The position numbers were made by a program, and so were the translations under genes. 64,000 nucleotides of DNA from Corallococcus macrosporus (GTDB taxonomy: Bacteria > Myxococcota > Myxococcia > Myxococcales > Myxococcaceae): positions 496,001-560,000 of the forward strand of contig NZ_JAFIMU010000006.1 of NCBI RefSeq assembly GCF_017302985.1. Direction: 5' to 3'. This document shows positions 1 to 64,000 of this stretch, in pieces (the stretch's first letter is position 1; every line of letters begins with the position of its first letter). The notes beneath the pieces are model-generated. The model worked only from the letters and a program-made list of their open reading frames with translations. It had not been told where the DNA came from and searched no databases.

Positions 1-591
1 CGCGTCGTAGAAGCGCGCGCGGAAGGTGTCGATCTGCCGCTGGATGAACGCCTCCACCTTGAAGTTCTCCGCGACGATGCCGTAGGTCTCCGGGTAGAGG
101 TACCCCTCCAGGCTGCGCGTGGGCAGCGGGAACGGCGCGGTATAGCGGTCCGTGCGGGTGGCCGCGGCGATGTACTCGCCCGGCTTGATGAGGCCCTGGG
201 CCGCGAGCACCTGGTCGGTGTCGCGCAGGCGCCAGCCTTCAATCATCGCGAAGGGCACGTCCTCCGGCAGCGGCGGCCCTTCCAGCGCGGTGGCCAGCTC
301 CGCCACGGACGCGGTGGGGCTCAGCATGAAGCGGCCGGCCTTCACGTTGAGGCTGCCCCGGCGCCACAGGTGGAAGCGCCAGACCGTCGGGTCATCCAGG
401 AAGCCCTGGGCCTGGAGCTGCTGGCCCAGCGAGCGCGCGGACGCGCCCTTCTTCACGATGAACTCCTTGGGCGCCGGGTCCGCCGCGGCGTGCGGCGCGG
501 TGGTGGCGTTCTGGAAGTGCATGAACGCTCCGCCCACACCCGCGACCGCCAGGACGATGAGCACGAGGAGCGCGACCAGGATCTTCTTCAT
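1..591 (-). CDS. mltG: Endolytic murein transglycosylase MltG, N-terminal part (cut by window edge)
   Basis: Reading leftward from an ATG at 591, the frame stays open to the window edge (197 codons visible). The product starts with a short charged stretch and one membrane segment (about residues 4-23, ILVALLVLIVLAVAGVGGAF). An extracytoplasmic part follows, with a LysM-like stretch (EFIVKKGASARSLGQQL, about 43-60) and the family motif LEGYLYPETYG near residue 173. In the MltG/YceG family this segment carries the catalytic Glu that cleaves nascent glycan strands and sets their length at the inner membrane. The C-terminal rest of the catalytic domain lies outside the window. There is no strong Shine-Dalgarno before 591, but the membrane segment begins right at this Met, which supports the start. 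It diverges from the LysR gene at 725. Confidence 0.85.
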   Translation of the reverse strand, partial: MKKILVALLVLIVLAVAGVGGAFMHFQNATTAPHAAADPAPKEFIVKKGASARSLGQQLQAQGFLDDPTVWRFHLWRRGSLNVKAGRFMLSPTASVAELATALEGPPLPEDVPFAMIEGWRLRDTDQVLAAQGLIKPGEYIAAATRTDRYTAPFPLPTRSLEGYLYPETYGIVAENFKVEAFIQRQIDTFRARFYDA

Positions 592-724
592 GGGGCCCCA
601 ACCTATCAAAGGCCCTGACGCTTCCAACGAGAACCACCTGTCTCGCGACCGGGCAGGCGGACGCAAGCGCCCCCTTCTCAACACCCACCGATGAGGGGGC
701 CCCTTCCTGCGGGCGTCGTCTAGG

Positions 725-1639
725 ATGGCAGCCTTGTTCGTCGATCCCCGCCGGCTCGAAACCTTCCGTGTCGTCGCAACGACCGGGCAGATCTCCGCGG
801 CCTCGCGTCAGCTCCACCTGTCGCAGCCCGCCGTGACGGCGCAGATCCGCCAGTTGGAAGCGGACTGCGGTCAGCCGCTGCTCGTGCGCACCGCCCGGGG
901 CGTGCGGTTGAACGCGGCGGGGCGCGTGCTCCTCGACTACGCCCAGCGCATCCACGGCTTGCTGGACGAGGCGGCGCTCGCCATCGCGGCGGAGGAGACG
1001 CTCACGGGCGAGCTGGCGTTGGCGGCCAGCACCACCATCGCCAGCGCCATCGTGCCCGGCCTGCTGGCGTCGTTCCTGCGCACCCATCCGGAGCTCCAGG
1101 TCCGTCTGGAAGTGGGCAATACGCGCGAGGTGCTGACGTGGCTCGCGGAGGGCCGGGTGCCGCTGGGGCTGGTGGAGGGGCACGCGCGGGCGCCGGGCAT
1201 CCGGCTGGAGCGCTACCTCGACGACGAGCTGGTGCCGGTCGTCGCGTCGCGGGGGCCGGCGGAGTGGCTGCGGATCCGCACGATGGACGCGCTGCGGGAG
1301 GTGCCGCTGCTCTGGCGGGAGCAGGGCTCCGGCACCCGCGCCGTGCTGGACCGGGCCCTGCGCAAGGCGGGCGTGCGCAAGGGGCCCCAGCGCGGCGACC
1401 TCCAGTTGGGCAGCACGGAGGCCATCAAGCGGGCCGTGTCCCTGGGCCTGGGCGTGGCGCTGTTGTCCCGCTGGAGCATCGACGGCGAGCTGTCCCTGGG
1501 CCGCTTCCAGGTGCTGCCCGTGCCCGGGCTGCGCATCCCGCGCGCGTTCTCCTGGGCCCTGCCCGTGGACGAACCATCCGGAGCCGCGGGCCGCTTCCTG
1601 CGCCATGCGCGCGCCGCGCCGCCCCTGCTGCTGCCCTGA
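725..1639 (+). CDS. LysR-family transcriptional regulator
   Basis: A 304-aa protein of normal LysR length. The N-terminal winged HTH (about residues 9-67) reads RRLETFRVVATTGQISAAS, RQLHLSQPAVTAQIRQLE and then LLVRTARGVRLNAAGRVLL. The effector-binding domain follows from about residue 90 (GELALAASTTIASAIVPGLL). It points towards the YeiH-type transporter gene, whose stop lies 40 bp beyond its own. LysR regulators beside yeiH-like genes (CysB/YeiE group) often control them, so regulation of that transporter is a reasonable inference, though here the genes converge rather than diverge. The ligand cannot be read from the sequence. Confidence 0.85.
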   Translation: MAALFVDPRRLETFRVVATTGQISAASRQLHLSQPAVTAQIRQLEADCGQPLLVRTARGVRLNAAGRVLLDYAQRIHGLLDEAALAIAAEETLTGELALAASTTIASAIVPGLLASFLRTHPELQVRLEVGNTREVLTWLAEGRVPLGLVEGHARAPGIRLERYLDDELVPVVASRGPAEWLRIRTMDALREVPLLWREQGSGTRAVLDRALRKAGVRKGPQRGDLQLGSTEAIKRAVSLGLGVALLSRWSIDGELSLGRFQVLPVPGLRIPRAFSWALPVDEPSGAAGRFLRHARAAPPLLLP

Positions 1640-1678
1640 AGCCTCGCGTCGCGCCCCGCCGTGGCCTGAGCGCACGGT

Positions 1679-2659
1679 TCAGCCGACCCAGCCCAGGCGC
1701 AGCGCGCCCAGGCACAGCCCCGCCATGAGCAGCCACAGCACCACCGCCTGCGCGAGCGGCCGGAGCCCCACGGCGCGCAGCGTGTCGCGCGTCAGCCCCG
1801 CGCCCAGCAGGAACAGCGTCACGACGAGCACCTGCCGCGCGACGGCGGCCACGCCCTGCCCCACCGGCTGGAGCGCCGGGAACACCGTCACCACCGCGGC
1901 CGCGCCCAGGAACCCGGCGATGAACCACGGCCGGCGCACCTTGCCTGCCACCGCGCCGCCGCCGCGCCGGTGCCAGGCGGCCAGCCCCACCGTCAGCGGG
2001 AGGATCCACAGGGCCCGCGCCAGCTTCACGGGCGTGGCCACCGCCAGGGCCTCGGGGCCGTAGCGCAGCGCCGCGCCCACCACGGAGCTGGTGTCGTGGA
2101 TGGCCATCGCGCACCACAGCCCGAACTGGTGCGGCGTCAGCCCCACCGCGTGGCCCACGACGGGGAAGACGAACAGCGCCACCGCGTTGAGCAGGAACAC
2201 CGTGCCCAGCGCCACGGACGTCTCGTGCTCCTGGGGCCGCAGCACCGGCACCACCGCCGCGATGGCGCTCCCGCCGCAGATGGCCGTCCCCACGCTGATG
2301 AGCAGCCCCGTCACGCGGGGGACACGCAGCAGCCGGGCGAGCCCCACGCCCAGCACGAGGCACAGCGCGATGCCCACCACCGTGTAGCCCAGCCCCTCGC
2401 GCCCCGCGGCGAGGACGGTGCCCAGGTCCATGCCCGCTCCCAGCCCCACCACCGCCAGGGACAACAACCGGGGCGTCAGCTTGCGCGTCGTCGCGGTGAA
2501 CGGGTTGCCCACCGTCATCGCGACGCCCAGCCCCGCGAGCAGGGCCACGCCCGTGGAGACAGCAGGGAGCAGACAGACCGCCGCGCCCAGCGGCACGAGG
2601 ACGTGACCGGGCGTCAAGGCTCGGGACCGGGCGGCGGGAACCAGCGGCGGCGTTTCCAT
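1679..2659 (-). CDS. YeiH/UPF0324-family putative sulfate exporter (inner-membrane protein)
   Basis: A 326-aa, very hydrophobic protein with about ten predicted membrane segments. Family landmarks of the UPF0324 (Cons_hypoth698, YeiH) group are present: GVAMTVGNPF near residue 45, an RLLSLAVVGLGAGMDL stretch, TGLLISVGTAICGGSAIAAV in the middle, and AMAIHDTSSVVGAALRYG about residue 185. The family is annotated as putative sulfate exporters; direct transport evidence is sparse, so the substrate is uncertain. It converges with the LysR gene at 725-1639, leaving 39 bp and no obvious terminator hairpin. The upstream neighbour is map, whose stop is 58 bp away on the same strand. Confidence 0.8.
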   Translation of the reverse strand: METPPLVPAARSRALTPGHVLVPLGAAVCLLPAVSTGVALLAGLGVAMTVGNPFTATTRKLTPRLLSLAVVGLGAGMDLGTVLAAGREGLGYTVVGIALCLVLGVGLARLLRVPRVTGLLISVGTAICGGSAIAAVVPVLRPQEHETSVALGTVFLLNAVALFVFPVVGHAVGLTPHQFGLWCAMAIHDTSSVVGAALRYGPEALAVATPVKLARALWILPLTVGLAAWHRRGGGAVAGKVRRPWFIAGFLGAAAVVTVFPALQPVGQGVAAVARQVLVVTLFLLGAGLTRDTLRAVGLRPLAQAVVLWLLMAGLCLGALRLGWVG

Positions 2660-2716
2660 GCGCCACCAGATGCGCCTGGCGGCCTCCGGACACCAGATGG
2701 CAGAAGCGATGCGCCA

Positions 2717-3508
2717 TCAGCTTTCTGGATGGCTCGCGGCGATGTGCAGGGACAGCTCGCTCGGCGTGAGGATTTCACAGCCGTCGCGGGTGACCAGCAC
2801 GGTGTGCTCGAACTGGGCGGACAGGCTGCCGTCCGCGGTCACCACGGTCCACCCGTCCGGCATCATCCAGATGTCCGGGCGCCCCAGGTTCACCATGGGC
2901 TCGATGGTGATGACCATCCCCGACTTCAGCGTGATGCCCGTGCCGGCCTTCCCCACGTGCGGCACGTGCGGCTCCCCGTGCATCTGCCGGCCGATGCCGT
3001 GGCCCCCGAACTCCTCCACGATGCTGCACCCCTCCGCCTTCGCCAGCGCCATCACCGCCGCGCCGATGTCGCCCAGCCGCGCGCCGTGCCGCACCACCGA
3101 CACGCCCACGTCCCGGCACCGCCGCGCCACGTCCACGACGTGCCTCGCGTCGGCGGACACCTCGCCAATCATGAACGTGGCGGACGTATCGCCGTGGAAG
3201 CCGTCCAGGTGCGTCGTCACGTCCACGTTGAGGATGTCCCCGGGCTTGAGCACCTCATCCGCGCGCGGGATGCCATGGCACACCACCTGGTTGCGGCTGG
3301 TGCACACCGTGGAGGGAAAGCCCTTGTAGCCCAGCTGGCTGGGAGTGCCGCCCCGCCGCGCCGTGTCCTCGCGAACCCACGCGTCGATGTCCGCCGTCGT
3401 CACGCCCGGCTTGAGCCGGGACCCCACGTGCTCCAGCGTGCCCGCCGCCGCGCGGCCCGCGAGCCGCAGCCGTTCCACTTCACTGCCCTTGAAGAGAGGG
3501 ATGCCCAT
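2717..3508 (-). CDS. map: Methionine aminopeptidase, type I
   Basis: A 263-aa cytosolic metalloprotease that removes the initiator Met from nascent proteins. All metal and substrate ligands of the pita-bread fold can be seen: the His in QVVCHGIP, two Asp in LNVDVTTHLDGFHGDTSATF, the His in EEFGGHGIGR, Glu in VITIEPM, and Glu in AQFEHTVLV. There is no N-terminal zinc-finger extension, so it is the short type Ia form. I chose the ATG at 3508 (MGIPLFKGSEVERLR), because family homology begins there. The frame is open further upstream to 3586, but that extension is rich in R/P/A and overlaps the opposite-strand LysR fragment region. This gene lies away from the ribosomal-protein context where map is often found. 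Confidence 0.92.
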   Translation of the reverse strand: MGIPLFKGSEVERLRLAGRAAAGTLEHVGSRLKPGVTTADIDAWVREDTARRGGTPSQLGYKGFPSTVCTSRNQVVCHGIPRADEVLKPGDILNVDVTTHLDGFHGDTSATFMIGEVSADARHVVDVARRCRDVGVSVVRHGARLGDIGAAVMALAKAEGCSIVEEFGGHGIGRQMHGEPHVPHVGKAGTGITLKSGMVITIEPMVNLGRPDIWMMPDGWTVVTADGSLSAQFEHTVLVTRDGCEILTPSELSLHIAASHPES

Positions 3509-3609
3509 GCCGGGCAAGGTGGCACCCGCCCTTCCGGAACGTCCAATGCTGTTCTGGCATGACGGCGGCGCGTGCACGGCGCGCACGTCCCGCGCTAACC
3601 TCCGCGCGC

Positions 3610-3894
3610 GTGAGCATCACGCACCTCCAGTCCTTCGTCGCGGTGGCGGAAGAGGGCCACGTGGGCCGGGCCGCGCTCCGGCTGCACATCACCCAGCCGC
3701 CGCTCAGCCGTCACATCCTCGCCCTGGAGGATGAGCTGGGCACGCCCCTCTTCGAGCGCGTCCCCAAGGGCATGCGCCTCTTGCCCACCGGCGAGGCCCT
3801 GCTCCAGCACGCGCGCCGCATCCTCGAGGAGGTGGAGGTCGCCGCTCGCACCGTGCGCGAGGCGGCGGGAGCCTCCAGGCCGCCGCCCGCCTGA
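3610..3894 (+). CDS. LysR-type HTH-only protein (no effector domain)
   Basis: A 94-aa protein starting at GTG 3610 (VSITHLQSFVAVAEEGHVG). It contains a complete LysR winged-HTH, with ITQPPLSRHILALEDELGTPLFERVPKGM followed by LLPTGEALLQHARRIL and part of the linker helix. It then stops, where LysR proteins normally continue for about 200 residues with the ligand-binding domain. The stop sits 10 bp before the convergent helicase stop, so there is no room for a remnant effector domain in another frame. An in-frame ATG at 3559 would add 17 Arg/Ala-rich residues and is less likely. It may be a relic or a functional stand-alone DNA-binding protein; the intact HTH favours some retained function. Confidence 0.7.
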   Translation: MSITHLQSFVAVAEEGHVGRAALRLHITQPPLSRHILALEDELGTPLFERVPKGMRLLPTGEALLQHARRILEEVEVAARTVREAAGASRPPPA

Positions 3895-3903
3895 CGCCCC
3901 CGC

Positions 3904-6465
3904 CTACGACCAGGCGGCCATGCCGCCAATGCGGCGCAGCATCAGGATGGGGCCGTCGTCCATGCGCCGGCCGCGCAGGTCGATCTCACAATCGATGACC
4001 CAGTCCCCATGGCCCTCGGGGTCCATGATGCGCTGCTGGGCCTCCCACTGGCGCGTGCCCGTCTCCTTGAGCTGGGTGTTCGCCGGCTTGCGTGCCTGGG
4101 GCGTGAGCACCACCAGCTTGTGCTCCTCGAAGTACGGCGCCATGGCCAGCTCCAGCTTCGGCGCGGTCCACTCGCCCAGCGCGTTGTCCAGCATCCCCAG
4201 TGCGTCCAGGAAGCGGCGCTGGCCCAGCGCGCGCAGCAGCCGGTGCAGCTCCTCGCGCACGCGCGCGGCGAAGGCCTTGGGGTCCTCCGTGAGCTCCTTG
4301 GGCTTCAAGTCCACCACCGGCTTCACTTCGACGGGGGCCTCCGGGTTGCGCATCCGCTCCCACTCGTCCAGGAGGCTGGAGTCCACCTGCCGCAGCGTCG
4401 CGCGCAGGTGGTCGATGATGTCGTCCAGGTCCTCGTTGCGGAACTTCTCCGGCACCGTCTGCACCAGTGACTTGTAGACGTCACCCACGTAGCGCAGCAG
4501 CACGCCCTCGCTGCGCTGCAGGCCGTACTCCCGCACGTAGTCGTGGAAGGACATGAAGCGCTCGAACATGTCCCGGACGATGGACTTGGGCCGGATGTTC
4601 TCCTCGCCCACCCACGGGTGCTTCTTCGCGAAGGCGTTGAAGGTGCCGTAGACGAACTCGCGGTTGGGCTTGGGCCACTCCAGCTTCTCCAGCTCCTCCA
4701 TGCGGTCGTCGTACTCCACGCCCCGCGCCTTCATCTCCTGGATCTTCTCCCCCTTGAGCTGGTGCAGCTGCGCGTACAGCACCACGTCCGGGTTCTCCAG
4801 GATGGACTCCACCAGCGTGACGACGTCCAGCGCGTACGTCTCCAGCGTGGGATCCAAGAGCTCCAGCGTCTCGTGCAGGTACAGCGACAGCGTGTGGTTG
4901 AGGCTGAAGTCGCGCTGCAGGTCCTCCGAAACCTCCACCGTCGCGGAGTGCTTCTCCCACTGGACGACCTTGACGATGCCCGCGTCGCGCAGCGTGCGGA
5001 AGTACATCGCCGCGTCCTTGAGCAGCTTCTTCTTCGTGTAGTCCGAAGAATGCGAGCGCATCACCAACTGCACCAGCCGCTTGTAGCCGCCGCTGCCCTC
5101 CGTCTTGTCGCTCTGGAGCAGGTTGAGCAACAGGCCGTGGCTCACGTCGAAGCGCGACTCCAGCGGCTCCGGCAGCCCGTTCTGGAGCCGCTCGAAGGTG
5201 CTCTTGTCGTACTGCACGAAGCCCTTCTGCGGCGGCTTCGCCTTGGGCGACTTCTTCTTGCCCGCGGCCTCCTTCGCCGCCTGGCGGATGTTCTCGATCA
5301 TGTACTCCGGGGCCTGCGCCACCACGCTGCCCTCGGTGTCGAAGCCCTTGCGGCCCGCGCGGCCGGCGATCTGCTTGAAGTCGCGCACGCTCAGCGTGGC
5401 CAGCTTCTCGCCGTTGAACTTGAAGAGCTGCGTGAAGAGCACCGTGCGGATGGGGATGTTCACGCCCACGCCCAGCGTGTCCGTGCCGCTGATGACCTTG
5501 AGCAGGCCCTGCTGCGCCAGCTTCTCCACCAGCAGGCGGTACTTGGGCAAAAGGCCCGCGTGGTGCATGCCGATGCCGTGGCGCAGGAAGCGCTGGAAGT
5601 CCTTGCCGTAGGGCGTGTCGAAGGGGGCGTCCAGCAGCGCCTGGCGGATCTCCTCCTTCTCTTCCTTCGTGTTGAAGTCCACGGACATCAGGTTCTGCGC
5701 CTGCTCGGCGGCGGCCCGCTGCGTGAAGTTCACCAGGTAGACGGGGTACTTCCCGCGCGCGATGAGGTCCTGGATGGTCTCGTGCAGCGGTACCTCGCGG
5801 TAGTCGAAGTCCAGCGGCACGGGGCGCTCGGAGCTTCGCACCGTGGCCACCTCGCGGCCGGTGAGCTTCTCCAGGCTCTGCTCGATGACGTGCGTGTCGC
5901 CCAGCGTGGCGGACATCAGGAGGAACTGCGTCTTCGGCAGCGCCAGCAGGGGAATCTGCCAGGCCACCCCGCGCTCCTTGTCGGAGTAGTAGTGGAACTC
6001 GTCCATCACCACCGCGTCCACGCGCGCGGAGGCGTCACGCAGCGCCAGGTTCGACAGGATCTCCGCCGTGCAGCAGAGGATGGGCGCCTCGCGGTTGATG
6101 GACGCGTCGCCCGTGAGCATGCCCACGTTCTCCGGGCCGAACGCCTTGGAGAGCGCGAAGAACTTCTCGTTCACCAGCGCCTTGATGGGGCACGTGTAGA
6201 ACGACACCTTGCCCTCGGCCATGGCCTTGAAGTGGAGCGCCATGGCGACCAGCGACTTGCCGGAGCCGGTGGGCGTCTTGAGGAACAGGTGCTTGTCGCT
6301 CAAGAGCTCCAGGATGGCCTCCTCCTGGGCGGAGTACAGGGAGAGCCCGTTCGTGGCCACGTAGCCCACGAAGCGGTTGAGGATCTCATCGGCGTCGAGA
6401 CGGGGCTCGCCGGGTTTGGGCAGCAGGGCGGCGAGCGGGGCGCGGGTGTCGGCGGAGGCACTCAT
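3904..6465 (-). CDS. Superfamily 2 DEAD/DEAH helicase, Ski2/Mtr4-like with DUF3516-type C-terminus
   Basis: An 853-aa predicted RNA (or DNA) helicase. Motif I is TPTGSGKS at residues 64-71, motif Ia CPIKALVNEK, motif II VVMDEFHYYSD, motif III LLMSATLGD. The second RecA domain has VISGTDTLGVGVNIPIRTVLF and the QIAGRAGRKGFDTEGSVV motif VI typical of Ski2/Mtr4 helicases. The roughly 400-residue C-terminal part, with MELEKLEWPKP-like and DFSLNHTLSLYLHETL segments, fits the DUF3516 domain found with such helicases in actinobacteria and myxobacteria. I assign that domain from memory. It stands alone, with both neighbours convergent or divergent. RNA turnover is the plausible role by analogy to Ski2, but bacterial substrates are not known to me. 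Confidence 0.85.
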   Translation of the reverse strand: MSASADTRAPLAALLPKPGEPRLDADEILNRFVGYVATNGLSLYSAQEEAILELLSDKHLFLKTPTGSGKSLVAMALHFKAMAEGKVSFYTCPIKALVNEKFFALSKAFGPENVGMLTGDASINREAPILCCTAEILSNLALRDASARVDAVVMDEFHYYSDKERGVAWQIPLLALPKTQFLLMSATLGDTHVIEQSLEKLTGREVATVRSSERPVPLDFDYREVPLHETIQDLIARGKYPVYLVNFTQRAAAEQAQNLMSVDFNTKEEKEEIRQALLDAPFDTPYGKDFQRFLRHGIGMHHAGLLPKYRLLVEKLAQQGLLKVISGTDTLGVGVNIPIRTVLFTQLFKFNGEKLATLSVRDFKQIAGRAGRKGFDTEGSVVAQAPEYMIENIRQAAKEAAGKKKSPKAKPPQKGFVQYDKSTFERLQNGLPEPLESRFDVSHGLLLNLLQSDKTEGSGGYKRLVQLVMRSHSSDYTKKKLLKDAAMYFRTLRDAGIVKVVQWEKHSATVEVSEDLQRDFSLNHTLSLYLHETLELLDPTLETYALDVVTLVESILENPDVVLYAQLHQLKGEKIQEMKARGVEYDDRMEELEKLEWPKPNREFVYGTFNAFAKKHPWVGEENIRPKSIVRDMFERFMSFHDYVREYGLQRSEGVLLRYVGDVYKSLVQTVPEKFRNEDLDDIIDHLRATLRQVDSSLLDEWERMRNPEAPVEVKPVVDLKPKELTEDPKAFAARVREELHRLLRALGQRRFLDALGMLDNALGEWTAPKLELAMAPYFEEHKLVVLTPQARKPANTQLKETGTRQWEAQQRIMDPEGHGDWVIDCEIDLRGRRMDDGPILMLRRIGGMAAWS

Positions 6466-6658
6466 CGCCCCCGACTCTAGGGGGTGCCGCCCGGTCCCCG
6501 GGAAAAATCACGCGTCCCCCGCCCCTCCCGGCGCCCGGACAGGTCCCCTGGCTGCCCGGCCTGTGCACCCGGGCACAGTGGCAACGGCTGAAGCGCGCAT
6601 GGCCCCGGGCGTGGCCCCTCCCCATCCTGCCCCCGCGACATTCACGGGGGGTTGAGAC

Positions 6659-7288
6659 ATGCGGACAGCGAAATTCTGGGTGGGGACGGTGCTGGCGGGC
6701 GCGCTGGCGCTGGGCTACGGGTGCGGAAGCGACGCGAACAAGGATCCGGCGCCGCAGGACGCGCCCCAGCAGCAGGTCCCGGACGCGGGCAGCGACGCGG
6801 GCGTGGTGCTCACGCTCACCGACGCGCAGATCGCACGCGTCCTGCAGGTGGCCAACGAGGGCGAGGTGATGCTCGGCCAGTACGCAGCGCCCATCGCCAC
6901 GGATCCGAGCATCCGCGCGTTCAATGAGCAGATGGTGACGGAGCACACCGCCGTCAAACAACGGCTGGACGCGCTGCTCGCCACCGAGGGCATCGTCCCC
7001 GAGGACAGCGCGCTGAGCCTCCAGCTGCAGACGGAGGTCCAGCAGATCATGCTCGTCCTCCAGGGGCCGAACGCCCCCACGGGCGCCGCGCTGGACCTGG
7101 CGCTGATCAGCGCCCAGCTCAACGCGCATGCGCGCACGGCCTTCATCGGCGACAGCCTGCTGACACCGCAGGCCGCCAACACGGCCCTGAAGCAGGAGCT
7201 GGAGAACGAGCGGCAGGCGGTGCAGATGCACATCGACGCTGCGACGGACCTCCAGTCCGGCCTGGTGATGCCGCCCGCCATGCCTTGA
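6659..7288 (+). CDS. DUF4142-family lipoprotein
   Basis: A 209-aa protein with a signal peptide (MRTAKFWVGTVLAGALALGYGC) ending in a lipobox whose Cys is residue 22. It should therefore be lipid-anchored in the outer or inner membrane, facing the periplasm. A low-complexity P/Q/D linker leads to an all-helical domain (LTDAQIARVLQVANEGEVMLG, FNEQMVTEHTAVKQRLDALL, two further helices). This pattern of helices with His and Glu positions resembles DUF4142, a ferritin-like helical bundle family of unknown function. A strong hairpin at 7297-7335 follows the stop, and the next gene (a kinase) begins 126 bp on, so it is probably transcribed alone. Confidence 0.75.
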   Translation: MRTAKFWVGTVLAGALALGYGCGSDANKDPAPQDAPQQQVPDAGSDAGVVLTLTDAQIARVLQVANEGEVMLGQYAAPIATDPSIRAFNEQMVTEHTAVKQRLDALLATEGIVPEDSALSLQLQTEVQQIMLVLQGPNAPTGAALDLALISAQLNAHARTAFIGDSLLTPQAANTALKQELENERQAVQMHIDAATDLQSGLVMPPAMP

Positions 7289-7296
7289 GACTTGAA

Positions 7297-7335
7297 GCGG
7301 CTCGGGTTCTCAAAACGTGAGAACCCGAGCCCGCT
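7297..7335. terminator. Strong hairpin after the DUF4142 gene, probable terminator
   Basis: The arms at 7299-7312 (GGCTCGGGTTCTCA) and 7318-7331 are a perfect 14-bp inverted repeat around a 5-nt AAACG loop. Four more pairs form outside it if one C is bulged (AGCG...CGCT). It starts 10 bp after the stop at 7288. There is no T-tract, so it may act with Rho or as a 3'-end protecting stem rather than as a classic intrinsic terminator. Confidence 0.65.
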
Positions 7336-7414
7336 GAAACGACCCGTGGGGGAGGATTCGACCCGGGTGCTTTCCAATCGTGTCGGCCCGGTTTAGTAGG
7401 AAATCGGACCGCCG

Positions 7415-9076
7415 ATGCAAAAGCCCACCGAACCGACCTCCGCGCAGTCCGAGCCGTTGACGACGGGAAGGATCCTGCGCGCCACGTATGAGATTGGCAC
7501 CGTGCTGGGCAAGGGCGGCATGGGCGCGGTGTTCCTCGCGCGCCACCTGCGGCTGCCGGGCAAGCAGGTCGCCATCAAGGTGCTGCACGGCGCGGAGGCG
7601 CTGTCGGAAGAAGTCGCGGTGCGCTTCCGGCGCGAGGCGGAGATCGCCTCCCGGCTGGGGCACCCGAACATCGTGGAGGTGCTGGACTTCGACACCCTGG
7701 AGGACGGCACGCCCTTCATGGTGATGGAGTACCTGCGCGGCGAAGGCCTGTCGCGCCGGCTGCGCAAGCAGAAGCAGCTGCCGCTGGAGGAGGTCTTCTC
7801 CATCGCGCGGCAGATGGGCGCGGCGTTGCAGGCGGCGCACCGCGCGGGCGTGGTGCACCGCGACCTGAAGCCGGGCAACGTGTTCCTCGTGCCCACGGAG
7901 GCCGGCGGCGTCGTGGGCGAGCGCGTGAAGCTGCTCGACTTCGGCATCTCCAAGCTCGTGGACGCGCGCACGGTGATGACGCTGGACTCCGTGCTGATGG
8001 GCACGCCGCAGTACATGGCCCCCGAGCAGGCCATGGGCCAGAACAGCAACGTGGACGCGCGCACGGACCTCTTCGCGTTCGGCTGCATCGTCTACGAGAT
8101 GCTCGCGGGCCGGCCGCCCTACTCCGGCGACAACGTCGCGGAGCTCATCTATCAAATCGTCCACCTGGAACCGCCGCCGCTGCTGACGCTTGCGCCGGGC
8201 ACGCCGCCGAACGTGGTGGCCGCCATCTCCCGCGCGATGGCGAAGAAGCCGGAGGACCGCTACCCGGACGTGGGCTCCTTCATCCTGGAGCTGACGGGCA
8301 GCCCGCTCCAGACGCTCGCGGAAGCGAAGCCGGAGCAGCGCTCGCGCCCCACCGCGCCCACGGCCCCGACTCCCGTGTCGCGTCCGGTGGACCGGGAGGA
8401 GCACATCCCCACGGTGGGCATGCGCCCCCACGCCGGCCACGACGCGTCCCCCGCCGGGCCCCAGACCGCGTCCCTGCCCGCGCAGCCCCTGGCCCGTCCC
8501 CGCCCGAAGTGGCCGGTGGCCGTGGCGGTGGGCCTGGCCGTCATCATCGCGTTCGCCGTCGCCTTCTTCTGGAAGGGCGCGGGCACGACGACCCCGCCCA
8601 CCCCCGTCGCGGTGAATCCGCCGGCGCCCACGGCCCCCGTCGCGGCCGTGGTGACGCAGCCCGTGGATCAGAAGCCGCCCGTGGAGCCCCCCGCGGATCC
8701 GGTCGCACCGCCGCCGCAGCAGCAGACGGCGCCCGAGGAGAAGCGGCCGCTCGTGGAGCCGGAGGATCCGCCCACGGTGGCGACCCGGACCAAGGGGCCG
8801 CGCGGTGGCGGCGCGACCGAGTCCATGCCGGACAGCGTGCGCGAGGACCTGGCGTCCGCGCAGAAGGCGCTGGACGCGTCGAACACGTCGGAAGCGCTGC
8901 GTCACATCCGGCGCAGCCAGCGCACGAAGATCACCGGCCTGTCCTTCGCGCTGCTCACCCGCGTGTACTGCCAGCAGCACGACCTGGCGAACGCGCGAGC
9001 ACAATGGACCCGGGTCCCGGCAACGGAACGTCCAAGGGTCCGACAATACTGTTCGCAGTACGATATCGACCTCTAG
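7415..9076 (+). CDS. Transmembrane Ser/Thr protein kinase (PknB/Pkn type)
   Basis: A 553-aa protein. The cytoplasmic kinase domain spans about 25-290 and is complete: Gly loop GKGGMG at 32-37, ATP-binding Lys55 in VAIKVL, catalytic loop HRDLKPGN from 148, DFG at 175-177, and a PQYMAPEQ activation segment. A Pro/Thr-rich linker leads to one membrane segment (about 366-386, WPVAVAVGLAVIIAFAVAFFW). A second P/Q/E-rich tract and a small C-terminal domain with a QKALDASNTSEALRHIRRSQ helix follow; these should be periplasmic. Myxobacteria encode many such kinases. The next two genes (9137, 9985) follow at 60 and 17 bp and both encode exported proteins, which suggests a common transcript and perhaps signal input from the envelope. 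Confidence 0.9.
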   Translation: MQKPTEPTSAQSEPLTTGRILRATYEIGTVLGKGGMGAVFLARHLRLPGKQVAIKVLHGAEALSEEVAVRFRREAEIASRLGHPNIVEVLDFDTLEDGTPFMVMEYLRGEGLSRRLRKQKQLPLEEVFSIARQMGAALQAAHRAGVVHRDLKPGNVFLVPTEAGGVVGERVKLLDFGISKLVDARTVMTLDSVLMGTPQYMAPEQAMGQNSNVDARTDLFAFGCIVYEMLAGRPPYSGDNVAELIYQIVHLEPPPLLTLAPGTPPNVVAAISRAMAKKPEDRYPDVGSFILELTGSPLQTLAEAKPEQRSRPTAPTAPTPVSRPVDREEHIPTVGMRPHAGHDASPAGPQTASLPAQPLARPRPKWPVAVAVGLAVIIAFAVAFFWKGAGTTTPPTPVAVNPPAPTAPVAAVVTQPVDQKPPVEPPADPVAPPPQQQTAPEEKRPLVEPEDPPTVATRTKGPRGGGATESMPDSVREDLASAQKALDASNTSEALRHIRRSQRTKITGLSFALLTRVYCQQHDLANARAQWTRVPATERPRVRQYCSQYDIDL

Positions 9077-9083
9077 GGTCGTC

Positions 9084-9119
9084 CGGGCGCGCGGAAGCTC
9101 CAGAGCGGGGGCGCGCCCG
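9084..9119. terminator. Perfect 9-bp hairpin between kinase gene and next gene
   Basis: CGGGCGCGC at 9084-9092 is repeated inverted at 9111-9119 with an 18-nt loop. It lies 8 bp after the kinase stop and ends 5 bp before the AAGGAG ribosome-binding site of the gene starting at 9137. It could attenuate transcription or protect an mRNA end, giving the kinase and downstream genes different dosage. No T-tract follows. Confidence 0.4.
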
Positions 9120-9136
9120 CAATTCAAGGAGTCGTC

Positions 9137-9967
9137 GTGAGAGTCCTACTGGCAGTGGGGGTCGTGGCGCTGTCCCTGGGGTGTTCCCGGGGCGTGCGTC
9201 CCGACAGCGCCGTGGCGGGCACGAAGCCCGCCACCGGCAAGGTGTATTCCAACGAGGCGGGCGAGCGCGTCACCCTCATCGGGCTGGAGCCCGGTGATTC
9301 GAAGAAGGCGCTGGTGATGTTCGAGGGCACGAAGAGCGAGCTGGATGGCCAGGTGCTCGTCGCTTCGGTGGACCAGGAGCGGCGCAAGACGGAGTACTGG
9401 ACGCCGTGGCGCGGCCGCAAGCAGCGCTTCGTCTCCGTGGAGGACCGGGGCGGCTACGAGGACCTCATCTTCAGCGACGTGAACCACACGGGCTACACGC
9501 ACCTGAAGCCGGACACGGCGAAGACGGGCGCGCTGAAGGTGGAGAAGGTCTTCGAGCGCTACCAGGACCTGGAAGGCGACAAGAAGTACCAGTCGATGCT
9601 CGCGTTCGACCGCAAGTTCTGGGCGAACCAGGCGGAGGTGCAGCTCGCGGAGGCGGCCGCGGAGACGAACAAGGCGTGCGGCTCCAAGCTGACGCCCACC
9701 GTGGCCTGGGACTCCGTCACGGACGCGCAGATCAACGACATCTCCTTCGGCAGCTACTGCGTGGGCCCGCTGGAGTCGCTCCAGAAGCTGTGTGAGCGCT
9801 CCGACGAGGCCAAGCGCGCCGTCCAGCAGAAGCTCCAGGCGGTGGAGTGCCGCATGGACGCGCAGGCCGCGCTGAAGCTGGAGGCCCAGAAGGTCATCTG
9901 GTCCGTGACCGAGCGGGACACGGTCCAGCCGGACGCCGCCACCTCCTTCTTCACCGACAACCTCTAG
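9137..9967 (+). CDS. Lipoprotein of unknown function, kinase neighbour
   Basis: A 276-aa product starting at GTG 9137, preceded by AAGGAG at a good distance, which decides the start. The N-terminus MRVLLAVGVVALSLGCS is a lipoprotein signal with the Cys at residue 16. The rest is soluble and mixed in structure. It has a beta-rich first half (ERVTLIGLEPGDSKKALVMFEG, then DGQVLVASVDQERRKTEYW) and a helical second half with three Cys (KACGSKL, GSYCVGPLESLQKLCERS, VECRMDAQ) that could form disulphides. I do not recognise a family. Being 60 bp behind a membrane kinase and 17 bp ahead of another exported protein, it probably belongs to that operon. Confidence 0.75.
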   Translation: MRVLLAVGVVALSLGCSRGVRPDSAVAGTKPATGKVYSNEAGERVTLIGLEPGDSKKALVMFEGTKSELDGQVLVASVDQERRKTEYWTPWRGRKQRFVSVEDRGGYEDLIFSDVNHTGYTHLKPDTAKTGALKVEKVFERYQDLEGDKKYQSMLAFDRKFWANQAEVQLAEAAAETNKACGSKLTPTVAWDSVTDAQINDISFGSYCVGPLESLQKLCERSDEAKRAVQQKLQAVECRMDAQAALKLEAQKVIWSVTERDTVQPDAATSFFTDNL

Positions 9968-9984
9968 AACGAAAGCCCACCGAC

Positions 9985-10800
9985 ATGACGCTTCGACACA
10001 TGGTCATCGCCCTGGGGCTCGTCCTGGCCCCGCAAGCCGCGCTCGCGCTGGATCCCCCCTGGGGCAAGGAGCAGAAGCTCCGTGAGCGCATGGTGCTGGA
10101 GTCCGCCAGGGTCTGCGCGGACGGCAAGGGCCACTACACGGTCATCGTCCCGCACACGCCGGAGCACGACGGCGAGCTGTACTACGGGGACGGCAAGACG
10201 TTCACGCAGGTCGCTCCCGTGGGCTACCCCGACAGCAGGGAGGGGATGTTCTTCGAGCCCCGCTTCTTCAACCCCAAGGCCAACGACAACTTCCGCGGCA
10301 TGGACTACCGCGTCGTCTCCTATCTGCGGCTCAGCGAGGACGCCAAGACGTGCACGCTCAGCTGCGGGGAGAAGAGCCTGCCCCAGCAGCCGGTGCCCGC
10401 GGATCAGGCGAAGGAGCTGCTGCGCAAGGCCGCCTACCAGCCCAGCCCGGTGAAGTTCCAGCCGTACGCGCTGCTGCGCGACGACAAGGGCACGTACTAC
10501 CTGGTGGAGCGCGGCATCGGCGCGGACAACAAGAGCTTCCGCATCTTCACGGGCCAGCGCGGCCAGGTGAAGCAGCAGAAGATGCTCAACGTCGTCACCG
10601 ACTCGCAGGGGGAGATCTTCTCCACGCAGGGCGGCGACCTGCGCCTCGTGGTGGACCGCGAGGAGCCGTCGTTCTGGGTGGTGAAGAGCAAGCGCCAGAA
10701 GCTGCGCGCGGTGCCGGTGGGTGAGAACCTGCCGTTCATCTACAACGAGCTGGGCGTCTACACGGGCGCGCGGCTGGGCACGCCCTGCGACGACGTGTAG
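9985..10800 (+). CDS. Secreted/periplasmic protein of unknown function
   Basis: A 271-aa protein starting at ATG 9985. The frame is open further upstream inside the previous gene, but the signal peptide MTLRHMVIALGLVLAPQAALA (cleavage after ALA, about residue 21) fixes this start. The mature part is rich in charged residues and short beta strands (HYTVIVPHTPEHDGELYYGD, GTYYLVERGIGADNKSFRIF). A pair of close Cys sits in KTCTLSCGEK. It has no lipobox, so it should be soluble in the periplasm or secreted. No family is recognised. It is the third gene of the apparent kinase operon (17 bp after the previous stop) and converges with the Pat-like gene 31 bp downstream. Confidence 0.75.
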   Translation: MTLRHMVIALGLVLAPQAALALDPPWGKEQKLRERMVLESARVCADGKGHYTVIVPHTPEHDGELYYGDGKTFTQVAPVGYPDSREGMFFEPRFFNPKANDNFRGMDYRVVSYLRLSEDAKTCTLSCGEKSLPQQPVPADQAKELLRKAAYQPSPVKFQPYALLRDDKGTYYLVERGIGADNKSFRIFTGQRGQVKQQKMLNVVTDSQGEIFSTQGGDLRLVVDREEPSFWVVKSKRQKLRAVPVGENLPFIYNELGVYTGARLGTPCDDV

Positions 10801-10831
10801 TGCCGTGAGGCCGTGATGGCCCCGGGCACGG

Positions 10832-13600
10832 TCAGCCGTTGAGCACCTTCACGGCCTTCACCATGTCCGGGGCCAGCTCCTCGTGCTCCACGAGGGTGAA
10901 CCCCAGCTTCTTGCTGACGGCCTGCATGCCGCGGTTGCGCGCGAGGATGTCCGCGACGATGCGGCGCAGGCCCCAGTCCCGGCCGATGTCCACCAGCCGC
11001 CGCAACAGCTCCGTGCCCAGGCCCAGCCGCTGCGCCGTGTCGCTCACGGTGATGGCGAACTCCGCGTCCTTCGTGCCGCGCAGGCGCGTGAGCCGGCCCA
11101 CCGCCAGGATTTCTCCCCCGCCCTTCCCGTCCGGTGACGGCCGCTCCGCGACGAGCGCCATCTCCCGCGCGTAGTCGTTGAAGCAGATGCGCGCCAGGCG
11201 CTCGTGGGCCACGCGCTGGCTGAGCTTCATCAGGCCCGCGTAGCGCATGAACACCGTCTGTTCGGACAGGGCCTGATGGAAGCGGCCCATGGCGGGCTCG
11301 TCCTCCGGGCGGATGGGACGCACGAGGAGCTGCTCGCCGTTCTTCAGCGTGAGCACCTGCGCGTACTGGTGCGGGTACGGCTCGATGGCGAGCTTCGGCA
11401 GGGCCGAGGCCGGGACGTCCGGCGGGTGCAGCACCACGCGCGCGTCCAGCGCGATGATGCGCTCCGCGGAGACGAGCAGCGGGTTGATGTCCAGCTCGCG
11501 GATGAAGGGCTGCTCCACCACCAACTGGCTGAAGCGCACCATCAAGCGCTCCAGCGCGCCCAGGTCCACGGGCGCCCGGCCGCGCACGCCCTTGAGCGCG
11601 TGGTGGATGCGCGTGCGCTCCATCATCCGGCGCGCCAGCGTGGTGTTGAGGGGCGGCAGGCCCAGGGCCCGGTCCTGCATCACCTCCACCAGCGTGCCGC
11701 CCGCGCCGAAGAGCAGCACCGGGCCGAACTGCGCGTCCAGGCTGCTGCCGACAATCAGCTCGTAGCCGTCCAGCTTCACCATGGGCTGCACGGTGACGCC
11801 GTCGAACCCGTCCTGGAGCCCCCGCTCCGCCATCGCGTCGCGGATGGCGCGGAACGCCTCGCGCACGCGCTGCTCGTCGCGCAGGTCCAGGCGCACGCCG
11901 CCCACGTCCGTCTTGTGCGTCACCGTGAGCGAGTGCAGCTTGAGCACCACGGGGAAGCCCAGCGTGTGCGCCTTCGCCACCGCCTCGTCCTCGGAGGTGG
12001 CGAGCCACGTCTCCACGGTGGGGATGCCGTAGGCGGCCAGGAGGCGCTTGGACTCGTACTCGGACAGCAGGGTGCGGCCGGAGGCGCGGGCCTCGTCCAC
12101 CAGGGCGCGCGCCACGTCGCGGCCGCCGCCGGTGGGCTCCTCCGCCAGCGTGGGCGTCTCATAGAGCCCGGCGATGTTGTCCGAGTAGCGCCACATGTAG
12201 TTGAAGACGCGGGCCGCGGTGTCCGGGTAGCCGAAGGTCGGGATGCCCGCGTCGTTGAGGATGCGCTCGCCCGCGGCGACCTCGGAACCGCCCATCCAGC
12301 TCGCGAGCACGGGCTTGCCGGGCAGCTTCGCGTAGCCCTTGAGGCGGTCCGCCGTCTTGGTGGGCTCCGTCATGTCCTGCGGCGTGAGGATGACGAGCAG
12401 GCCGTCGCTGTTGGGGTCCGCGCCGGTCGTCTCCAGCGCCTTCGCGTAGCGCTCCGCGTCCGCGTCTCCCAGGATGTCCACCGGGTTGGCGTGGCTCCAC
12501 GGCGGCGGCAGGAAGCCGTCCAGTTGCTTCCGGGTGTCGTCGGACAGCACGGCCAGCTCGCCGCCACCGGACACGAGCGCATCCGTGGCGAGCACGGCGG
12601 GGCCGCCCGCGTTGGTGAGCAGCGTGAGCCTGCGGCCGGAGGGCCGGGGCTCGCGGGCCAGCACCTCCGCCATGTGGAAGAGGTCCTCGATGGAGTCCAC
12701 GCGCAGCACGCCCGCGCGGCGGAAGGCGGCGGAGAGCACCTCGTCGCTGCCGGCGAGCGTGCCGGTGTGCGACGCGGCGGCCTGCGCGGCCTGCGCGGTG
12801 CGGCCGGCCTTGATGACGATGATGGGCTTGGTGAGGGCCACCTCGCGCGCGGCGGACAGGAAGGCGCGCGCGTCACCGATGGACTCCATGTACAGCAGGA
12901 TGGAGCGCGTCATCGGATCATCCGCGAGGAAGTCGATGAGGTCCCCCCAGCCCACGTCCAGCATGGAGCCCACGGACACGAAGGCGCTGAAGCCCACGGC
13001 CTCGCGCAGGCTCCAGTCCAGGATGGACGTGAGCAGCGCGCCGGACTGGCTGATGAAGGCCACGTTGCCGGGGCGGGCCATGCCCTTGGCGAAGGTGGCG
13101 TTGAAGCCGCCCGTGGGGCGCATCACGCCCAGGCAGTTGGGGCCGATGATGCGCAGGTTCGCGGCCTGCGCGATGCGCAAGACCTCCTGCTCCAGCTTCA
13201 CGCCCTCCGGCCCCGTCTCCTTGAAGCCCGCGGAGATGATGATGGCGCCCTTGACGCCCATCTCCGCGCACTCACGGATGATGGCCGGCACGGACTTCGC
13301 GGGGGTGACGATGACGGCCAGGTCCACGGGCTCCGGCAGCGCGCGCAGCGAAGGCCACGCCTTGATGCCGAGCACGTTGGGGCGCTGCGGGTTGACGGGA
13401 TAGACGGTGCCGCCGAACGGGCTGCTGATGAGGTTCCACAGGACGGTGCGGCCCACGCTGCCGGGGCGCTCGCTCGCCCCCACCACCGCGACGCTGCGCG
13501 GGGAGAAGAGGACCTCCAGCGGCTGACGCGTGCGCTGGTGGAGCAGGTCGATGGAGGGGTCCGTCCGGGCCGGGGGCGTGGTGGGGCGCTGCTCGTCCAT
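10832..13600 (-). CDS. Pat-like fusion: NDP-forming acyl-CoA synthetase domains + C-terminal GNAT acetyltransferase
   Basis: About 922 aa from ATG 13600 ([18 protein letters not shown]); an upstream ATG at 13657 would add 19 residues. The order matches the Pat/YfiQ protein lysine acetyltransferases. First is a CoA-binding Rossmann domain ([22 protein letters not shown], about 30-130), then two succinyl-CoA-ligase-like domains with [10 protein letters not shown] and [16 protein letters not shown]. An ATP-grasp part follows ([30 protein letters not shown]), and finally a GNAT domain (about 770-920) with the acetyl-CoA loop [13 protein letters not shown]. In enteric Pat the synthetase half is catalytically inactive and regulatory, and the GNAT half acetylates acetyl-CoA synthetase and other proteins. 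The His of [14 protein letters not shown]-type loops cannot be judged active by eye. Single gene, convergent with the kinase operon. Confidence 0.85.
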
Positions 13601-13723
13601 GGTGCGCTCGTGTTCGGTGGGTGGCCGTACCGGCGTCAATCTCCGGTCGGCCCCCATCGTGCACCAGTCGGGAGGAAGAGGACGGGGCGTCGCACGCTCC
13701 CCTGTCCGTTTTCCAGCGGCACC

Positions 13724-14617
13724 CTACGACGCGCGCGCCCGCTCCACCGCCGGCTTGAGCACGGTGCTGGCGAACTCCGCCAGCGTGGTGGGCGTGGTCG
13801 TCTCCTTCGAGCGCGGCTCGGCCGCGACCATGCGCCCGTCCAGGACGGCGCCGTACATCTCCACGTAGACGTCCGCCATCCACGAGGGCATGCCCGCGCC
13901 CGTCATGCCGTTGCGCACGTCCTCCAGCCCCACCCGCACGTACTTCACGGGCTGGCCCAGCACCTGGGTCAGGACGCTGGCGATCTCCGGATAGGTGACG
14001 TCCTTGGGCCCGTGCACGCCCACGTAGCGGTGGCCCGTCCACGAGGTGTCCGTGAGGTACTCGAAGGCCTTCGCCGCGATGTCCGCCGTCGCGACCATGG
14101 GGAAGGCCTGCGTCTCCCCGTTCACGCTGAAGAGCGCGCCCGTCTTCGTCAGCCCCTGCACGTCGCGCAGCAGGTTCTCCATGAAGAAGCCCGCGCGCAG
14201 GCTGACGACGTTGGGGGCCGCCGCCTGGAAGGCCTCTTCAATGGGCTTCAGCGCGGCCACCGGCCCCGTGCCCGGCCCGGTCTGCGCGCCGATGCTGGAG
14301 ATGAGCACCACGCGCTTCACGCCGTGCGCCTTCACGCGCTCGGCGGCCATCCGGCCCGTGGCCGTGGCCCACTGCACGAAGTCCGGACGGGCCGCGGGCG
14401 GAGCCAGCCAGAACAGCGCCTCCGCGCCCGGGAGGGCCGCGTCCAGCGTGGCCTGCTCGTCGATGGAGCCCTGCACCACCTTGGCGCCCAGCTTCACCAG
14501 GTCCGCCACCTTCTCCGGCGTGCGGGAGATGACCGTGACCTTGCGGCCGGCCTTCAAGAGCTTCTCCACGAGGGGACGACCGATGTTGCCGTTCGGGGTG
14601 TTGATGACGATGGACAT
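13724..14617 (-). CDS. NmrA/SDR-type NAD(P)-binding protein
   Basis: A 297-aa protein starting at ATG 14617, with GGAGG nine bases upstream, so the start is clear. The N-terminus MSIVINTPNGNIGRPLVEKL is the NmrA/atypical SDR Rossmann motif (NxxGxIG), followed by VTVISRTPEKV for cofactor phosphate contact. Mid-protein RVVLISSIGAQ and SLRAGFFMENLL are typical of the NmrA/azoreductase-like group (QOR2, YtfG). There is no YxxxK pair, as usual in this group. It probably is a quinone or other small-molecule reductase, or a redox sensor. It is divergent from a LysR gene, with a T-N11-A box between them, so control by that regulator is likely (inference). Confidence 0.82.
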   Translation of the reverse strand: MSIVINTPNGNIGRPLVEKLLKAGRKVTVISRTPEKVADLVKLGAKVVQGSIDEQATLDAALPGAEALFWLAPPAARPDFVQWATATGRMAAERVKAHGVKRVVLISSIGAQTGPGTGPVAALKPIEEAFQAAAPNVVSLRAGFFMENLLRDVQGLTKTGALFSVNGETQAFPMVATADIAAKAFEYLTDTSWTGHRYVGVHGPKDVTYPEIASVLTQVLGQPVKYVRVGLEDVRNGMTGAGMPSWMADVYVEMYGAVLDGRMVAAEPRSKETTTPTTLAEFASTVLKPAVERARAS

Positions 14618-14678
14618 GGGGTGCCTCCAGCGACTTCGGGATGGCGCAACAGTGCCCCCGCGCCCGCCATGAGGCCAC

Positions 14679-14691
14679 TGCATGCTATGCA
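14679..14691. promoter_or_regulatory. LysR-type T-N11-A box between divergent NmrA and LysR genes
   Basis: TGCAT-GCT-ATGCA is a perfect 5-bp dyad with a 3-bp centre, exactly fitting the T-N11-A rule for LysR-type binding sites. It lies 62-74 bp upstream of the NmrA-like start at 14617 and 8-20 bp before the LysR start at 14699. Those positions would suit activation of the first gene and self-repression of the second. Confidence 0.55.
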
Positions 14692-14698
14692 TGTGCCC

Positions 14699-15691
14699 AT
14701 GCACCGCGCGCATGAAACCTCCACCGAGGAGGTGGACCTCTCCGGCATCAACCTCAACCTGATGGTGGCGCTGGACGCGCTGCTCCAGGAGGCGCACGTC
14801 ACCCGCGCCGCGGCCCGCGTGGGCCTCACCCAGTCCGCGATGAGCCACGCGCTCGCCCAGCTGCGGGAGCTCTTGGGTGACGCGCTCCTCATCCGGGGCC
14901 GGGGCGGCATGGTGCTGACGCCGCGCGCGGAGCAGCTCGTGGCGCCGCTGCGGCGGGGGCTGGCGGAGCTGCGGCGGGCGCTGAGGCACGAGCCCCCCTT
15001 CGAGCCCGCCACCGCGTCCCGCCGCTTCACCGTGGCCACGCGCGACTACTTCGGGACCGTGCTGCTGCCGGGCGCGCTGGAGCTGCTGGGCCGTGAAGCC
15101 CCCGGCGTGGACCTCATCGTGCAGCACGTGGACAACCACACGTACCCCGCGCTCATGGAGACGGGCGGCGTGGACCTGACCGTCGTCACGCCGCCGGTGG
15201 AGACCGGGGCGGGGCTTCGCCAGAAGAAGCTGCTCACCGAGGACTTCGTCTGCGTGGTGCGCAGGGACCACCCCACCGTGCGCCGCACGCTGGACCTGGA
15301 CACCTACCTGAAGCTGTCCCACATCCTCATCAGCCCCCGTGGCGACGGCTTTGGCGCGGTGGACGCCGTCCTCGCGAAGCGCGGTCTGCCCCCGCGCCGC
15401 ATCGCCCTGCGGGTGCCCTACTTCCTCATCGCCCCGCTGGCGGTGTCGCGCTCGGATTACGTCCTCACCGCGCCCCGCCGCCTCATCGCCGCGTTCAGCG
15501 ATGCATATGCACTCCAGGTGTTCCCCCCGCCCATCCCGGTGCCGTCCTTCGACATCATCCAGGTCTGGCACGAGCGCTTCGACGGCGACCCCGCGCACCA
15601 GTGGCTGCGCGGACTGGTGCAACGGGCCGTGAACGCGGGGTCTGAAAACACCCGGAGTTCACGAAGGGTGCGGCGCGCGCCAGCTTCCTGA
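14699..15691 (+). CDS. LysR-family regulator, divergent from NmrA-like gene
   Basis: A 330-aa protein. The HTH occupies about residues 14-72 (INLNLMVALDALLQEAHVTRAA, VGLTQSAMSHALAQLRELLGD, LTPRAEQLVAPL). The effector domain begins near 100 (RRFTVATRDYFGTVLLPGALELL). Overall form and the DLNLL-type N-terminus resemble the NodD/PecT-like subgroup. Two in-frame ATG codons are possible, at 14687 and 14699. I prefer 14699 because the upstream one falls inside the T-N11-A box. The C-terminal 20 residues are Arg-rich and not part of the usual fold. Likely target: the divergent NmrA-like gene. Confidence 0.85.
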   Translation: MHRAHETSTEEVDLSGINLNLMVALDALLQEAHVTRAAARVGLTQSAMSHALAQLRELLGDALLIRGRGGMVLTPRAEQLVAPLRRGLAELRRALRHEPPFEPATASRRFTVATRDYFGTVLLPGALELLGREAPGVDLIVQHVDNHTYPALMETGGVDLTVVTPPVETGAGLRQKKLLTEDFVCVVRRDHPTVRRTLDLDTYLKLSHILISPRGDGFGAVDAVLAKRGLPPRRIALRVPYFLIAPLAVSRSDYVLTAPRRLIAAFSDAYALQVFPPPIPVPSFDIIQVWHERFDGDPAHQWLRGLVQRAVNAGSENTRSSRRVRRAPAS

Positions 15692-15770
15692 CACTCGGGG
15701 GGCGCGACACTGAACGTCAGTACACAGGTGGGGGAGCATCGCATGGGGGGCATCGTGTAGGGTGCTCCGC

Positions 15771-16388
15771 ATGAATCCTGAGAAGCTTGTCTTCGCCCAG
15801 ACCGTCGACGCGCTCTTCGTCCGAGCGCTGGAGAACCGGCTGACCCCCGCCTGCCGTGAGCACCTGAAGCGGGCCGGGCTGGACCTCGACCGCAAGCTGG
15901 AGCGCACCTACTCGCTGGAGCAGTGGCGGGAGTTCCTGCGCATCGCCGCCGGCCACGTCTATGGCGGCGTCCCCGCGGAGGCCGCGTACTACTCCCTGGG
16001 CGAGCGCTTCATGGACGCCTACTTCGGCACCTTCTTTGGCCGCGCCCTGCTGGGCGTGGGCCGGCTGGCCGGTCCCCGGAGGATGCTGCTGCGCGCGGAC
16101 GTGGGCTTTCGCGCCGGCAACAACTTCAGTGAAGTCAAAATCGTGGAGCGCAGCGCGACTTCGCTGGAGCTGTGGATGAACGACGTGCTGGCGGATCAGC
16201 CGACGTTCGCGGCGGGGTTGCTGGCGCGCGCGGTGGCGCTGTGCGGGGGCTGGCGGGTGGTGGCGCTGCCGGAGGAGTTCGACGGCACGGCGGCCACGTT
16301 CCACCTGCGCTGGAGCGAGGCCCCCGTGGAGACAGCGCTCAGCGCCACTGAGGATGGGTCCTCAGGCGACGCTCGACCTCAGGCGTGA
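15771..16388 (+). CDS. DUF2378/TIGR02265-family protein (myxobacterial paralogous family)
   Basis: A 205-aa cytosolic protein starting at ATG 15771 (MNPEKLVFAQTVDALFVRAL). The sequence EHLKRAGLDLDRKLERTYSLEQWREFLRIAAGHVYGG, followed by AYYSLGERFMDAYFGTFFGRALL, is the signature I know from DUF2378, a family expanded almost only in myxobacteria. Its function is unknown. No catalytic motif, signal or membrane segment is visible. Its last 50 bp overlap the 3' end of the convergent methyltransferase gene, so both C-termini are encoded by the same DNA. Confidence 0.8.
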   Translation: MNPEKLVFAQTVDALFVRALENRLTPACREHLKRAGLDLDRKLERTYSLEQWREFLRIAAGHVYGGVPAEAAYYSLGERFMDAYFGTFFGRALLGVGRLAGPRRMLLRADVGFRAGNNFSEVKIVERSATSLELWMNDVLADQPTFAAGLLARAVALCGGWRVVALPEEFDGTAATFHLRWSEAPVETALSATEDGSSGDARPQA

Positions 16389-17184
16389 GGGTGCCCCCAT
16401 GCGGGGCCCGGGAGGACGAGCGCTCCCAGCGCTCCAGCCACCGGGTCCCCAGCGGGGCGGCCAGGGATTCGTAGCGGGTCGAGGCCACGGTGGTCTCCCC
16501 CTTGGTGCCGGTGGACACGCCGGCGCCCACGTAGAACCCCGCGAGCAGCAGCGTGACGCGGGTGGGTGTGGCCGCGCTGTAGGTCATCAGCAGGGCGCCC
16601 TCCCCGTCCTCCCGGCAGTGCCGGCGCACCCGGGCGAGGACGCCTTCGGTCCACATGTCCGGGTTGGACGCGGGTGAGAACGGGTCGAAGAAGACGAGGT
16701 CCGCGGGGGGCAGTTCCGCCTCCAGGAAGGGCACCGCGTCGCCCAGCTTGAGCTCCCAGCGGATGCCGGGCTCGCTCCAGGCGCCGTGCTTCATGAGGGC
16801 TTCACAGGCTTCGCGGAACGGCTGGAGGAACGGGAAGCCCTCCGCGTCCGCGAGCGCCAGGCGCAGCGGGGCCAGGTCCACCTCGAAGCTGACGACGTGC
16901 AGGTCGCGGGCTCGCTGGGGGCCCAGGTCGCGGGCGCGGGTGAGCGCGGCGACGGCGTTGGTGGCGGCGCCCAGGCCCACGTCGTGGATGACGAGCGGCG
17001 GGCCGGGCTGGCGCAGGCGGTCCGCGAGGCCGGGCTGATCCACGTAGAGGCGCAGGGCCTCCTGCCACGGACCGACCGCGGGGTGCATGACCTCGCCATG
17101 GCCCAGGTGGCGCACGGCGCGGTGGCCGTTGCGCAGGGTGACGAGCTCGAAGTCGCCGTCGCGCGGATGGGAGGGCTCGGACAT
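16339..17184 (-). CDS. MnmC2/MnmD-like SAM-dependent methyltransferase (tRNA wobble uridine)
   Basis: A 281-aa protein from ATG 17184 (MSEPSHPRDGDFELVTLRNGHRAVRH). The N-terminus resembles the substrate-binding lead of MnmC/MnmD, followed by the SAM fold: VIHDVGLGAATNAVAAL (motif I), VVSFEVDLAPLRLAL (motif II), and ADLVFFDPFSPASNPDMWTEGVL. The D-P-F-S-P loop is typical of the MnmC methyltransferase domain, which makes mnm5U34 from nm5U34 in tRNA. There is no FAD oxidase half, so it is MnmD-like. The frame continues open upstream to 18333, but the homology starts here. Overlaps the DUF2378 gene by 50 bp and is divergent from the gene at 17233, leaving only 48 bp for both 5' regions. Confidence 0.8.
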   Translation of the reverse strand: MSEPSHPRDGDFELVTLRNGHRAVRHLGHGEVMHPAVGPWQEALRLYVDQPGLADRLRQPGPPLVIHDVGLGAATNAVAALTRARDLGPQRARDLHVVSFEVDLAPLRLALADAEGFPFLQPFREACEALMKHGAWSEPGIRWELKLGDAVPFLEAELPPADLVFFDPFSPASNPDMWTEGVLARVRRHCREDGEGALLMTYSAATPTRVTLLLAGFYVGAGVSTGTKGETTVASTRYESLAAPLGTRWLERWERSSSRAPHGGTLTPEVERRLRTHPQWR

Positions 17185-17232
17185 GGGGCTCCTGGCCTGG
17201 AGGGGATGTGTGGGAAAGGATGGGTGCCTAGC

Positions 17233-18222
17233 ATGAGGACTCCAGGGCAGGAACATCGCGGCGCGCTTCACGGAGAGGACGTGCGGCACGGGGAGGCGCC
17301 CTTCGCGGGAGGCCGGGTGCGGCTGTCGCTCCGGGTGGACGCCGGGACGCGGCTCATCCAGGACGCCGCGTGGGAGGCCTCCGAGTCCGTGAGCGCGGGT
17401 CATCCGCTGGCGGCGTGCCTGGAGTCGCTGTGTCAGAACGCGGTGGGCATCGGGGTGGACGTGTTCCTGCGCTTCGACGACTTCCACCTGCGGGCGGGCT
17501 GTCCGGAGGAACTGGAGGCGACGGAGGAAGCGGGGCTGGCGGTGAGGGTGTTCCGCTTCGCGTTCAGCCAGTTCCATCCCCGGACCACCGGGCCGGCGTA
17601 CCTGTCGAGCGGGCTGGTGCTGGCGAAGCTGCCCCGGGGCGTGTGTCCGGAGTGGGAGGAGCCGGGGTTCTACTTCGCGCACTACTACCGCGAGGAGCTG
17701 TGGCCGGAGGCGGTGGAGGAGGCGCGAAGGGGCGGCGTGCTGGGGCCGCGCGCGGCGTGTGCGTACATCGACGCGTTGCTGGCGAAGGCGGACGACACGG
17801 TGGAGCTGGACTGGCCCGTGGAGCAGGGCTCGGCGACCTGGGAGTGGCTGACGCGCGTCTGCCTGCCGGCGGTGACGGGGAGCGAGGCGCGGACGCGGCA
17901 GTTGCTGGAGGGAGGTTACGGGGGCGCGAGCGGCACGGGGAGCTTCCCCTTCGGCCACCTGGACGGAGGACCGTGGCGTCCACCGGAAGGGCTGATGGAG
18001 CCCGAGGACGTGGGGCACGCGGAGTTCATCCTCGGGGACCTGGAGCACCTGTTGCCGGAGCTGCCGAAGGAAGGGGTGCTGCTGGCCGCGCCCCGCTGGA
18101 TGGCGGTGGGCCAGACCCAGGACTCCCCCGCGCTGCGCCGGGCCGACATCTCGAGCGAGGAGGCCGGAGGCTTCGGCCTGTTCAACGCGGCCGCGCATGA
18201 CGTGGGCGAGGACGATGATTGA
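17233..18222 (+). CDS. Protein of unknown function upstream of toxin-immunity pair
   Basis: A 329-aa protein starting at ATG 17233 (MRTPGQEHRGALHGEDVRHGE), behind AAGGATGGG. It has no signal peptide or membrane segment. It is acidic and rich in Trp, Phe and Pro, with segments such as VDVFLRFDDFHLRAG, WEEPGFYFAHYYREELWPEAVEEA and EDVGHAEFILGDLEHLLPELP. I do not recognise the family. It ends in an Asp-rich tail (DVGEDDD). The stop at 18220-18222 abuts or overlaps the start of the next gene (18224, or 18215 if the first ATG is used), so the two are translationally coupled. It might be an accessory or chaperone factor for the exported nuclease-like lipoprotein; this rests on position only. Confidence 0.65.
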   Translation: MRTPGQEHRGALHGEDVRHGEAPFAGGRVRLSLRVDAGTRLIQDAAWEASESVSAGHPLAACLESLCQNAVGIGVDVFLRFDDFHLRAGCPEELEATEEAGLAVRVFRFAFSQFHPRTTGPAYLSSGLVLAKLPRGVCPEWEEPGFYFAHYYREELWPEAVEEARRGGVLGPRAACAYIDALLAKADDTVELDWPVEQGSATWEWLTRVCLPAVTGSEARTRQLLEGGYGGASGTGSFPFGHLDGGPWRPPEGLMEPEDVGHAEFILGDLEHLLPELPKEGVLLAAPRWMAVGQTQDSPALRRADISSEEAGGFGLFNAAAHDVGEDDD

Positions 18223-18223
18223 G

Positions 18224-18952
18224 ATGCGGCTCCTGGGTGGACTGGTCGCCCTGCTCTGCCTGTCGTGCGCATCTGCGCCGACGCGGTATGCGCAGACGAA
18301 CTCCGCGACCAATGGATGCCTTCGAAATCCCACCTGCTACACGCAGCCAGGGGACGAAGCGTTCCTCCCATGGGTGGACAAGGCCGCCAGGGCGGCAGCG
18401 ACCGCCGGCGCAGCAATGAAGGTGCTGGAGGCGGCGGACGTAGCACGCATCGAGCACCTGCTTGTGGAGTGCTCCAAGGAAGCGAACCGTATCGTCAATG
18501 AACGCGAGTACGGCGAAGGGAAGATCCCGGACGACAAGGAGTGCATGCGAGTGGTCGGCTACAACAAGAACGGGGACCCCATCCGACGGCAGGCCGAACT
18601 CGGGACGATGAAGCACGAGGTTGCCTTCGCATGTGTACGGAGAGAAGTCCTCCGGCTCTTCCCCGAAAATGTCTCGATTGAGCCTCGCTACAGTGGCGAC
18701 GCAAAGTCTGGTGGCCCTGCCTTGACGAACCAATGGACGGGCTCGAAGAAGCCCGACGTCGTCCTTCATGCTACGAACCAGCCGCTCCAGATCCAATGCA
18801 TCTTCGACCTCAAATTCCCGTGCACAGGGAACAGTAAGGCCGAACCGTTCACCAGCGGCGATACTCGAAGACAGATGTCTCGCTATGAGGATCTGGGAGG
18901 AAAGTGCAAGCCCGCCATCATCACGCCCCAGCTTGGAGTTGTGCGTGAATAG
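18224..18952 (+). CDS. SitA-like lipoprotein toxin candidate with PD-DxK nuclease-type C-terminus
   Basis: A 242-aa protein from ATG 18224 (MRLLGGLVALLCLSCASAP); an ATG at 18215 is also in frame. A hydrophobic signal ends in a probable lipobox with Cys15, although position -3 is Cys, not the usual Leu. The middle has conserved-looking CLRNPTCYTQPGDE and ARIEHLLVECSKEANRIVNE segments with several Cys. The C-terminus has KKPDVVLHA, then 13 residues later IFDLKFPC, then QMSRYEDLGGK, which fits the PD-(D/E)xK nuclease pattern. Myxobacterial SitA toxins are lipoproteins with a C-terminal toxin domain, passed between kin by outer-membrane exchange and paired with immunity gene sitI. The following gene is an immunity-type gene, overlapping by 8 bp. 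GC content is visibly lower than in the flanks. Assignment is inference. Confidence 0.7.
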   Translation: MRLLGGLVALLCLSCASAPTRYAQTNSATNGCLRNPTCYTQPGDEAFLPWVDKAARAAATAGAAMKVLEAADVARIEHLLVECSKEANRIVNEREYGEGKIPDDKECMRVVGYNKNGDPIRRQAELGTMKHEVAFACVRREVLRLFPENVSIEPRYSGDAKSGGPALTNQWTGSKKPDVVLHATNQPLQIQCIFDLKFPCTGNSKAEPFTSGDTRRQMSRYEDLGGKCKPAIITPQLGVVRE

Positions 18953-19949
18953 GTATCCATTCCTTCAACACTTTGCCTCTGTACTTCCCAGGGTCCAATT
19001 GGTCGTGCGCATCGTCTTCTACTTGCCGCATGACCACAGAACGCTGGCACCGGTCCTACGACGAACCCTCGACACCTATCTCGCGTTCATTTCTGCCGGT
19101 GGCGGAGCACTGACCTCGGGAGAGGATCCCGACATCAGTGAGGCCGCATTTCCGCTCACGCCTGAGTTCTGGGAGGAAGCCCGACGCCATATCGAGAAAT
19201 CCCGATTCGAGCATCTGGATGAGATGGAGCAGGACTCCTTCTGGTTCCGGACCTTGACCAAGCGGGGCTTCGACACATGGGTTCATCTCATTGGCGGAGA
19301 GTCGGACCCCACTGGCTATGAATTCAGCTTCCGCTCCCGGCTGCCCTGGCGCGAACCCTCGGGTGAGTACAGCGTCCTGAGCGTGAAGGTCCCCATGCAG
19401 TTCCTGGAGGACCAGGGGCCCGAGAAGGCCTTTGAGCTGGCTCAGGCGCTGGCGGAGCCGCTTCCCTTCTCCACGGGCCACGCCGGACTGTCGCTGTCAT
19501 TCACCCGCGGCAGGTCCCGCCTCCTTCCCCTCCTCAAGGACCATCTGGTCCGGCATCCCGGTTGGGATGTTCCTCGCGCGAGCACATGGGGCATGGAAGA
19601 AGGGATCGACGGCATCCACTGGATGACCTTCCTGGGGGCGCCCCTCCTCGACACCCTGGGAGGGCCCAATGCGATCCGCGCCCGGTTGCAGCATCCGGAG
19701 ACCACCGTCCAGGAGCTCACCGGGTGCCGCGCCGTGATCCGCCTGGGGCCCGCTCCGCTGGCGGGCGACACGAAGCTGGGTGAAACGCTGCCGGCGTACC
19801 GCGAGCTGGCCCGGTTCCTGGAACCGTGGCTCATGCCCTCCGCTCCCTTCGTCCCCTTCGAGGGCTACACACCGGAGGAGATGCGCCATTGGTGGCGCCG
19901 CTTCCTGGAGCCGCCCCCAGCGGCCATCTCCGATCCACGCGATGGATGA
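18945..19949 (+). CDS. DUF3396 / type VI-immunity-family protein, probable cognate antitoxin
   Basis: A 334-aa cytosolic protein starting at GTG 18945 (VNRYPFLQHFASVLPRVQ). The frame is open upstream inside the lipoprotein gene, but the overlap of this GTG with the lipoprotein stop (18950-18952) suggests coupled translation. The layout matches DUF3396: RIVFYLPHDHRTLAPVLRRTLDTYLAF at the N-terminus, LPWREPSGEYSVLSVKVP in the middle, GHAGLSLSF, then GIDGIHWMTFLGAPLLDTLGG. DUF3396 members are called type VI immunity proteins in several databases and often follow polymorphic toxin genes. Its expected job here is to neutralise the upstream nuclease-like lipoprotein in the producing cell. A longer start within the upstream gene cannot be excluded. 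Confidence 0.75.
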   Translation: MNRYPFLQHFASVLPRVQLVVRIVFYLPHDHRTLAPVLRRTLDTYLAFISAGGGALTSGEDPDISEAAFPLTPEFWEEARRHIEKSRFEHLDEMEQDSFWFRTLTKRGFDTWVHLIGGESDPTGYEFSFRSRLPWREPSGEYSVLSVKVPMQFLEDQGPEKAFELAQALAEPLPFSTGHAGLSLSFTRGRSRLLPLLKDHLVRHPGWDVPRASTWGMEEGIDGIHWMTFLGAPLLDTLGGPNAIRARLQHPETTVQELTGCRAVIRLGPAPLAGDTKLGETLPAYRELARFLEPWLMPSAPFVPFEGYTPEEMRHWWRRFLEPPPAAISDPRDG

Positions 19950-20078
19950 CCACGCCGGATTTTTTCACGCATTGCCCCAGCACCCGGCGCACTGATAATT
20001 CGCCACCCGGAGTGTTTACGTCGAGCAGCGGGCCGACGGTCACGTTCGCGCCAGCCCTCGCGGATCGGGGTTTCATCA

Positions 20079-23000
20079 ATGCGGTCACAACGCGCTGTCT
20101 GGAGCGGGCTCCTGCTGTTCGTCACGAGCCTGGGCCTTCTGTCCTGCGGCGGGAACGAGCGCCCGGCACCGGAGGGCGCCCGCTCGGTGCACTCCCGCCT
20201 CGCGACTCCGCCGGACTTCTATGCCACCGCTTCCATGGCGACGGCCCGCGGACAACACGCGGCCGTCCTGCTCCCGGACGGGCGGCTGCTGATCATCAAC
20301 GGCGTCAACAGCGCCGGGTTCGTGACCACGGCGGAGCTGTTCGACCCGGCCACCGGCGCCTGGACCTCCGCGGGCACGACCGGTATCCAGGGCAACGTCA
20401 CGAAGGCCGTGCGGCTGTCCACCGGCAAGGTGCTGGTGCTGACCGACGGCTCCACCGCGGGACGTCTCTACGACCCCGCGACGGGCGCCTGGACCGCCAC
20501 GGGCAACATGTCGACCCCGCGCGGCCTCTTCACGCTCACGCTGCTGACCACCGGCCAGGTGCTGGTGGCGGGGGGGACCGGCCCTGGCGGCGTCCGGCTC
20601 ACGTCGGCGGAGCTGTATGACCCGGCCACCAACGCCTTCGTCCCCACCGGCGCCATGACCCTGGGCCGCAACGCGCACACCGCCACGCGGCTGCGCGACG
20701 GGCGGGTGCTCGCGGTGAGCGGCTTCAGCGGGAGCGGTGAGGTGCCCGGCGCGGACCTCTACAACCCCGCGACCGGCACCTGGACCGCCGTCGCGCCCCC
20801 GCTCGTCCCCCGGCACTACGCCTCCAGCACCCTGCTCCCCGACGGCCGCGTGCTCTTCACGGGCGGCTTCACGGCAACCAACGCGACGAACCAGTCGGAG
20901 CTCTACGACCCGGTGGCCAACACCTGGACCGCGACGGGCAGCCTCGCGTTCGCGCGCGCCAGTCACGCGGCCACGCTGCTGCCCAATGGCCGCGTCCTCG
21001 TCACCGGCGGCGCCGAGTTCCGCGCCTCGCCGCCGCTCGAGTCGGAAATCTATGACCCCGCCACCGGCACCTGGACGGCCGCGGGCACGATGAACGTCGC
21101 CCGGGAGAACCACACCGCGACGCTGCTGCCGAGTGGCAAGGTGTTCATCGCGGGCGGCTTCAACTCGGCCCCGGTCACGACCTTCTCCGCGACGACGGAG
21201 GTCTACGACCCCGCCCTGAGCCGGTGGTCCCCCGCGGGCGCCATGGGCACGCCCCGGACCGACGCGGCGGTGGCGCTGCTGCCCTCCGGCCAGGTGCTCG
21301 TCGCGGGCGGCCGCGGCCAGTTCACCTCGTCCGCCGAGGCGGAGCTGTACGACCGCGCGAGCAATTCCTGGAGCGCCCTGCCCGCGCTCGCCACCCCGCG
21401 CGAGCGCTCCACCGCCACCGTGCTGACCTCGGGGCAGGTGCTCATCGTGGGCGGCCGCAACACCAGCACCTCCACGGCCTCCGTGGAGCGCTTCGATCCG
21501 GCGACCAACACCTGGCTGCCCACCGCGGCGCTGCTGGGCACGCGGCACCTGCACACCGCCACGCTCCTGCCGGATGGCCGGGTGCTCGTCGCCGGTGGCC
21601 AGAGCAACACCACGGTGCTCGCCACCGCGGAGCTGTACGCGCCTGACACGAACACGTGGACCTCGGCCGGCTCGCTCACCACGGCGCGCGCCGGACATCG
21701 CGCCGTGCTGCTGCAGAACGGCTGGGTGCTCGTCGTCGGCGGACACGGCGGCGGCGGCCTGGAGCTGGCCTCGGCGGAGCTCTTCGACCCCGCCACCAAC
21801 ACCTGGGCCCCGGCGGCGAGCCTCGCGGGCGCCCGCGACGAGCTGACGCTGACGCTGCTGCCGTCGGGTCAGGTGCTCGCGGCGGGCGGCATCGCGGCCT
21901 TCGTGGAGCTCACGACCGCGGAGCTGTACACGCCCGCCACGAACACCTGGGCTCCCGCGGCGGCGCTCGCGCAGCCGCGCTGGCTGCACTCCGCGACGCT
22001 GATGCCTGGCGGCAAGGTGCTGGTCGCGGGCGGCATCACCACGAATGGGGACTACGCCAACACGGCGGAGGTCTACGACCCGACGATCGGCCGCTGGCTC
22101 AACGTCGCGGACCCCACCACCGCGGGCGGCCTGTCCGCCGTCGCCCTGCCCTCCGGAGAGGTCCTGCTGTCCGGTGGCCTCGCCACCCCCAACGCCGAGC
22201 TGTTCGACGACACGAGCGCCCTCCCCGCGTGGCGGCCCACCGTGACGAACCCGGCCACGCTCGTCGCCGGCTGCCCCACCGTCCTGGAGGGCCTGCTGTT
22301 CCGCGGCATCTCGGGTGGAAGCACCGGCAGCTACCTGGACTCCCCCACCGACTTCCCGCTGGTGCGGCTGCGGGGCGCCGAGGGCGGCCGCCTCTGGACG
22401 CTCCCCAGCAGCAACACGTCGGAGACCCGCGCGACGGTGACCGTCCCCGCCGGAACCCAGCTGGGCACCTACGGGCTGTCCGTCTTCGCCAACGCCATCC
22501 CCGGTGGACGCATGGTGACCCTCGTCGCCAACCGCCCCCCGACGGCGGCGGATCAGACGGTCACCGTGCCGAAGGACATCGCGGTGGAGCTCGCCCTGAC
22601 CGGCACGGATCCGGACCCCGGCCAGGTGCTGACCTATACGGTCGTCACCCAGCCGCAGCACGGCACGCTCGGCACCAGCGCGCAGGGGATCCTCCAGTAC
22701 ACGCCCGCGCCCGGCTACGTGGGCACCGACAGCTTTACCTACCGCGTGCGGGACTGCGCCGACGACAGCAACGTCGCCACGCTGACCCTCAACGTGGTGG
22801 ACGCCGTTCCGACGCTCACCTGCCCCGCGAACGTCACCGCGGAGGCGACCGGCGCGGACGGCGCCATCGTGAACTACGACCCCGCGGTGCTGGAGCCGGC
22901 GGGGCTGCCGGTGACCTACTCGCAGGCGTCGGGCTCGCGCTTCCCGCTGGGCACCACGACGGTCACCGCGACCTCCACGGGCCTCACCTGCACGTTCACG

Positions 23001-25061
23001 GTGACGGTGCAGGACACCACGGCGCCCGCGCTGACCTGCCCCGCCAACGTCCTGGTGGGTCCGAATGAGCCGGTGACGTTCGAGCCCACGGCCACGGACG
23101 CGGTGACGTCCCCGCCGACGGTGACGTCGTCGCCCGCGTCGGGCAGCACCTTCGCGCCGGGCGCCACGCAGGTCACCGTCACCGCGACGGACGCCGCGGG
23201 CAACACCGCGCAGTGCACGTTCCAGGTCCGGGTCCAGGCGGAGGTCGTGGAGATCGCCGGCGGTGGCTGCGACAGCAGCGGCGGCACCACGTCCGCGCTG
23301 GCGCTCCTCGCCGCGCTGGCGGCCTGGAGTCATTCGCGCCGCCGTCGGAAGCCGGCCCGGGGGAGCTGGGCGCTGGCCGCGCTGCTGGCCACCGTCGCCT
23401 CCCCCGCCGCCTTCGGACAGACCCCCACCAGCCCGTTGCGCCCGCTGGACCTGGAGCGCCTGCGCTTCCAGCCGGCGGCGACGGACTCGATGCTGGTGGA
23501 CACCGGCCGCGTGCTCCCCGAGGGCGGCTACCGCCTGCTCCTCATGGTCAACTACGAGCGCGGCATCCTCCTGCTTCAGGGCAGCGACGGACTGGAGCGC
23601 TCCATCCTCCACTACCGCACCGCGGGCTGGCTGGCTGGCGCGTGGTCGCCGGTGGACCGGTTGGAGTTCTCCGCGAAGCTGCCCGTCATCATCGCGCAGG
23701 GCGGCCATGGCGCGGAGCAGCTGGTGGGCGTGAGCGAGCCGGACTCGTTCGGCCTGGGCACGCCGGAGCTGGGCGTGCGCTACGAGCTGCTGCGGCGCGA
23801 GGAAGGCGCGCCGGTGTTCCTGGGCCTGGGCCTGGACATCGGGCTGCCGGGCGGCTCGGCGGACGCGTTCGGCCGTCAGGCGGGCTGGGCGGGGTTCCAG
23901 TTCGCGCCGCGCGTGTCGGTGAGCCGCGAGCTGGGTCCCGTGGTGCTGGGCGCCAACGCGGGCGTGCGGATCCGCTCGAAGGAAGTGGAGCCGGGCCGCG
24001 ACGTGGGCACCGAGCTGGAGCAGGGCGTGGTGGTGGCCACGCGCGGCAAGGGGCTGCGCGGTGAAATCGCGCTGCAGGCCGCCGAGTCGCTCGTGGAGTC
24101 CGACCTGGCGCTGGAGCTGCTGGGCGGCGTGCGGCTGCCGGTGGGCGCGGGCTTCGAGGCGTTCGCGCTCGCGGGGCACGGCTTCACGGACATCCCGGGC
24201 ACGCCGTCGTTCCGCCTGGGTGCGGGCATCGCGTACGCGAACGAGCCCGAGCCCGTGGACCGCTGCCGCACCGGCCGCAGCCACACGCCGGAGCAGTGCC
24301 CCAACGAGGACGACGACGGCGACGGCGTGGCCAACAAGGACGACCGCTGCCCGCTGGAGGCCGGCTCCGTGGAGAACAACGGCTGCCCGGACAAGGACTC
24401 GGACGGCGACGGCGTGGTGGACCGCGAGGACCAGTGCCCGAACGAAGCCGGTACGGCGCGCGACCGCGGCTGCCCGGCGCCGGACGCGGACAAGGACGGC
24501 GTGCGGGATGACGAGGACGCCTGCCCGAACGAGGCGGGCCCCGCGTCCGAGCGCGGCTGCCCCGTGAAGGACACGGACAAGGACGGCGTGCCGGACAAGG
24601 ACGACGCCTGCCCGAACGAGGCCGGCCCCGCGTCCGAGCGTGGCTGCCCCGCGAAGCAGCAGAAGCCCGAGGAGCCCCAGCCCCAGCCGCCTCCCGAGAA
24701 GCAGCCCGAGGAGACGACGTCGCCGCTGGGCCACATCGTCCAGTTCCCGGTGAACCAGTCCGAGTTCCAGGAGAACGAGCAGCAGCAGTTGGACGCCATC
24801 GCGGACTACCTGAAGGCGAACCCGAAGGTGAACATCCGGATCGAGGGCCACACGGACAACAGCGGTCCGGAGGAAGCCAACCGCACGTTGAGCCAGCAGC
24901 GCGCGAACCGCGTGCGTGCGTACCTCATCCAGAAGGGCATCGCGGGCTCGCGCATGGAGGCGAAGGGCTTCGGCCCCGACCGTCCGCGCGTGTCCAACGA
25001 GACGCCGGAAGGCCGCAGCGCGAACCGCCGCGTGGAGTTCGTGCCCGTGACGGAGCGCTGA
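20079..25061 (+). CDS. Giant fusion: kelch/HYR lipoprotein – MYXO-CTERM-like signal – OmpA-type outer-membrane protein
   Basis: A 1660-aa protein. The N-terminus has a lipoprotein signal (LLSC, Cys23). About 13-14 kelch-type repeats (residues about 48-720; AELYDPATNTW-like) are followed by a cadherin/Ig-like domain (818-907) and two HYR domains (about 911-1054). Then comes GGGC (Cys1064), a hydrophobic stretch ALALLAALAAW, and RRRRK (1087-1091). That order is the plan of a MYXO-CTERM sorting signal, yet it is internal. Directly after it WALAALLATVASPAAFGQ looks like a second signal peptide (cleavage near 1113). It leads into a beta-barrel-like region, four thrombospondin-3-type DxDxDG repeats (about 1404-1525), and a C-terminal OmpA peptidoglycan-binding domain (RIEGHTDNSG, about 1549-1657). 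No ATG/GTG/TTG restart is in frame between the two halves. Surface display plus peptidoglycan anchoring is likely. Confidence 0.85.
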   Translation: MRSQRAVWSGLLLFVTSLGLLSCGGNERPAPEGARSVHSRLATPPDFYATASMATARGQHAAVLLPDGRLLIINGVNSAGFVTTAELFDPATGAWTSAGTTGIQGNVTKAVRLSTGKVLVLTDGSTAGRLYDPATGAWTATGNMSTPRGLFTLTLLTTGQVLVAGGTGPGGVRLTSAELYDPATNAFVPTGAMTLGRNAHTATRLRDGRVLAVSGFSGSGEVPGADLYNPATGTWTAVAPPLVPRHYASSTLLPDGRVLFTGGFTATNATNQSELYDPVANTWTATGSLAFARASHAATLLPNGRVLVTGGAEFRASPPLESEIYDPATGTWTAAGTMNVARENHTATLLPSGKVFIAGGFNSAPVTTFSATTEVYDPALSRWSPAGAMGTPRTDAAVALLPSGQVLVAGGRGQFTSSAEAELYDRASNSWSALPALATPRERSTATVLTSGQVLIVGGRNTSTSTASVERFDPATNTWLPTAALLGTRHLHTATLLPDGRVLVAGGQSNTTVLATAELYAPDTNTWTSAGSLTTARAGHRAVLLQNGWVLVVGGHGGGGLELASAELFDPATNTWAPAASLAGARDELTLTLLPSGQVLAAGGIAAFVELTTAELYTPATNTWAPAAALAQPRWLHSATLMPGGKVLVAGGITTNGDYANTAEVYDPTIGRWLNVADPTTAGGLSAVALPSGEVLLSGGLATPNAELFDDTSALPAWRPTVTNPATLVAGCPTVLEGLLFRGISGGSTGSYLDSPTDFPLVRLRGAEGGRLWTLPSSNTSETRATVTVPAGTQLGTYGLSVFANAIPGGRMVTLVANRPPTAADQTVTVPKDIAVELALTGTDPDPGQVLTYTVVTQPQHGTLGTSAQGILQYTPAPGYVGTDSFTYRVRDCADDSNVATLTLNVVDAVPTLTCPANVTAEATGADGAIVNYDPAVLEPAGLPVTYSQASGSRFPLGTTTVTATSTGLTCTFTVTVQDTTAPALTCPANVLVGPNEPVTFEPTATDAVTSPPTVTSSPASGSTFAPGATQVTVTATDAAGNTAQCTFQVRVQAEVVEIAGGGCDSSGGTTSALALLAALAAWSHSRRRRKPARGSWALAALLATVASPAAFGQTPTSPLRPLDLERLRFQPAATDSMLVDTGRVLPEGGYRLLLMVNYERGILLLQGSDGLERSILHYRTAGWLAGAWSPVDRLEFSAKLPVIIAQGGHGAEQLVGVSEPDSFGLGTPELGVRYELLRREEGAPVFLGLGLDIGLPGGSADAFGRQAGWAGFQFAPRVSVSRELGPVVLGANAGVRIRSKEVEPGRDVGTELEQGVVVATRGKGLRGEIALQAAESLVESDLALELLGGVRLPVGAGFEAFALAGHGFTDIPGTPSFRLGAGIAYANEPEPVDRCRTGRSHTPEQCPNEDDDGDGVANKDDRCPLEAGSVENNGCPDKDSDGDGVVDREDQCPNEAGTARDRGCPAPDADKDGVRDDEDACPNEAGPASERGCPVKDTDKDGVPDKDDACPNEAGPASERGCPAKQQKPEEPQPQPPPEKQPEETTSPLGHIVQFPVNQSEFQENEQQQLDAIADYLKANPKVNIRIEGHTDNSGPEEANRTLSQQRANRVRAYLIQKGIAGSRMEAKGFGPDRPRVSNETPEGRSANRRVEFVPVTER
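20220..22240 (+). repeat. 13-14 imperfect kelch-encoding tandem repeats
   Basis: Within the giant gene, units of about 150 nt recur. Each encodes a pattern like H-T-A-T-L-L-P-(D/S)-G-(R/Q)-V-L-V-A-G-G followed by (A/S)ELYDPATxTW. Units differ enough to look old rather than freshly amplified. They would fold as one or two beta-propellers. Confidence 0.8.
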
Positions 25062-25083
25062 CCTCCGGAAGCCTCAACGTGAC

Positions 25084-25160
25084 GCCGCTTCGTGGTCATC
25101 CACGGAGCGGCGCACGGGCCCCATCACCGTGCGCTGCTTCGTGTTCACCCACGAGGCGGC
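25084..25160. terminator. Two tandem hairpins between convergent genes
   Basis: The first hairpin (25084-25111) pairs GCCGCT with AGCGGC and CGTGG with CCACG around a TCAT loop, with one T-G pair. The second (25133-25160) pairs GCTGCTTCGTG with CACGAGGCGGC, two wobble pairs in RNA. The two units are imperfect copies of each other about 49 bp apart (both contain GCTTCGTG...CACG...GCGGCGCACGG). They sit between the giant gene and the convergent HAD gene, and symmetric stems suit termination in both directions. Confidence 0.55.
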
Positions 25161-25171
25161 GCACGGTCGTT

Positions 25172-25945
25172 TCAGGCCTCTTCGGGTTGCAGCTGCACCA
25201 GCGCCGGCAGCTCCGCCGCGCGGTCCCGCAGCCGGACCTTGGGACGGATGGCCACCGGGACGCCGGACGCCGCGAGCAGGTCCAGGTCGAACACGTTGTC
25301 GCCGAAGGCGGCGTACAGCGGCCGGTCCGTGCGCTGCCTCAGGCAGGTCACCTTGCCGGGGCCATAGGGCACGGGCTCGAAGACGGACGTCCGCAACCGT
25401 CCACCCTCTTCCCTCGGCGTGCACGCCAGCACGAACTCGGGCGTGAGCCCCACCTCGCGCACCGCGGCTTCCACCACCGCGCGCGGCGACGCGCTGACCA
25501 CGTAGCAGTCCACGCCCTGCCCTCGGGCCCACTCCAGCACGCGGCGGGCTTCGGGATGGATGCGGCGGGCCACGCCCTTGCGCGTCACCACCTCCTGGGC
25601 GAAGCCACGCACCTCCTCCGCGTGCCAGCCCGCGAAGATCCACGCCATCATCTCGTAGGTGTCCTTCTCCGGCAGCCGCCCGGCCTCGAACGCCTTGAAG
25701 AGCGCGTGCGCCAGCGTCACCGCGTCCGGCTGCGCGTCCACGCCGTGGCGGGCGCCCAGTTGCTCCAGCGCCGCGCGGGCCTCGGGCCGCACGCCGCCGT
25801 GCTCCAGCAGGGCCATGAACAGGTCATCGCCCACGTCCCCGCTCCACAGTGTGCCGTCCCCGTCGAAGGCCAGCACTCCGTCCGGCGTCCGCTCCACCTC
25901 GCGACGGATGCGCTCCAGCGTCTCCTCGACCCGCTCGATCCTCAT
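25172..25945 (-). CDS. HAD-superfamily phosphatase (SerB-like)
   Basis: A 257-aa protein from ATG 25945 (MRIERVEETLERIRREVERT), preceded by AGGA at 8 bases; the ATG at 25954 would add three residues. HAD motif I is VLAFDGDGTLWSGD (nucleophile Asp and the +2 Asp), motif II VVSASPRAVVEA, motif III Lys in GPGKVTCL, and motif IV AAFGDNVFDLDLL. The helical cap between motif I and II fits the C1-cap phosphoserine-phosphatase-like group (HAD-IB). The substrate is not evident; members act on phosphoserine or small phospho-metabolites. Single gene converging on the giant OmpA fusion. Confidence 0.85.
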   Translation of the reverse strand: MRIERVEETLERIRREVERTPDGVLAFDGDGTLWSGDVGDDLFMALLEHGGVRPEARAALEQLGARHGVDAQPDAVTLAHALFKAFEAGRLPEKDTYEMMAWIFAGWHAEEVRGFAQEVVTRKGVARRIHPEARRVLEWARGQGVDCYVVSASPRAVVEAAVREVGLTPEFVLACTPREEGGRLRTSVFEPVPYGPGKVTCLRQRTDRPLYAAFGDNVFDLDLLAASGVPVAIRPKVRLRDRAAELPALVQLQPEEA

Positions 25946-26051
25946 GGCCGGCATCCTGGCTGGCCGGACCGTCCAGTGTCACCCGCGTCCGGGTGGCCGG
26001 CGCACGGGCTGTTCACCATCGCGACGTGAAGACGTGACTACACTCCCAGGC

Positions 26052-26612
26052 ATGGCACGGACCGAGAAAGAGAAGATGCTCGCGGGGGAGCTGTACAGCG
26101 CCACCGATCCGCAGCTGATGGCCGAGCGGGCCCGCGCCCGCAAGCTCCTGCGCCAGTACAACGACTCCACCCAGGACGAGCTGCCGCAGCGGGCGAGCCT
26201 GCTCACCGAGCTGCTGGGCAAGGTGGGCGCCGGGACGTGGATCGAGCCGCCCTTCTACTGCGACTACGGCGAGCACATCCGCCTGGGCGAGCGCGTCTTC
26301 ATGAACTTCCAGTGCGTCATCCTGGACTGCAACACGGTGACGATTGGCGACGACGTGTCCTTCGGTCCGGGCGTGCAGGTGTACGCGGCCACGCATCCCC
26401 TGGATCCGGATGAGCGCATCAAGGGCCCGGAGCTGGGCCGCGCCATCACCATCGGCTCGAAGGTGTGGATTGGCGGCGGCTCCATCATCTGCCCGGGCGT
26501 CACCATTGGAGAGGGCACCACCATCGGCGCGGGCAGCGTGGTGACCCGGGACATTCCCCCGTACGTCTTCGCCGCCGGCAATCCCTGCCGCGTCATCCGG
26601 AACCTCCGGTAG
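26052..26612 (+). CDS. Sugar O-acetyltransferase, maltose/galactoside acetyltransferase family
   Basis: A 186-aa protein from ATG 26052 (MARTEKEKMLAGELYSATDPQL). The N-terminal helix-rich Mac domain with EKMLAGELYxxxDPxL is characteristic of the Maa/LacA/NodL family. It is followed by left-handed beta-helix hexapeptide repeats (HIRLGERVFMNFQCVILDCNTVTIGDDVSFGPGVQVYAATHPLD), where the His in ATHPLD is the catalytic base. The ending VIRNLR is typical. It transfers acetyl from acetyl-CoA to a sugar hydroxyl in the cytosol, as a trimer. The physiological acceptor is unknown. Its stop is 7 bp from the stop of the convergent monooxygenase. Confidence 0.9.
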   Translation: MARTEKEKMLAGELYSATDPQLMAERARARKLLRQYNDSTQDELPQRASLLTELLGKVGAGTWIEPPFYCDYGEHIRLGERVFMNFQCVILDCNTVTIGDDVSFGPGVQVYAATHPLDPDERIKGPELGRAITIGSKVWIGGGSIICPGVTIGEGTTIGAGSVVTRDIPPYVFAAGNPCRVIRNLR

Positions 26613-26618
26613 CGCGGC

Positions 26619-28187
26619 TCAGCCCAGGCGCGTCGCTGATGCGCACTTCGCCAGGGCCTCGCGGAGCGCATCGGCCGGCGCGTCCGGCAGTTCGACCGAG
26701 CGCCACGCCACGTAGCCATCCGGGCGGATCAGCGACGCGCCTCCGGCCTTCAGCCCGAACGCGCTCTGGAACGCCCCGGCCTCCACCGGCCGCACGTCCC
26801 CTCCGATGCGCACGCACTCCAGCGCGATGCCAGACGCCCTGGCGACCTGGGCCGCGGCGGGCATCCATCGCTCGTCCTCGGTGAAGAGCACCCAGCCCCG
26901 CTGGAGCAGGTCGAGCGTCGACGCCCGTTCACCGCCCTTCTCCACCCAGAGATGCGGCGCGCGCGTGCCGGGCTGGCCGGTCCACTGGTCGGGCCGGGCC
27001 GCGGGCGGCAGCGTCGCGTCCGCGCCCAGCACCGCGTCCGAGCGGTAGAGCTGACCGAACTCCATGGCCGCGTCATCGAGGATGGGCGCATCGCTGCCCG
27101 GCGCCGCCATGGGCTTGAAGTCGTCACGCGCGAAGATCTGCTGGTGCCTCAGCCACGCGATGGGCCGCCGCTCAGCGTCATACGTGTCGAGCAGCCGGGG
27201 TGACGCCACGCCGGAGTGCACCGCTGCCAGCTTCCACGCCAGGTTGTGCGCATCGTCAATGCCGGTGTTCGCCCCATAACCGCCACGGTTGGGCGGCAGC
27301 GTGTGCGCGGAGTCTCCGGCAAGGAACACCCGGCCCGAGGCGAAGCGGTCCGCGATCAACGCGCTGATCTCCCAGCGGCCCGTGGTGACTACCTCGACCG
27401 GCACGTCGTCCCGGCCAATCGCCCGGGCAATGACGGCCCGCAGCTCGGCGTCCGTGAGCTCGCGGTCGTCCCGGTGGATCAGCAGCCAGCGGCCGTCGCC
27501 GTACGTGGTGAGGAACGCCTCGAAGCCCGGCTGCGCGATGTTGAACTGGGAGACTCCGGCCTTCAAATACTCCTCCAACGGCGCCCGGAAGATGACGCTG
27601 CGAGCGGTCCGCATGTGGCCCCGCCCGCTCCGGCCAATGCCGAGCGCCTCGCGGACCGGGCTGCGATGCCCGTCCGCCGCGATCAGGTAATCGGCCCGCA
27701 GCATCTCCTCCTGACCGTCACGCCCGCGGATCCAGGCGACGACGCCGTCGGCGCCCTGCTCGAACCGGACCAGCTCCGTCCCCAGCCGCAGGTCCGCGCC
27801 CAGCGCGAGCGCCTGCTCCCGGAGGATGGGCTCCAGGCGATCCTGCGCGATCGCGGCGCCCCGGCACAGGGAGAACTCCACGTCAGGCACGTTGCGGTCC
27901 TCCGGCGTCCAGGAGGACTCCTCGAACCACTGTCCGCTCAGGCTCTCCGCCCGGACCCGCCGCAGACGGATTCCAGGAGGGGCCTGCGGGATGCGCGCGC
28001 CCAGGCCCACGGCGCGGAACAGCTCCAGGCTCCGGGGCGTGAAGCCAATGGCCCGGGGATGGGGATGGCTCCCCAGGTGCCGCTCGACCACCACCGTCGG
28101 AACGCCGCGCCACGCCAGGAACATCGCCGCGGACAACCCCACCAGGCTGCCGCCCACCACGAGCACCGCCGTCGACTTCGTCTCCAT
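26619..28187 (-). CDS. FAD-dependent aromatic-type monooxygenase (PheA/TfdB, RdmE-like)
   Basis: A 522-aa flavoprotein. Start at ATG 28187 (METKSTAVLVVGGSL): of two adjacent ATG codons it has the better spacing to GGAGG. FAD-binding motif VLVVGGSLVGLSAAMFLAWRG is at about 7-27, with the DG/NADPH motif YLIAADGHRSPVREALG mid-protein and the second FAD motif RVFLAGDSAHTLPPNRG. After it comes the thioredoxin-like C-terminal domain common to phenol and anthracycline hydroxylases (RdmE, PgaE). Substrate unknown: aromatic degradation, polyketide tailoring or antibiotic inactivation are all possible. It is divergent from a TetR gene, with a 31-bp palindrome covering its promoter region, so it is probably de-repressed by a small aromatic ligand (inference). 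Confidence 0.87.
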   Translation of the reverse strand: METKSTAVLVVGGSLVGLSAAMFLAWRGVPTVVVERHLGSHPHPRAIGFTPRSLELFRAVGLGARIPQAPPGIRLRRVRAESLSGQWFEESSWTPEDRNVPDVEFSLCRGAAIAQDRLEPILREQALALGADLRLGTELVRFEQGADGVVAWIRGRDGQEEMLRADYLIAADGHRSPVREALGIGRSGRGHMRTARSVIFRAPLEEYLKAGVSQFNIAQPGFEAFLTTYGDGRWLLIHRDDRELTDAELRAVIARAIGRDDVPVEVVTTGRWEISALIADRFASGRVFLAGDSAHTLPPNRGGYGANTGIDDAHNLAWKLAAVHSGVASPRLLDTYDAERRPIAWLRHQQIFARDDFKPMAAPGSDAPILDDAAMEFGQLYRSDAVLGADATLPPAARPDQWTGQPGTRAPHLWVEKGGERASTLDLLQRGWVLFTEDERWMPAAAQVARASGIALECVRIGGDVRPVEAGAFQSAFGLKAGGASLIRPDGYVAWRSVELPDAPADALREALAKCASATRLG

Positions 28188-28205
28188 CATGTCCTCCGAT
28201 TCGAC

Positions 28206-28236
28206 GTATCCATCGATACAGTGTATCGGAGGATAC
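28206..28236. promoter_or_regulatory. 31-bp near-perfect palindromic operator, TetR target candidate
   Basis: The outer arms GTATCC/GGATAC (28206-28211, 28231-28236) and inner arms CGATAC/GTATCG (28214-28219, 28223-28228) are exact inverted repeats around AGT; only the AT/GA pairs break symmetry. It lies 19 bp upstream of the monooxygenase start and 41 bp upstream of the TetR start. On the minus strand a TTGACA (28241-28246) stands just before it, with TACACT (28220-28225) inside it 15 bp on, so binding would block that promoter. Confidence 0.75.
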
Positions 28237-28276
28237 GGGTTGTCAACGTGATCGGGAATGGGCAAGACGGAGGGCG

Positions 28277-29032
28277 ATGCCCCCTGGACGCAAACCGAGT
28301 GCGAAGAAGGCCCCCGTCGTATGGGAGCGCCCCGAGCCCGCCCGCCGGCCTCCACCCGTGCCGCTGAGCCGGGAGGCCATCGTGCAGGCCGCCGTGGGCC
28401 TCGCCGACAAGGAGGGGCTCGACGCCGTGTCGCTGCGCAACGTGGCGGCCGCGCTGGAGGCCGGCCCGATGCGGCTCTACGGCTACGTGGCCACGAAGGA
28501 GGAGCTGCTCGAGCTGATGGTGGACGAGGTCTACGGCGAGATGGCCGTGGACGGCCGGCTCCGGGGGGACTGGCGCAAGGCCCTGCGCGCCGTCGCCCAC
28601 CGCATGCGGCGGGCCTCGCGCAAGCACCCGTGGTTCACGGGGCTGCTGGGCGGCCGTCCGCACCTGGGCCCCCACGCGCTCGCGCACATCGAGGCGTCAC
28701 TGGCCGCGCTGGGGGACACGCCGGGTTTCGAGGACATCGACACCGTCATGCACGCGCTCCGGACGGTCAACGCCTACGTCATCGGCGCCATCCAGAGCGA
28801 GGCCAGCGAGCTGCGCTCCGAGGTCCAGAGCGGCAAGACCCAGGAGGAGTGGCAGCACGCCACGGGGCCCTACCTCCAGCGGATGCTCGACACCGGCGAG
28901 TTCCCGATGCTCGCGAGGGTCATGAAGGACGCGACGCACCCGCCCCTGGACGTGCTGTTCGATCAGGGACTGGAGTGCGTGCTGGACGGGATCGCGGCGC
29001 GGCTCAGCCCACGGCCTGGTGGGTCTCGGTGA
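28277..29032 (+). CDS. TetR/AcrR-family repressor, divergent from FAD monooxygenase
   Basis: A 251-aa protein. The ATG at 28277 has GGAGG close upstream. A basic, Pro-rich N-terminal tail (MPPGRKPSAKKAP) precedes the HTH (about 34-80: REAIVQAAVGLADKEGLDAVSLRNVAAAL, MRLYGYVATKEELLELMVDEV). This spacing and the LYxYVxxKxEL motif are standard TetR. The longer C-terminal helical domain resembles the TetR_C group that includes tetracycline-type repressors. The palindrome at 28206-28236 is the likely operator and its own promoter probably overlaps too. The gene ends inside the 3' end of the convergent transglutaminase-like gene (29-bp overlap). Confidence 0.88.
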   Translation: MPPGRKPSAKKAPVVWERPEPARRPPPVPLSREAIVQAAVGLADKEGLDAVSLRNVAAALEAGPMRLYGYVATKEELLELMVDEVYGEMAVDGRLRGDWRKALRAVAHRMRRASRKHPWFTGLLGGRPHLGPHALAHIEASLAALGDTPGFEDIDTVMHALRTVNAYVIGAIQSEASELRSEVQSGKTQEEWQHATGPYLQRMLDTGEFPMLARVMKDATHPPLDVLFDQGLECVLDGIAARLSPRPGGSR

Positions 29033-29711
29033 TGCCCTGGTACTTGTAGGCGCCGCCGTCGTACGGGGTGATGGCGTCGTCGGCCTTCTTGGTGCAGGCC
29101 GCGGCGGTGGGGTCGAAGGCCTGGAACTGGCCCTTGTCGTCCTTGAACTCCACCCACGCGTGAAGGCCCTGGTCCGTGTTGCCGAAGGCGACGCGTGCCT
29201 CCACGCCGGCCTGCTCGAAGCGCTGCTCGGCCTCGATGGCCATGTCCACGCAGACGCCGGACTTGGACGCGTCGAAGTTGCCGGCGTTCTTCATGGCCGC
29301 ATCCCACGTCTTGCCGCCCGAGTAGTCATACTTCCAGGACGTGGCCTCCTTCGCGATGTCCTGGGCCACCTGATCCGCGCTCTTGCCGGAGGACGGGCCC
29401 TTCGCGGCCTGCGGCTTGGACGGCTCGAAGCTGTCGCGGTTGCGGTTCTGCTGGAAGCTCTGTGCGTGGGTGGGGGGCTTCGGGGCCTGGCCCTTCGCGC
29501 CCTCACCCTTCAGCAGGGACTCCCGGGTCAGGCCCAGGTCCGTCAGCAGCTTCGCGAACTCCTGGGGCTGCTTCGCGGAGTCCACCGTCTTCACCGGCTT
29601 GCCATCCGGGGTGACGACCTTCACCACGACGTTCCGAGGCGCCTGCGCGGCTTCGGAAGGACGCATCGCGCAAGGGTTCGAGGAAGGACGCGGCAGGGAG
29701 GAGATCGCCAT
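29004..29711 (-). CDS. Transglutaminase-like Cys protease-fold protein
   Basis: A 235-aa protein from ATG 29711 (MAISSLPRPSSNPCAMRPSEA), with GAGG upstream; a longer frame to 29756 is less likely. An N-terminal Pro/Ala-rich tail and a basic, Gln-rich linker lead to a small domain. In it KSGVCVDMAIEAEQRFEQ supplies a Cys, GLHAWVEFKD a His, and FQAFDPTAA an Asp, the order and spacing of the transglutaminase-like Cys-His-Asp triad. No signal peptide or lipobox is seen. Bacterial members act as proteases, peptidases or toxins; the disordered N-terminal half suggests a secreted or effector-like role, but this is a guess. The 3' end overlaps the TetR gene by 29 bp. Confidence 0.7.
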   Translation of the reverse strand: MAISSLPRPSSNPCAMRPSEAAQAPRNVVVKVVTPDGKPVKTVDSAKQPQEFAKLLTDLGLTRESLLKGEGAKGQAPKPPTHAQSFQQNRNRDSFEPSKPQAAKGPSSGKSADQVAQDIAKEATSWKYDYSGGKTWDAAMKNAGNFDASKSGVCVDMAIEAEQRFEQAGVEARVAFGNTDQGLHAWVEFKDDKGQFQAFDPTAAACTKKADDAITPYDGGAYKYQGITETHQAVG

Positions 29712-29888
29712 GGACAGGCCTCTAGGAAACAGCGGGGATGCCTGTCCCATGAGCACGGCGTGTGCCAGCGCTCGTGCAACTGGGGGTGAGCGCCAAACCC
29801 CTGTGTTTCCAGGTCCCGTGGGCCCGTCCTCGTCAGCGAAGCCCCGCGCCGCTGATGACTGTCGTTGGAGGGGTGATGGCCGGCGTCA

Positions 29889-31082
29889 TCACCCTGCTGG
29901 CTCAGCGGCGCCGTCAGGCTCCGGGATCTCCGGCTCCTCCGGGCCCTCCACGGTGCGCTCCAGCGTGCGCGCGAGCGCGGCACGGGCCTCCGCGGCCTCC
30001 TCGAAGGGCTCATCGCTTCCGGCCCGAGGCGGAACAGGCACCGTCGCGTCCAGTTCCTCCGGATGCAGGCGGAACCACTTCGCGACGAGCATCAGCTCCT
30101 GGGCCTCCTGCGCGCGCAGGCCCATCGCCTCCGGCTCCGGCATGGCGAAGATGTCCCGCACCCGCGCCTCCAGCGCCGCCTGCTCCTCCGGCGTCCGGGG
30201 CGTGGGGACCTCCGCGCGGATCCGTCCCCGCCGGATCACATAGGTCCGGTCCTCACCGCCGTGGCCGCGCGCCGTGTAGACCAGCGACAGCCGCCGCAGC
30301 GTGCGCCCCAGCTCGACGATCCACGCCTGCACGTTCTCCAGCCGCTCCGCGCGGTCGCGCAGCTCCGCCGCGTACTCGAACTGGAGCCGCCGCGCCGCCA
30401 TCGCCATGCGCTCGCGCAGGATGACCAGCGGCCGGTCGGACTCGCCGTTGAGGAACGCCCGCGCCAGCGCGACCTGCGCCAGGTACTCCGCCGTCGTGCA
30501 GCCGCCCGCGCATGGAGACAGGCACCGCGCGGTCTGTCCGCGCATGCACCGAGGGTCGTCCTTCATGGGGAAGAGCTGGATCTGATCCGCCAGCCGCATG
30601 GGCGTCTCGGACGGGCAGTCGCGCAGCTCCAGCAGGTCGTTCACCGCGCGCACCACGTCCGCCATGGTGTGCCGGCCGTGGAAGGGCCCGAAGTACTCCG
30701 CGCTCCCGCCGCCGCTGGGCTGGCCCACCACGCGCAGCCGCGGCACGGCCTCGCGCGTGAGCTGGAGGAAGCAGTGCGCGCGGTCGCGCTTGTGCTCCAC
30801 GTTGTAGAGGGGCCGGTGGCTCTTGATCAGCCGGAACTCGTGGAGGAGCGCCGCGAACTCGCTGGCCGTGTACTCCCACTCCACCTGGTGCGCCTGGGAG
30901 ACGATCTCCCACGCCTTCTCGCCCTCGTCCGCGCGGAAGTAGGACATGAGCCGCGTGCGCACCCGCACGGACTTGCCCACGTAGAGCAGCTCGCCGGCGG
31001 GACCGAAGAACCGGTACACGCCGGGCCGGTTCTCCGCGCTCGCGCGGACGTGACTCAGAAGGGTGGCGGCGCGCGGGTCCAT
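29889..31082 (-). CDS. UvrC/Cho-like GIY-YIG nuclease with UVR-type segment, lacking the UvrC C-terminal nuclease
   Basis: A 397-aa protein from ATG 31082 (MDPRAATLLSHVRASAENRPG). The GIY-YIG domain has GVYRFFG (21-23) and LLYVGKS (34-36), the Arg in VRVRTRLMSYF, and the conserved RPLYNVEHKRD end. A Cys set PRC-x7-C-x3-C-x3-C preceded by LRDC matches the UvrC iron-sulfur region. A UVR-like helical pair (REPMAMAARRLQFEYAAELRDRAERL-type) follows. The RNase-H-like second nuclease and HhH domains of UvrC (about 610 aa) are missing. It resembles E. coli Cho, which makes the 3' incision in UvrABC repair, but is longer. The C-terminal 130 residues are acidic and unassigned. Adjacent to tgt on the same strand, with 129 bp between. 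Confidence 0.82.
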   Translation of the reverse strand: MDPRAATLLSHVRASAENRPGVYRFFGPAGELLYVGKSVRVRTRLMSYFRADEGEKAWEIVSQAHQVEWEYTASEFAALLHEFRLIKSHRPLYNVEHKRDRAHCFLQLTREAVPRLRVVGQPSGGGSAEYFGPFHGRHTMADVVRAVNDLLELRDCPSETPMRLADQIQLFPMKDDPRCMRGQTARCLSPCAGGCTTAEYLAQVALARAFLNGESDRPLVILRERMAMAARRLQFEYAAELRDRAERLENVQAWIVELGRTLRRLSLVYTARGHGGEDRTYVIRRGRIRAEVPTPRTPEEQAALEARVRDIFAMPEPEAMGLRAQEAQELMLVAKWFRLHPEELDATVPVPPRAGSDEPFEEAAEARAALARTLERTVEGPEEPEIPEPDGAAEPAG

Positions 31083-31211
31083 GCGGCGAAGGCGCCGGGC
31101 CTGTGCGCCCGGGCACCGCAGGCTAACCCGCTCCGTCCCGCCGCACCGCCGTTCGCGCCGGGCCTTTTCCAACCCGGCCGGAGGGCGGCCAGCGGAACGC
31201 GCGCCCGGACT

Positions 31212-32390
<1,179 letters not shown>

Positions 32391-32615
32391 TTATACCCAG
32401 CCCGCCCGTCCGGCCGCACCCGCTTCCTGGGGGACGCCCGCCTGGTCTCCAGGAGGCCGCTCCGCCTCGGGGACGCCGGTTTCCCTACCCCACCCCCGGG
32501 GACGGGGCCGGAAGCCGGCATTTCCGGGGCGTGTCGACGGTTACATTGGGTCCTCCAGTCACCGATTCACCGCGCGTCTTGGGTCGCCGCGCCATTTCCG
32601 TTACAAGCCGCCGCC

Positions 32616-34214
32616 ATGTTCAACGTCATCAACGTCTCCAAGGCCTACGGGCCCAAGAAACTTTTCGAGGAGGTCAACGTCGCCTTCTCGCCGGGCCGTC
32701 GCTACGGCCTGACCGGTCCGAACGGGGCCGGCAAGTCCACGTTCATGAAGATCCTCGCGGGTGACGAGGAGCAGGACATGGGCGAGATCATCCGCCCCCG
32801 CAAGCTGGGCATCCTGCGCCAGGACCACTTCCGCTACGAGAACGACCGCGTCATCGACGTGGTGCTGATGGGCAACCGCCACCTGTGGGCGGCCATGGAT
32901 GAGAAGAACAAACTCCTGGCCAAGGCGGACATCACCGAGGAGGACGGCAACCGGCTGGGTGAGCTGGAAGGCGTCATCGCGGAAGAGGACGGCTATTCGG
33001 CGGAGAGCGACGCGGCCACGCTGCTGGCGGGTCTGGGCATCGAGGAGTCCTTCCACGAAGAGCCCATGCGCCAGCTCACCGGCGGCCTGAAGCTGCGTGT
33101 GTTGCTCGCGCAGGCGCTGTTCGGCAAGCCGGAAGGACTGCTGCTGGACGAGCCCACGAACAACCTGGACATCGATTCCATCCGCTGGCTGGAGAACTTC
33201 CTCCATGCGTATGAGGGCGTGCTGATCACCATCAGCCACGACCGGCACTTCCTGAACTCCATCTGCACGCACATCGCGGACATCGATTACGAGACCATCA
33301 TCCAGTACACGGGTGGTTACGACGACATGGTCCGGCAGAAGTCGCAGCTGCGGACCCGGGTCGAGTCCGAGACGGCGGAGAAGAAGAAGAAGATCGCCCA
33401 GCTGCAGGACTTCGTGGCGCGCTTCCACGCGGGTACGCGTGCGTCGCAGGTGCAGAGCCGCATCAAGCAGATCGACAAGCTGAAGACGGAGGACCTGAAG
33501 CGCTCGAACATCGCGCGGCCGTTCATCCGGTTCGACCAGAAGGTGATCAGCGGCCGGCAGACGCTGATGTTCGAGGGCCTGAAGAAGTCCTTCGACGGGC
33601 AGCAGGTCATCAAGCCGTTCAAGGCGCTGGTCTGCAAGGGCGAGCGCATCTGCGTCATCGGCCGCAACGCCGTGGGCAAGTCCACGCTGGTGAAGATGCT
33701 GGCGGGACAGCTGGAGCCGGACGCGGGGACCATCACCTGGGGTCACCAGGCGACGGTGGGCTACCTGCCGCAGGACCACCACGGCGTCATCCACAAGGGC
33801 ACGACGTGCTTCGGCTACCTCCGGGAGATCAGCGAGAAGCTGACGAACGAAGAGATCTCCGGCGTGCTGGGCCGGATGCTCTTCTCCGGTGAGGAGCGGA
33901 TGAAGCCCACGGACACGCTCTCCGGTGGTGAGACGGTGCGCGTGCTGTTGTCCAAGCTGATGATCATGCAGGACAACGTGCTGATCCTGGACGAGCCGAC
34001 GAACCACCTGGACCTGGAGTCCATCGCGGCGCTGGCGGAAGGCCTGTCCAAGTTCGACGGCACGGTCATCTGCGTGACGCACGACCAGGAGCTCATCTCC
34101 GAGGTCGCGACCCGCATCTGGAGCCTCGAGGCGGGCAAGGAAGTCCTCGACTTCAACGGCCCCTACTCCGAGTTCATGGAGAAGCACGCGGACGCGGCGC
34201 AGAAGCGCCGGTAG
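32616..34214 (+). CDS. ybiT: ABC-F ATPase, YbiT-like
   Basis: A 532-aa soluble protein with two nucleotide-binding domains and no membrane part. The first Walker A is GPNGAGKST (about 36-44), with signature LTGGLKLRVLLAQALF and LLLDEPTNNLDIDSIRWLE. The second is GRNAVGKST, with LSGGETVRVLLSKL and LILDEPTNHLDLESI. A charged linker between the domains (ETAEKKKKIAQLQDFVARFHAG) is the P-site tRNA interaction motif of the ABC-F class. The weakened first signature followed by KLRVLLAQALF is specific to the YbiT group. ABC-F proteins bind the ribosomal E site and relieve stalls; YbiT's exact role is unsettled. Start at ATG 32616 (MFNVINVSKAYGPKKLFEEV). Confidence 0.9.
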   Translation: MFNVINVSKAYGPKKLFEEVNVAFSPGRRYGLTGPNGAGKSTFMKILAGDEEQDMGEIIRPRKLGILRQDHFRYENDRVIDVVLMGNRHLWAAMDEKNKLLAKADITEEDGNRLGELEGVIAEEDGYSAESDAATLLAGLGIEESFHEEPMRQLTGGLKLRVLLAQALFGKPEGLLLDEPTNNLDIDSIRWLENFLHAYEGVLITISHDRHFLNSICTHIADIDYETIIQYTGGYDDMVRQKSQLRTRVESETAEKKKKIAQLQDFVARFHAGTRASQVQSRIKQIDKLKTEDLKRSNIARPFIRFDQKVISGRQTLMFEGLKKSFDGQQVIKPFKALVCKGERICVIGRNAVGKSTLVKMLAGQLEPDAGTITWGHQATVGYLPQDHHGVIHKGTTCFGYLREISEKLTNEEISGVLGRMLFSGEERMKPTDTLSGGETVRVLLSKLMIMQDNVLILDEPTNHLDLESIAALAEGLSKFDGTVICVTHDQELISEVATRIWSLEAGKEVLDFNGPYSEFMEKHADAAQKRR

Positions 34215-34339
34215 TCACCGAGTCACAGCTGTAGGCAGTGCCAAACGCCGCCCGTTTCCGGTCCGTCCGGAAGCGAGGCGGTGTTTGTTTCTTCAAGGGC
34301 CTGATGGAGGCATCAAGGCGGGCTATTTGCCTCGCTCAT

Positions 34340-34765
34340 TTACCGGCGAAGTGCGCTGCGCTCACACTGCCGGGTCTCGGCGTCGAGGGGGACACCTTTC
34401 TTGTGCTGATAGATATAGAACCCGGCAGCGCTGCTTCGTCCCAGCACGCGGACGGTGCGTGTGTCTCCGCTGGTCTTGTCCGGAGTGAAAATCTCTTCAG
34501 CAGTCTTGCCAGCCTCCACCAGTTCGAGAAGTTCCAACAACGCTTCTCGCTTTGTATCAGCATTGACGACGTAAGGACCATTCCAACGACCGTCGGAGAA
34601 GTGCTGGAGTTTGAACGACGTCCAAGCAGAGCGATAGGAGTGGTTCGTGGTGCATCCACACAACTGGGCGCATTGGACGCCATTTCCATGAATCCACGTC
34701 CGGATCGCTTGGATAAATGTTTCGAAGCTGGAGTATCTCTTCACCTCAAACGCAACAGAGGGCAT
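34340..34765 (-). CDS. Hypothetical protein in low-GC island
   Basis: A 141-aa protein starting at ATG 34765, with AAGGAG nine bases upstream. The sequence (MPSVAFEVKRYSSFETFIQA, then TWIHGNGVQCAQLCGCTTNH, AWTSFKLQHFSDGRWNGPYV) looks like a real small globular protein with a Cys-Cys-His-rich segment. A C-terminal helix ALLELLELVEAGKTAEEIF follows. I do not recognise it. It lies 150 bp after the OLD nuclease stop on the same strand and shares its lower GC, so it may be a third member of that cassette. An overlapping open frame on the + strand (34238-34834) has a less natural composition and I rejected it. Confidence 0.5.
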   Translation of the reverse strand: MPSVAFEVKRYSSFETFIQAIRTWIHGNGVQCAQLCGCTTNHSYRSAWTSFKLQHFSDGRWNGPYVVNADTKREALLELLELVEAGKTAEEIFTPDKTSGDTRTVRVLGRSSAAGFYIYQHKKGVPLDAETRQCERSALRR

Positions 34766-34915
34766 GACTCAATGCTCCTTCAGTTCGTCAACCGATCTTG
34801 TCTTGTGCTCTGGGGTCAACGCACCTTCGATTGAAGCACGCCAGTCAGCGCCTCCATGAACGAGGGGGCGCCGTACCAAAAAGCAAAGTGCTCGCAACCA
34901 CAATAGACTCGATGC

Positions 34916-36904
34916 TTATGAGGTCACCGAAGTAGGCGGAGGGGATGTAACCTGAAGCTTTGGCCCCTCTCGCCCAGTCGCACTGGCCGCAAAAGCACAG
35001 ATCGACTTACAAAGACGCTCCAAAGACTGAGAACGCCTTCCTTTATCCCAAGCATGACTCAGGCAATACGCCAAAAACAAGGTATGCTTGTCAACGCTCG
35101 GCATGTAGATCGAATACTCCTTTCGAATACTATCTTTGATCAACTGCCATTCACTCAGGCCGATTTCGCTCTCAATCTCACCTTGAATCTCGGTTTTCCA
35201 CATCACGTGATCTACGGCCCAGAATGTACTCTGAGGAAATGGCTCCACTCCCTGAGACGAGCAAATCTTCAAGAGTTCTCTATTGTCTTTCTCATGCCTC
35301 GACCTATTAAGAAGCCCCTGCTCATGGCCGTCCGAGTCAAAGACAACAAAAGTCGGAATCTTCAGCCCCTTAGCAACAATTGCGGGTTCAGCAAGCCGGC
35401 TTTTCCCTCCACAGGGAACAAAATGACAGCCAAGCCTGATGAAATCATCATAGAGCCCCATAAGCTCAAGATAGGTCGTTATACATGCCACATCTTCAAT
35501 CCCCTCGACAAAAACAACAACTTCAGAAAAGAACATCTCATTTATCGAGGGCTGGAGAATCTGTTCAAGCCTCACAAGCGCACTGTTGCTATGAGAGACG
35601 GATCTTGAAGTGTATGCACTCAGGGTCGTCCTCAGATGCTCAAGCGTAAGGGAACTTACATAGGCATGCTTTTGAGCGGCATCCCTTCGAACAACTCTGA
35701 CATCTTCAAATCCTCGTGCCGAAACAAAATGCGGACTGTGGGTGCAGGTAATTATCTGATACGAAGAGCCTGCCAAGGTCTGAAGCACCTTGGCAAGATG
35801 CTTTGCTTGCGACGGATGCTGATAGAGTTCTGGCTCCTCACATCCAAGTATCAATGTTGTCTTGGATGTGTCTTTCGCGCTAGCAAGTTCCTGCAGAAGC
35901 GCAATCAGAAATGCTCGCTGAAGGCCATGGCCGAATCGCGCCATGTTTCCTGAAAATCGGCTCTCTCCCGCGATTATTCTCGCAACGGGATCTTGTATGC
36001 TGACGTAGTTCTCTGGCGTATTGAGCCATTCAACCTTAAGGTTTGCATCGGATTGAACTAGGCGCCGAATTCGAACATCCAGTGCGGACGACAGGTCTTG
36101 GAGTAGTGCTTGCTTCTTGGAGAGAAGTTCACGGTATTTACTCTCGGCTTCCCGTCTCAACTCGTTCAATTGGGCGTCAAATGTCGCGCCGACTTGCAAG
36201 GCACGCTCCAGTAGAGCGCTAAGCGCTGATCGTTTCGATTCAGTTTGCTCCAATGTCGCGTCTTTTACTGCCGGAAGATAAATCCAATGGACATGGCGCT
36301 GGAGTCGGTTGGCGCCCTTGGTGACACCATAGAACTGATCTTGGCTTGGGACTGGCTCACAAAGCTCCGGATGCGACGTCTCATAGTTGGAGAGTTCGTC
36401 ATGCATCTCCTGCTTGACCTTTACGGGCTTTAACTGAGGTATTTCCAGCCTCAACTTCTCGTAAACCTCTCGAAGGACCGGTACCTTTTCCCCTTCATTG
36501 TATTTTGCAAAAAATTGCTTAAACCTCTTCATTACCCTGCGCTGCCCGAACTGAAGTACTTCGGCCTGCTTTAGGTCAGGGTCCCATTTGGCCACAGCGG
36601 AAATAATCAACTCACCCTGCCTGTAGTAGTCTCGGAAGTCCTCCTGCGCCGCATCGGAAAGGTCTTTAAAGGTGAGGGTTATTCTTATTGGAGTATTCGT
36701 ATCTCTATTGTGAAAGTCCTCCTCATCCAGATGGGTAATGTTGGTGCTTGCTCCGCTCTGGTCGCGAAAGAAGATATTAAGTGCAGTCAGGATCGTAGAT
36801 TTTCCGACCCCATTTGTTCCAACTATGCACGTGTAGTCGTTTAGACTGATGGTTTCATCGCGGTAGGAGCGGAAGTTCTCAATTCGGATTGACTTGATTT
36901 TCAT
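34916..36904 (-). CDS. OLD-family ATP-dependent nuclease (AAA ATPase + TOPRIM)
   Basis: A 662-aa protein with start ATG 36904 (MKIKSIRIENFRSYRDETIS). SMC-like N-terminal ATPase lobe: Walker A GTNGVGKST at 29-37. A long helical insertion follows (about 90-290). The C-terminal ATPase lobe has RFGHGLQRAFLIALL (signature-like), LILGCEEPELYQHPSQ (Walker B) and ITCTHSPHFV. The TOPRIM nuclease domain has VVVFVEGIEDVACI (catalytic Glu) and FVVFDSDGHEQG (Asp pair). This is the OLD architecture, shared with phage P2 Old and GajA of Gabija. There is no UvrD-like GajB next to it, so it is not Gabija. The upstream KTSC gene ends 2 bp before its start. Codon use and GC are clearly lower than in the flanks, a sign of transfer. 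Anti-phage or plasmid defence is the likely role (inference). Confidence 0.88.
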   Translation of the reverse strand: MKIKSIRIENFRSYRDETISLNDYTCIVGTNGVGKSTILTALNIFFRDQSGASTNITHLDEEDFHNRDTNTPIRITLTFKDLSDAAQEDFRDYYRQGELIISAVAKWDPDLKQAEVLQFGQRRVMKRFKQFFAKYNEGEKVPVLREVYEKLRLEIPQLKPVKVKQEMHDELSNYETSHPELCEPVPSQDQFYGVTKGANRLQRHVHWIYLPAVKDATLEQTESKRSALSALLERALQVGATFDAQLNELRREAESKYRELLSKKQALLQDLSSALDVRIRRLVQSDANLKVEWLNTPENYVSIQDPVARIIAGESRFSGNMARFGHGLQRAFLIALLQELASAKDTSKTTLILGCEEPELYQHPSQAKHLAKVLQTLAGSSYQIITCTHSPHFVSARGFEDVRVVRRDAAQKHAYVSSLTLEHLRTTLSAYTSRSVSHSNSALVRLEQILQPSINEMFFSEVVVFVEGIEDVACITTYLELMGLYDDFIRLGCHFVPCGGKSRLAEPAIVAKGLKIPTFVVFDSDGHEQGLLNRSRHEKDNRELLKICSSQGVEPFPQSTFWAVDHVMWKTEIQGEIESEIGLSEWQLIKDSIRKEYSIYMPSVDKHTLFLAYCLSHAWDKGRRSQSLERLCKSICAFAASATGREGPKLQVTSPPPTSVTS

Positions 36905-36906
36905 TC

Positions 36907-37119
36907 TTACTTGATTCTTTCAAACACGAACTTGTCTTTTATGCACTTGGCAAGAAAGGCGCCTTTAGAGGTCGCCTGCATAAGACTCGTGTGAAGCGGC
37001 AGGGGAACCTTTGAATACGAGTAAATACTGAAATCATTGAACTCCACTTCCAGGGTCGACGTGGCTGAGTCATGCCCTATAGATCGGATATTGCTCGATT
37101 TGACAGGAACTCTGTGCAT
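36907..37119 (-). CDS. KTSC-domain protein, first gene of the OLD cassette
   Basis: A 70-aa protein from ATG 37119 (MHRVPVKSSNIRSIGHD); a TTG at 37158 would add 13 residues. Nearly the whole protein is one KTSC domain: VKSSNIRSIGHDS, TLEVEFNDFSIYSYSKVPL with the central YxY motif, then QATSKGAFLAKCIKDKFVFERI. KTSC domains are small, found alone or at the C-terminus of some lysyl-tRNA synthetases, with suspected RNA binding. The stop is 2 bp from the OLD ATG, so the two are surely co-translated. It may sense, inhibit or guide the nuclease; no evidence in the sequence decides. Confidence 0.75.
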   Translation of the reverse strand: MHRVPVKSSNIRSIGHDSATSTLEVEFNDFSIYSYSKVPLPLHTSLMQATSKGAFLAKCIKDKFVFERIK

Positions 37120-37543
37120 AGGTCGTACATCGTCCCGTGCGCTTGTTGGCGACTGCAATCCTGAAACTTCGTTCAGCGGCGGGTCGACATTGCCCGATAT
37201 GGTGGTGTGGTAAGTTGCAAGTAGTTCGGCCTATCAGGCATGACGGCTTGATGCAGGCTGGATGAATGGATCTTGTCCCGTGTAAGGGTGAGGAAAGTTA
37301 CAGGAGCCACTACCGGAAGACTCGTGGCCGCGCGGCCAAGTGGCCTTCTCGCGCGATCATTGAATCCTCGATTTCAAGCACTCACGACTCCATGCATTGC
37401 AGGCCTATCCGCATCTGGGACGACTGAGGCAGTATGGCAATGAGACTGGCTCCAGGGCTCTCGTATGCAAGGTGGAGCAGGTTCAGCAGGTTCGCCCGCT
37501 CAATGCCGCTTACCGGCTCTTCCGGTGGGTATGATGCGGGGCC
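37120..37543. other. 424-bp stretch without a recognised gene
   Basis: This is the 5' region of the KTSC-OLD cassette and of the divergent gene at 37544. GC is lower on the left and rises to the right. The only open stretch of note is 53 codons on + from ATG 37266 to TGA 37427 (DLVPCKGEESYRSHYRKTRG and on). It has no ribosome-binding site or homology I can name and may be debris at the island edge. I found no inverted repeat or tRNA that would mark an attachment site. Confidence 0.4.
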
Positions 37544-38992
37544 ATGTACCCGAGACGCCGTCTCCTGGCCCGTGGACCGTGGCTGTTCGATCTCAGACCG
37601 CAGCGGCTCATCGTCTTCCACGGCGCTGAAGGCGTGCGCCGGGAGGTCAGTGGAGACGTGCCGGAGTACCCGTCCGCGCCCGTGGTGCTTGCCTCGCTCA
37701 ACGGGTCTCAGGACGTCTGGGTGGGAAGCGGGGACCGGCGTGTCTTCTCTGTGGGGCCCGGCACGAGCGCTCCCGTGCAGGCCCTTCCAAAGGAGTGCTT
37801 CGATCTCACCACCGATGGGAACCGGTTCATCGGCACGGTGGTGGACGGTGCCCTCAAGCTCACCACCCTCTTCACGACCGATGGATCCGGGCAGCAGTCG
37901 GAGCCCATGCCCCTGCCCAAGCCCGTGCGCGCCAGGCACGGGTATGGGTATGCCAGCGGACGCCCCCAGCGTGAGCCCCCCGATGGGGCGTTGCTCGACA
38001 CGAGCCCCTTTGGCATCACCGTCGTGGAGAAGGGCCGGGGCCGCGTCTATGTGCTCCGCTCGGGGGCGGATCGGCCGGAGGGGGCGCTCCAGATGGAGCC
38101 GGGCGGTGAGCAGGACACCTGGCGGGCTTTGGCCACTCCGCATGGCGTGCTTCTCCTGCTCGTCATCAACTACCGGCAGACGGCGCTCCTCCACTTCGCG
38201 CTCGACGGCACCCTGCTTGGCTCACTCCCGGGGAGGGATGATGACGATGATGAGGAAGAGGAAATGATCTGGGGCGGTGCCGGGGTTTGCGTCCTCGACG
38301 CGTCCCGGGCGCTCCTCTTCGTGCAGGACAAAGCCCTCCTGGTGTCCCTGCCCGGGCTCCAGGTGATGGAGACGCTCGTGGGGGAGTGGCCTGCCTTCGT
38401 GGCCGTGACGCCCGCGGGGCCTGACCGGTGGTGGGTGGGCGCCGAGGACCGGGACTCGCTCTTCCTGCTCACCGCCGAGCCCGGACACCCCTTGCGCCTT
38501 CACGCCTCGAACCGTCCGGTGAGCTCGGGCGCGCCGCTCATGCACGTGGGCTACAAGACTCCCGCGTTCCAATGGACCGAGCACTCCTCCGAGCCGCTGG
38601 CCGTGTCCGCGCCCGTGACCGAGACGTGGCGCGCGGTGGTGCGCAATGACGGGACCGCGTGTGAGGCCGTGCGGATCCGGGTGTCCGGGGCGCTCGTTGG
38701 CGCTCGCGTGGTGGACGTCAGCGTGCGGTATCGCGGTCAGTTGCTTCCGATGGTCGGTGAGCAGCGCGTGAACGTCGTGGGCGTTACCGCTGGGCTGGAG
38801 GCAGGAGCCACCGCGGAGCTGGAGGTGAGCTTCAAGCCCCGGAGCGAGGGCTCTGGACCGATGACCGTCACCGTCGAGCCGTGCTCCTGGCAGGCGCAGC
38901 CCAGAGAATGGCAATGGGAGAAAGAGCAGCCTCGCATCCTCGCGGTGACGGGCCATGCGGCATCCGCCCAGTTCCCGCTCACGGTGGAGTAG
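37544..38992 (+). CDS. Hypothetical protein, beta-propeller-like with Ig-like C-terminus
   Basis: A 482-aa protein from ATG 37544 (MYPRRRLLARGPWLFDLRPQ). No signal peptide or membrane segment is visible. The first 310 residues alternate short beta strands with loops (SAPVVLASLNGSQDVWVG, GRGRVYVLRSG, GVLLLLVINYRQTALLHF, GVCVLDASRALLFVQ), as in WD/PQQ-like propellers. A run of acidic residues (RDDDDDEEEEM, about 232-242) interrupts it. The last 130 residues (VTETWRAVVRNDGTACEAVRI, ATAELEVSFKPRSEGSGPM) look like an Ig-like or CARDB domain. No family is recognised. Its 3' end overlaps the convergent pseudokinase gene by 14 bp. GC is back to the genome norm here. Confidence 0.65.
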   Translation: MYPRRRLLARGPWLFDLRPQRLIVFHGAEGVRREVSGDVPEYPSAPVVLASLNGSQDVWVGSGDRRVFSVGPGTSAPVQALPKECFDLTTDGNRFIGTVVDGALKLTTLFTTDGSGQQSEPMPLPKPVRARHGYGYASGRPQREPPDGALLDTSPFGITVVEKGRGRVYVLRSGADRPEGALQMEPGGEQDTWRALATPHGVLLLLVINYRQTALLHFALDGTLLGSLPGRDDDDDEEEEMIWGGAGVCVLDASRALLFVQDKALLVSLPGLQVMETLVGEWPAFVAVTPAGPDRWWVGAEDRDSLFLLTAEPGHPLRLHASNRPVSSGAPLMHVGYKTPAFQWTEHSSEPLAVSAPVTETWRAVVRNDGTACEAVRIRVSGALVGARVVDVSVRYRGQLLPMVGEQRVNVVGVTAGLEAGATAELEVSFKPRSEGSGPMTVTVEPCSWQAQPREWQWEKEQPRILAVTGHAASAQFPLTVE

Positions 38993-40052
38993 CGCGAACC
39001 TTCTCGGGCTCGGGCGCGGCGCTCATCTTCCAGAGCAGGGCGCCGCCTCCGAGCACGACCGCCAGGCCCACTGCCGCCGCGAGAATCCAGCCTCGTCCCA
39101 AGCGGGGCCGTGCCTGGGCCTCCGGGGCGTCGCTCGCGGTGACCTGCTGGACGAGCCGGGCCACCTGCCGCGATGTCACCGGCTCACCCTCCGAGCGGAT
39201 GAACGCCTCCAGGTCCTTCCGGAACGCGTGGCAGTCCGGGTAGCGCTCGTCCAGATCCTTCGCGAGCGCCCGGTCGAGGATGGCTCGCAGGGCGTCGGGC
39301 AGGTCCGGGCGGTGCCGCTCGGGGGGCACCATGGGCTCGGACAAGATGGCTTGAAACAACTCATAGCCGGGCTTGCCCTCAAAGGGCTTTCGCGTGGTGA
39401 GCAGTTCGTAGAGCACCACTCCGAGCGAATAGACGTCCACCCGCCGGTCCGCCGACAAGCCCCGGATCTCCTCGGGCGCCATGTACACGTGCTGGCTCAG
39501 GTCGGGGGAACCGTAATGGGGGATGGGGGTCCACCGGGACCGGAAGTAGTCGACGCCGAGGTCCACCACCTTGGCCGTCCCCTGGCGCGACAGGAGGATG
39601 TTGTACGGCCGGATGCAGCGGTGGATGAGCCTCAACGACTGGTTCGTCTTGGGGTCGGTGAGGTCGTGGGCATAAGCGAGCCCCTCGCAGGCTTGCGAGA
39701 TGATGCGCGCGCACAGTGTCGCCGGCAGAGCCATCCGCTGGACCGCCACGTGCTTGATGACCCTGCGCAGGCTGGGCCCGTCGATGTGCTCCCTGGCGAG
39801 GAAGTACGAGCCGTCCGCCTTCCCGAAGTCGACGACCCGCACGAGGTGCGGATGCGTCAGGCGGGTGGCCCTCTTCGCCATGTCGAGGAACATCTGCGCG
39901 AACTCCACGTCCTCGGCCATGTCCGGCCGGAGGCACTGGAGCACCCGCGTCTTCTCGATGCCAAATGGGCCGGCGGCCTTGGCCAGATGGTCCTCGACGA
40001 TGCCACCGGCGAGCAGGCGGATGCGCTGGTATTTGCCGACATGGGATGTCAC
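38979..40052 (-). CDS. Membrane-anchored Ser/Thr pseudokinase
   Basis: About 357 aa from GTG 40052 (VTSHVGKYQRIRLLAGG); the frame is open upstream to 40376 but homology begins here. The kinase fold is complete (YMAPEEIRGLSADRRVDVYSLGVVLYELLTTRKPF) but catalytic residues are lost. Gln39 replaces the ATP-anchoring Lys, Cys146 replaces the catalytic Asp of HRD (HRCIRPYN), and the Gly loop is degenerate; DLG at 164-166 remains. So it should not phosphorylate and may scaffold or sense. A C-terminal membrane segment (GRGWILAAAVGLAVVLGGGALLW) leaves a short periplasmic tail. It is divergent from the serine hydrolase at 40089, with only 36 bp between. Confidence 0.78.
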   Translation of the reverse strand: MTSHVGKYQRIRLLAGGIVEDHLAKAAGPFGIEKTRVLQCLRPDMAEDVEFAQMFLDMAKRATRLTHPHLVRVVDFGKADGSYFLAREHIDGPSLRRVIKHVAVQRMALPATLCARIISQACEGLAYAHDLTDPKTNQSLRLIHRCIRPYNILLSRQGTAKVVDLGVDYFRSRWTPIPHYGSPDLSQHVYMAPEEIRGLSADRRVDVYSLGVVLYELLTTRKPFEGKPGYELFQAILSEPMVPPERHRPDLPDALRAILDRALAKDLDERYPDCHAFRKDLEAFIRSEGEPVTSRQVARLVQQVTASDAPEAQARPRLGRGWILAAAVGLAVVLGGGALLWKMSAAPEPEKVRATPP

Positions 40053-40088
40053 GGAGCGTATGAATAGTCGTATAGCGTCATCAAAGCC

Positions 40089-41837
40089 ATGACCCGTTAC
40101 CGCACCCTTGGGCTTCTGCTGGCGCTGCTTCCTCTCCATGTCGGCGCTGTCCCCATGCCCGCGGATCCGTTGGTGGGCATCTGGGGAAGTGAGCGCGTCC
40201 TCGGGCCTCAAGTCCGCGGAGAGCTGACGCTGGTGCGGGATGGGAACGCCTGGCGCGCGCGCATCGCGGGCTTCGATGTTCCTGCCCGGAACGAGGGCAG
40301 GAAGGTGTCCATCGCCTTCCCCGGAGGCGAACTCCGCGCCACGCTTTCGGAGAACGGCCAGAGCATCACGGGTCACTGGATCCAGCCTCCCGTGCTCATG
40401 AGCGGCATGAAGTTCGCCACGCCGGTGGAGCTGCGCTCGCTCCAGCCGGGTGTCTGGCGCGGGAACGTGGCGCCACTGGAGGACCGCTTCTCTCTGTATC
40501 TCGTCGTCCAGAAGCAGCCTGACGGCTCCGTGACGGCGTTCATCCGCAACCCGGAGCGGAACTTCGGCAACCGGATGCAGTTCCGGGTGGAGCTCCAGGA
40601 CCGCACCGTCCGCTTCACGTCCCTCAAGGGCGATACCCGGTTCGAGGGCACGTTCAACGCGGAGGCCGGACGGCTGTCCCTGCCCTACCCTCCCTTCGAC
40701 ACGACGTTCGACTTCACCCGCCGGGACCGGTCGCAGGCCGTGGGCCTCTACTCACGCACTCCCGCTCCGGGACCCTACGTCCACCAGAAGCCCATCGCCG
40801 AGGACGACGGCTGGACCACGGCCTCCCCCGCGGATGTCGGCATGGACGTCCAACCGCTCCAGCAGCTCGTGCAGCGCATCCTCGATCAGGAGCCGAGCGC
40901 GGAGTCCGTTCCCGCCATCCAGGGTCTGCTCATCGCTCGCCACGGGAAGCTCATCCTCGAGGAGTACTTCCAGGGGTTCGACAAGGAGCGTCCCCATGAC
41001 CTGCGCTCCTCCTCGAAGTCCTATGCCTCCCTGCTGATCGGCATTGCCCTGGACCAGGGGGCGCCCTTCACCGTGGACACGCCCGTGGCCTCACTCTTCC
41101 CCGAGTACAAGGGCAAGCTCGCCCACCTGGATGCGCGCAAGCGCAAGCTCACGGTCGCGCACCTGATGACCATGTCGACAGGGCTCGCCTGTGATGACGA
41201 CGACCCGGAGTCACCCGGCAACGAGGACCGGCTCGAGGACTCCGTACCGGATTGGTACAGGTACACGCTGGACCTGCCCATGGTCCGCGCGCCGGGCGAG
41301 AAGGCCGTGTACTGCTCGGCGAACATCAACCTGCTGGGCGGCGTCCTCCGCAACACCACGCGCACCTGGATCCCCGAGTTCTTCACCCGGAACGTCGCCA
41401 CGCCCCTCCAGATGCGCGGCTACCACCTGGACCTCATGCCCAATGGCGAGCAGTACCTGGGCGGCGGCATCTACATGCGCCCCCGCGACGCGTTGAAGCT
41501 CGGGCAGCTCTATCTCTCTGGAGGCACGTGGAACGGCAAGCGCGTGGTCAGCCAGCGCTGGATCGAGCGCTCCGTCGCGAAGCAATCCACGATGGGGGAT
41601 GGCAGGACGTATGGCTACACGTGGTGGCGCCATGAGCTCCGCGTCGGCGACCGCGTGTATTCGCAGTACGAGGCCAGCGGCAACGGGGGCCAGCTGGTGA
41701 TGGTCGTCCCGGAGCTGGACCTGGTCGTGCTGTTCACCGCAGGCAACTACAACCACGTCGCCCTGTGGCGGAAGTTCCGTGAGGAACTCCTGCCACAGTA
41801 CATCCTGGCTGCGGCGTCAACGCCGCCGCGGCCTTGA
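40089..41837 (+). CDS. Exported serine hydrolase, beta-lactamase/penicillin-binding-like
   Basis: A 582-aa protein with a signal peptide (MTRYRTLGLLLALLPLHVGA, cleavage near residue 20). The first about 230 residues form a beta-rich domain of unknown type (VRGELTLVRDGNAWRARIAGF, VWRGNVAPLEDRFSLYLVV). The rest is a class C beta-lactamase-like serine hydrolase. It has GLLIARHGKLILEEYFQGF, the catalytic motif SSSK in DLRSSSKSYASLLIGIAL, the second motif region around VYCSANINLLGGVL, and YTWWRHEL towards the end. Such proteins are mostly esterases or DD-peptidases rather than true beta-lactamases. It should act in the periplasm or outside. It stands head-to-head with the pseudokinase gene, so their promoters overlap. 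Confidence 0.83.
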   Translation: MTRYRTLGLLLALLPLHVGAVPMPADPLVGIWGSERVLGPQVRGELTLVRDGNAWRARIAGFDVPARNEGRKVSIAFPGGELRATLSENGQSITGHWIQPPVLMSGMKFATPVELRSLQPGVWRGNVAPLEDRFSLYLVVQKQPDGSVTAFIRNPERNFGNRMQFRVELQDRTVRFTSLKGDTRFEGTFNAEAGRLSLPYPPFDTTFDFTRRDRSQAVGLYSRTPAPGPYVHQKPIAEDDGWTTASPADVGMDVQPLQQLVQRILDQEPSAESVPAIQGLLIARHGKLILEEYFQGFDKERPHDLRSSSKSYASLLIGIALDQGAPFTVDTPVASLFPEYKGKLAHLDARKRKLTVAHLMTMSTGLACDDDDPESPGNEDRLEDSVPDWYRYTLDLPMVRAPGEKAVYCSANINLLGGVLRNTTRTWIPEFFTRNVATPLQMRGYHLDLMPNGEQYLGGGIYMRPRDALKLGQLYLSGGTWNGKRVVSQRWIERSVAKQSTMGDGRTYGYTWWRHELRVGDRVYSQYEASGNGGQLVMVVPELDLVVLFTAGNYNHVALWRKFREELLPQYILAAASTPPRP

Positions 41838-41844
41838 GCCGCGC

Positions 41845-42108
41845 TCAGTAATAGCAGCGCCAGTAATCGTAGCCTTCCCCGTCGCAATAGCAGAAGGCAT
41901 GGCCCACACCCGTGGGGAGGATACACGTACGCGGGTTGGCCCCAGTCGAGGGACAGGCCATCCCATCCAACACGTCACACTGGAGAATCGCCGAGGAGGA
42001 GACTTCAGGCGCCGTCGGGCTTTCCACGTCGCCCATGGTCTCGGACTCCATGGCACCACCACAACCCACGAGCAGCCCCATCACCAACGCAGAAACAAAT
42101 CCTCGCAT
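41845..42108 (-). CDS. Small Cys-rich lipoprotein
   Basis: An 87-aa protein from ATG 42108 (MRGFVSALVMGLLVGCGGAM), with GGGAGGG nearby upstream. The lipobox Cys is residue 16. The mature part has six more Cys, in LQCDVLDGMACP, RTCILPTG, HAFCYCDGEG and YWRCYY, likely forming disulphides. Family unknown. Its stop lies 8 bp past the convergent hydrolase stop. Confidence 0.65.
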   Translation of the reverse strand: MRGFVSALVMGLLVGCGGAMESETMGDVESPTAPEVSSSAILQCDVLDGMACPSTGANPRTCILPTGVGHAFCYCDGEGYDYWRCYY

Positions 42109-42228
42109 GTACACCCTCCCGGTTGTGAATCATTGCGATGATAACCGCTACTCGGAGGGGCTCAAAAATTCCGCGACACCCCGCAGGGTGTCCTTGGCGA
42201 CCTGAAGCGGGTAGCGTTCGCGACCCTC

Positions 42229-42849
42229 ATGAAAACGCCCTGTCTGATCCTGGTGGCCCTGTCGTGCACCCTCTTCCTCTCCGCGTGTGGTGAGTCCGAG
42301 TGCACTCCGGAAAGCTGCGCGAACGGCTGCTGCACCGTGAGCAATGTGTGTGTTCTGGATCTCGGTGACGCTCAGTGCGGATCCAACGGCGCCATCTGTG
42401 AGAGCTGTCCCGAAGGCAATGTCTGCCGGCTCGACACCGGGGCCTGCTACACGGGCGTGATGCGGACGCGGGTGCAGCCCCGCCGGGCCGTCATCGCGGA
42501 AGTGGACCCGGACAACGGTGAGGACTGGGACTCCGACGGTTCCCCGCCCGACGTCGTCGTGGAGATGCGCTGCCCCTCCGCTCCAGAGCGCTCCCGCACC
42601 GCCGAGGACGAGGACTGGGAGCCTGAATGGAGCACCGGGAGCTGCGAGGTCATCACCTCCAACCTCCTGCGCTTCCCACTCGAAATCTCCATCTTCGACA
42701 ACGATGACTTCAGCCTCGACGACGAGTTTGGCGGCATCTCCTACGAGGTCACGCGCGCGGACCTGAACCGGGGCCGCATCGAGCTGGCCTTTCCGCCCAT
42801 CGTGGAGATCCTGGTCATCAACCTGTCCCACACCTATTCGACCCAGTGA
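42229..42849 (+). CDS. Cys-rich lipoprotein of unknown function
   Basis: A 206-aa protein starting at ATG 42229 (MKTPCLILVALSCTLFLSAC). It has a canonical lipobox LSAC with Cys20. A short disulphide-knot-like region (CTPESCANGCCTVSNVCVL, ICESCPEGNVCRLDTGAC) is typical of myxobacterial surface lipoproteins. It is followed by a beta domain with Asp-rich stretches (VDPDNGEDWDSDGSPPDVVVE, FDNDDFSLDDEFGGISYEV) that look like a C2/calcium-binding beta-sandwich. Function unknown. The next gene begins 48 bp later on the same strand and also encodes a lipoprotein; they may be co-transcribed. Confidence 0.75.
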   Translation: MKTPCLILVALSCTLFLSACGESECTPESCANGCCTVSNVCVLDLGDAQCGSNGAICESCPEGNVCRLDTGACYTGVMRTRVQPRRAVIAEVDPDNGEDWDSDGSPPDVVVEMRCPSAPERSRTAEDEDWEPEWSTGSCEVITSNLLRFPLEISIFDNDDFSLDDEFGGISYEVTRADLNRGRIELAFPPIVEILVINLSHTYSTQ

Positions 42850-42897
42850 GCGGGCGGCCGCTGTAACCGTCCCGGCGTCCGGCGCGTAGCCCTGTGC

Positions 42898-43383
42898 ATG
42901 CGCCCCTTCGCCCTGCTCCTGCCGCTCCTGTTCGCCAGCGCCTGCGGTCCCTCCTCCTCCGTGGACGAGGGGCTCGGCGTCATCCAGCAACTCGACACGT
43001 CCGAACAGGGCATCACCGCCTTCGTGCGCTCCGGCCAGTACACGTCCTGGCTCGCGGAGCCCTCCGTGCACGACACGCGCGCCCCGCACGGCAGCAAGGT
43101 CCGCGTCTTCTTCAACGACGTCGTCGCGCGCTCACTCCGGGAAGGCAATGCCATCCATCCCGTGGGCAGCATCCTCGTGAAGGAGCTCTACGAGGACGAC
43201 GGGAAGACGCTCCGGGGTCACGCACTGGACGTGAAGGTCTCGGAAGGCGCCGGCAAGGACACCTGGATCTTCTACGAGGGCTTCGGGCCGACCTACGCCA
43301 ACAACTACTACGGCCGTGCCCACTCCACCTGTCATGGCTGCCATTCCGACGGGCAGGACTACGTCACCTCGCCCCTGCCCTGA
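42898..43383 (+). CDS. Cytochrome P460-like lipoprotein with one CxxCH haem site
   Basis: A 161-aa protein with signal and lipobox (LLFASAC, Cys16) from ATG 42898. The mature domain (RAPHGSKVRVFFNDVVARSL, GSILVKELYEDDGK, DTWIFYEGFGP) follows the beta-rich plan of cytochrome P460-type domains. It ends with STCHGCHSDGQDYVTSPLP, a CxxCH motif for covalent haem c. P460 proteins oxidise hydroxylamine or bind gases such as NO; the cross-linking Lys that defines P460 cannot be identified with certainty. It should sit lipid-anchored in the periplasm. A bidirectional terminator follows. Confidence 0.72.
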   Translation: MRPFALLLPLLFASACGPSSSVDEGLGVIQQLDTSEQGITAFVRSGQYTSWLAEPSVHDTRAPHGSKVRVFFNDVVARSLREGNAIHPVGSILVKELYEDDGKTLRGHALDVKVSEGAGKDTWIFYEGFGPTYANNYYGRAHSTCHGCHSDGQDYVTSPLP

Positions 43384-43389
43384 AAACAC

Positions 43390-43424
43390 AACGGGCGGCC
43401 CCCTCGCGAGGACCGCCCGCCGTT
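43390..43424. terminator. Bidirectional terminator between convergent genes
   Basis: AACGGGCGG (43390-43398) pairs with CCGCCC...CGTT (43413-43424, two bases bulged), and a second stem CCTCGCGAGG sits in the loop. Leftward it is followed by GTTGTGTTTTC, a T-rich tract, so it serves at least the YihY gene and probably both. Confidence 0.65.
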
Positions 43425-43440
43425 CCAGGCCTTGCCGGGC

Positions 43441-44502
43441 CTACCGCGCCGCGGACTTGCGGCGCATCAGGAACACGCCCAGGCCCACGCCCGCGGCCCA
43501 CTTCGCCGCCGCGGCCAGGGGCGTCTTGCTCAGCGCCACCGGGCGGACCTCGTAGCGCGGCTCCGGCGGGACGGGACGGAAGTCCGTGGCGCCCGGCAGG
43601 TTCGCGCCCTGCTGCTCCGCCTCGGTCTTGGTGATGTTCGGTCCCGGCTCGTCCGGGTCGCGCGCCCCCGGCGCCTTCCCGTCCGGCGACTTGTGCTCGA
43701 GGATGCCGTTGATCTCCGCGCCCAGCAGCACGACCATGCAGGAGATCTGCATCCACAGCAGCATCACGATGACACCGCCGATGGCGCCGTAGTTCACGTC
43801 ATACGAGCCGAAGTTCGCCACGTACATCGAGAAGCCCCACGAGGCGATGACCCAGATGACCACGCTCACCACCGAGCCCGGGGTGATGAACTTGAACTTC
43901 TGCTTCACGTCCGGCAGCACGTAGTAGAGCACCGCCAGCAGCACCATCATCAGGATGCCGGCCACCGGCATGCGCAGCCACAGGACGATGGTCGACAGAG
44001 GCTCGCCCAGCTTGTCCGCCACCGCCGGCGTGACGATGGCGACGATGGCCGCCAGCACCACCGTGACGGCCGTGCCCAGCGTCGTCAGCAGCGCGATGCC
44101 GCGCTTCTTCCAGAACGGGCGCTTCTCCTCCACGCCGTAGACGGTGTTGAGCGACTCCATCAGCGCCACCACGCCGCCCGACGCCGCCCAGATGGCACCC
44201 ACGCCACCGATGGTCAGCAGCCCCACCGGATTGCTGGTCGCCAGGGCCTCCAGCCGCTCACCCAGAATCTTCGTCACCTCCTGGGGCGCGACCTTCGACA
44301 GCTCCTGGATGAGCTGCTGCGCCTGGTGCGGATCAATCAGCACACCGGCCAGCGACACGAGGAACAGCAGGAACGGGAACAGCGCCATGATGGCGGAGAA
44401 CGTCAGCGCGCTCGCGACGTTGCCGACCTTGTCGCGTCCCCACTCGTCCTTGAGGGACTTGAAGAACTCCTTCCAACTCATTCCCTTGCCGGGCCAGACC
44501 AT
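43441..44502 (-). CDS. YihY/BrkB-family inner-membrane protein
   Basis: A 353-aa protein from ATG 44502 (MVWPGKGMSWKEFFKSLKDE), preceded by GGAGGAG; the frame extends upstream to 44598 without such a site. Six membrane segments of the YihY (virulence factor BrkB, once called RNase BN) family are seen: ALTFSAIMALFPFLLFLVSL, VGLLTIGGVGAIWAASGG, LTTLGTAVTVVLAAIVAIV, AGILMMVLLAVLYYVLPD, SVVSVVIWVIASWGFSMYV, and IGGVIVMLLWMQISCMVVLLGAEIN. The pattern W-SAS-G is preserved. Function is not established; a transporter or envelope role is thought likely. The C-terminal 90 residues are Pro-rich, with one more hydrophobic stretch and an RRK end. Confidence 0.88.
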   Translation of the reverse strand: MVWPGKGMSWKEFFKSLKDEWGRDKVGNVASALTFSAIMALFPFLLFLVSLAGVLIDPHQAQQLIQELSKVAPQEVTKILGERLEALATSNPVGLLTIGGVGAIWAASGGVVALMESLNTVYGVEEKRPFWKKRGIALLTTLGTAVTVVLAAIVAIVTPAVADKLGEPLSTIVLWLRMPVAGILMMVLLAVLYYVLPDVKQKFKFITPGSVVSVVIWVIASWGFSMYVANFGSYDVNYGAIGGVIVMLLWMQISCMVVLLGAEINGILEHKSPDGKAPGARDPDEPGPNITKTEAEQQGANLPGATDFRPVPPEPRYEVRPVALSKTPLAAAAKWAAGVGLGVFLMRRKSAAR

Positions 44503-44644
44503 GCGTCTCCTCCTTGGAGGAGATTGGGCATTCCATCCCCAGGCTGGCTTCCTCCCTGGGGACGTTGCCTGGCCCCCTGCCTGCTTGGCGCGCAGCACCC
44601 GTGAAAAGGCAAGGCCCCCTTCACGCCCGCCCGGCCGCCTTGAA

Positions 44645-45190
44645 TCAGTAGGAAGGCAACACTTGCGCGTCTTTCAACCGGGGCGCGCGCTGATCCTTCA
44701 CGGATAGCAGCGGCTCCTTCACGGGCCAGGGGATGGCCAGGTCCGGATCATCCCAGGCCACGCTCCGCTCGGACTCCGGGGCGTATTGCGCGGTGCACTT
44801 GTAGAAGAAGTCCGCGGAGTCGCTCAGCACGCAGAAGCCGTGCGCGAAGCCCGGGGGGATCCACAGCTGCCACTTGTTGCCGGACGACAGCTCCGCGCCC
44901 ATCCACCGGCCGAACGTGGGCGAGCCCTTGCGCACGTCCACCACCACGTCCCAGACCGCGCCCGCCAGCACCTGCACCAGCTTCCCCTGCCCGTTGGGCT
45001 CCTGGAAGTGCAGGCCGCGCAGCGTGCCCCGCACGGACCGGGACAGGTTGTCCTGCACGAAGGCGCTCGGGATGCCCGCGGCCTCGTAGCGCTGGGCGTG
45101 GAACGTCTCCACGAAGAAGCCCCGCGAGTCCCCGAACACGCGGGGCTCCAGCAGGAGGACGCCGGGAAGCTCCGTCGTCTGCACCTTCAT
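44645..45190 (-). CDS. rfbC: dTDP-4-dehydrorhamnose 3,5-epimerase
   Basis: A 181-aa cupin enzyme, third step of dTDP-L-rhamnose synthesis. Motifs: [20 protein letters not shown], with the catalytic His in GLHFQ and the Arg pair, [29 protein letters not shown], and the [15 protein letters not shown] segment with the Tyr acid. Start ATG 45190 overlaps the rfbA stop as ATGA. Last gene of the leftward rfbBDAC operon. Confidence 0.93.
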
Positions 45191-46068
45191 GGCGCCGTCC
45201 CCCGGTTCCCCAGGAGGGCCTTCAGGTACTGGCCGTAGTCGTTCTTCAGCATGGGCGCCGCGAGCGCCTCCAGCCGCGCCTCGTCGATGTAGCCCATGCG
45301 GTAGGCGATCTCCTCCGGGCAGGCGATCTTCAGGCCCTGCCGGCGCTCGATGATCTCGATGAACGACGACGCCTGCATCAGCGACTCGTGCGTCCCGGTG
45401 TCCAGCCACGCGTAGCCGCGCCCCATCAGCTCCACCGTGAGCTGGTCGCGGCGCATGTACTCCGCGTTGACGTCGGTGATCTCCAGCTCGCCGCGCTTGC
45501 TGGGCTTCAGCGCCGCGGCGATGTCCAGCACCTGGTTGTCGTAGAAGTACAGCCCCGTGACGGCGTAGTTGGAGCGGGGCTTCGCGGGCTTCTCCTCGAT
45601 GCTGATGGCGCGGTTGCCCGGCGCCAGCTCCACCACGCCGTAGCGCTGCGGATCCTTCACCTGGTAGCCGAACACCGTCGCCCCGGATGAGCGCCGCACC
45701 GCCCGCCGCACCAGCTCGCTCAGGCCGTCGCCGTAGAAGATGTTGTCCCCCAGGATGAGCGACACGGCGTCGCTCCCCACGAAGTCCCGGCCGATGACGA
45801 ACGCCTGCGCCAGGCCTTCCGGACGGGGCTGCTCCGCGTACCGGAAGGACATGCCCCACTGCTCGCCGTCGCCCAAGAGGTCGCGGAAGCGCGGCAGGTC
45901 CTGCGGCGTGGAGAGGATCAGCACCTCCCGGATGCCCGCCAGCATCAGCGTGGTCAGCGGGTAGTAGATCATCGGCTTGTCGTAGACGGGCAGCAGTTGC
46001 TTGCTCACCACGAGCGTCAGCGGATACAGGCGCGTCCCCGAGCCTCCCGCGAGGATGATTCCCTTCAT
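45187..46068 (-). CDS. rfbA: Glucose-1-phosphate thymidylyltransferase
   Basis: A 293-aa enzyme making dTDP-glucose from glucose-1-phosphate and dTTP, the first committed step. Nucleotide-binding motif [13 protein letters not shown] at 6-18, [26 protein letters not shown], and the sugar-binding [20 protein letters not shown]. The ending [10 protein letters not shown] is typical. ATGA overlaps on both sides couple it to rfbD (upstream) and rfbC (downstream). dTDP-rhamnose feedback is known for the family. Confidence 0.95.
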
Positions 46069-46979
46069 CCCGCCTCCCCGGCCCGGGCCTCGAGCCAGCT
46101 CGCATGGAAGCGCCGCAGGGATTCCGCCAACGCCAGCGGCTTCTCCGACAGCTGCTCCCGCGCCTTGTCCGTCACCAGCCCGCTCTTCAACGGCCGGGGC
46201 GCCGACAACTTCAGGTCCGCCATCCGCGTGGGGACCACCAGGCCCGCGTCAAAGCCAAACACGTCGCACAGCGCCCGCCCGAAGGCCACGCGGTCCAGCA
46301 CCGTGCCGCCGCAGGTGTTCCACGTCCCGCCCAGCCGCCGCTCGCCCAGCTCCACCAGCATCGCGGCGACGTTGTCCGAGAAGCTCGGGGACACGACCTG
46401 GTCCTCGAAGAGCTTCACCGGCTGCCCCGAGGACAGCGTCTTCACCAGCCACGCGCCGAAGTTGAGCCGGCCCTCCACCGGAGGCCAGCCGTACACCACC
46501 GCGGTCCGCGCAATCGCGCAGCCGGGCGAGAGCACGCGCGCGGCCTGCTCGCCCATGTGCTTCGTCACCGCGTAGACGCCCCGAGGGTTCGGCACCGCGT
46601 CCTCGGCATAGGGACCCGCGTCGCCGTCGAAGACGTAGTCGGTGGACACGTGCACCAGGTGCGCGCCGGCCTCGCGCGTCCAGCGGGCCACCGCCGCCGT
46701 GGCGGTGACGTTTGCGGCGTACGCGGCCTCGGGCGCCTTCTCGCACGCGTCCACCTCCGTCATCGACGCGCAGTGCAGGACGACCTCCGGCGCCAGCCGG
46801 GTCAGCACGGGCGCCACGTCCCGCTCCTGCGTGAGGTCCAGCGCCTCGTATTCGAAGGCCCCCGCCACGCGGCGCGGCCCCCGTCCCAGCCCCACCACCG
46901 CGTGGCCCCGCGCGGCCAACTGCGCGCACGCGCGGCGGCCCACCAGTCCGTTCGCTCCTGTGACGACGAAGCGGCTCAT
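46065..46979 (-). CDS. rfbD: dTDP-4-dehydrorhamnose reductase
   Basis: A 304-aa SDR enzyme giving dTDP-L-rhamnose with NAD(P)H. N-terminal Rossmann motif [17 protein letters not shown], the family motif [25 protein letters not shown], and the catalytic YAVTKHMGE (YxxxK). It lies between rfbB and rfbA, with ATGA overlaps at both ends (46976-46979 and 46065-46068). Length is normal. Confidence 0.93.
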
Positions 46980-47998
46980 GCTCCGTGACCTCCATGCGTC
47001 AGCGTCACGGTGCGGCGGTACTCACCGCTCAGCACGCGCTCCCACCACTCCGGGTGCTCCACGTACCAGCGCACCGTGTCCGCCAGCCCCGCTTCGAAGG
47101 AATGCGCGGGCGTCCATCCCAGCTCACGGCGGCTCTTCGCCGGGTCGATGGCGTAGCGGCGGTCGTGTCCCGGCCGGTCGGTGACGAACTCGATGAGCGA
47201 CTCCGGCTTGCCCAGCGCCGCGAGGATGCCCTTCACCAGGTCCAGGTTCTTGCGCTCCGCGCCGCCGCCCAGGTTGTAGACCTCACCGGCCCGGCCGCGC
47301 TCCAGCGCCTGGAGCAATCCCTGACAGTGGTCCTCCACGTGCAGCCAGTCGCGCACGTGCTGGCCGTCGCCGTAGACGGGGAGCTTCTGGTTCCTCAGCG
47401 CGTTCACCACCATGCGGGGGATGAGCTTCTCCGGGAACTGGTAGCGCCCGTAGTTGTTCGAGCAGCGCGTCACCACCACGTCCAGCCCGTAGGTGTGGTG
47501 GTACGCCAGGGCCAGCAGGTCCGCGCCCGTCTTGGACGCCGAATAGGGGCTGGAGGGCTGCAAGGGCGAGGTCTCCGTGAAGGCCCCGGACGGCCCCAGC
47601 GAGCCGTAGACCTCGTCGGTGGAAACCTGCACGAACCGGCGGAGGCCCCGCGCCCGGCAGGCCTCCAGCAACTGCTGGGTGCCCAGGACGTTGGTGGTGA
47701 CGAAGACGGCGGGGCCCTCGATGGAGCGGTCCACGTGGCTCTCCGCGGCCAGGTGGAGGACGCAGTCGATGGCGTGCTCCTGGAGCACCCGGTCCACGCA
47801 GGCCCGGTCGCCCACGTCGCCGTGCACGAAGACGTGGCGGGCGTCGTCCGCGAGGTCCGCGAGGTTCTCCAGGTTGCCCGCGTAGGTGAGGCGGTCCAGG
47901 TTGACGACCTTCCAGTCTGGCCGCTCGCGGAGCAGGTAGCGCACCAGGTTGGACCCGATGAAGCCGCAGCCACCCGTGACCAGGACGTTCGTTGACAT
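46976..47998 (-). CDS. rfbB: dTDP-glucose 4,6-dehydratase
   Basis: A 340-aa extended SDR and first gene of the rfbBDAC operon. NAD motif VTGGCGFIGSNLVRYLL, LHLAAESHVDRSI, the dehydratase triad in QVSTDEVYGSL (Thr-Asp-Glu), and catalytic YSASKTGADLLALAYHHTYG. Also RCSNNYGRYQFPEKLIPRM, characteristic of RmlB. Start ATG 47998; the 117 bp to the divergent glycosyltransferase gene must hold promoters for both polysaccharide operons. Confidence 0.95.
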   Translation of the reverse strand: MSTNVLVTGGCGFIGSNLVRYLLRERPDWKVVNLDRLTYAGNLENLADLADDARHVFVHGDVGDRACVDRVLQEHAIDCVLHLAAESHVDRSIEGPAVFVTTNVLGTQQLLEACRARGLRRFVQVSTDEVYGSLGPSGAFTETSPLQPSSPYSASKTGADLLALAYHHTYGLDVVVTRCSNNYGRYQFPEKLIPRMVVNALRNQKLPVYGDGQHVRDWLHVEDHCQGLLQALERGRAGEVYNLGGGAERKNLDLVKGILAALGKPESLIEFVTDRPGHDRRYAIDPAKSRRELGWTPAHSFEAGLADTVRWYVEHPEWWERVLSGEYRRTVTLTHGGHGA

Positions 47999-48115
47999 GG
48001 ACCCAACCTCGGGGGACGGCGTGGGCCGCCCTGGGTACTGTGCGGAGGCCCCTCCGTCAAGGCACGTCGGGCGCTCTTGTAAGGGCGGGCTGGACGGTTG
48101 TAAGGGAACGCGCGC

Positions 48116-49765
48116 GTGTCACCGCGACCTCCTCTCGGCCCGGGCGGACCCTTGCACATCCATCAGCTGGTCACCCGCCTGGCATGGGGTGACGCGATTG
48201 GCAACCAGGTGCGCTACCTCCAGAGCCTGCTGCGCTCCTGGGGCCACACCTCCGAAATCTACGCCGACTCCTGGGACGACGCGTGCCGCGACCAGGTGCA
48301 CGCCGCCAGGAACTACCCGCGCGAGGCCACCCGCGACTCCGTGCTGCTCGTGCACCACAGCTTCGAGTCGAAGCAGGTGCCGCTCATCGCCCGGTCGCGC
48401 GGCCGCAAGCTGCTCGTCTACCACAACATCACCCCCGCCCGGCTCTTCGAGGGCTACGACCGGGGCGCGGTGCTCGCGTGCGACGCCGCCCGCCTGGAGC
48501 TACTCGCGCTGCGCCCGCACGTGGACGGCGCCTTCGCCTACTCGCGCTTCAGCGCGGAGGAGCTGGTCGCCGCGGGCTACCCGCGCGTGGACGTGCTGCC
48601 CTTCGCCATTGACTGGAACGCGTTCGACACGCCGCCGGATCCGGCGCTGATGGCGGAGCTGGATGACGGCTGCGCCAACATCCTCTTCGTGGGCCGCGCG
48701 GTGCCCAGCAAGTACGTGGACGACGTGCTGCGCGTCTTCACCGCGTACCAGCGGCTGTACCAGCCCAAGAGCCGCCTGCTCATCGCGGGCAACATCCACC
48801 GCGACGCGCCCTATGGCGGCTTCCTGCACGGGCTCAAGGACCTGCTCGGCCCGGACCGCATCCAGTTCCTGGGCCGCGTCAACGCCGCGCAGCTGTCCGC
48901 CTGCTTCGCGTCCGCCACGGCCTACCTCTCCATGAGCCGGCACGAGGGCTTCGGCGTGCCGCTGCTGGAGGCCATGTACCGCGACGTGCCCGTTGTCGCG
49001 TATGGCGCCGCGGCCGTCCCGGAGACCATGGGCGGCGCGGGCCTCACGACGTTTTCGCGCGAGCCCATGGACGTGGCGCAGCTGCTCGCGGTGCTGGAGC
49101 GCGAACCCGCGCTGCGCCAGCAGGTGCTCACCGCGCAGCGCGCCCGCGTGGCCGCCCTGTCCCAGAAGGCCGTGGCCACCCAGGTGCGCGACACGCTCCT
49201 GCGCTGGCTGGGAGGCAGCGGGCCCGGCCCGGTGGAGGCCGCCTCGCGGACGCCCGCCATCGACCTGGTCTGCCCCGGCTTCTCCTCGCGGCCGGAGGCG
49301 CCCATGTCGCGGCTCGCCCGTGAGCTGCACCGCCGCCTGCCTGACTCCCGCATCCTTGCCCTGCGGGGGCGCGGCGAGGAGCCCGTCCTCTCGCTCGGCC
49401 CCCAGCCGGAGGGAGGAGCGCCCGTCTGGCACTTCACCCCCGACCAGCCCGTCGGCCCCGCGCCCGAGCCGCTGCCCGGCTCGTCCTCGCTGGAGACGGC
49501 GGTGCGGGCCTCTTCCGGGAAGGTGGTGCTGCTGGGCACGGACACCGCCGCCGCCCAGGCGCTGATGGCCAGCGTGGGGCGACGGAGCTGGGGTGTGCGC
49601 GACGCGGCCGTCGCGTCCGACGAGGCGGCGACGGAGGCGGCCCGGCACCACCTGGGGCCGCGCCTGGTGGAGCTGGACCGGACGGACCCGGACGCCGTGG
49701 CCAACGTCCTGGTGCAGGCCCTGACATCGAAGAAGAAGCGAGGAGCCCGCGATGCACGCCGCTGA
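48116..49765 (+). CDS. GT4-family glycosyltransferase with extra C-terminal domain
   Basis: A 549-aa protein from GTG 48116 (VSPRPPLGPGGPLHIHQLVT). GT-B fold: the N-lobe with IHQLVTRLAWGDAIGNQVRYL, then ILFVGRAVPSKYVDDVLRVF, RLLIAGNIH and the donor-site SRHEGFGVPLLEAMYRDVPVVAYG, which holds the E-x7-E motif of GT4 retaining enzymes. The GT4 core ends near residue 370. The remaining 180 residues (TPAIDLVCPGFSSRPEAP, KVVLLGTDTAAAQALMAS) form an extra domain of unknown role. It diverges from rfbB and leads a rightward operon: the next gene overlaps by 14 bp. Probably adds a sugar, perhaps rhamnose, to the O-antigen in the cytosol (inference). Confidence 0.85.
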   Translation: MSPRPPLGPGGPLHIHQLVTRLAWGDAIGNQVRYLQSLLRSWGHTSEIYADSWDDACRDQVHAARNYPREATRDSVLLVHHSFESKQVPLIARSRGRKLLVYHNITPARLFEGYDRGAVLACDAARLELLALRPHVDGAFAYSRFSAEELVAAGYPRVDVLPFAIDWNAFDTPPDPALMAELDDGCANILFVGRAVPSKYVDDVLRVFTAYQRLYQPKSRLLIAGNIHRDAPYGGFLHGLKDLLGPDRIQFLGRVNAAQLSACFASATAYLSMSRHEGFGVPLLEAMYRDVPVVAYGAAAVPETMGGAGLTTFSREPMDVAQLLAVLEREPALRQQVLTAQRARVAALSQKAVATQVRDTLLRWLGGSGPGPVEAASRTPAIDLVCPGFSSRPEAPMSRLARELHRRLPDSRILALRGRGEEPVLSLGPQPEGGAPVWHFTPDQPVGPAPEPLPGSSSLETAVRASSGKVVLLGTDTAAAQALMASVGRRSWGVRDAAVASDEAATEAARHHLGPRLVELDRTDPDAVANVLVQALTSKKKRGARDARR

Positions 49766-50207
49766 CCTGCTCACGGCCGAGCCCTCGGCCCAGGCCGTGG
49801 CCGCCGCCACCCAGCGGCTCCCCGAGCCGTCCGCCGCCGCGCGCGACCACCTGCGCCGCACCCTGGCCGCGTCGCTGCGCGCCCCCGTCGCGGGCAAGTG
49901 GCCGGCGCTGCTGCTGGAGGCACGCTCCAAGGCGGACGTGCGCTATGTGGAGCCCGCGACGTCGCACCGCCCCGTCCTGGGGCCCGTGCTCGTGTTCGCC
50001 AAGCGGACGTTTCGCGGCGCGTTCCAGCCGTTCATCAACGAGGTGCTGCGCCGCCAGGTGCACTTCAACGAAGCCATCCTGGACGCACTCACCGTCGTCA
50101 TCGAGAACCAGCGCGAGCACGCGCGGACGCAGGCGCTGTGGCGGCGCGAACTGGAGGCACGATTGAAGCAGTTGGAGAAGGATCCGCCGGGGCCCTCTTC
50201 ACCCTGA
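49752..50207 (+). CDS. Small helical protein with the RQxxFN module of the O-antigen locus
   Basis: A 151-aa protein from ATG 49752, with GGAG upstream, overlapping the previous gene by 14 bp. It has no signal peptide. The core PVLGPVLVFAKRTFRGAFQP, continuing FINEVLRRQVHFNEAILDAL, is an amphipathic helical segment. It recurs in related form in the WbgA-like protein of this locus (KRAFVLGLRPLHVELLKPQA, AFNQRVLRVLERL; and RRAMRPVLEPLLERQAEWN). Such segments occur beside glycosyltransferase and methyltransferase domains in other bacterial polysaccharide loci. Its likely role is to bind the membrane interface or a partner enzyme. No catalytic motif is present. Confidence 0.7.
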   Translation: MHAADLLTAEPSAQAVAAATQRLPEPSAAARDHLRRTLAASLRAPVAGKWPALLLEARSKADVRYVEPATSHRPVLGPVLVFAKRTFRGAFQPFINEVLRRQVHFNEAILDALTVVIENQREHARTQALWRRELEARLKQLEKDPPGPSSP

Positions 50208-50395
50208 GCGCATGGCTGCCTGCTCGACGGACGGCGACCCCGCCGGGCGTTGACGCAGGAACCTCCTCCGCGCTACATCGGCCCCTCGCTTCGCCTGCCT
50301 CGTCGTCCTGAGGGGGATGCCACGGGGAGAATCAACGGCGGCGGCGAATCGTTTCCTCCGGGCCGCATCCAGCCCACGACGCGAGTTGCCAAGGC

Positions 50396-51673
50396 ATGAA
50401 GATCGGGTTCCTCGTTGGGGACATCGCCAATATCTCCGGTGGGTCCAACGTCATCCTGGAGTACGCCTCGCGGCTCCAGGACCTCGGCCATGAGGCCGTC
50501 CTCATCACCCCGGGCCCCGTCAAGCTGACGTATCCCCTGTGGCACCCGCGGCTGGCGGACCTGCCGCGCCGGTCGCTCGCGGAGGCCGAGGGCGAGTCCT
50601 TCGACTTCGCGCTGGCCACGTGGTGGATCACCTTCTACGACCTGTGGCGCGTCAACGCCCGGGTGTACGGCTACCTGAACCAGAGCCTGGAGTCGCGCTT
50701 CCACGCGGAGCGCCACTACAAGCTGCTCAACCGGCAGACGTACTCGCTGCCGCTCTTGTTCGTCACCGAGGCGAAGTGGCTGGTGGAGTTCATCCAGACG
50801 CTGCAGCCCGAGGGGCGCACGCTCTACGTGCAGAACGGCCTGTCCCGCGACCACTTCCCCTGCGTGCAGGCCCCGCCGAAGCGCGACGGCAAGCTGCGCG
50901 TGCTGGTGGAGGGCCCGTGGGGCGTGGGCTTCAAGGGCGTGCCGGAGACGTTCGAGGTCCTGGAGCTGGCGGCGCAGGCGGGCGTGCAGTTCGAGACGGG
51001 GTGGCTGGCGTCGTCGTCCGGCGGGCAGAAGCCCACCGTGGGCGGGCAGCCGGTGCAGGTGCACGAGCGCATCCCCATCAACCAGGTGCACCAGGTCTAC
51101 GGCCAGTACGACGTGCTGCTGAAGCTCTCTCGCGTCGAGGGCATGTTCGGCCCGCCGCTGGAGATGTTCTCCCAGGGCGGCACCGCCATCACGTACACCG
51201 TCACCGGCACCGACGAGTACATGGTGCACGGGCAGAACTCGCTGATGGTGGAGCCGTACAACCACCGGCAGATCGTCCAGTTCCTGCGCCTGTTGAGCAC
51301 GCAGCCCGCGTACCTCGCGCACCTGCGCACGAACGCGCTGGCCACGGCGAAGGCGTTCACGGACTGGGAGTCCAGCACGCGCCAGGTGGCCTCCGGGCTG
51401 GAGGCGCTGCACGCGGAGGGCTGGACGAACTCGCACCTGCGCCCCGCGCTGTCCGCGATGTCCACCATGCACGGCCACTGGCTGGACGACGTCTGGCGCG
51501 CGGAGCGCGGGGGCCACTCGCCGCTGCATCCGTACGTGGGCCCCGGCGAGCAGGTGCTGCTGGAGCGCTACCGCCAGTTCAAGAAGTCCCGCCCCGTCCG
51601 CGCGCTGCAGAAGCTGGTGTCGGACGACCTGAAGAAGTCCCTGCGCGCCCGCCTCACGCGAGTCCTGTCATGA
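50396..51673 (+). CDS. GT4-family glycosyltransferase
   Basis: A 425-aa protein from ATG 50396 (MKIGFLVGDIANISGGSNVI). GT-B fold: the N-lobe has the GGSNVILEYASRL helix, DFALATWWITFYDLW and LFVTEAKWLVEF. The C-lobe has LRVLVEGPWGVGFKGVPETF, YDVLLKLSRVEGMFGPPLEMFSQ (E-x-FG-PPLE donor site) and NSLMVEP. The TWWITFYDLW and LNQSLESRF features resemble RfaB/rhamnan-type GT4 enzymes. It lies 188 bp after the previous stop, and its own stop overlaps the next gene (ATGA at 51670-51673). Role: sugar transfer in O-antigen assembly; specificity unknown. Confidence 0.86.
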   Translation: MKIGFLVGDIANISGGSNVILEYASRLQDLGHEAVLITPGPVKLTYPLWHPRLADLPRRSLAEAEGESFDFALATWWITFYDLWRVNARVYGYLNQSLESRFHAERHYKLLNRQTYSLPLLFVTEAKWLVEFIQTLQPEGRTLYVQNGLSRDHFPCVQAPPKRDGKLRVLVEGPWGVGFKGVPETFEVLELAAQAGVQFETGWLASSSGGQKPTVGGQPVQVHERIPINQVHQVYGQYDVLLKLSRVEGMFGPPLEMFSQGGTAITYTVTGTDEYMVHGQNSLMVEPYNHRQIVQFLRLLSTQPAYLAHLRTNALATAKAFTDWESSTRQVASGLEALHAEGWTNSHLRPALSAMSTMHGHWLDDVWRAERGGHSPLHPYVGPGEQVLLERYRQFKKSRPVRALQKLVSDDLKKSLRARLTRVLS

Positions 51674-52698
51674 GAGTCCATCCGCCCTCCCCTTCCGTCC
51701 AGCGCGTCGCCTTCGTGGGCGAGCCGGCCTTCGAGCCGCACGTGCCCGTCCAGGCGGCGTGGGCCCAGGTCCGCTTCTTCCCGGTGACGGCCGGCCAGTG
51801 GGAGCCCGCGCTCGACGCGGCCCGGGCCTGGGATGCGAACGCGACGCTCGTGTTCCGTCCGCAGGACCTCACGCCGGAGCTGGCGGCACAGGTGCCCGGG
51901 AGCATGCGCATCGGCGTCATCCCCGCGCCGCTGTTCAGCGCAGAGGAGATCGAGCGGCTCGCGCGCATCAGCGGCCCGGACGTGAAGGGCTTCCGCTGGC
52001 TCACGTATCTGGAGACGCCCACGTCGCCGGAGCTGGCGCGGCTGCCGCTGCTGCAGACGCTGCCCCTGCCGGTGGACACCGCGCGCTGCCCCACGGGCCC
52101 GCGGCTGGACGTGCGCCGGATGCTGGTGGCGGACTGGGCCAGCCCGTCGCAGGAGGCGCTGGAGCACCTGCGCAAGCTGGGGCCGGTGGACGTGCTGTCC
52201 TCGCACGCCACGCCGGAAGAGGTGTCCCAGGCGCTGGAGAAGGCCGGCACGCTGGTCTACGCGTCGCGCGACCTGATGGGCCGCTTTGATCCGCTGCCGC
52301 TGCTGGCCATGGCGCACGGGCTGCTCGTCATCGCCGACACGGTCTTCGCCAGCGAGTGGAACATCGAGCCGGAGGACGAGTTCCTCTACCGTCCGGACGG
52401 CCAGTGGGCGCGCTCGCTGGACGAGGTCTTCCGCATGCCGGTGTCCTTCCGCGCGGTGCGCATCCGCGCGTGGCAGAAGATGCGCGAGGCCTTCGACGCG
52501 TCCTCGTGCTTCCAGCGCGTGCTGCACGACGCGCACCTGTTCGCGGACCCCGTGGCGCACCTGGCGTCGCTCGTGTCCCCGCGCCCCCCGGTGGCCGCCC
52601 CCGTCGCCGTGGAGTCCGCCGCGACGCCCGCCCCGGAAGCCCTGGGCGCGGAGAAGGTCACGCGTCTCACCCGCGCCCGCGCGGCCGTCCCCAACTAG
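51670..52698 (+). CDS. Glycosyltransferase-like protein of unknown specificity
   Basis: A 342-aa protein starting at ATG 51670 in an ATGA overlap with the previous gene. The frame is open much further upstream, but coupling fixes this start. It resembles CgeB/GT1-like proteins: VQRVAFVGEPAFEPHVP at the start, ATLVFRPQDLTPELAAQV, VKGFRWLTYLETPTSPEL, then LVYASRDLMGRFDPLPLLAMAHGLLVIADTVF. The last is a C-lobe with a D-P-L-P-x-L-AMA loop in place of the GT4 E-x7-E. It ends with an Ala/Pro/Val-rich tail. Role in the same O-antigen operon is inferred from position. Confidence 0.65.
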   Translation: MRVHPPSPSVQRVAFVGEPAFEPHVPVQAAWAQVRFFPVTAGQWEPALDAARAWDANATLVFRPQDLTPELAAQVPGSMRIGVIPAPLFSAEEIERLARISGPDVKGFRWLTYLETPTSPELARLPLLQTLPLPVDTARCPTGPRLDVRRMLVADWASPSQEALEHLRKLGPVDVLSSHATPEEVSQALEKAGTLVYASRDLMGRFDPLPLLAMAHGLLVIADTVFASEWNIEPEDEFLYRPDGQWARSLDEVFRMPVSFRAVRIRAWQKMREAFDASSCFQRVLHDAHLFADPVAHLASLVSPRPPVAAPVAVESAATPAPEALGAEKVTRLTRARAAVPN

Positions 52699-52719
52699 AG
52701 CCAAGGACACCGGAAGCAG

Positions 52720-55044
52720 ATGACTGCCCGCCGTGAACCCGCAGCGGCCGCGCTGCTTCCCGCCCTGCAGCGCTGGGCGGTGGAGACCGCGCGCGACCTG
52801 TACCTGACGCAGAAGGGCGCCCCCGCCGCGACGAAGCACCCGCGCGCGACGCCAGGCGAGCGCATGTCCGTCATCGCCTCGGAGGCCCTGCCGCCCAACG
52901 TGGTGGAGGGCCTGTCCCAGGCCTCGCGCCTGTTCCGCGCGGGCGACGCGCCCCCGATCGAGTCCTCCCCCTTCGCCACGCTGCGCGAGCGGCTGCTCAC
53001 CGCGACGGCGGGCTACGACGTGGTGGGCTTCGACGTCTTCAACACGCTGGTGGTGCGCAGCGTGGAGGGCGAGTGGCTCAAGACGGCCGTGGCACGCGGC
53101 TTCCACGCGCGGCTGAAGGAGCTGGTGCACCCCAAGGCCCTGCCCACGGTGGCCCAGGTGCGTCAGCGCCGCTTCGCCCTGGAGATGGAGATCGCCGGGG
53201 AGCAGGTGGCCCAGGGCCGCGACAACGAGGTGGACTTCGAAGCGCTGCTCCAGCGCTGGGCGGGCAGCTGGGTGCCCCGCGAGCCGATGCGCTCGCGCAT
53301 GGCCGGGGAGCTGCGCGCGCTGGAGCTGGAGCTGGAGAAGCTGGCGCTGCGTCCCGCGCCGGGCATCCCGGAGGTGCTGTCCGCGCTGAAGGCCCAGGGC
53401 AAGCGGCTCATCTTCGTGAGCGACATGTACCTGTCGCAGCCACTGCTTCGCGAGCTGCTGCGGCACTGCGGCCTGGAGCAGTACTTCGACGCGGGCTACG
53501 TCTCCATCGACGAGGGGCTGCGCAAGGCGTCCGGCCGCCTCTTCCCGCGCGTGCTGGAGCGCGAGGGGCTCAAGCCCGAGCAGCTCTTCTTCGTCGGCGA
53601 CGACGAGAACGCGGACAACGTGCAGCCGCGCCGGCTGGGCATCTCCACCCTGCGCGTGGAGGACCCGGACGAGAAGCAGCGCCGCCGCCGGCTGGAGATT
53701 GCCCAGAAGGCCGTGGAGCAGAACCCGTACTGGGCCGCGCACTACGTGGACGTCGTGCTGGGCAACGAGGCCCGCCACGTGCGCCCGCCGGATGACGACG
53801 CCAGCTACCAACTGGGCCGCACGCTGGCGCCGGGCATTGTCGCCTTCGTGGTGGACGTCATCGAGCGCTCGGAGAAGCTGGGCATCGACCACGTCTACTT
53901 CCTGGCGCGCGAGGGCCTGACGCTGCTCAAGGTGTTCGCGCTCCTGAAGGACTCCGGGCTGTTCCGCCGGGTGCCCCAGGCGCACTACCTGTTCGTCAGC
54001 CGCGCCTCCACCATCCTCGCGTCCATGCGCGAGCTGAGCTGGGAGGAGGTGCACCGCTTCTGGCGCCAGTACAGCCGCCAGTCGCTGCGCGGCCTGCTCA
54101 AGAACCTGTCGCTGCCCCAGGACGAGTTCATCCGGCTGGCCGCCGAGTGCGGCCTCACCGACCCGGACCGGCCCATCGTGGAGCCCACGAAGGACGCCGC
54201 CTTCCAGCGCTTCCTCGCGTCGCGCCGCGTGCGCGTGGCCTTCCACCAGCGCCGCGACGAGGCGAAGGCGAACCTGTCCCGCTACCTGGAGTACCGCGGG
54301 ATGATGGGCCTGGAGCGCACGGCGCTCGTGGACATCGGGTGGAAGGGCAGCATGCAGGACAACCTGATGCGCGCCTTCGAGCACGACGCGCGCTTCCCGG
54401 AGCTGCACGGCTTCTACCTGGCCTACGTGCCGGACGGTCAGCCCCTGGCGAAGAAGTCCTTCAAGTACGGCTACCTGTCGGACCTGCGGCGGCGCGACCT
54501 GGAGGAGGCGGACTTCCTGCGCAACACCGCCATCTTCGAGATGATCACCACGGCGAACCACGGCAGCACGGTGCGCTATGGGAAGAACCCGTGGGCGCCG
54601 CACCTGCCCATGCCGGAGCTGCTGCACCACGACCAGGAGAAGGACAACAGCGCCCGCTTCTTCCGCCGCGTGCAGGAGGGCATGTACGACTACGCGCGGG
54701 ACTACGCGCGCCTGTCTCCCCTGCTGCGCTTCACCGCGGACGAGCTGCAGCCCGGCACGCTCCAGGAACTCTTGCGCTACACGCGCTACCCCACGGAGCA
54801 GGAGGCGCGCGAGTTCCTCAAGTACTCGCACGTGGAGAGCTTCGGCGTGCACGAGATCACCACCTTCGGCCTGAAGCTGGAGCTGAAGAAGCTCGCGCAG
54901 GTGGGCTCGGTGAAGGGGGCGCTCAAGGAGGCGTGGAAGGCCTTCGAGACGAACCCCTGGCGCGACTCCGTGGTGCGCCGCAGCGGCGTGCCGCTGGCGA
55001 ACCTGGCCTACGACGCCTGGTTCACCTGGCGGGCCATCCGCTAG
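52720..55044 (+). CDS. Large HAD-like protein of surface-polysaccharide loci
   Basis: A 774-aa protein from ATG 52720 (MTARREPAAAALLPALQRWA). A HAD domain occupies about 95-330. It has GFDVFNTLVVR (nucleophile Asp, with Phe at +2 as in dehalogenase-like members), LIFVSDMYLS (motif II), and QLFFVGDDENADNVQPRRLG (motif IV). The C-terminal 430 residues (YFLAREGLTLLKVFALL, TALVDIGWKGSMQDNLMRAF, GFYLAYVPDG) belong to the second half of COG5610-type proteins. I know these from polysaccharide gene clusters, but their chemistry is unsettled. It could remove phosphate from, or transfer a group to, an O-antigen precursor. Last gene of the rightward operon, meeting wbgA 3 bp away tail to tail. Confidence 0.8.
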   Translation: MTARREPAAAALLPALQRWAVETARDLYLTQKGAPAATKHPRATPGERMSVIASEALPPNVVEGLSQASRLFRAGDAPPIESSPFATLRERLLTATAGYDVVGFDVFNTLVVRSVEGEWLKTAVARGFHARLKELVHPKALPTVAQVRQRRFALEMEIAGEQVAQGRDNEVDFEALLQRWAGSWVPREPMRSRMAGELRALELELEKLALRPAPGIPEVLSALKAQGKRLIFVSDMYLSQPLLRELLRHCGLEQYFDAGYVSIDEGLRKASGRLFPRVLEREGLKPEQLFFVGDDENADNVQPRRLGISTLRVEDPDEKQRRRRLEIAQKAVEQNPYWAAHYVDVVLGNEARHVRPPDDDASYQLGRTLAPGIVAFVVDVIERSEKLGIDHVYFLAREGLTLLKVFALLKDSGLFRRVPQAHYLFVSRASTILASMRELSWEEVHRFWRQYSRQSLRGLLKNLSLPQDEFIRLAAECGLTDPDRPIVEPTKDAAFQRFLASRRVRVAFHQRRDEAKANLSRYLEYRGMMGLERTALVDIGWKGSMQDNLMRAFEHDARFPELHGFYLAYVPDGQPLAKKSFKYGYLSDLRRRDLEEADFLRNTAIFEMITTANHGSTVRYGKNPWAPHLPMPELLHHDQEKDNSARFFRRVQEGMYDYARDYARLSPLLRFTADELQPGTLQELLRYTRYPTEQEAREFLKYSHVESFGVHEITTFGLKLELKKLAQVGSVKGALKEAWKAFETNPWRDSVVRRSGVPLANLAYDAWFTWRAIR

Positions 55045-55047
55045 CCG

Positions 55048-57957
55048 TCACTTCGGCGGCCGTCGCGCGCTGGGCACCTCGTGGGCCAGCGTGCGCACCG
55101 CCAGCGCCTCGCCGTCCTCGGGGTGGCGGCGCAGGTCGCAGTCCCCCGACAGCAGCGTGAGGTTGGGGTTGTAGTAGGGGTCGCCCTTGAGCAGCCACGG
55201 CCGGTACGACGTGAAGGAGCGCCAGTAGTCCGGCTCCGGAATCGCGTCCGTGCGGCGGCTGGCGGACTCGTGGTGCACCACGCGCGCGAAGGGCGTGCAC
55301 ACCACGCGCAGGCCCCGGGCGTGCAACCGCAGGCCCAGGTCCACGTCGCTGCCGCACAGGAGGAAGCGCTCGTCGAAGCCGCCCAGCGCGTCGAAGAGGG
55401 GCCGGCGGATCATCACGCACGCGCTGGTGACGGACAGCCAATTGCGCACCCACTCCGTGTGGCCGAAGGGCGTGACGATGGGCCCGTCCGGCAGGCGCCA
55501 GAAGGGGTGGCCCGCCATGCCCGTCATCCCCACGACGATGCCCGCGTGCTGCACGGTGCCTTCGGGGAACAGGAGCTTCGCGCCCACCGCGCCCACCTCC
55601 GGGCGCTGCGCCTGGGACACCAGCTCCGTGAGCCAGCCGGGGTCCACCACTTCCATGTCGTTGTTGAGGAACAGCAGCAGCTCGCCCGTGGCCTGCCCCG
55701 CCGCCCAGTTGTTGATGGCCGGGTAGTTGAAGGGGAAGTCCCAGGTGCGCTTCACCACGCGCGCGTCAGAGAGCGTGTCCAGGAGCGCGAAGGTCTCCGG
55801 GCGGACGCTGTTGTTGGACACGAGCACCAGCTCGAAGTGCTTGTACGTCGTGCGCTCCAGCAGCGTGTCCGTGAGCGTCTTCAGCAGGTCCGGCCGGTCC
55901 TTGAACGGGACGATGATGGACACCTTCGGGGTGCCCCGGACGGCGTAGCGCACGCGGTAGCGGCCCGGCCCTGGCACCGTCACCTCGGCGTCCTCGCCCC
56001 GGCGCGCCAGGTGCTCCGCGAGCGCGCGGCGGCCCTCCTGGGACACCTGCCCCACGGCGCCCAGGCGCCGGTGGTAGAGCAGGTGCGGCACGTGGCCGAT
56101 GCGCTCCGACGCCTCGCTGAGGCGCAGGAAGAGGTCGTACTCCTCGGCGCCCGGGAAGCCCTCGCGGAAGCCGCCCAGGGACTCCACCAGCGAGCGGCGC
56201 GCCATGACGCCCCGGCCCAGGTAGTCCACCGAGCGCAGCAGGTCCGGGGACCAGTCCGGCTTGAAGAACGGGGCCGTGCGGCGGCCGCGCGTGTCCAGCC
56301 GGTCCTCGTCGCCGTAGACGACGTCCAGGGCCGGGTCCGCGCCCAGGGCCCGCGCCACTTCCGCCAGCGCATGGGGCGCGAGCGTGTCCTCCGCGCCCAG
56401 CACGCCCACGAAGTCACCGCTCGCGGCCTGGAGGCCCACGCGCAGGGCGCGGGCGAAGTCGGTGGGCCCGGAGAGCGTCACCCGGCGGATGCGCGGCTGG
56501 CGGCGCGAGGAGCCCCAGGGCTCCGGCAGCGCGGGCCCGTCCTCCGGCCCCACGAGCACCAGCTCCCACTCCGGGTACACCTGGGCCTCCACCGACGCGA
56601 GGCACTCGCGAAGGTGCGCGGGACAGGCCCCGGCGGTGGCGACGAGGAGCGACAGCCGGGGACGGCGCGGCAGCAGGGCCACGGCCTCGCGGGCGGCGTG
56701 GATGTCCCCGGACTCGCGAAGCGTGCACCAGTGGTGGAAGTCCTCCAGCGCGGGCACGGGAGGAGGCGGCGTGCGCACGCCGAGGATGGCGGCCAGCGCC
56801 ACCACCGCCTCGCCGTTGAAGCGCGACTGCCGGCGCAGCACCTCGCGCCACAGCGGCGCGGAGGCCCGGATGCTCCGGGGCAGTCCCGGCCGGGCCAGCG
56901 GAGACGCCAGCGCCACGAGCCGCGCCACCCGGTGCGTGGCGTCCAGTGGATCCAGGGTGCCGGCCCCCGGAGCGGCGGCGACGGACAGCAGCGTGTCGCG
57001 CATCTGCGCGTTCCACTCCGCCTGGCGCTCGAGCAGCGGCTCCAGCACGGGCCGCATCGCCCGGCGCCACGCGCTCCACGCCAGCTTCCACGCCATGTCC
57101 ACGGGAGCGAAGCCGCGCGGCTTGCGCCGCTCACGCGGTCCAACCGAGGCCCCAACGTCCACGAAGTTCAGCGTGCCGTGCGGCACAGGTGCCGCTGCCG
57201 ACGAAGCGCCCTCGGTAGAGCCTCGCGCTTCCTGCGGCTCGCGGACGGCTCCCGAGGCCGCGCCAGAGCCACGAGCATCATGCCTTTCACCCGAGGCACC
57301 CGGCGGCGGCGGCGTGCCGGGCCCTCCTGCCGTCTGCAACGCGCCCGCAGCGCCCGTGCTGGAGCCTCGCGCTTCCTGCGGCTCGTGACGGGGGCTCGGC
57401 GGCGTCAGCGTGCTGGCCCCTCCTGCCGCCGCCTGCGACGCGCCAGCGGCGCTCGTGCCGGCGCCTCGCGCCTCATGCGGTTCGCGGCGGGCACCCATCG
57501 CAGCGCCCTGCCCGGCCCCTCCGGCGTCGAACTGCTCTCGGACCCAGTCGGTCAGGTCCTCGCGGGAGCCCTGGTCGCGGCGGGCCTCCAGCCGCTCCAG
57601 CACGCGCAGCACGCGCTGGTTGAAGGCGGCCTGGGGCTTGAGCAGTTCGACGTGGAGCGGCCGCAGGCCCAGGACGAAGGCGCGCTTGGCGGCCGTCACC
57701 CACTGCCCTCCCGACGCCCGGTGCGACGGCGGCACGGAGAAGTCGAACGGGACGGCGAGCCTCGCCGCGGCGAGCAACGGCGACAGGGGCGTGTTGGCCG
57801 GAGGCACCAGCCGGCGCAGCCGCTCCGTCAGCGCCGCGAGCTCCCGGGCGTTGGCCGCGGAGGGCTCCGCGCGCAAGGCGGCGATGCGCTCGGCGAGCTC
57901 TCCGGCGGACGTCGCGGCCTGCCCCCCCTCGGGCACGGTGTGGAACAAGGTGCTCAC
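55048..57957 (-). CDS. wbgA: WbgA-like O-antigen glycosyltransferase with two GT2 domains
   Basis: A 969-aa protein from GTG 57957 (VSTLFHTVPEGGQAATSAGE). The N-terminal about 390 residues are helical and contain two or three copies of an RQxxFN-like module (near 90-130, 310-340 and 370-395), separated by a Gly/Ala/Pro low-complexity tract with EPQEARGS repeats. Two GT-A domains follow. The first (about 435-660) has RLSLLVATAGACPAHLREC and DVVYGDEDRLD; the second (about 690-930) has VSIIVPFKDRPDLLKTL and LFLNNDMEVVDP. Both show the DxD-like metal site. It follows wzt by 63 bp on the same strand. In M. xanthus the order wzm-wzt-wbgA is required for O-antigen and social motility; the symbol rests on that synteny and domain match. 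Confidence 0.82.
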   Translation of the reverse strand: MSTLFHTVPEGGQAATSAGELAERIAALRAEPSAANARELAALTERLRRLVPPANTPLSPLLAAARLAVPFDFSVPPSHRASGGQWVTAAKRAFVLGLRPLHVELLKPQAAFNQRVLRVLERLEARRDQGSREDLTDWVREQFDAGGAGQGAAMGARREPHEARGAGTSAAGASQAAAGGASTLTPPSPRHEPQEARGSSTGAAGALQTAGGPGTPPPPGASGERHDARGSGAASGAVREPQEARGSTEGASSAAAPVPHGTLNFVDVGASVGPRERRKPRGFAPVDMAWKLAWSAWRRAMRPVLEPLLERQAEWNAQMRDTLLSVAAAPGAGTLDPLDATHRVARLVALASPLARPGLPRSIRASAPLWREVLRRQSRFNGEAVVALAAILGVRTPPPPVPALEDFHHWCTLRESGDIHAAREAVALLPRRPRLSLLVATAGACPAHLRECLASVEAQVYPEWELVLVGPEDGPALPEPWGSSRRQPRIRRVTLSGPTDFARALRVGLQAASGDFVGVLGAEDTLAPHALAEVARALGADPALDVVYGDEDRLDTRGRRTAPFFKPDWSPDLLRSVDYLGRGVMARRSLVESLGGFREGFPGAEEYDLFLRLSEASERIGHVPHLLYHRRLGAVGQVSQEGRRALAEHLARRGEDAEVTVPGPGRYRVRYAVRGTPKVSIIVPFKDRPDLLKTLTDTLLERTTYKHFELVLVSNNSVRPETFALLDTLSDARVVKRTWDFPFNYPAINNWAAGQATGELLLFLNNDMEVVDPGWLTELVSQAQRPEVGAVGAKLLFPEGTVQHAGIVVGMTGMAGHPFWRLPDGPIVTPFGHTEWVRNWLSVTSACVMIRRPLFDALGGFDERFLLCGSDVDLGLRLHARGLRVVCTPFARVVHHESASRRTDAIPEPDYWRSFTSYRPWLLKGDPYYNPNLTLLSGDCDLRRHPEDGEALAVRTLAHEVPSARRPPK
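57215..57490 (-). repeat. In-frame degenerate repeats in wbgA linker
   Basis: Four copies of a roughly 25-nt unit (at about 57463-57488, 57362-57387, 57268-57293 and 57219-57244) encode REPHEARGAG, HEPQEARGSS, GERHDARGSG and REPQEARGST. They alternate with Ala/Gly/Pro spacers. Copies one, two and four are nearly identical in DNA, so length variation by slippage is likely among strains. Confidence 0.7.
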
Positions 57958-58020
57958 TTCCCAGGCGCCTCCCCTTCTTCAAGGCCCCGGGCCGCGGCGC
58001 GCGGGAGGCCTCCCTCCCCC

Positions 58021-59373
58021 TCAGGAGGCCGCGGCATGCTTGGACACGGAGACCGCCTGGACGGGAGCGGCCGGAGCCTCCTCCACCACCCAGGTGTGCT
58101 CCGGCCGGAAGACCCCCCGGTCGTCGTGCTCCGTGGACACGGAGAAGGTGCAGCGGGCCTCCCGGCCCGGCTCCGGATTCGCGTTGTTGCCCGTCTTCAG
58201 CTCCACGCTCAGCACGTAGGAGCCCCCCAGCAGTCCCAGCCGCGGAAGCACGAAGCGCAGCCGCCCCTGCGGCGGCAGCGGCACCGGAAGCGCGACCCGG
58301 TCCGTCCGGGTGCTCGTCACATACAGCACCGCCCCGTCCGCGGAGGCCAGCGTGAGGACGAACTCCACGTCCTCCACCGACTCGCGCGCCACGTAGTCGA
58401 TGCAGACCTCCGCGCGCGTCTCCGTGGTGAGCAGTCCCAGCTCCTCGCCCCGGGGCCCGCTCAGCCACACCCGCGACACGGCAATCGGCGGCGACGCCGG
58501 CGGCTCGTCCCGCACCACCGCGGCGCCCTCCGGCAGCGACGGCAGCGCCCCGCCCCCTTCGGTCAGGGCCGGCGGGGTGAACACCGTGGAGCGCGCCTCC
58601 GCGAGCGACACGGCCTGCCGGTACTCCGCGGCGATCTCCGCCGGGGTGCCCACGCGGCGGATCCGCCCGCCGTCCAGCCACGCCGCCTGATCACACCAGC
58701 GCTCCACGGTGGACATGTCGTGCGTGACGAGGACGATGGTCTTCCCCAGCCGCTTGAACTCCGTCATCTTCGCGAGGCTCTTCTTGCTGAAGTGCTCGTC
58801 GCCGACGGCGAGGATCTCATCGATGATGAGGATGTCCGGGTCCACGTGCGTGGCCACGGAGAACGCCAAGCGCATGTACATGCCGCTGGAGTACGTGCGC
58901 ACCGGCTCGTCGATGAACTCCCCCAGCTCGCTGAACGCGATGATGTCGTCCATCTTCGCGCGCACCTCGGCCCGCGACATGCCGAGGATGATGCCGTTGA
59001 TGAGGATGTTCTCCCGGCCGGAGAAGTCCGGGTGGAAGCCCGCCCCCAGGTCCAGCAGCGCGGAGATGCGGCCGTTCACCTGGATGGTGCCGGACGTGGG
59101 CGCGTAGATGCCGGTGATGAGCTTCAGCAGCGTGCTCTTGCCGGAGCCGTTGCGCCCCAGGATGGCCACCGTCTGGCCCTTGGGGATGCGCAGGTTGACG
59201 CCGCGCAGGGACTCGATGAAGCGGCCGCCCTGCGAGGCCGCGTTGCGTTGCCCGCGCAGCCAGCGCACGAGCTCCGACTTGAACGTGGTGTATTCCCCCC
59301 GGATGGTCTTCTTCCGGAAGTTCTTCACCACGTCCTGGATGACGATGGCGTCCTCGGTCGGTGACTGGACCAT
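58021..59373 (-). CDS. wzt: O-antigen ABC exporter ATPase with Wzt C-terminal domain
   Basis: A 450-aa protein from ATG 59373. ATPase domain about 10-270: Walker A GRNGSGKST at 73-81, signature VRTYSSGMYMRLAFSVA, Walker B ILIIDEILAVGDEHF, and H-loop LVTHDMSTVERW. The RGEYTTFKSELVRWLRG insertion before Walker A is typical of Wzt/TagH. The C-terminal domain (about 295-440, IAVSRVWLSGPRGEELG, YVLSVELKTGNN) is a beta-sandwich like Wzt_C, which in E. coli O9a recognises the glycan terminus. That would couple export to chain completion. Its ATG directly abuts the wzm stop. Confidence 0.92.
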   Translation of the reverse strand: MVQSPTEDAIVIQDVVKNFRKKTIRGEYTTFKSELVRWLRGQRNAASQGGRFIESLRGVNLRIPKGQTVAILGRNGSGKSTLLKLITGIYAPTSGTIQVNGRISALLDLGAGFHPDFSGRENILINGIILGMSRAEVRAKMDDIIAFSELGEFIDEPVRTYSSGMYMRLAFSVATHVDPDILIIDEILAVGDEHFSKKSLAKMTEFKRLGKTIVLVTHDMSTVERWCDQAAWLDGGRIRRVGTPAEIAAEYRQAVSLAEARSTVFTPPALTEGGGALPSLPEGAAVVRDEPPASPPIAVSRVWLSGPRGEELGLLTTETRAEVCIDYVARESVEDVEFVLTLASADGAVLYVTSTRTDRVALPVPLPPQGRLRFVLPRLGLLGGSYVLSVELKTGNNANPEPGREARCTFSVSTEHDDRGVFRPEHTWVVEEAPAAPVQAVSVSKHAAAS

Positions 59374-60153
59374 CTAGATGGACTCCGCGAACTCCTCGCG
59401 GCGGCTCTCGAAGATCTGCGTGGCACCCCACAGCAGCACGATGGAGACGCCCAGGAGCGACACGAGCGGCACCGCGTCCGGCAGCCGGTGCTCGTAGAAG
59501 ATGGCCTGGTACGAGGTGATGAGGATGGACATCGGATTGAGCACCTGCAGCACGCGCCGGTACTCCTCCGGGATGGTGGACAGCTTGTAGAGCACCGGCG
59601 TCATGAAGAACCACAGCGTCATCAGGTTCATCACGATGTGCTGCAGGTCCCGGAACGTCACGTTGAAGGCGCTGACCGCGTACACCACCGCGAAGGTGAA
59701 GCACATCTGGATCAGCACCACGACGGGGAACAGCAGCACGTGCCAGGTCGGCACCACGCCGAAGATGAGCCCCAGCGCCACCATCAGCGGCAGGGAGAAG
59801 ATGAAGTTGCAGAAGTTGGTGGCCACCACCGTCGCCGGCAGCACCTGCGCCGGGAAGCGCACCTTGGTCATCAGGTCGCGCCGGTCGCTGATGGCGCTGG
59901 CCCCCGCGGACACGGAGGTGGAGAACCAGATCCACGGCAACAGGCCCACGAACATGAAGTAGGCGTAGTGCGGAATCTGGTTCTTCATGAACACGCCGAA
60001 CAGCAGCGCGTACACCAGCATGTGCAGGGTGGGGTTCAGGAACGTCCAGAAGAAGCCCAGCACCGAGCCGCGATAGCGCGCCTTCAGCTCGCGCTGCACC
60101 AGGCTGAGGAGGAGCCCCCGGTACGAGTAGAGTTCCCGGAAGTTGCGAATCAT
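59374..60153 (-). CDS. wzm: O-antigen ABC exporter permease
   Basis: A 259-aa ABC-2-type permease with six membrane segments. It starts at ATG 60153 (MIRNFRELYSYRGLLLSLVQ), the usual family start; the open frame continues upstream to 60240. The cytoplasmic coupling motif RELKARYRGSVLGFFWTFLNP is the conserved Wzm/TagG N-terminus. Next come FVGLLPWIWFSTSVSAGASAI, DLMTKVRFPAQVLPATVV and the last segment VPLVSLLGVSIVLLWGATQIF. With Wzt it flips undecaprenyl-PP-linked O-antigen across the inner membrane. First gene of wzm-wzt-wbgA; its promoter must lie between here and the tRNA terminator at 60271. Confidence 0.92.
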   Translation of the reverse strand: MIRNFRELYSYRGLLLSLVQRELKARYRGSVLGFFWTFLNPTLHMLVYALLFGVFMKNQIPHYAYFMFVGLLPWIWFSTSVSAGASAISDRRDLMTKVRFPAQVLPATVVATNFCNFIFSLPLMVALGLIFGVVPTWHVLLFPVVVLIQMCFTFAVVYAVSAFNVTFRDLQHIVMNLMTLWFFMTPVLYKLSTIPEEYRRVLQVLNPMSILITSYQAIFYEHRLPDAVPLVSLLGVSIVLLWGATQIFESRREEFAESI

Positions 60154-60270
60154 GCGCCGGTATCCATACCGCAAAGGGTCCGCCGGTGGCGAACGCCCTG
60201 GAACAGCGGACCGCCGGCCCCTTGCGTGCCCGCCTGCCACGGCCCGCCGTGGCGGCGCCGATGGAGCGAA

Positions 60271-60303
60271 AGAAAAAGGCCCCCTGGTTTCCCAGGGGGC
60301 CTT
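60271..60303 (-). terminator. Rho-independent terminator of the tRNA-Gly pair
   Basis: On the minus strand GGCCCCCTGG, a GAAA tetraloop and CCAGGGGGCC form a perfect 10-bp stem, followed by TTTTTCTTTC. It lies just downstream of the second tRNA (60308). Confidence 0.9.
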
Positions 60304-60307
60304 CGAT

Positions 60308-60382
60308 TGGAGCGGGAAAAGGGATTTGAACCCTCGACCCTCGCCTTGGCAAGGCGATGCTCTACCGCTGAGCTATTCCCGC
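60308..60382 (-). tRNA. tRNA-Gly (GCC), copy 2
   Basis: The minus strand folds as a cloverleaf: acceptor GCGGGAA/TTCCCGC, D arm GCTC/GAGC, anticodon stem TCGCC/GGCGA with loop TTGCCAA (anticodon GCC), T loop TTCAAAT. Discriminator T and an encoded CCA end at 60308-60310. Identical in sequence to the copy at 60421. Confidence 0.95.
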
Positions 60383-60420
60383 GTGAGGTGCTGCTGGACT
60401 GCCGTGCTGCGAACTGCTTT

Positions 60421-60495
60421 TGGAGCGGGAAAAGGGATTTGAACCCTCGACCCTCGCCTTGGCAAGGCGATGCTCTACCGCTGAGCTATTCCCGC
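60421..60495 (-). tRNA. tRNA-Gly (GCC), copy 1
   Basis: Same 75 bases as the copy at 60308, with encoded CCA at 60421-60423. The two are 38 bp apart and share one promoter (60552-60580) and one terminator, so they form a two-gene tRNA operon. Confidence 0.95.
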
Positions 60496-60551
60496 ATCTC
60501 GGTGCCGCGTGCTGCCTACCGCCCGGTCCGTGCCGCCCCGGAAGTGGGGCG

Positions 60552-60580
60552 GATATACAGAGGCCTCCCGGGCACGTCAA
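60552..60580 (-). promoter_or_regulatory. Sigma-70-type promoter of the tRNA-Gly operon
   Basis: On the minus strand TTGACG (60575-60580), a 17-bp spacer and TATATC (60552-60557) stand 56 bp before the first tRNA. A GC-rich discriminator (CGCCCCAC) follows the -10, as in stringently controlled stable-RNA promoters. The -35 box overlaps the end of pgsA. A GCCCC/GGGGC stem at 60535-60550 lies just downstream. Confidence 0.7.
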
Positions 60581-61266
60581 ACACTTTTCGCGTCCGGATC
60601 CGGGCCTCCCCGGCGGGCGAGCATCCCGAGGAACGCACGGAAGTACACGACGGCGCTCCACACGGAGAACGCACCCGACAGGTACACGAGCACCTTGCCC
60701 ACCTGGTTGTAGTCCACGGGCACGGTGCGGAAGCCCAGGTCCAGCGGGTGCACGTAGTGGACGCACAGGGAGATGATGCCCACCAACTGGAGGGACGTCT
60801 TCCACTTCCCCTCCTGCCCCGCGGCGATGACCATGCCCTCGCTGGCGGCGATGGTGCGCAGGCCGCTGACGATGAACTCGCGGGCCAGCAGCACGATGAC
60901 GACCCACGCGGCGATGCGGCCCAGGCGGACCATCATCACCAGGGCGGCCATGGCGATGAGCTTGTCCGCCAGCGGATCCATGAACTTGCCTACCACGGTG
61001 ATGAGGTTCCAGCGCCGGGCCAGGTAGCCGTCCACCACGTCCGTGATGGCGGCCACCGCGAACACCAGGCCGGCCAAGAGCGAGTGCAGCGGGTCCGCGT
61101 CGTAGGTGAGCCAGACGAACACCGGGATGATGAGGATGCGCCCCAGCGTGAGCATGTTGGGCAGGTTCCAGAACTCCTGCACCAGGATGCTGGGACGACG
61201 GGAGGCGCGGCGGCGGGCGCGCTCCTCGCGCTTGCGCTGCTTCCTGAGGGCTCGCTCGGTGGCCAT
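60577..61266 (-). CDS. pgsA: CDP-diacylglycerol–glycerol-3-phosphate 3-phosphatidyltransferase
   Basis: A 229-aa inner-membrane enzyme for phosphatidylglycerol-phosphate synthesis. A basic N-terminal tail (RKQRKREERARRRASRR) precedes NLPNMLTLGRILIIPVFVWL. The CDP-alcohol phosphotransferase motif D-G-x2-A-R-x8-G-x3-D-x3-D is intact from DVVDGYLARRW to GKFMDPLADK (about 76-100). Four to six membrane segments follow. The stop overlaps the -35 of the tRNA promoter. The upstream TPR gene ends 11 bp away on the same strand, so they are probably co-transcribed. Confidence 0.92.
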   Translation of the reverse strand: MATERALRKQRKREERARRRASRRPSILVQEFWNLPNMLTLGRILIIPVFVWLTYDADPLHSLLAGLVFAVAAITDVVDGYLARRWNLITVVGKFMDPLADKLIAMAALVMMVRLGRIAAWVVIVLLAREFIVSGLRTIAASEGMVIAAGQEGKWKTSLQLVGIISLCVHYVHPLDLGFRTVPVDYNQVGKVLVYLSGAFSVWSAVVYFRAFLGMLARRGGPDPDAKSV

Positions 61267-61277
61267 GGGCGCGCGTT

Positions 61278-62966
61278 CTACCGGACCCCGAGTGCGATGA
61301 GGGCAAATCCTTCACCGCCCAGCTCCACCGCCCCCCGCAGTGTCTGCCCGCCAGCGGACGCCACCAGGGGCACCACGCGGGGGGTGAGGTTGCCCACCCA
61401 GCCCACCAGGTGCGTCAGCGGCACCGTCACCGGCAGGTCCATGGCCACCGGCACCGAGCGCAGCGGGCCCGTCAGGCTGAGCAGCACCCGCCCCTGCCCG
61501 CGCAGGTGCACCAGGTCCAGGTCCTGGGCCAGCTCCGACGGCACGCGGCCGTTCTCGAAGACGACGGGCTCCTCGAAGGCGAAGACGCACGCGTCGCGCA
61601 GGTAGACGGACTCGTCGTCCAGCACCACCGGCACCAGCTGCCGCCCGGTGAGCGGCTCCAGGTGCAGCGTGCCCTGCCCGCGCGCGCGCACCATGGCCTG
61701 GTCGCCCTCGCCAAAGGGCTTGTCCGTGGCCCGGCCGCGGAAGCGCTTCATCTCCGGCTGGAAGGCGACCTGGCCGCGCACGGCGGCCAGCCCCTCCAAC
61801 CGGGTGAGCAGCTCGCCGTTCACCGCCAGCGTCACGCCCGCCGGGCCCTGGGTGAAGGGCTGTCCCGGCGTCGCGCCCGGCAGCGCCACCGTGGGAACCC
61901 ACTCGGTGAGCACGGGGGGACTGACGCCCGGACCGCCGGCGGGAATGGAGGCCGACTCGGTGGGCCGGGCCATGGACGCGGGCTCGCTCTTCGCCAGCGC
62001 GTCGAAGGTCTCCGCGAAGGCGGCGCCGGGCTCCGACTCCAGGTCGGACGCGAGGACGGGCGGCTCCTCGGAGACTTCGATCTCCTCCGACACCGGCGTG
62101 GGGGGCAGCTCGTCGGCGACCTCGACGTCGGAGGTGTCCGCGTCCGTGGTGGCGGCCAGCTCCGCGTCTTCCCCGTACGTGCTCTCGCCAGCGGCGAGGC
62201 TCGGGTCCTCGTCCTCCCGGACCGCGGGCGCGCCGCGCAGGGTGAAGGCGTGCTCGTCCGTGGGCGCGGGCGGGCCCTCGTCCTCGGCGAAGCGCAGGTC
62301 GTCGTCCGGGGGCTTGGGCGACGCTGCGGCGCGGGAGCTCCGGGGCGCTTCATCCAGGCCGAACTGGGCGCCCCAGTCGCTCTCACCGGAGCCGGACGGG
62401 GGCGCGGCGGTGCTCCCCTCCTCCTCGCGCGAACGGGGCGGCGTGGCGGGGGCAGGGGGCGCGGGCGGGCGGCTGTAGCCCTCCCCGGCGATGGCGCGCG
62501 ACATCTTCTCCGCCATGGCGTCGCTGCCGGACAGCAGGAAGTGCTCGCGCGCGCGGCCGTACTCACCCATCTGGGCGAAGGTCAGGCCCAGGTAGTTGTG
62601 CGCCTTCTTGTGGTCCGGGGCCAGGTCGGTGGCCGTCTCGAACTCGCGCGCCGCGCGCTGGAGCGCGTTCGTCTTCAGGTAGACGAGCCCCAGGTTCACG
62701 CGCAGCGTGGGGTCCACGGGGTTGTCCCGCACGAGCATCTCGTACAGGTCCGCGGCGCGGTCGAAGAGGCCCAGCTTGAAATACGACAGGCCCAGGAGGT
62801 TCTGGGCCTTCTCGTGGCGCGGCTGGAGCTGGTGCGCACGCTCCAGGAAGTCCTTCGCCTCGGTGACCTTGCCGGCGCCCAGCAGCTCCGCTCCACGGTG
62901 GAGCTGTTGCTGGAACTCCTCTTCAGCGGGGCCCGGCTCCTTCGTCCCCTTCGTGCGCGTCGTCAT
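61278..62966 (-). CDS. TPR protein with C-terminal AIM24-like domain
   Basis: A 562-aa protein from ATG 62966 (MTTRTKGTKEPGPAEEEFQQ); a GTG at 62984 is an alternative. Four TPR units span about 15-150 (EAKDFLERAHQLQPRHEKAQ, RAADLYEMLVRDNPVDPTLR, RAAREFETATDLAPDHKKAH). A long acidic, Pro/Glu-rich disordered region (about 165-370) follows. The C-terminus (about 380-560: GVTLAVNGELLTRLEGLAAV, GTLHLEPLTGRQLVPVVLDD, LHLRGQGRVLLSLTG) is a beta domain of the AIM24 (Altered inheritance of mitochondria 24) type. Its role in bacteria is unknown. Translation overlaps the lytic transglycosylase gene by 44 bp. A scaffold function is plausible. Confidence 0.75.
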   Translation of the reverse strand: MTTRTKGTKEPGPAEEEFQQQLHRGAELLGAGKVTEAKDFLERAHQLQPRHEKAQNLLGLSYFKLGLFDRAADLYEMLVRDNPVDPTLRVNLGLVYLKTNALQRAAREFETATDLAPDHKKAHNYLGLTFAQMGEYGRAREHFLLSGSDAMAEKMSRAIAGEGYSRPPAPPAPATPPRSREEEGSTAAPPSGSGESDWGAQFGLDEAPRSSRAAASPKPPDDDLRFAEDEGPPAPTDEHAFTLRGAPAVREDEDPSLAAGESTYGEDAELAATTDADTSDVEVADELPPTPVSEEIEVSEEPPVLASDLESEPGAAFAETFDALAKSEPASMARPTESASIPAGGPGVSPPVLTEWVPTVALPGATPGQPFTQGPAGVTLAVNGELLTRLEGLAAVRGQVAFQPEMKRFRGRATDKPFGEGDQAMVRARGQGTLHLEPLTGRQLVPVVLDDESVYLRDACVFAFEEPVVFENGRVPSELAQDLDLVHLRGQGRVLLSLTGPLRSVPVAMDLPVTVPLTHLVGWVGNLTPRVVPLVASAGGQTLRGAVELGGEGFALIALGVR

Positions 62967-63612
62967 TCTCGGGTGTGGGCTCACGGCTGCTGGCCTCGGC
63001 CTGGGCGAGCCGCTCGCGCTCCTTGTAGTGGTAGTAGAGCTGGAGGACCTTGCGCACGTACTCCTGCGTCTCGGCGTACGGCGGCACCTGGCCTCCGTAC
63101 TTCTTCACCGCGTCCGGCCCGGCGTTGTACGCGGCGACCATCTTCACCATGTCGCCGTCGAACATGTTCGCCAGCACGCGCAGGTAGCGCACGCCGCCCT
63201 CGATGTTGTCCTTCGAGTCGAAGATGTCCTTCACGTACATGTCCGACGCGGTGCCCGGCATGAGCTGCATCAGCCCGCTGGCGCCCTTGTGGCTGAGCGC
63301 GTTGGGGTTGAAGTTGCTCTCCGTGTGCATGATGGCGCGCACCAGCGCCGGCGGGATGCGGTAGCGCAGCGCCGCGGTGGTGATGTGCGGATCCAGCTCC
63401 GCGGGCGTGCGCGAGCGGCCCCGCACGGGCGCGGACTTGGCCGGCGCGGGCGTGAAGGTCCCGGACAGCTTGCGCGCCTTGCGGGCGCCTCCGGGCGGCA
63501 CGTTCGTGTAGACGATGGTGCCGTCCTTCTCGACGTAGCTGTAGATGCCGTCGGAGGCGTACGCCGGGAGGGCGGCGGTCAGCAGGACAACGAGGGCGGT
63601 CAGGACACGCAT
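62923..63612 (-). CDS. Lytic murein transglycosylase (SLT family) with DUF4124-like N-terminus
   Basis: A 229-aa exported protein from ATG 63612. Signal peptide MRVLTALVVLLTAALPAYAS (cleavage about residue 19). A short beta segment IYSYVEKDGTIVYTNVPP is like DUF4124. The SLT domain (about 80-200) has the catalytic Glu in RAIMHTESNFNP, followed by GASGLMQLMPGTASDMYV, NIEGGVRYLRVL and VAAYNAGPDAVKKYGG, all hallmark SLT motifs. The end is acidic and charged (REPTPENDDAHEGDEG). It cleaves peptidoglycan in the periplasm. Divergent from nadB, with 88 bp between. Confidence 0.9.
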   Translation of the reverse strand: MRVLTALVVLLTAALPAYASDGIYSYVEKDGTIVYTNVPPGGARKARKLSGTFTPAPAKSAPVRGRSRTPAELDPHITTAALRYRIPPALVRAIMHTESNFNPNALSHKGASGLMQLMPGTASDMYVKDIFDSKDNIEGGVRYLRVLANMFDGDMVKMVAAYNAGPDAVKKYGGQVPPYAETQEYVRKVLQLYYHYKERERLAQAEASSREPTPENDDAHEGDEGAGPR

Positions 63613-63700
63613 GGCGGCGGGCGAAACCTTAGACAACGCCCGGAAAGTCCTCAAGAAAACGCCTTGTTTCCAGCACTTACCGCCATTAAGGCTGTTGGCC

Positions 63701-64000
63701 ATGCCCCATCGGTTTGATTTCCTGGTCATGGGCGGCGGCGTGGCCGGGCTGTCGTTCGCCCTGCAGGCGGCCCGGCACGGCACGGTCGCCGTGCTCACCA
63801 AGCGCGAGCGCGGCGAAGGCAACACGGCCTACGCCCAGGGGGGCATCGCCAGCGTGCTCGCCCCCACGGACAGCTTCGATGCGCACATCGAGGACACGCT
63901 CGTCGCGGGTGCGGGCCTGTGCCACCGGGACGCGGTGGAGGTGACGGTGCGCGAAGGGCCCACGCGCCTCAAGGAGCTGGTGGCGCTGGGCGCGGAGTTC
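63701..64000 (+). CDS. nadB: L-aspartate oxidase, N-terminal part (cut by window edge)
   Basis: 100 codons from ATG 63701 (MPHRFDFLVMGGGVAGLSFA). FAD-binding motif VMGGGVAGLSFALQAA, VLTKRERGEGNTAYAQGGIASVL (the NTAYAQGGIA segment separates NadB from succinate dehydrogenase flavoproteins), and DTLVAGAGLCHRDAVEVTV. It makes iminoaspartate for de novo NAD synthesis. The rest lies beyond the window, so completeness cannot be judged. Confidence 0.93.
   Translation, partial: MPHRFDFLVMGGGVAGLSFALQAARHGTVAVLTKRERGEGNTAYAQGGIASVLAPTDSFDAHIEDTLVAGAGLCHRDAVEVTVREGPTRLKELVALGAEF

Follow-up and report, generated by a model that had tools for sequence, protein, structure and literature searches.

Fusion of an adhesin gene and a barrel-OmpA gene across a MYXO-CTERM signal and a second signal peptide in Corallococcus macrosporus: a candidate polyprotein

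Two genes that lie side by side as separate genes in the other genomes of the genus are joined into one reading frame in a genome of Corallococcus macrosporus, and the joint combines an internal MYXO-CTERM signal with a second signal peptide. The frame lies in the window, by which we mean the whole stretch of 64,000 nucleotides that was analysed (contig NZ_JAFIMU010000006.1, positions 496,001 to 560,000). Fusions of the same pair recur within the family. We think it likely that the product is a polyprotein precursor, in which the fused operon would yield a chain with a membrane hairpin and two cuts would release an adhesin and a TraB-like barrel protein.

The frame extends over 1660 codons from the ATG at 20079, without an internal stop (20079-25061, + strand). 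Translation and domain matches bear out the original prediction that a lipoprotein signal with kelch and HYR domains, then GGGC, a hydrophobic helix and RRRRK, and then an OmpA protein with TSP3 repeats share one frame. The order is lipoprotein signal, kelch/Big_9/HYR, MYXO-CTERM, second signal peptide, barrel, TSP3 and OmpA:

20079-25061, + strand: fused reading frame of 1660 amino acids (open-frame reading)
20079-20147, + strand: lipoprotein signal peptide ending in LLSC (Cys23), by eye
20235-22118, + strand: kelch repeats, approximate span (Kelch_4, 2e-69, 11 stretches; span by eye, only the best stretch being placed by the search)
22530-22790, + strand: Big_9 Ig-like domain (domain match, residues 818-904)
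23010-23234, + strand: HYR domain, the better of two stretches (domain match, residues 978-1052)
23259-23348, + strand: internal MYXO-CTERM signal of GGGC, hydrophobic helix and Arg cluster (TIGR03901, 24.5 bits, cut-off 20)
23357-23366, + strand: fusion scar, 60 bp missing relative to split relatives (breakpoint ambiguous by a few bases)
23364-23417, + strand: h- and c-regions of the second signal peptide, ending in AFG (the MYXO-CTERM Arg cluster occupies the place of the former n-region)
23418-25058, + strand: barrel-OmpA half, predicted mature start Gln1114 (domain matches, structure model and residue reading)
23529-24242, + strand: predicted 12-strand outer-membrane barrel, FapF/COG4313-like (moderate model, mean pLDDT 71.5, pTM 0.47)
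24744-25028, + strand: OmpA peptidoglycan-binding domain, 3' of the TSP3 repeats (domain match, 1.3e-23)

GGGC corresponds to residues 1061-1064 (23259) and RRRRK to residues 1087-1091. A second hydrophobic stretch starts at residue 1096 (23364) and leads to AFG/Q1114 at 23418 (the slash marks the predicted cut); here the C-terminal half reads SWALAALLATVASPAAFG/Q, resembling a second signal peptide. Neither a stop nor an in-frame start separates the halves, as had been claimed: between Cys1064 and Gln1114 the window gene contains no in-frame ATG, GTG or TTG, only CTG, and the nearest in-frame start-type codon is a GTG at 23247, 5' of the MYXO motif. The LLSC motif we take to be a lipobox. Since the adhesin half has both this N-terminal lipobox (20079-20147) and the MYXO-CTERM signal (23259-23348), it may bear lipid at both ends.

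With 24.5 bits the MYXO-CTERM signal of the window passes the TIGR03901 cut-off of 20. The same model gives weak matches in seven of 14 control genomes, none of them above the cut-off, and on these scores chance can be excluded for the predicted MYXO-CTERM assignment. The window genome contains 43 matches down to E = 10, for 23 of which the ends were read. In line with the original expectation that such a signal is normally terminal, the 20 best-scoring other matches all end at a stop 26-46 residues after the start of the match. The three internal ones (3/23) are the window gene and the loci L021 and L022, and in all three a signal peptide and an OmpA half follow. The window protein thus departs from the terminal position, with 596 residues beyond Cys1064. 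The myxosortase MrtX is encoded in the same genome (NF040593, 452.5 bits, cut-off 180; 0/14 control genomes above the cut-off). L196, the best match to the Pfam CPBP protease family, was rejected as MrtX at 19.2 bits.

The same pair is encoded by two genes in 15/15 other genomes of the genus (TGA, then ATG), with conserved flanks, which confirms the prediction that two secreted proteins have been fused into one precursor and rules out that the fusion is kept throughout the genus. These relatives read ...RRRQNPARGN-stop-D-MRSLFSRMDLPLRTKAQSWALAALL... or similar, one codon separating stop and ATG, and they also carry AFG/Q. The 60 bp that contain the stop, the ATG and the basic n-region in these relatives are absent from the window, and the deletion is in frame; by eye its ends share about 2-3 bases of homology, and flanking substitutions are also present. 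The comparison shows that a predicted two-gene operon was fused by a 60-bp in-frame deletion in the window lineage. Next to the scar Gln is replaced by Arg and Asn by Lys (QN to RK), which adds charge where the n-region was lost; that these two replacements are an adaptation is a guess. Among the named relatives an in-frame stop separates the halves in 11 of 15, three are split in different frames and one, Pyxidicoccus fallax, is fused. In L073 and L074 the split pair overlaps by GTGA, which suggests translational coupling and adds a third type of joint within this family. L074 apparently also starts with a lipobox.

A search of 96 family genomes gave 51 with an orthologue at E<=1e-80, all of which were translated. 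One of them (L155 in G039, 44% identity, no MYXO motif found) was left out as too distant. The resulting 50 orthologues comprise 13 fused ORFs, 25 pairs separated by an in-frame stop and 12 pairs with the halves in different frames. The fused set consists of P. fallax (G056 = L070), three genomes of genus g6, G062, three genomes of g3, a further four of g19 and the window, so that besides the window gene 12 other genomes carry fusions of the pair, at other junctions. The deletions differ in size by eye (60 bp in the window, 57 bp in G062 and 74 bp in g3). On a tree built from the barrel halves, with the joint left out, the fused and split states need six changes, fusion and fission counting alike, and at least five of them are forced by well-supported branches; the count stays at six from 5% to 95% bootstrap. 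A single clade of all fused rows is rejected (p-AU 4e-7). For the window and for G062 the direction is fusion, because split relatives surround both of them in the tree; in the Pyxidicoccus-like group the tree counts accommodate either direction. Two fused orthologues, L077 and L078, still have an in-frame ATG where the former start was or close to it, and other fused ones have further candidate starts; separate translation could therefore persist there. The repeated joining of the same pair suggests that the fused product is cut in the cell to give two proteins again.

The two further fused joints of the window genome, L021 (2740 aa) and L022 (1926 aa), belong to older fusions. L022 is located between the FtsA and FtsZ genes and is therefore probably the orthologue of MXAN_5598 of Myxococcus xanthus, which is placed there in PMC11980579. 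When the L022 joint was searched for across the family, 74 of the 96 genomes gave a match. We read 71 loci (30 as returned, 40 hand-chosen for diverse or split-looking rows, and L021), of which 56 have the fused joint, with the upstream frame open for at least 459 codons and usually to the edge of the stretch; the 15 without an adhesin joint include L163, which ends at a contig end. Alignment A1 comprises 18 fused ORFs, which share 24-68% identity with its first row. L191 and L192, both within the 56, were kept out of it: L191 stops soon after the start of the barrel and has Ser at -3, so that its OmpA half may be short, and the site of L192 reads AQA/Q. In all 18 rows of A1 the MYXO Cys with its two preceding Gly, Ala at -3 and Gln at +1 are invariant.

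Over the 69 fused loci of both families, read by eye, position -3 is Ala in 64, Val in four (L076-L078 and L181) and Ser in one (L191), position -1 is Ala in 61 and Gly in eight, and +1 is Gln in all 69. In 69/69 the n-, h- and c-regions are present and positions -3 and -1 hold small residues, a rule that also helped to place the sites. The window site AFG/Q agrees with this rule for signal peptidase I, for which Gly at -1 is weaker than Ala. In a phylum-wide draw 100 of 117 genomes matched, and of 14 further hand-picked loci ten are fused, three are adjacent split pairs and one stands alone; most were picked because the match spanned the joint, a non-random choice that gives no frequency. One distant fused ORF (L261) lacks Gln at +1. 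The conservation of the Cys and of the signal-peptidase site in the older fusions favours a polyprotein that would be cut in the envelope.

Six genomes of the genus carry fused ORFs of the L021 type (open frames of 2740-3356 aa, L021 being read fully); in eight others the ORF lacks an adhesin joint (L163 being cut by the contig end), some of them showing traces of the joint. L189, L190 and other rows have fused adhesin-OmpA open frames of about 5100-5200 aa. From the L021-type ORF of G006 (L164, L269) about 6.3 kb of adhesin has been lost, with flanks matching on both sides; the remaining ORF begins with its own first residues (MSRTSDD...) and continues directly with the end of the MYXO helix, followed by the second signal peptide and the OmpA half. 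Because the barrel half persists there without the adhesin, it can apparently be exported by the internal signal peptide alone.

According to PMC11980579, internal MYXO-CTERM motifs occur in rare cases. For MXAN_5598 the N-terminal part is proposed there to be processed, a possible gene fusion is noted, and the authors point out its likeness to TraA plus TraB. The protein also appears in a table of vesicle proteins, which does not tell its cut state (PMC4158809). Like MXAN_5598, the window gene has an adhesin, an internal MYXO-CTERM, a barrel and OmpA in one ORF (PMC11980579), including the signal peptide, but it is not located between ftsA and ftsZ; its neighbours with Pfam matches are TsiV-like and HAD-like ORFs. 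The upstream ORF (18768-19946, + strand) has its match in TsiV, a family of immunity proteins for a type VI secretion effector. MXAN_5598 represents a separate, older fusion, whereas that of the window is lineage-specific and has split orthologues; in A1, four rows of the window family are 24-27% identical to the L022 row, which is of the MXAN_5598 type.

In the proposed mechanism, an ancestral operon would have encoded a lipoprotein/kelch adhesin with a C-terminal MYXO-CTERM signal, followed by a TraB-like barrel-OmpA partner. Sec would export the adhesin until the MYXO-CTERM helix halts in the inner membrane with its arginines in the cytoplasm. These arginines would act as the n-region of the second signal peptide, the helix of which would cross back and thereby export the barrel half. 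Signal peptidase I would then cut at AFG/Q1114 and MrtX at Cys1064, leaving a small hairpin in the membrane. The adhesin half would become a MYXO-CTERM protein anchored by lipid at the cell surface. The barrel half would enter the outer membrane, tied to peptidoglycan; both would be made 1:1 and would probably act as a pair, like TraA and TraB. We favour such a precursor with a twice-cut hairpin because MrtX is present, because MrtX cleaves TraA (Guo, Haft and Wall 2025, PMC11980579) and because the TraA/TraB pair is comparable.

Indeed, the TraA/TraB exchange pair also consists of a MYXO-CTERM surface protein followed by a signal peptide-barrel-OmpA protein. It differs in being encoded by two genes with a 4-base ATGA overlap, whereas the window adhesin is of the kelch/HYR type. 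In the window genome the pair L029, two genes with an ATGA overlap, is taken as TraA and TraB, because the end of the first gene matches NF033759, the TraA model, and because the arrangement agrees with the one described in PMC11980579. The TraB model NF033763 matches the C-terminal half of the window protein at 1.9e-52; since its 177.9 bits fall below the cut-off of 700, this half is not TraB. GlyGly-CTERM/rhombosortase and other C-terminal sorting systems share the tripartite signal and the membrane protease, but they have another signature and protease, and their signal is normally terminal (PMC11980579).

For the barrel region, modelled from 16 rows, the best of five models predicts a 12-strand barrel (mean pLDDT 71.5, pTM 0.47; the other four: mean pLDDT 44.9-69.2). 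In a comparison with the PDB the top matches are to the OmpA domain; among matches to the barrel, FapF and a COG4313 channel come first (TM-score by target 0.57-0.69, 14-16% identity). The predicted 12-strand barrel is like those channels, but the window protein has a TSP3/OmpA tail instead. In the model of window residues 1114-1660 the barrel is like that of FapF, an amyloid/polypeptide exporter. The resemblance to FapF raises the idea that such barrel partners might export or dock their adhesins.

The original prediction had also considered a base error or frameshift at the joint, for which homologues with two genes and a stop near 23350 were to be the sign. Such homologues exist in 15/15 genus genomes, but a base error did not stand, as the difference is an in-frame deletion of 60 bp and the 12 other genomes are fused with other junctions. 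An artefact in which the true pair is split and 60 bp were lost in assembly could still draw on these split relatives and on the 17 contigs of the window genome. However, the deletion is a clean multiple of three with short homology at its ends and the QN to RK substitutions beside it, and of the 12 other fused genomes six are single-contig assemblies (G022, G033, G060, G062, G069 and G071) and two have two contigs (G018 and G072), so that we regard an artefact as very improbable.

Only slightly less improbable, and still very unlikely, is a protein that stays uncut, as a two-anchor surface protein or with an autotransporter-like passenger on its barrel. A passenger plus a barrel in a single chain resembles autotransporters, and the barrel model matches a polypeptide exporter, FapF; but two hydrophobic segments round a basic loop would trap such a chain in the inner membrane, old fusions conserve both the Cys and the signal-peptidase site, and the barrel half survives without the adhesin in L164/L269. 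The window fusion could also be recent or even harmful, because it is unique within its genus. To a broken locus, in which a recent lesion leaves one or both halves no longer properly exported in the source strain, we give about as little credence as to the uncut chain. The single occurrence among 16 genus genomes and the lack of any ATG, GTG or TTG between the halves for separate translation agree with it, whereas both halves are open, the frame is kept and the same joint is established elsewhere. Moreover, dN/dS between the window and four split relatives (0.51-0.61 in the adhesin half, 0.16-0.35 in the barrel half) is similar to that of six pairs among the split relatives (0.52-0.59 and 0.12-0.38), which would fit either intact function or a young fusion.

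More tentatively, and a little short of an even chance in our judgement, the joint may represent a recurrently evolved polyprotein cassette. A two-helix hairpin between a myxosortase and a signal-peptidase site would free neighbouring genes to fuse and would deliver an adhesin 1:1 with a dedicated barrel, perhaps its exporter or docking site, with several origins in one family and long retention in others across the Myxococcota. To our knowledge, few bacterial polyproteins with internal export signals have been described. An internal MYXO-CTERM signal is already known from one published example, MXAN_5598; the recurrent fusion and the double signal at the joint appear to be new. A search of the open-licence literature found no account of a second signal peptide or of repeated fusions, and the phrase "second signal peptide" is absent from the main text of PMC11980579.

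Finally, since the fusion is repeated, occurs beside split versions in sister species and involves a protease whose characterisation dates from 2025, it can be tested cleanly whether the fused product is cut into the proteins that the relatives make from two genes. Such cutting would extend the idea of TraA and TraB to a set of adhesin-barrel pairs.
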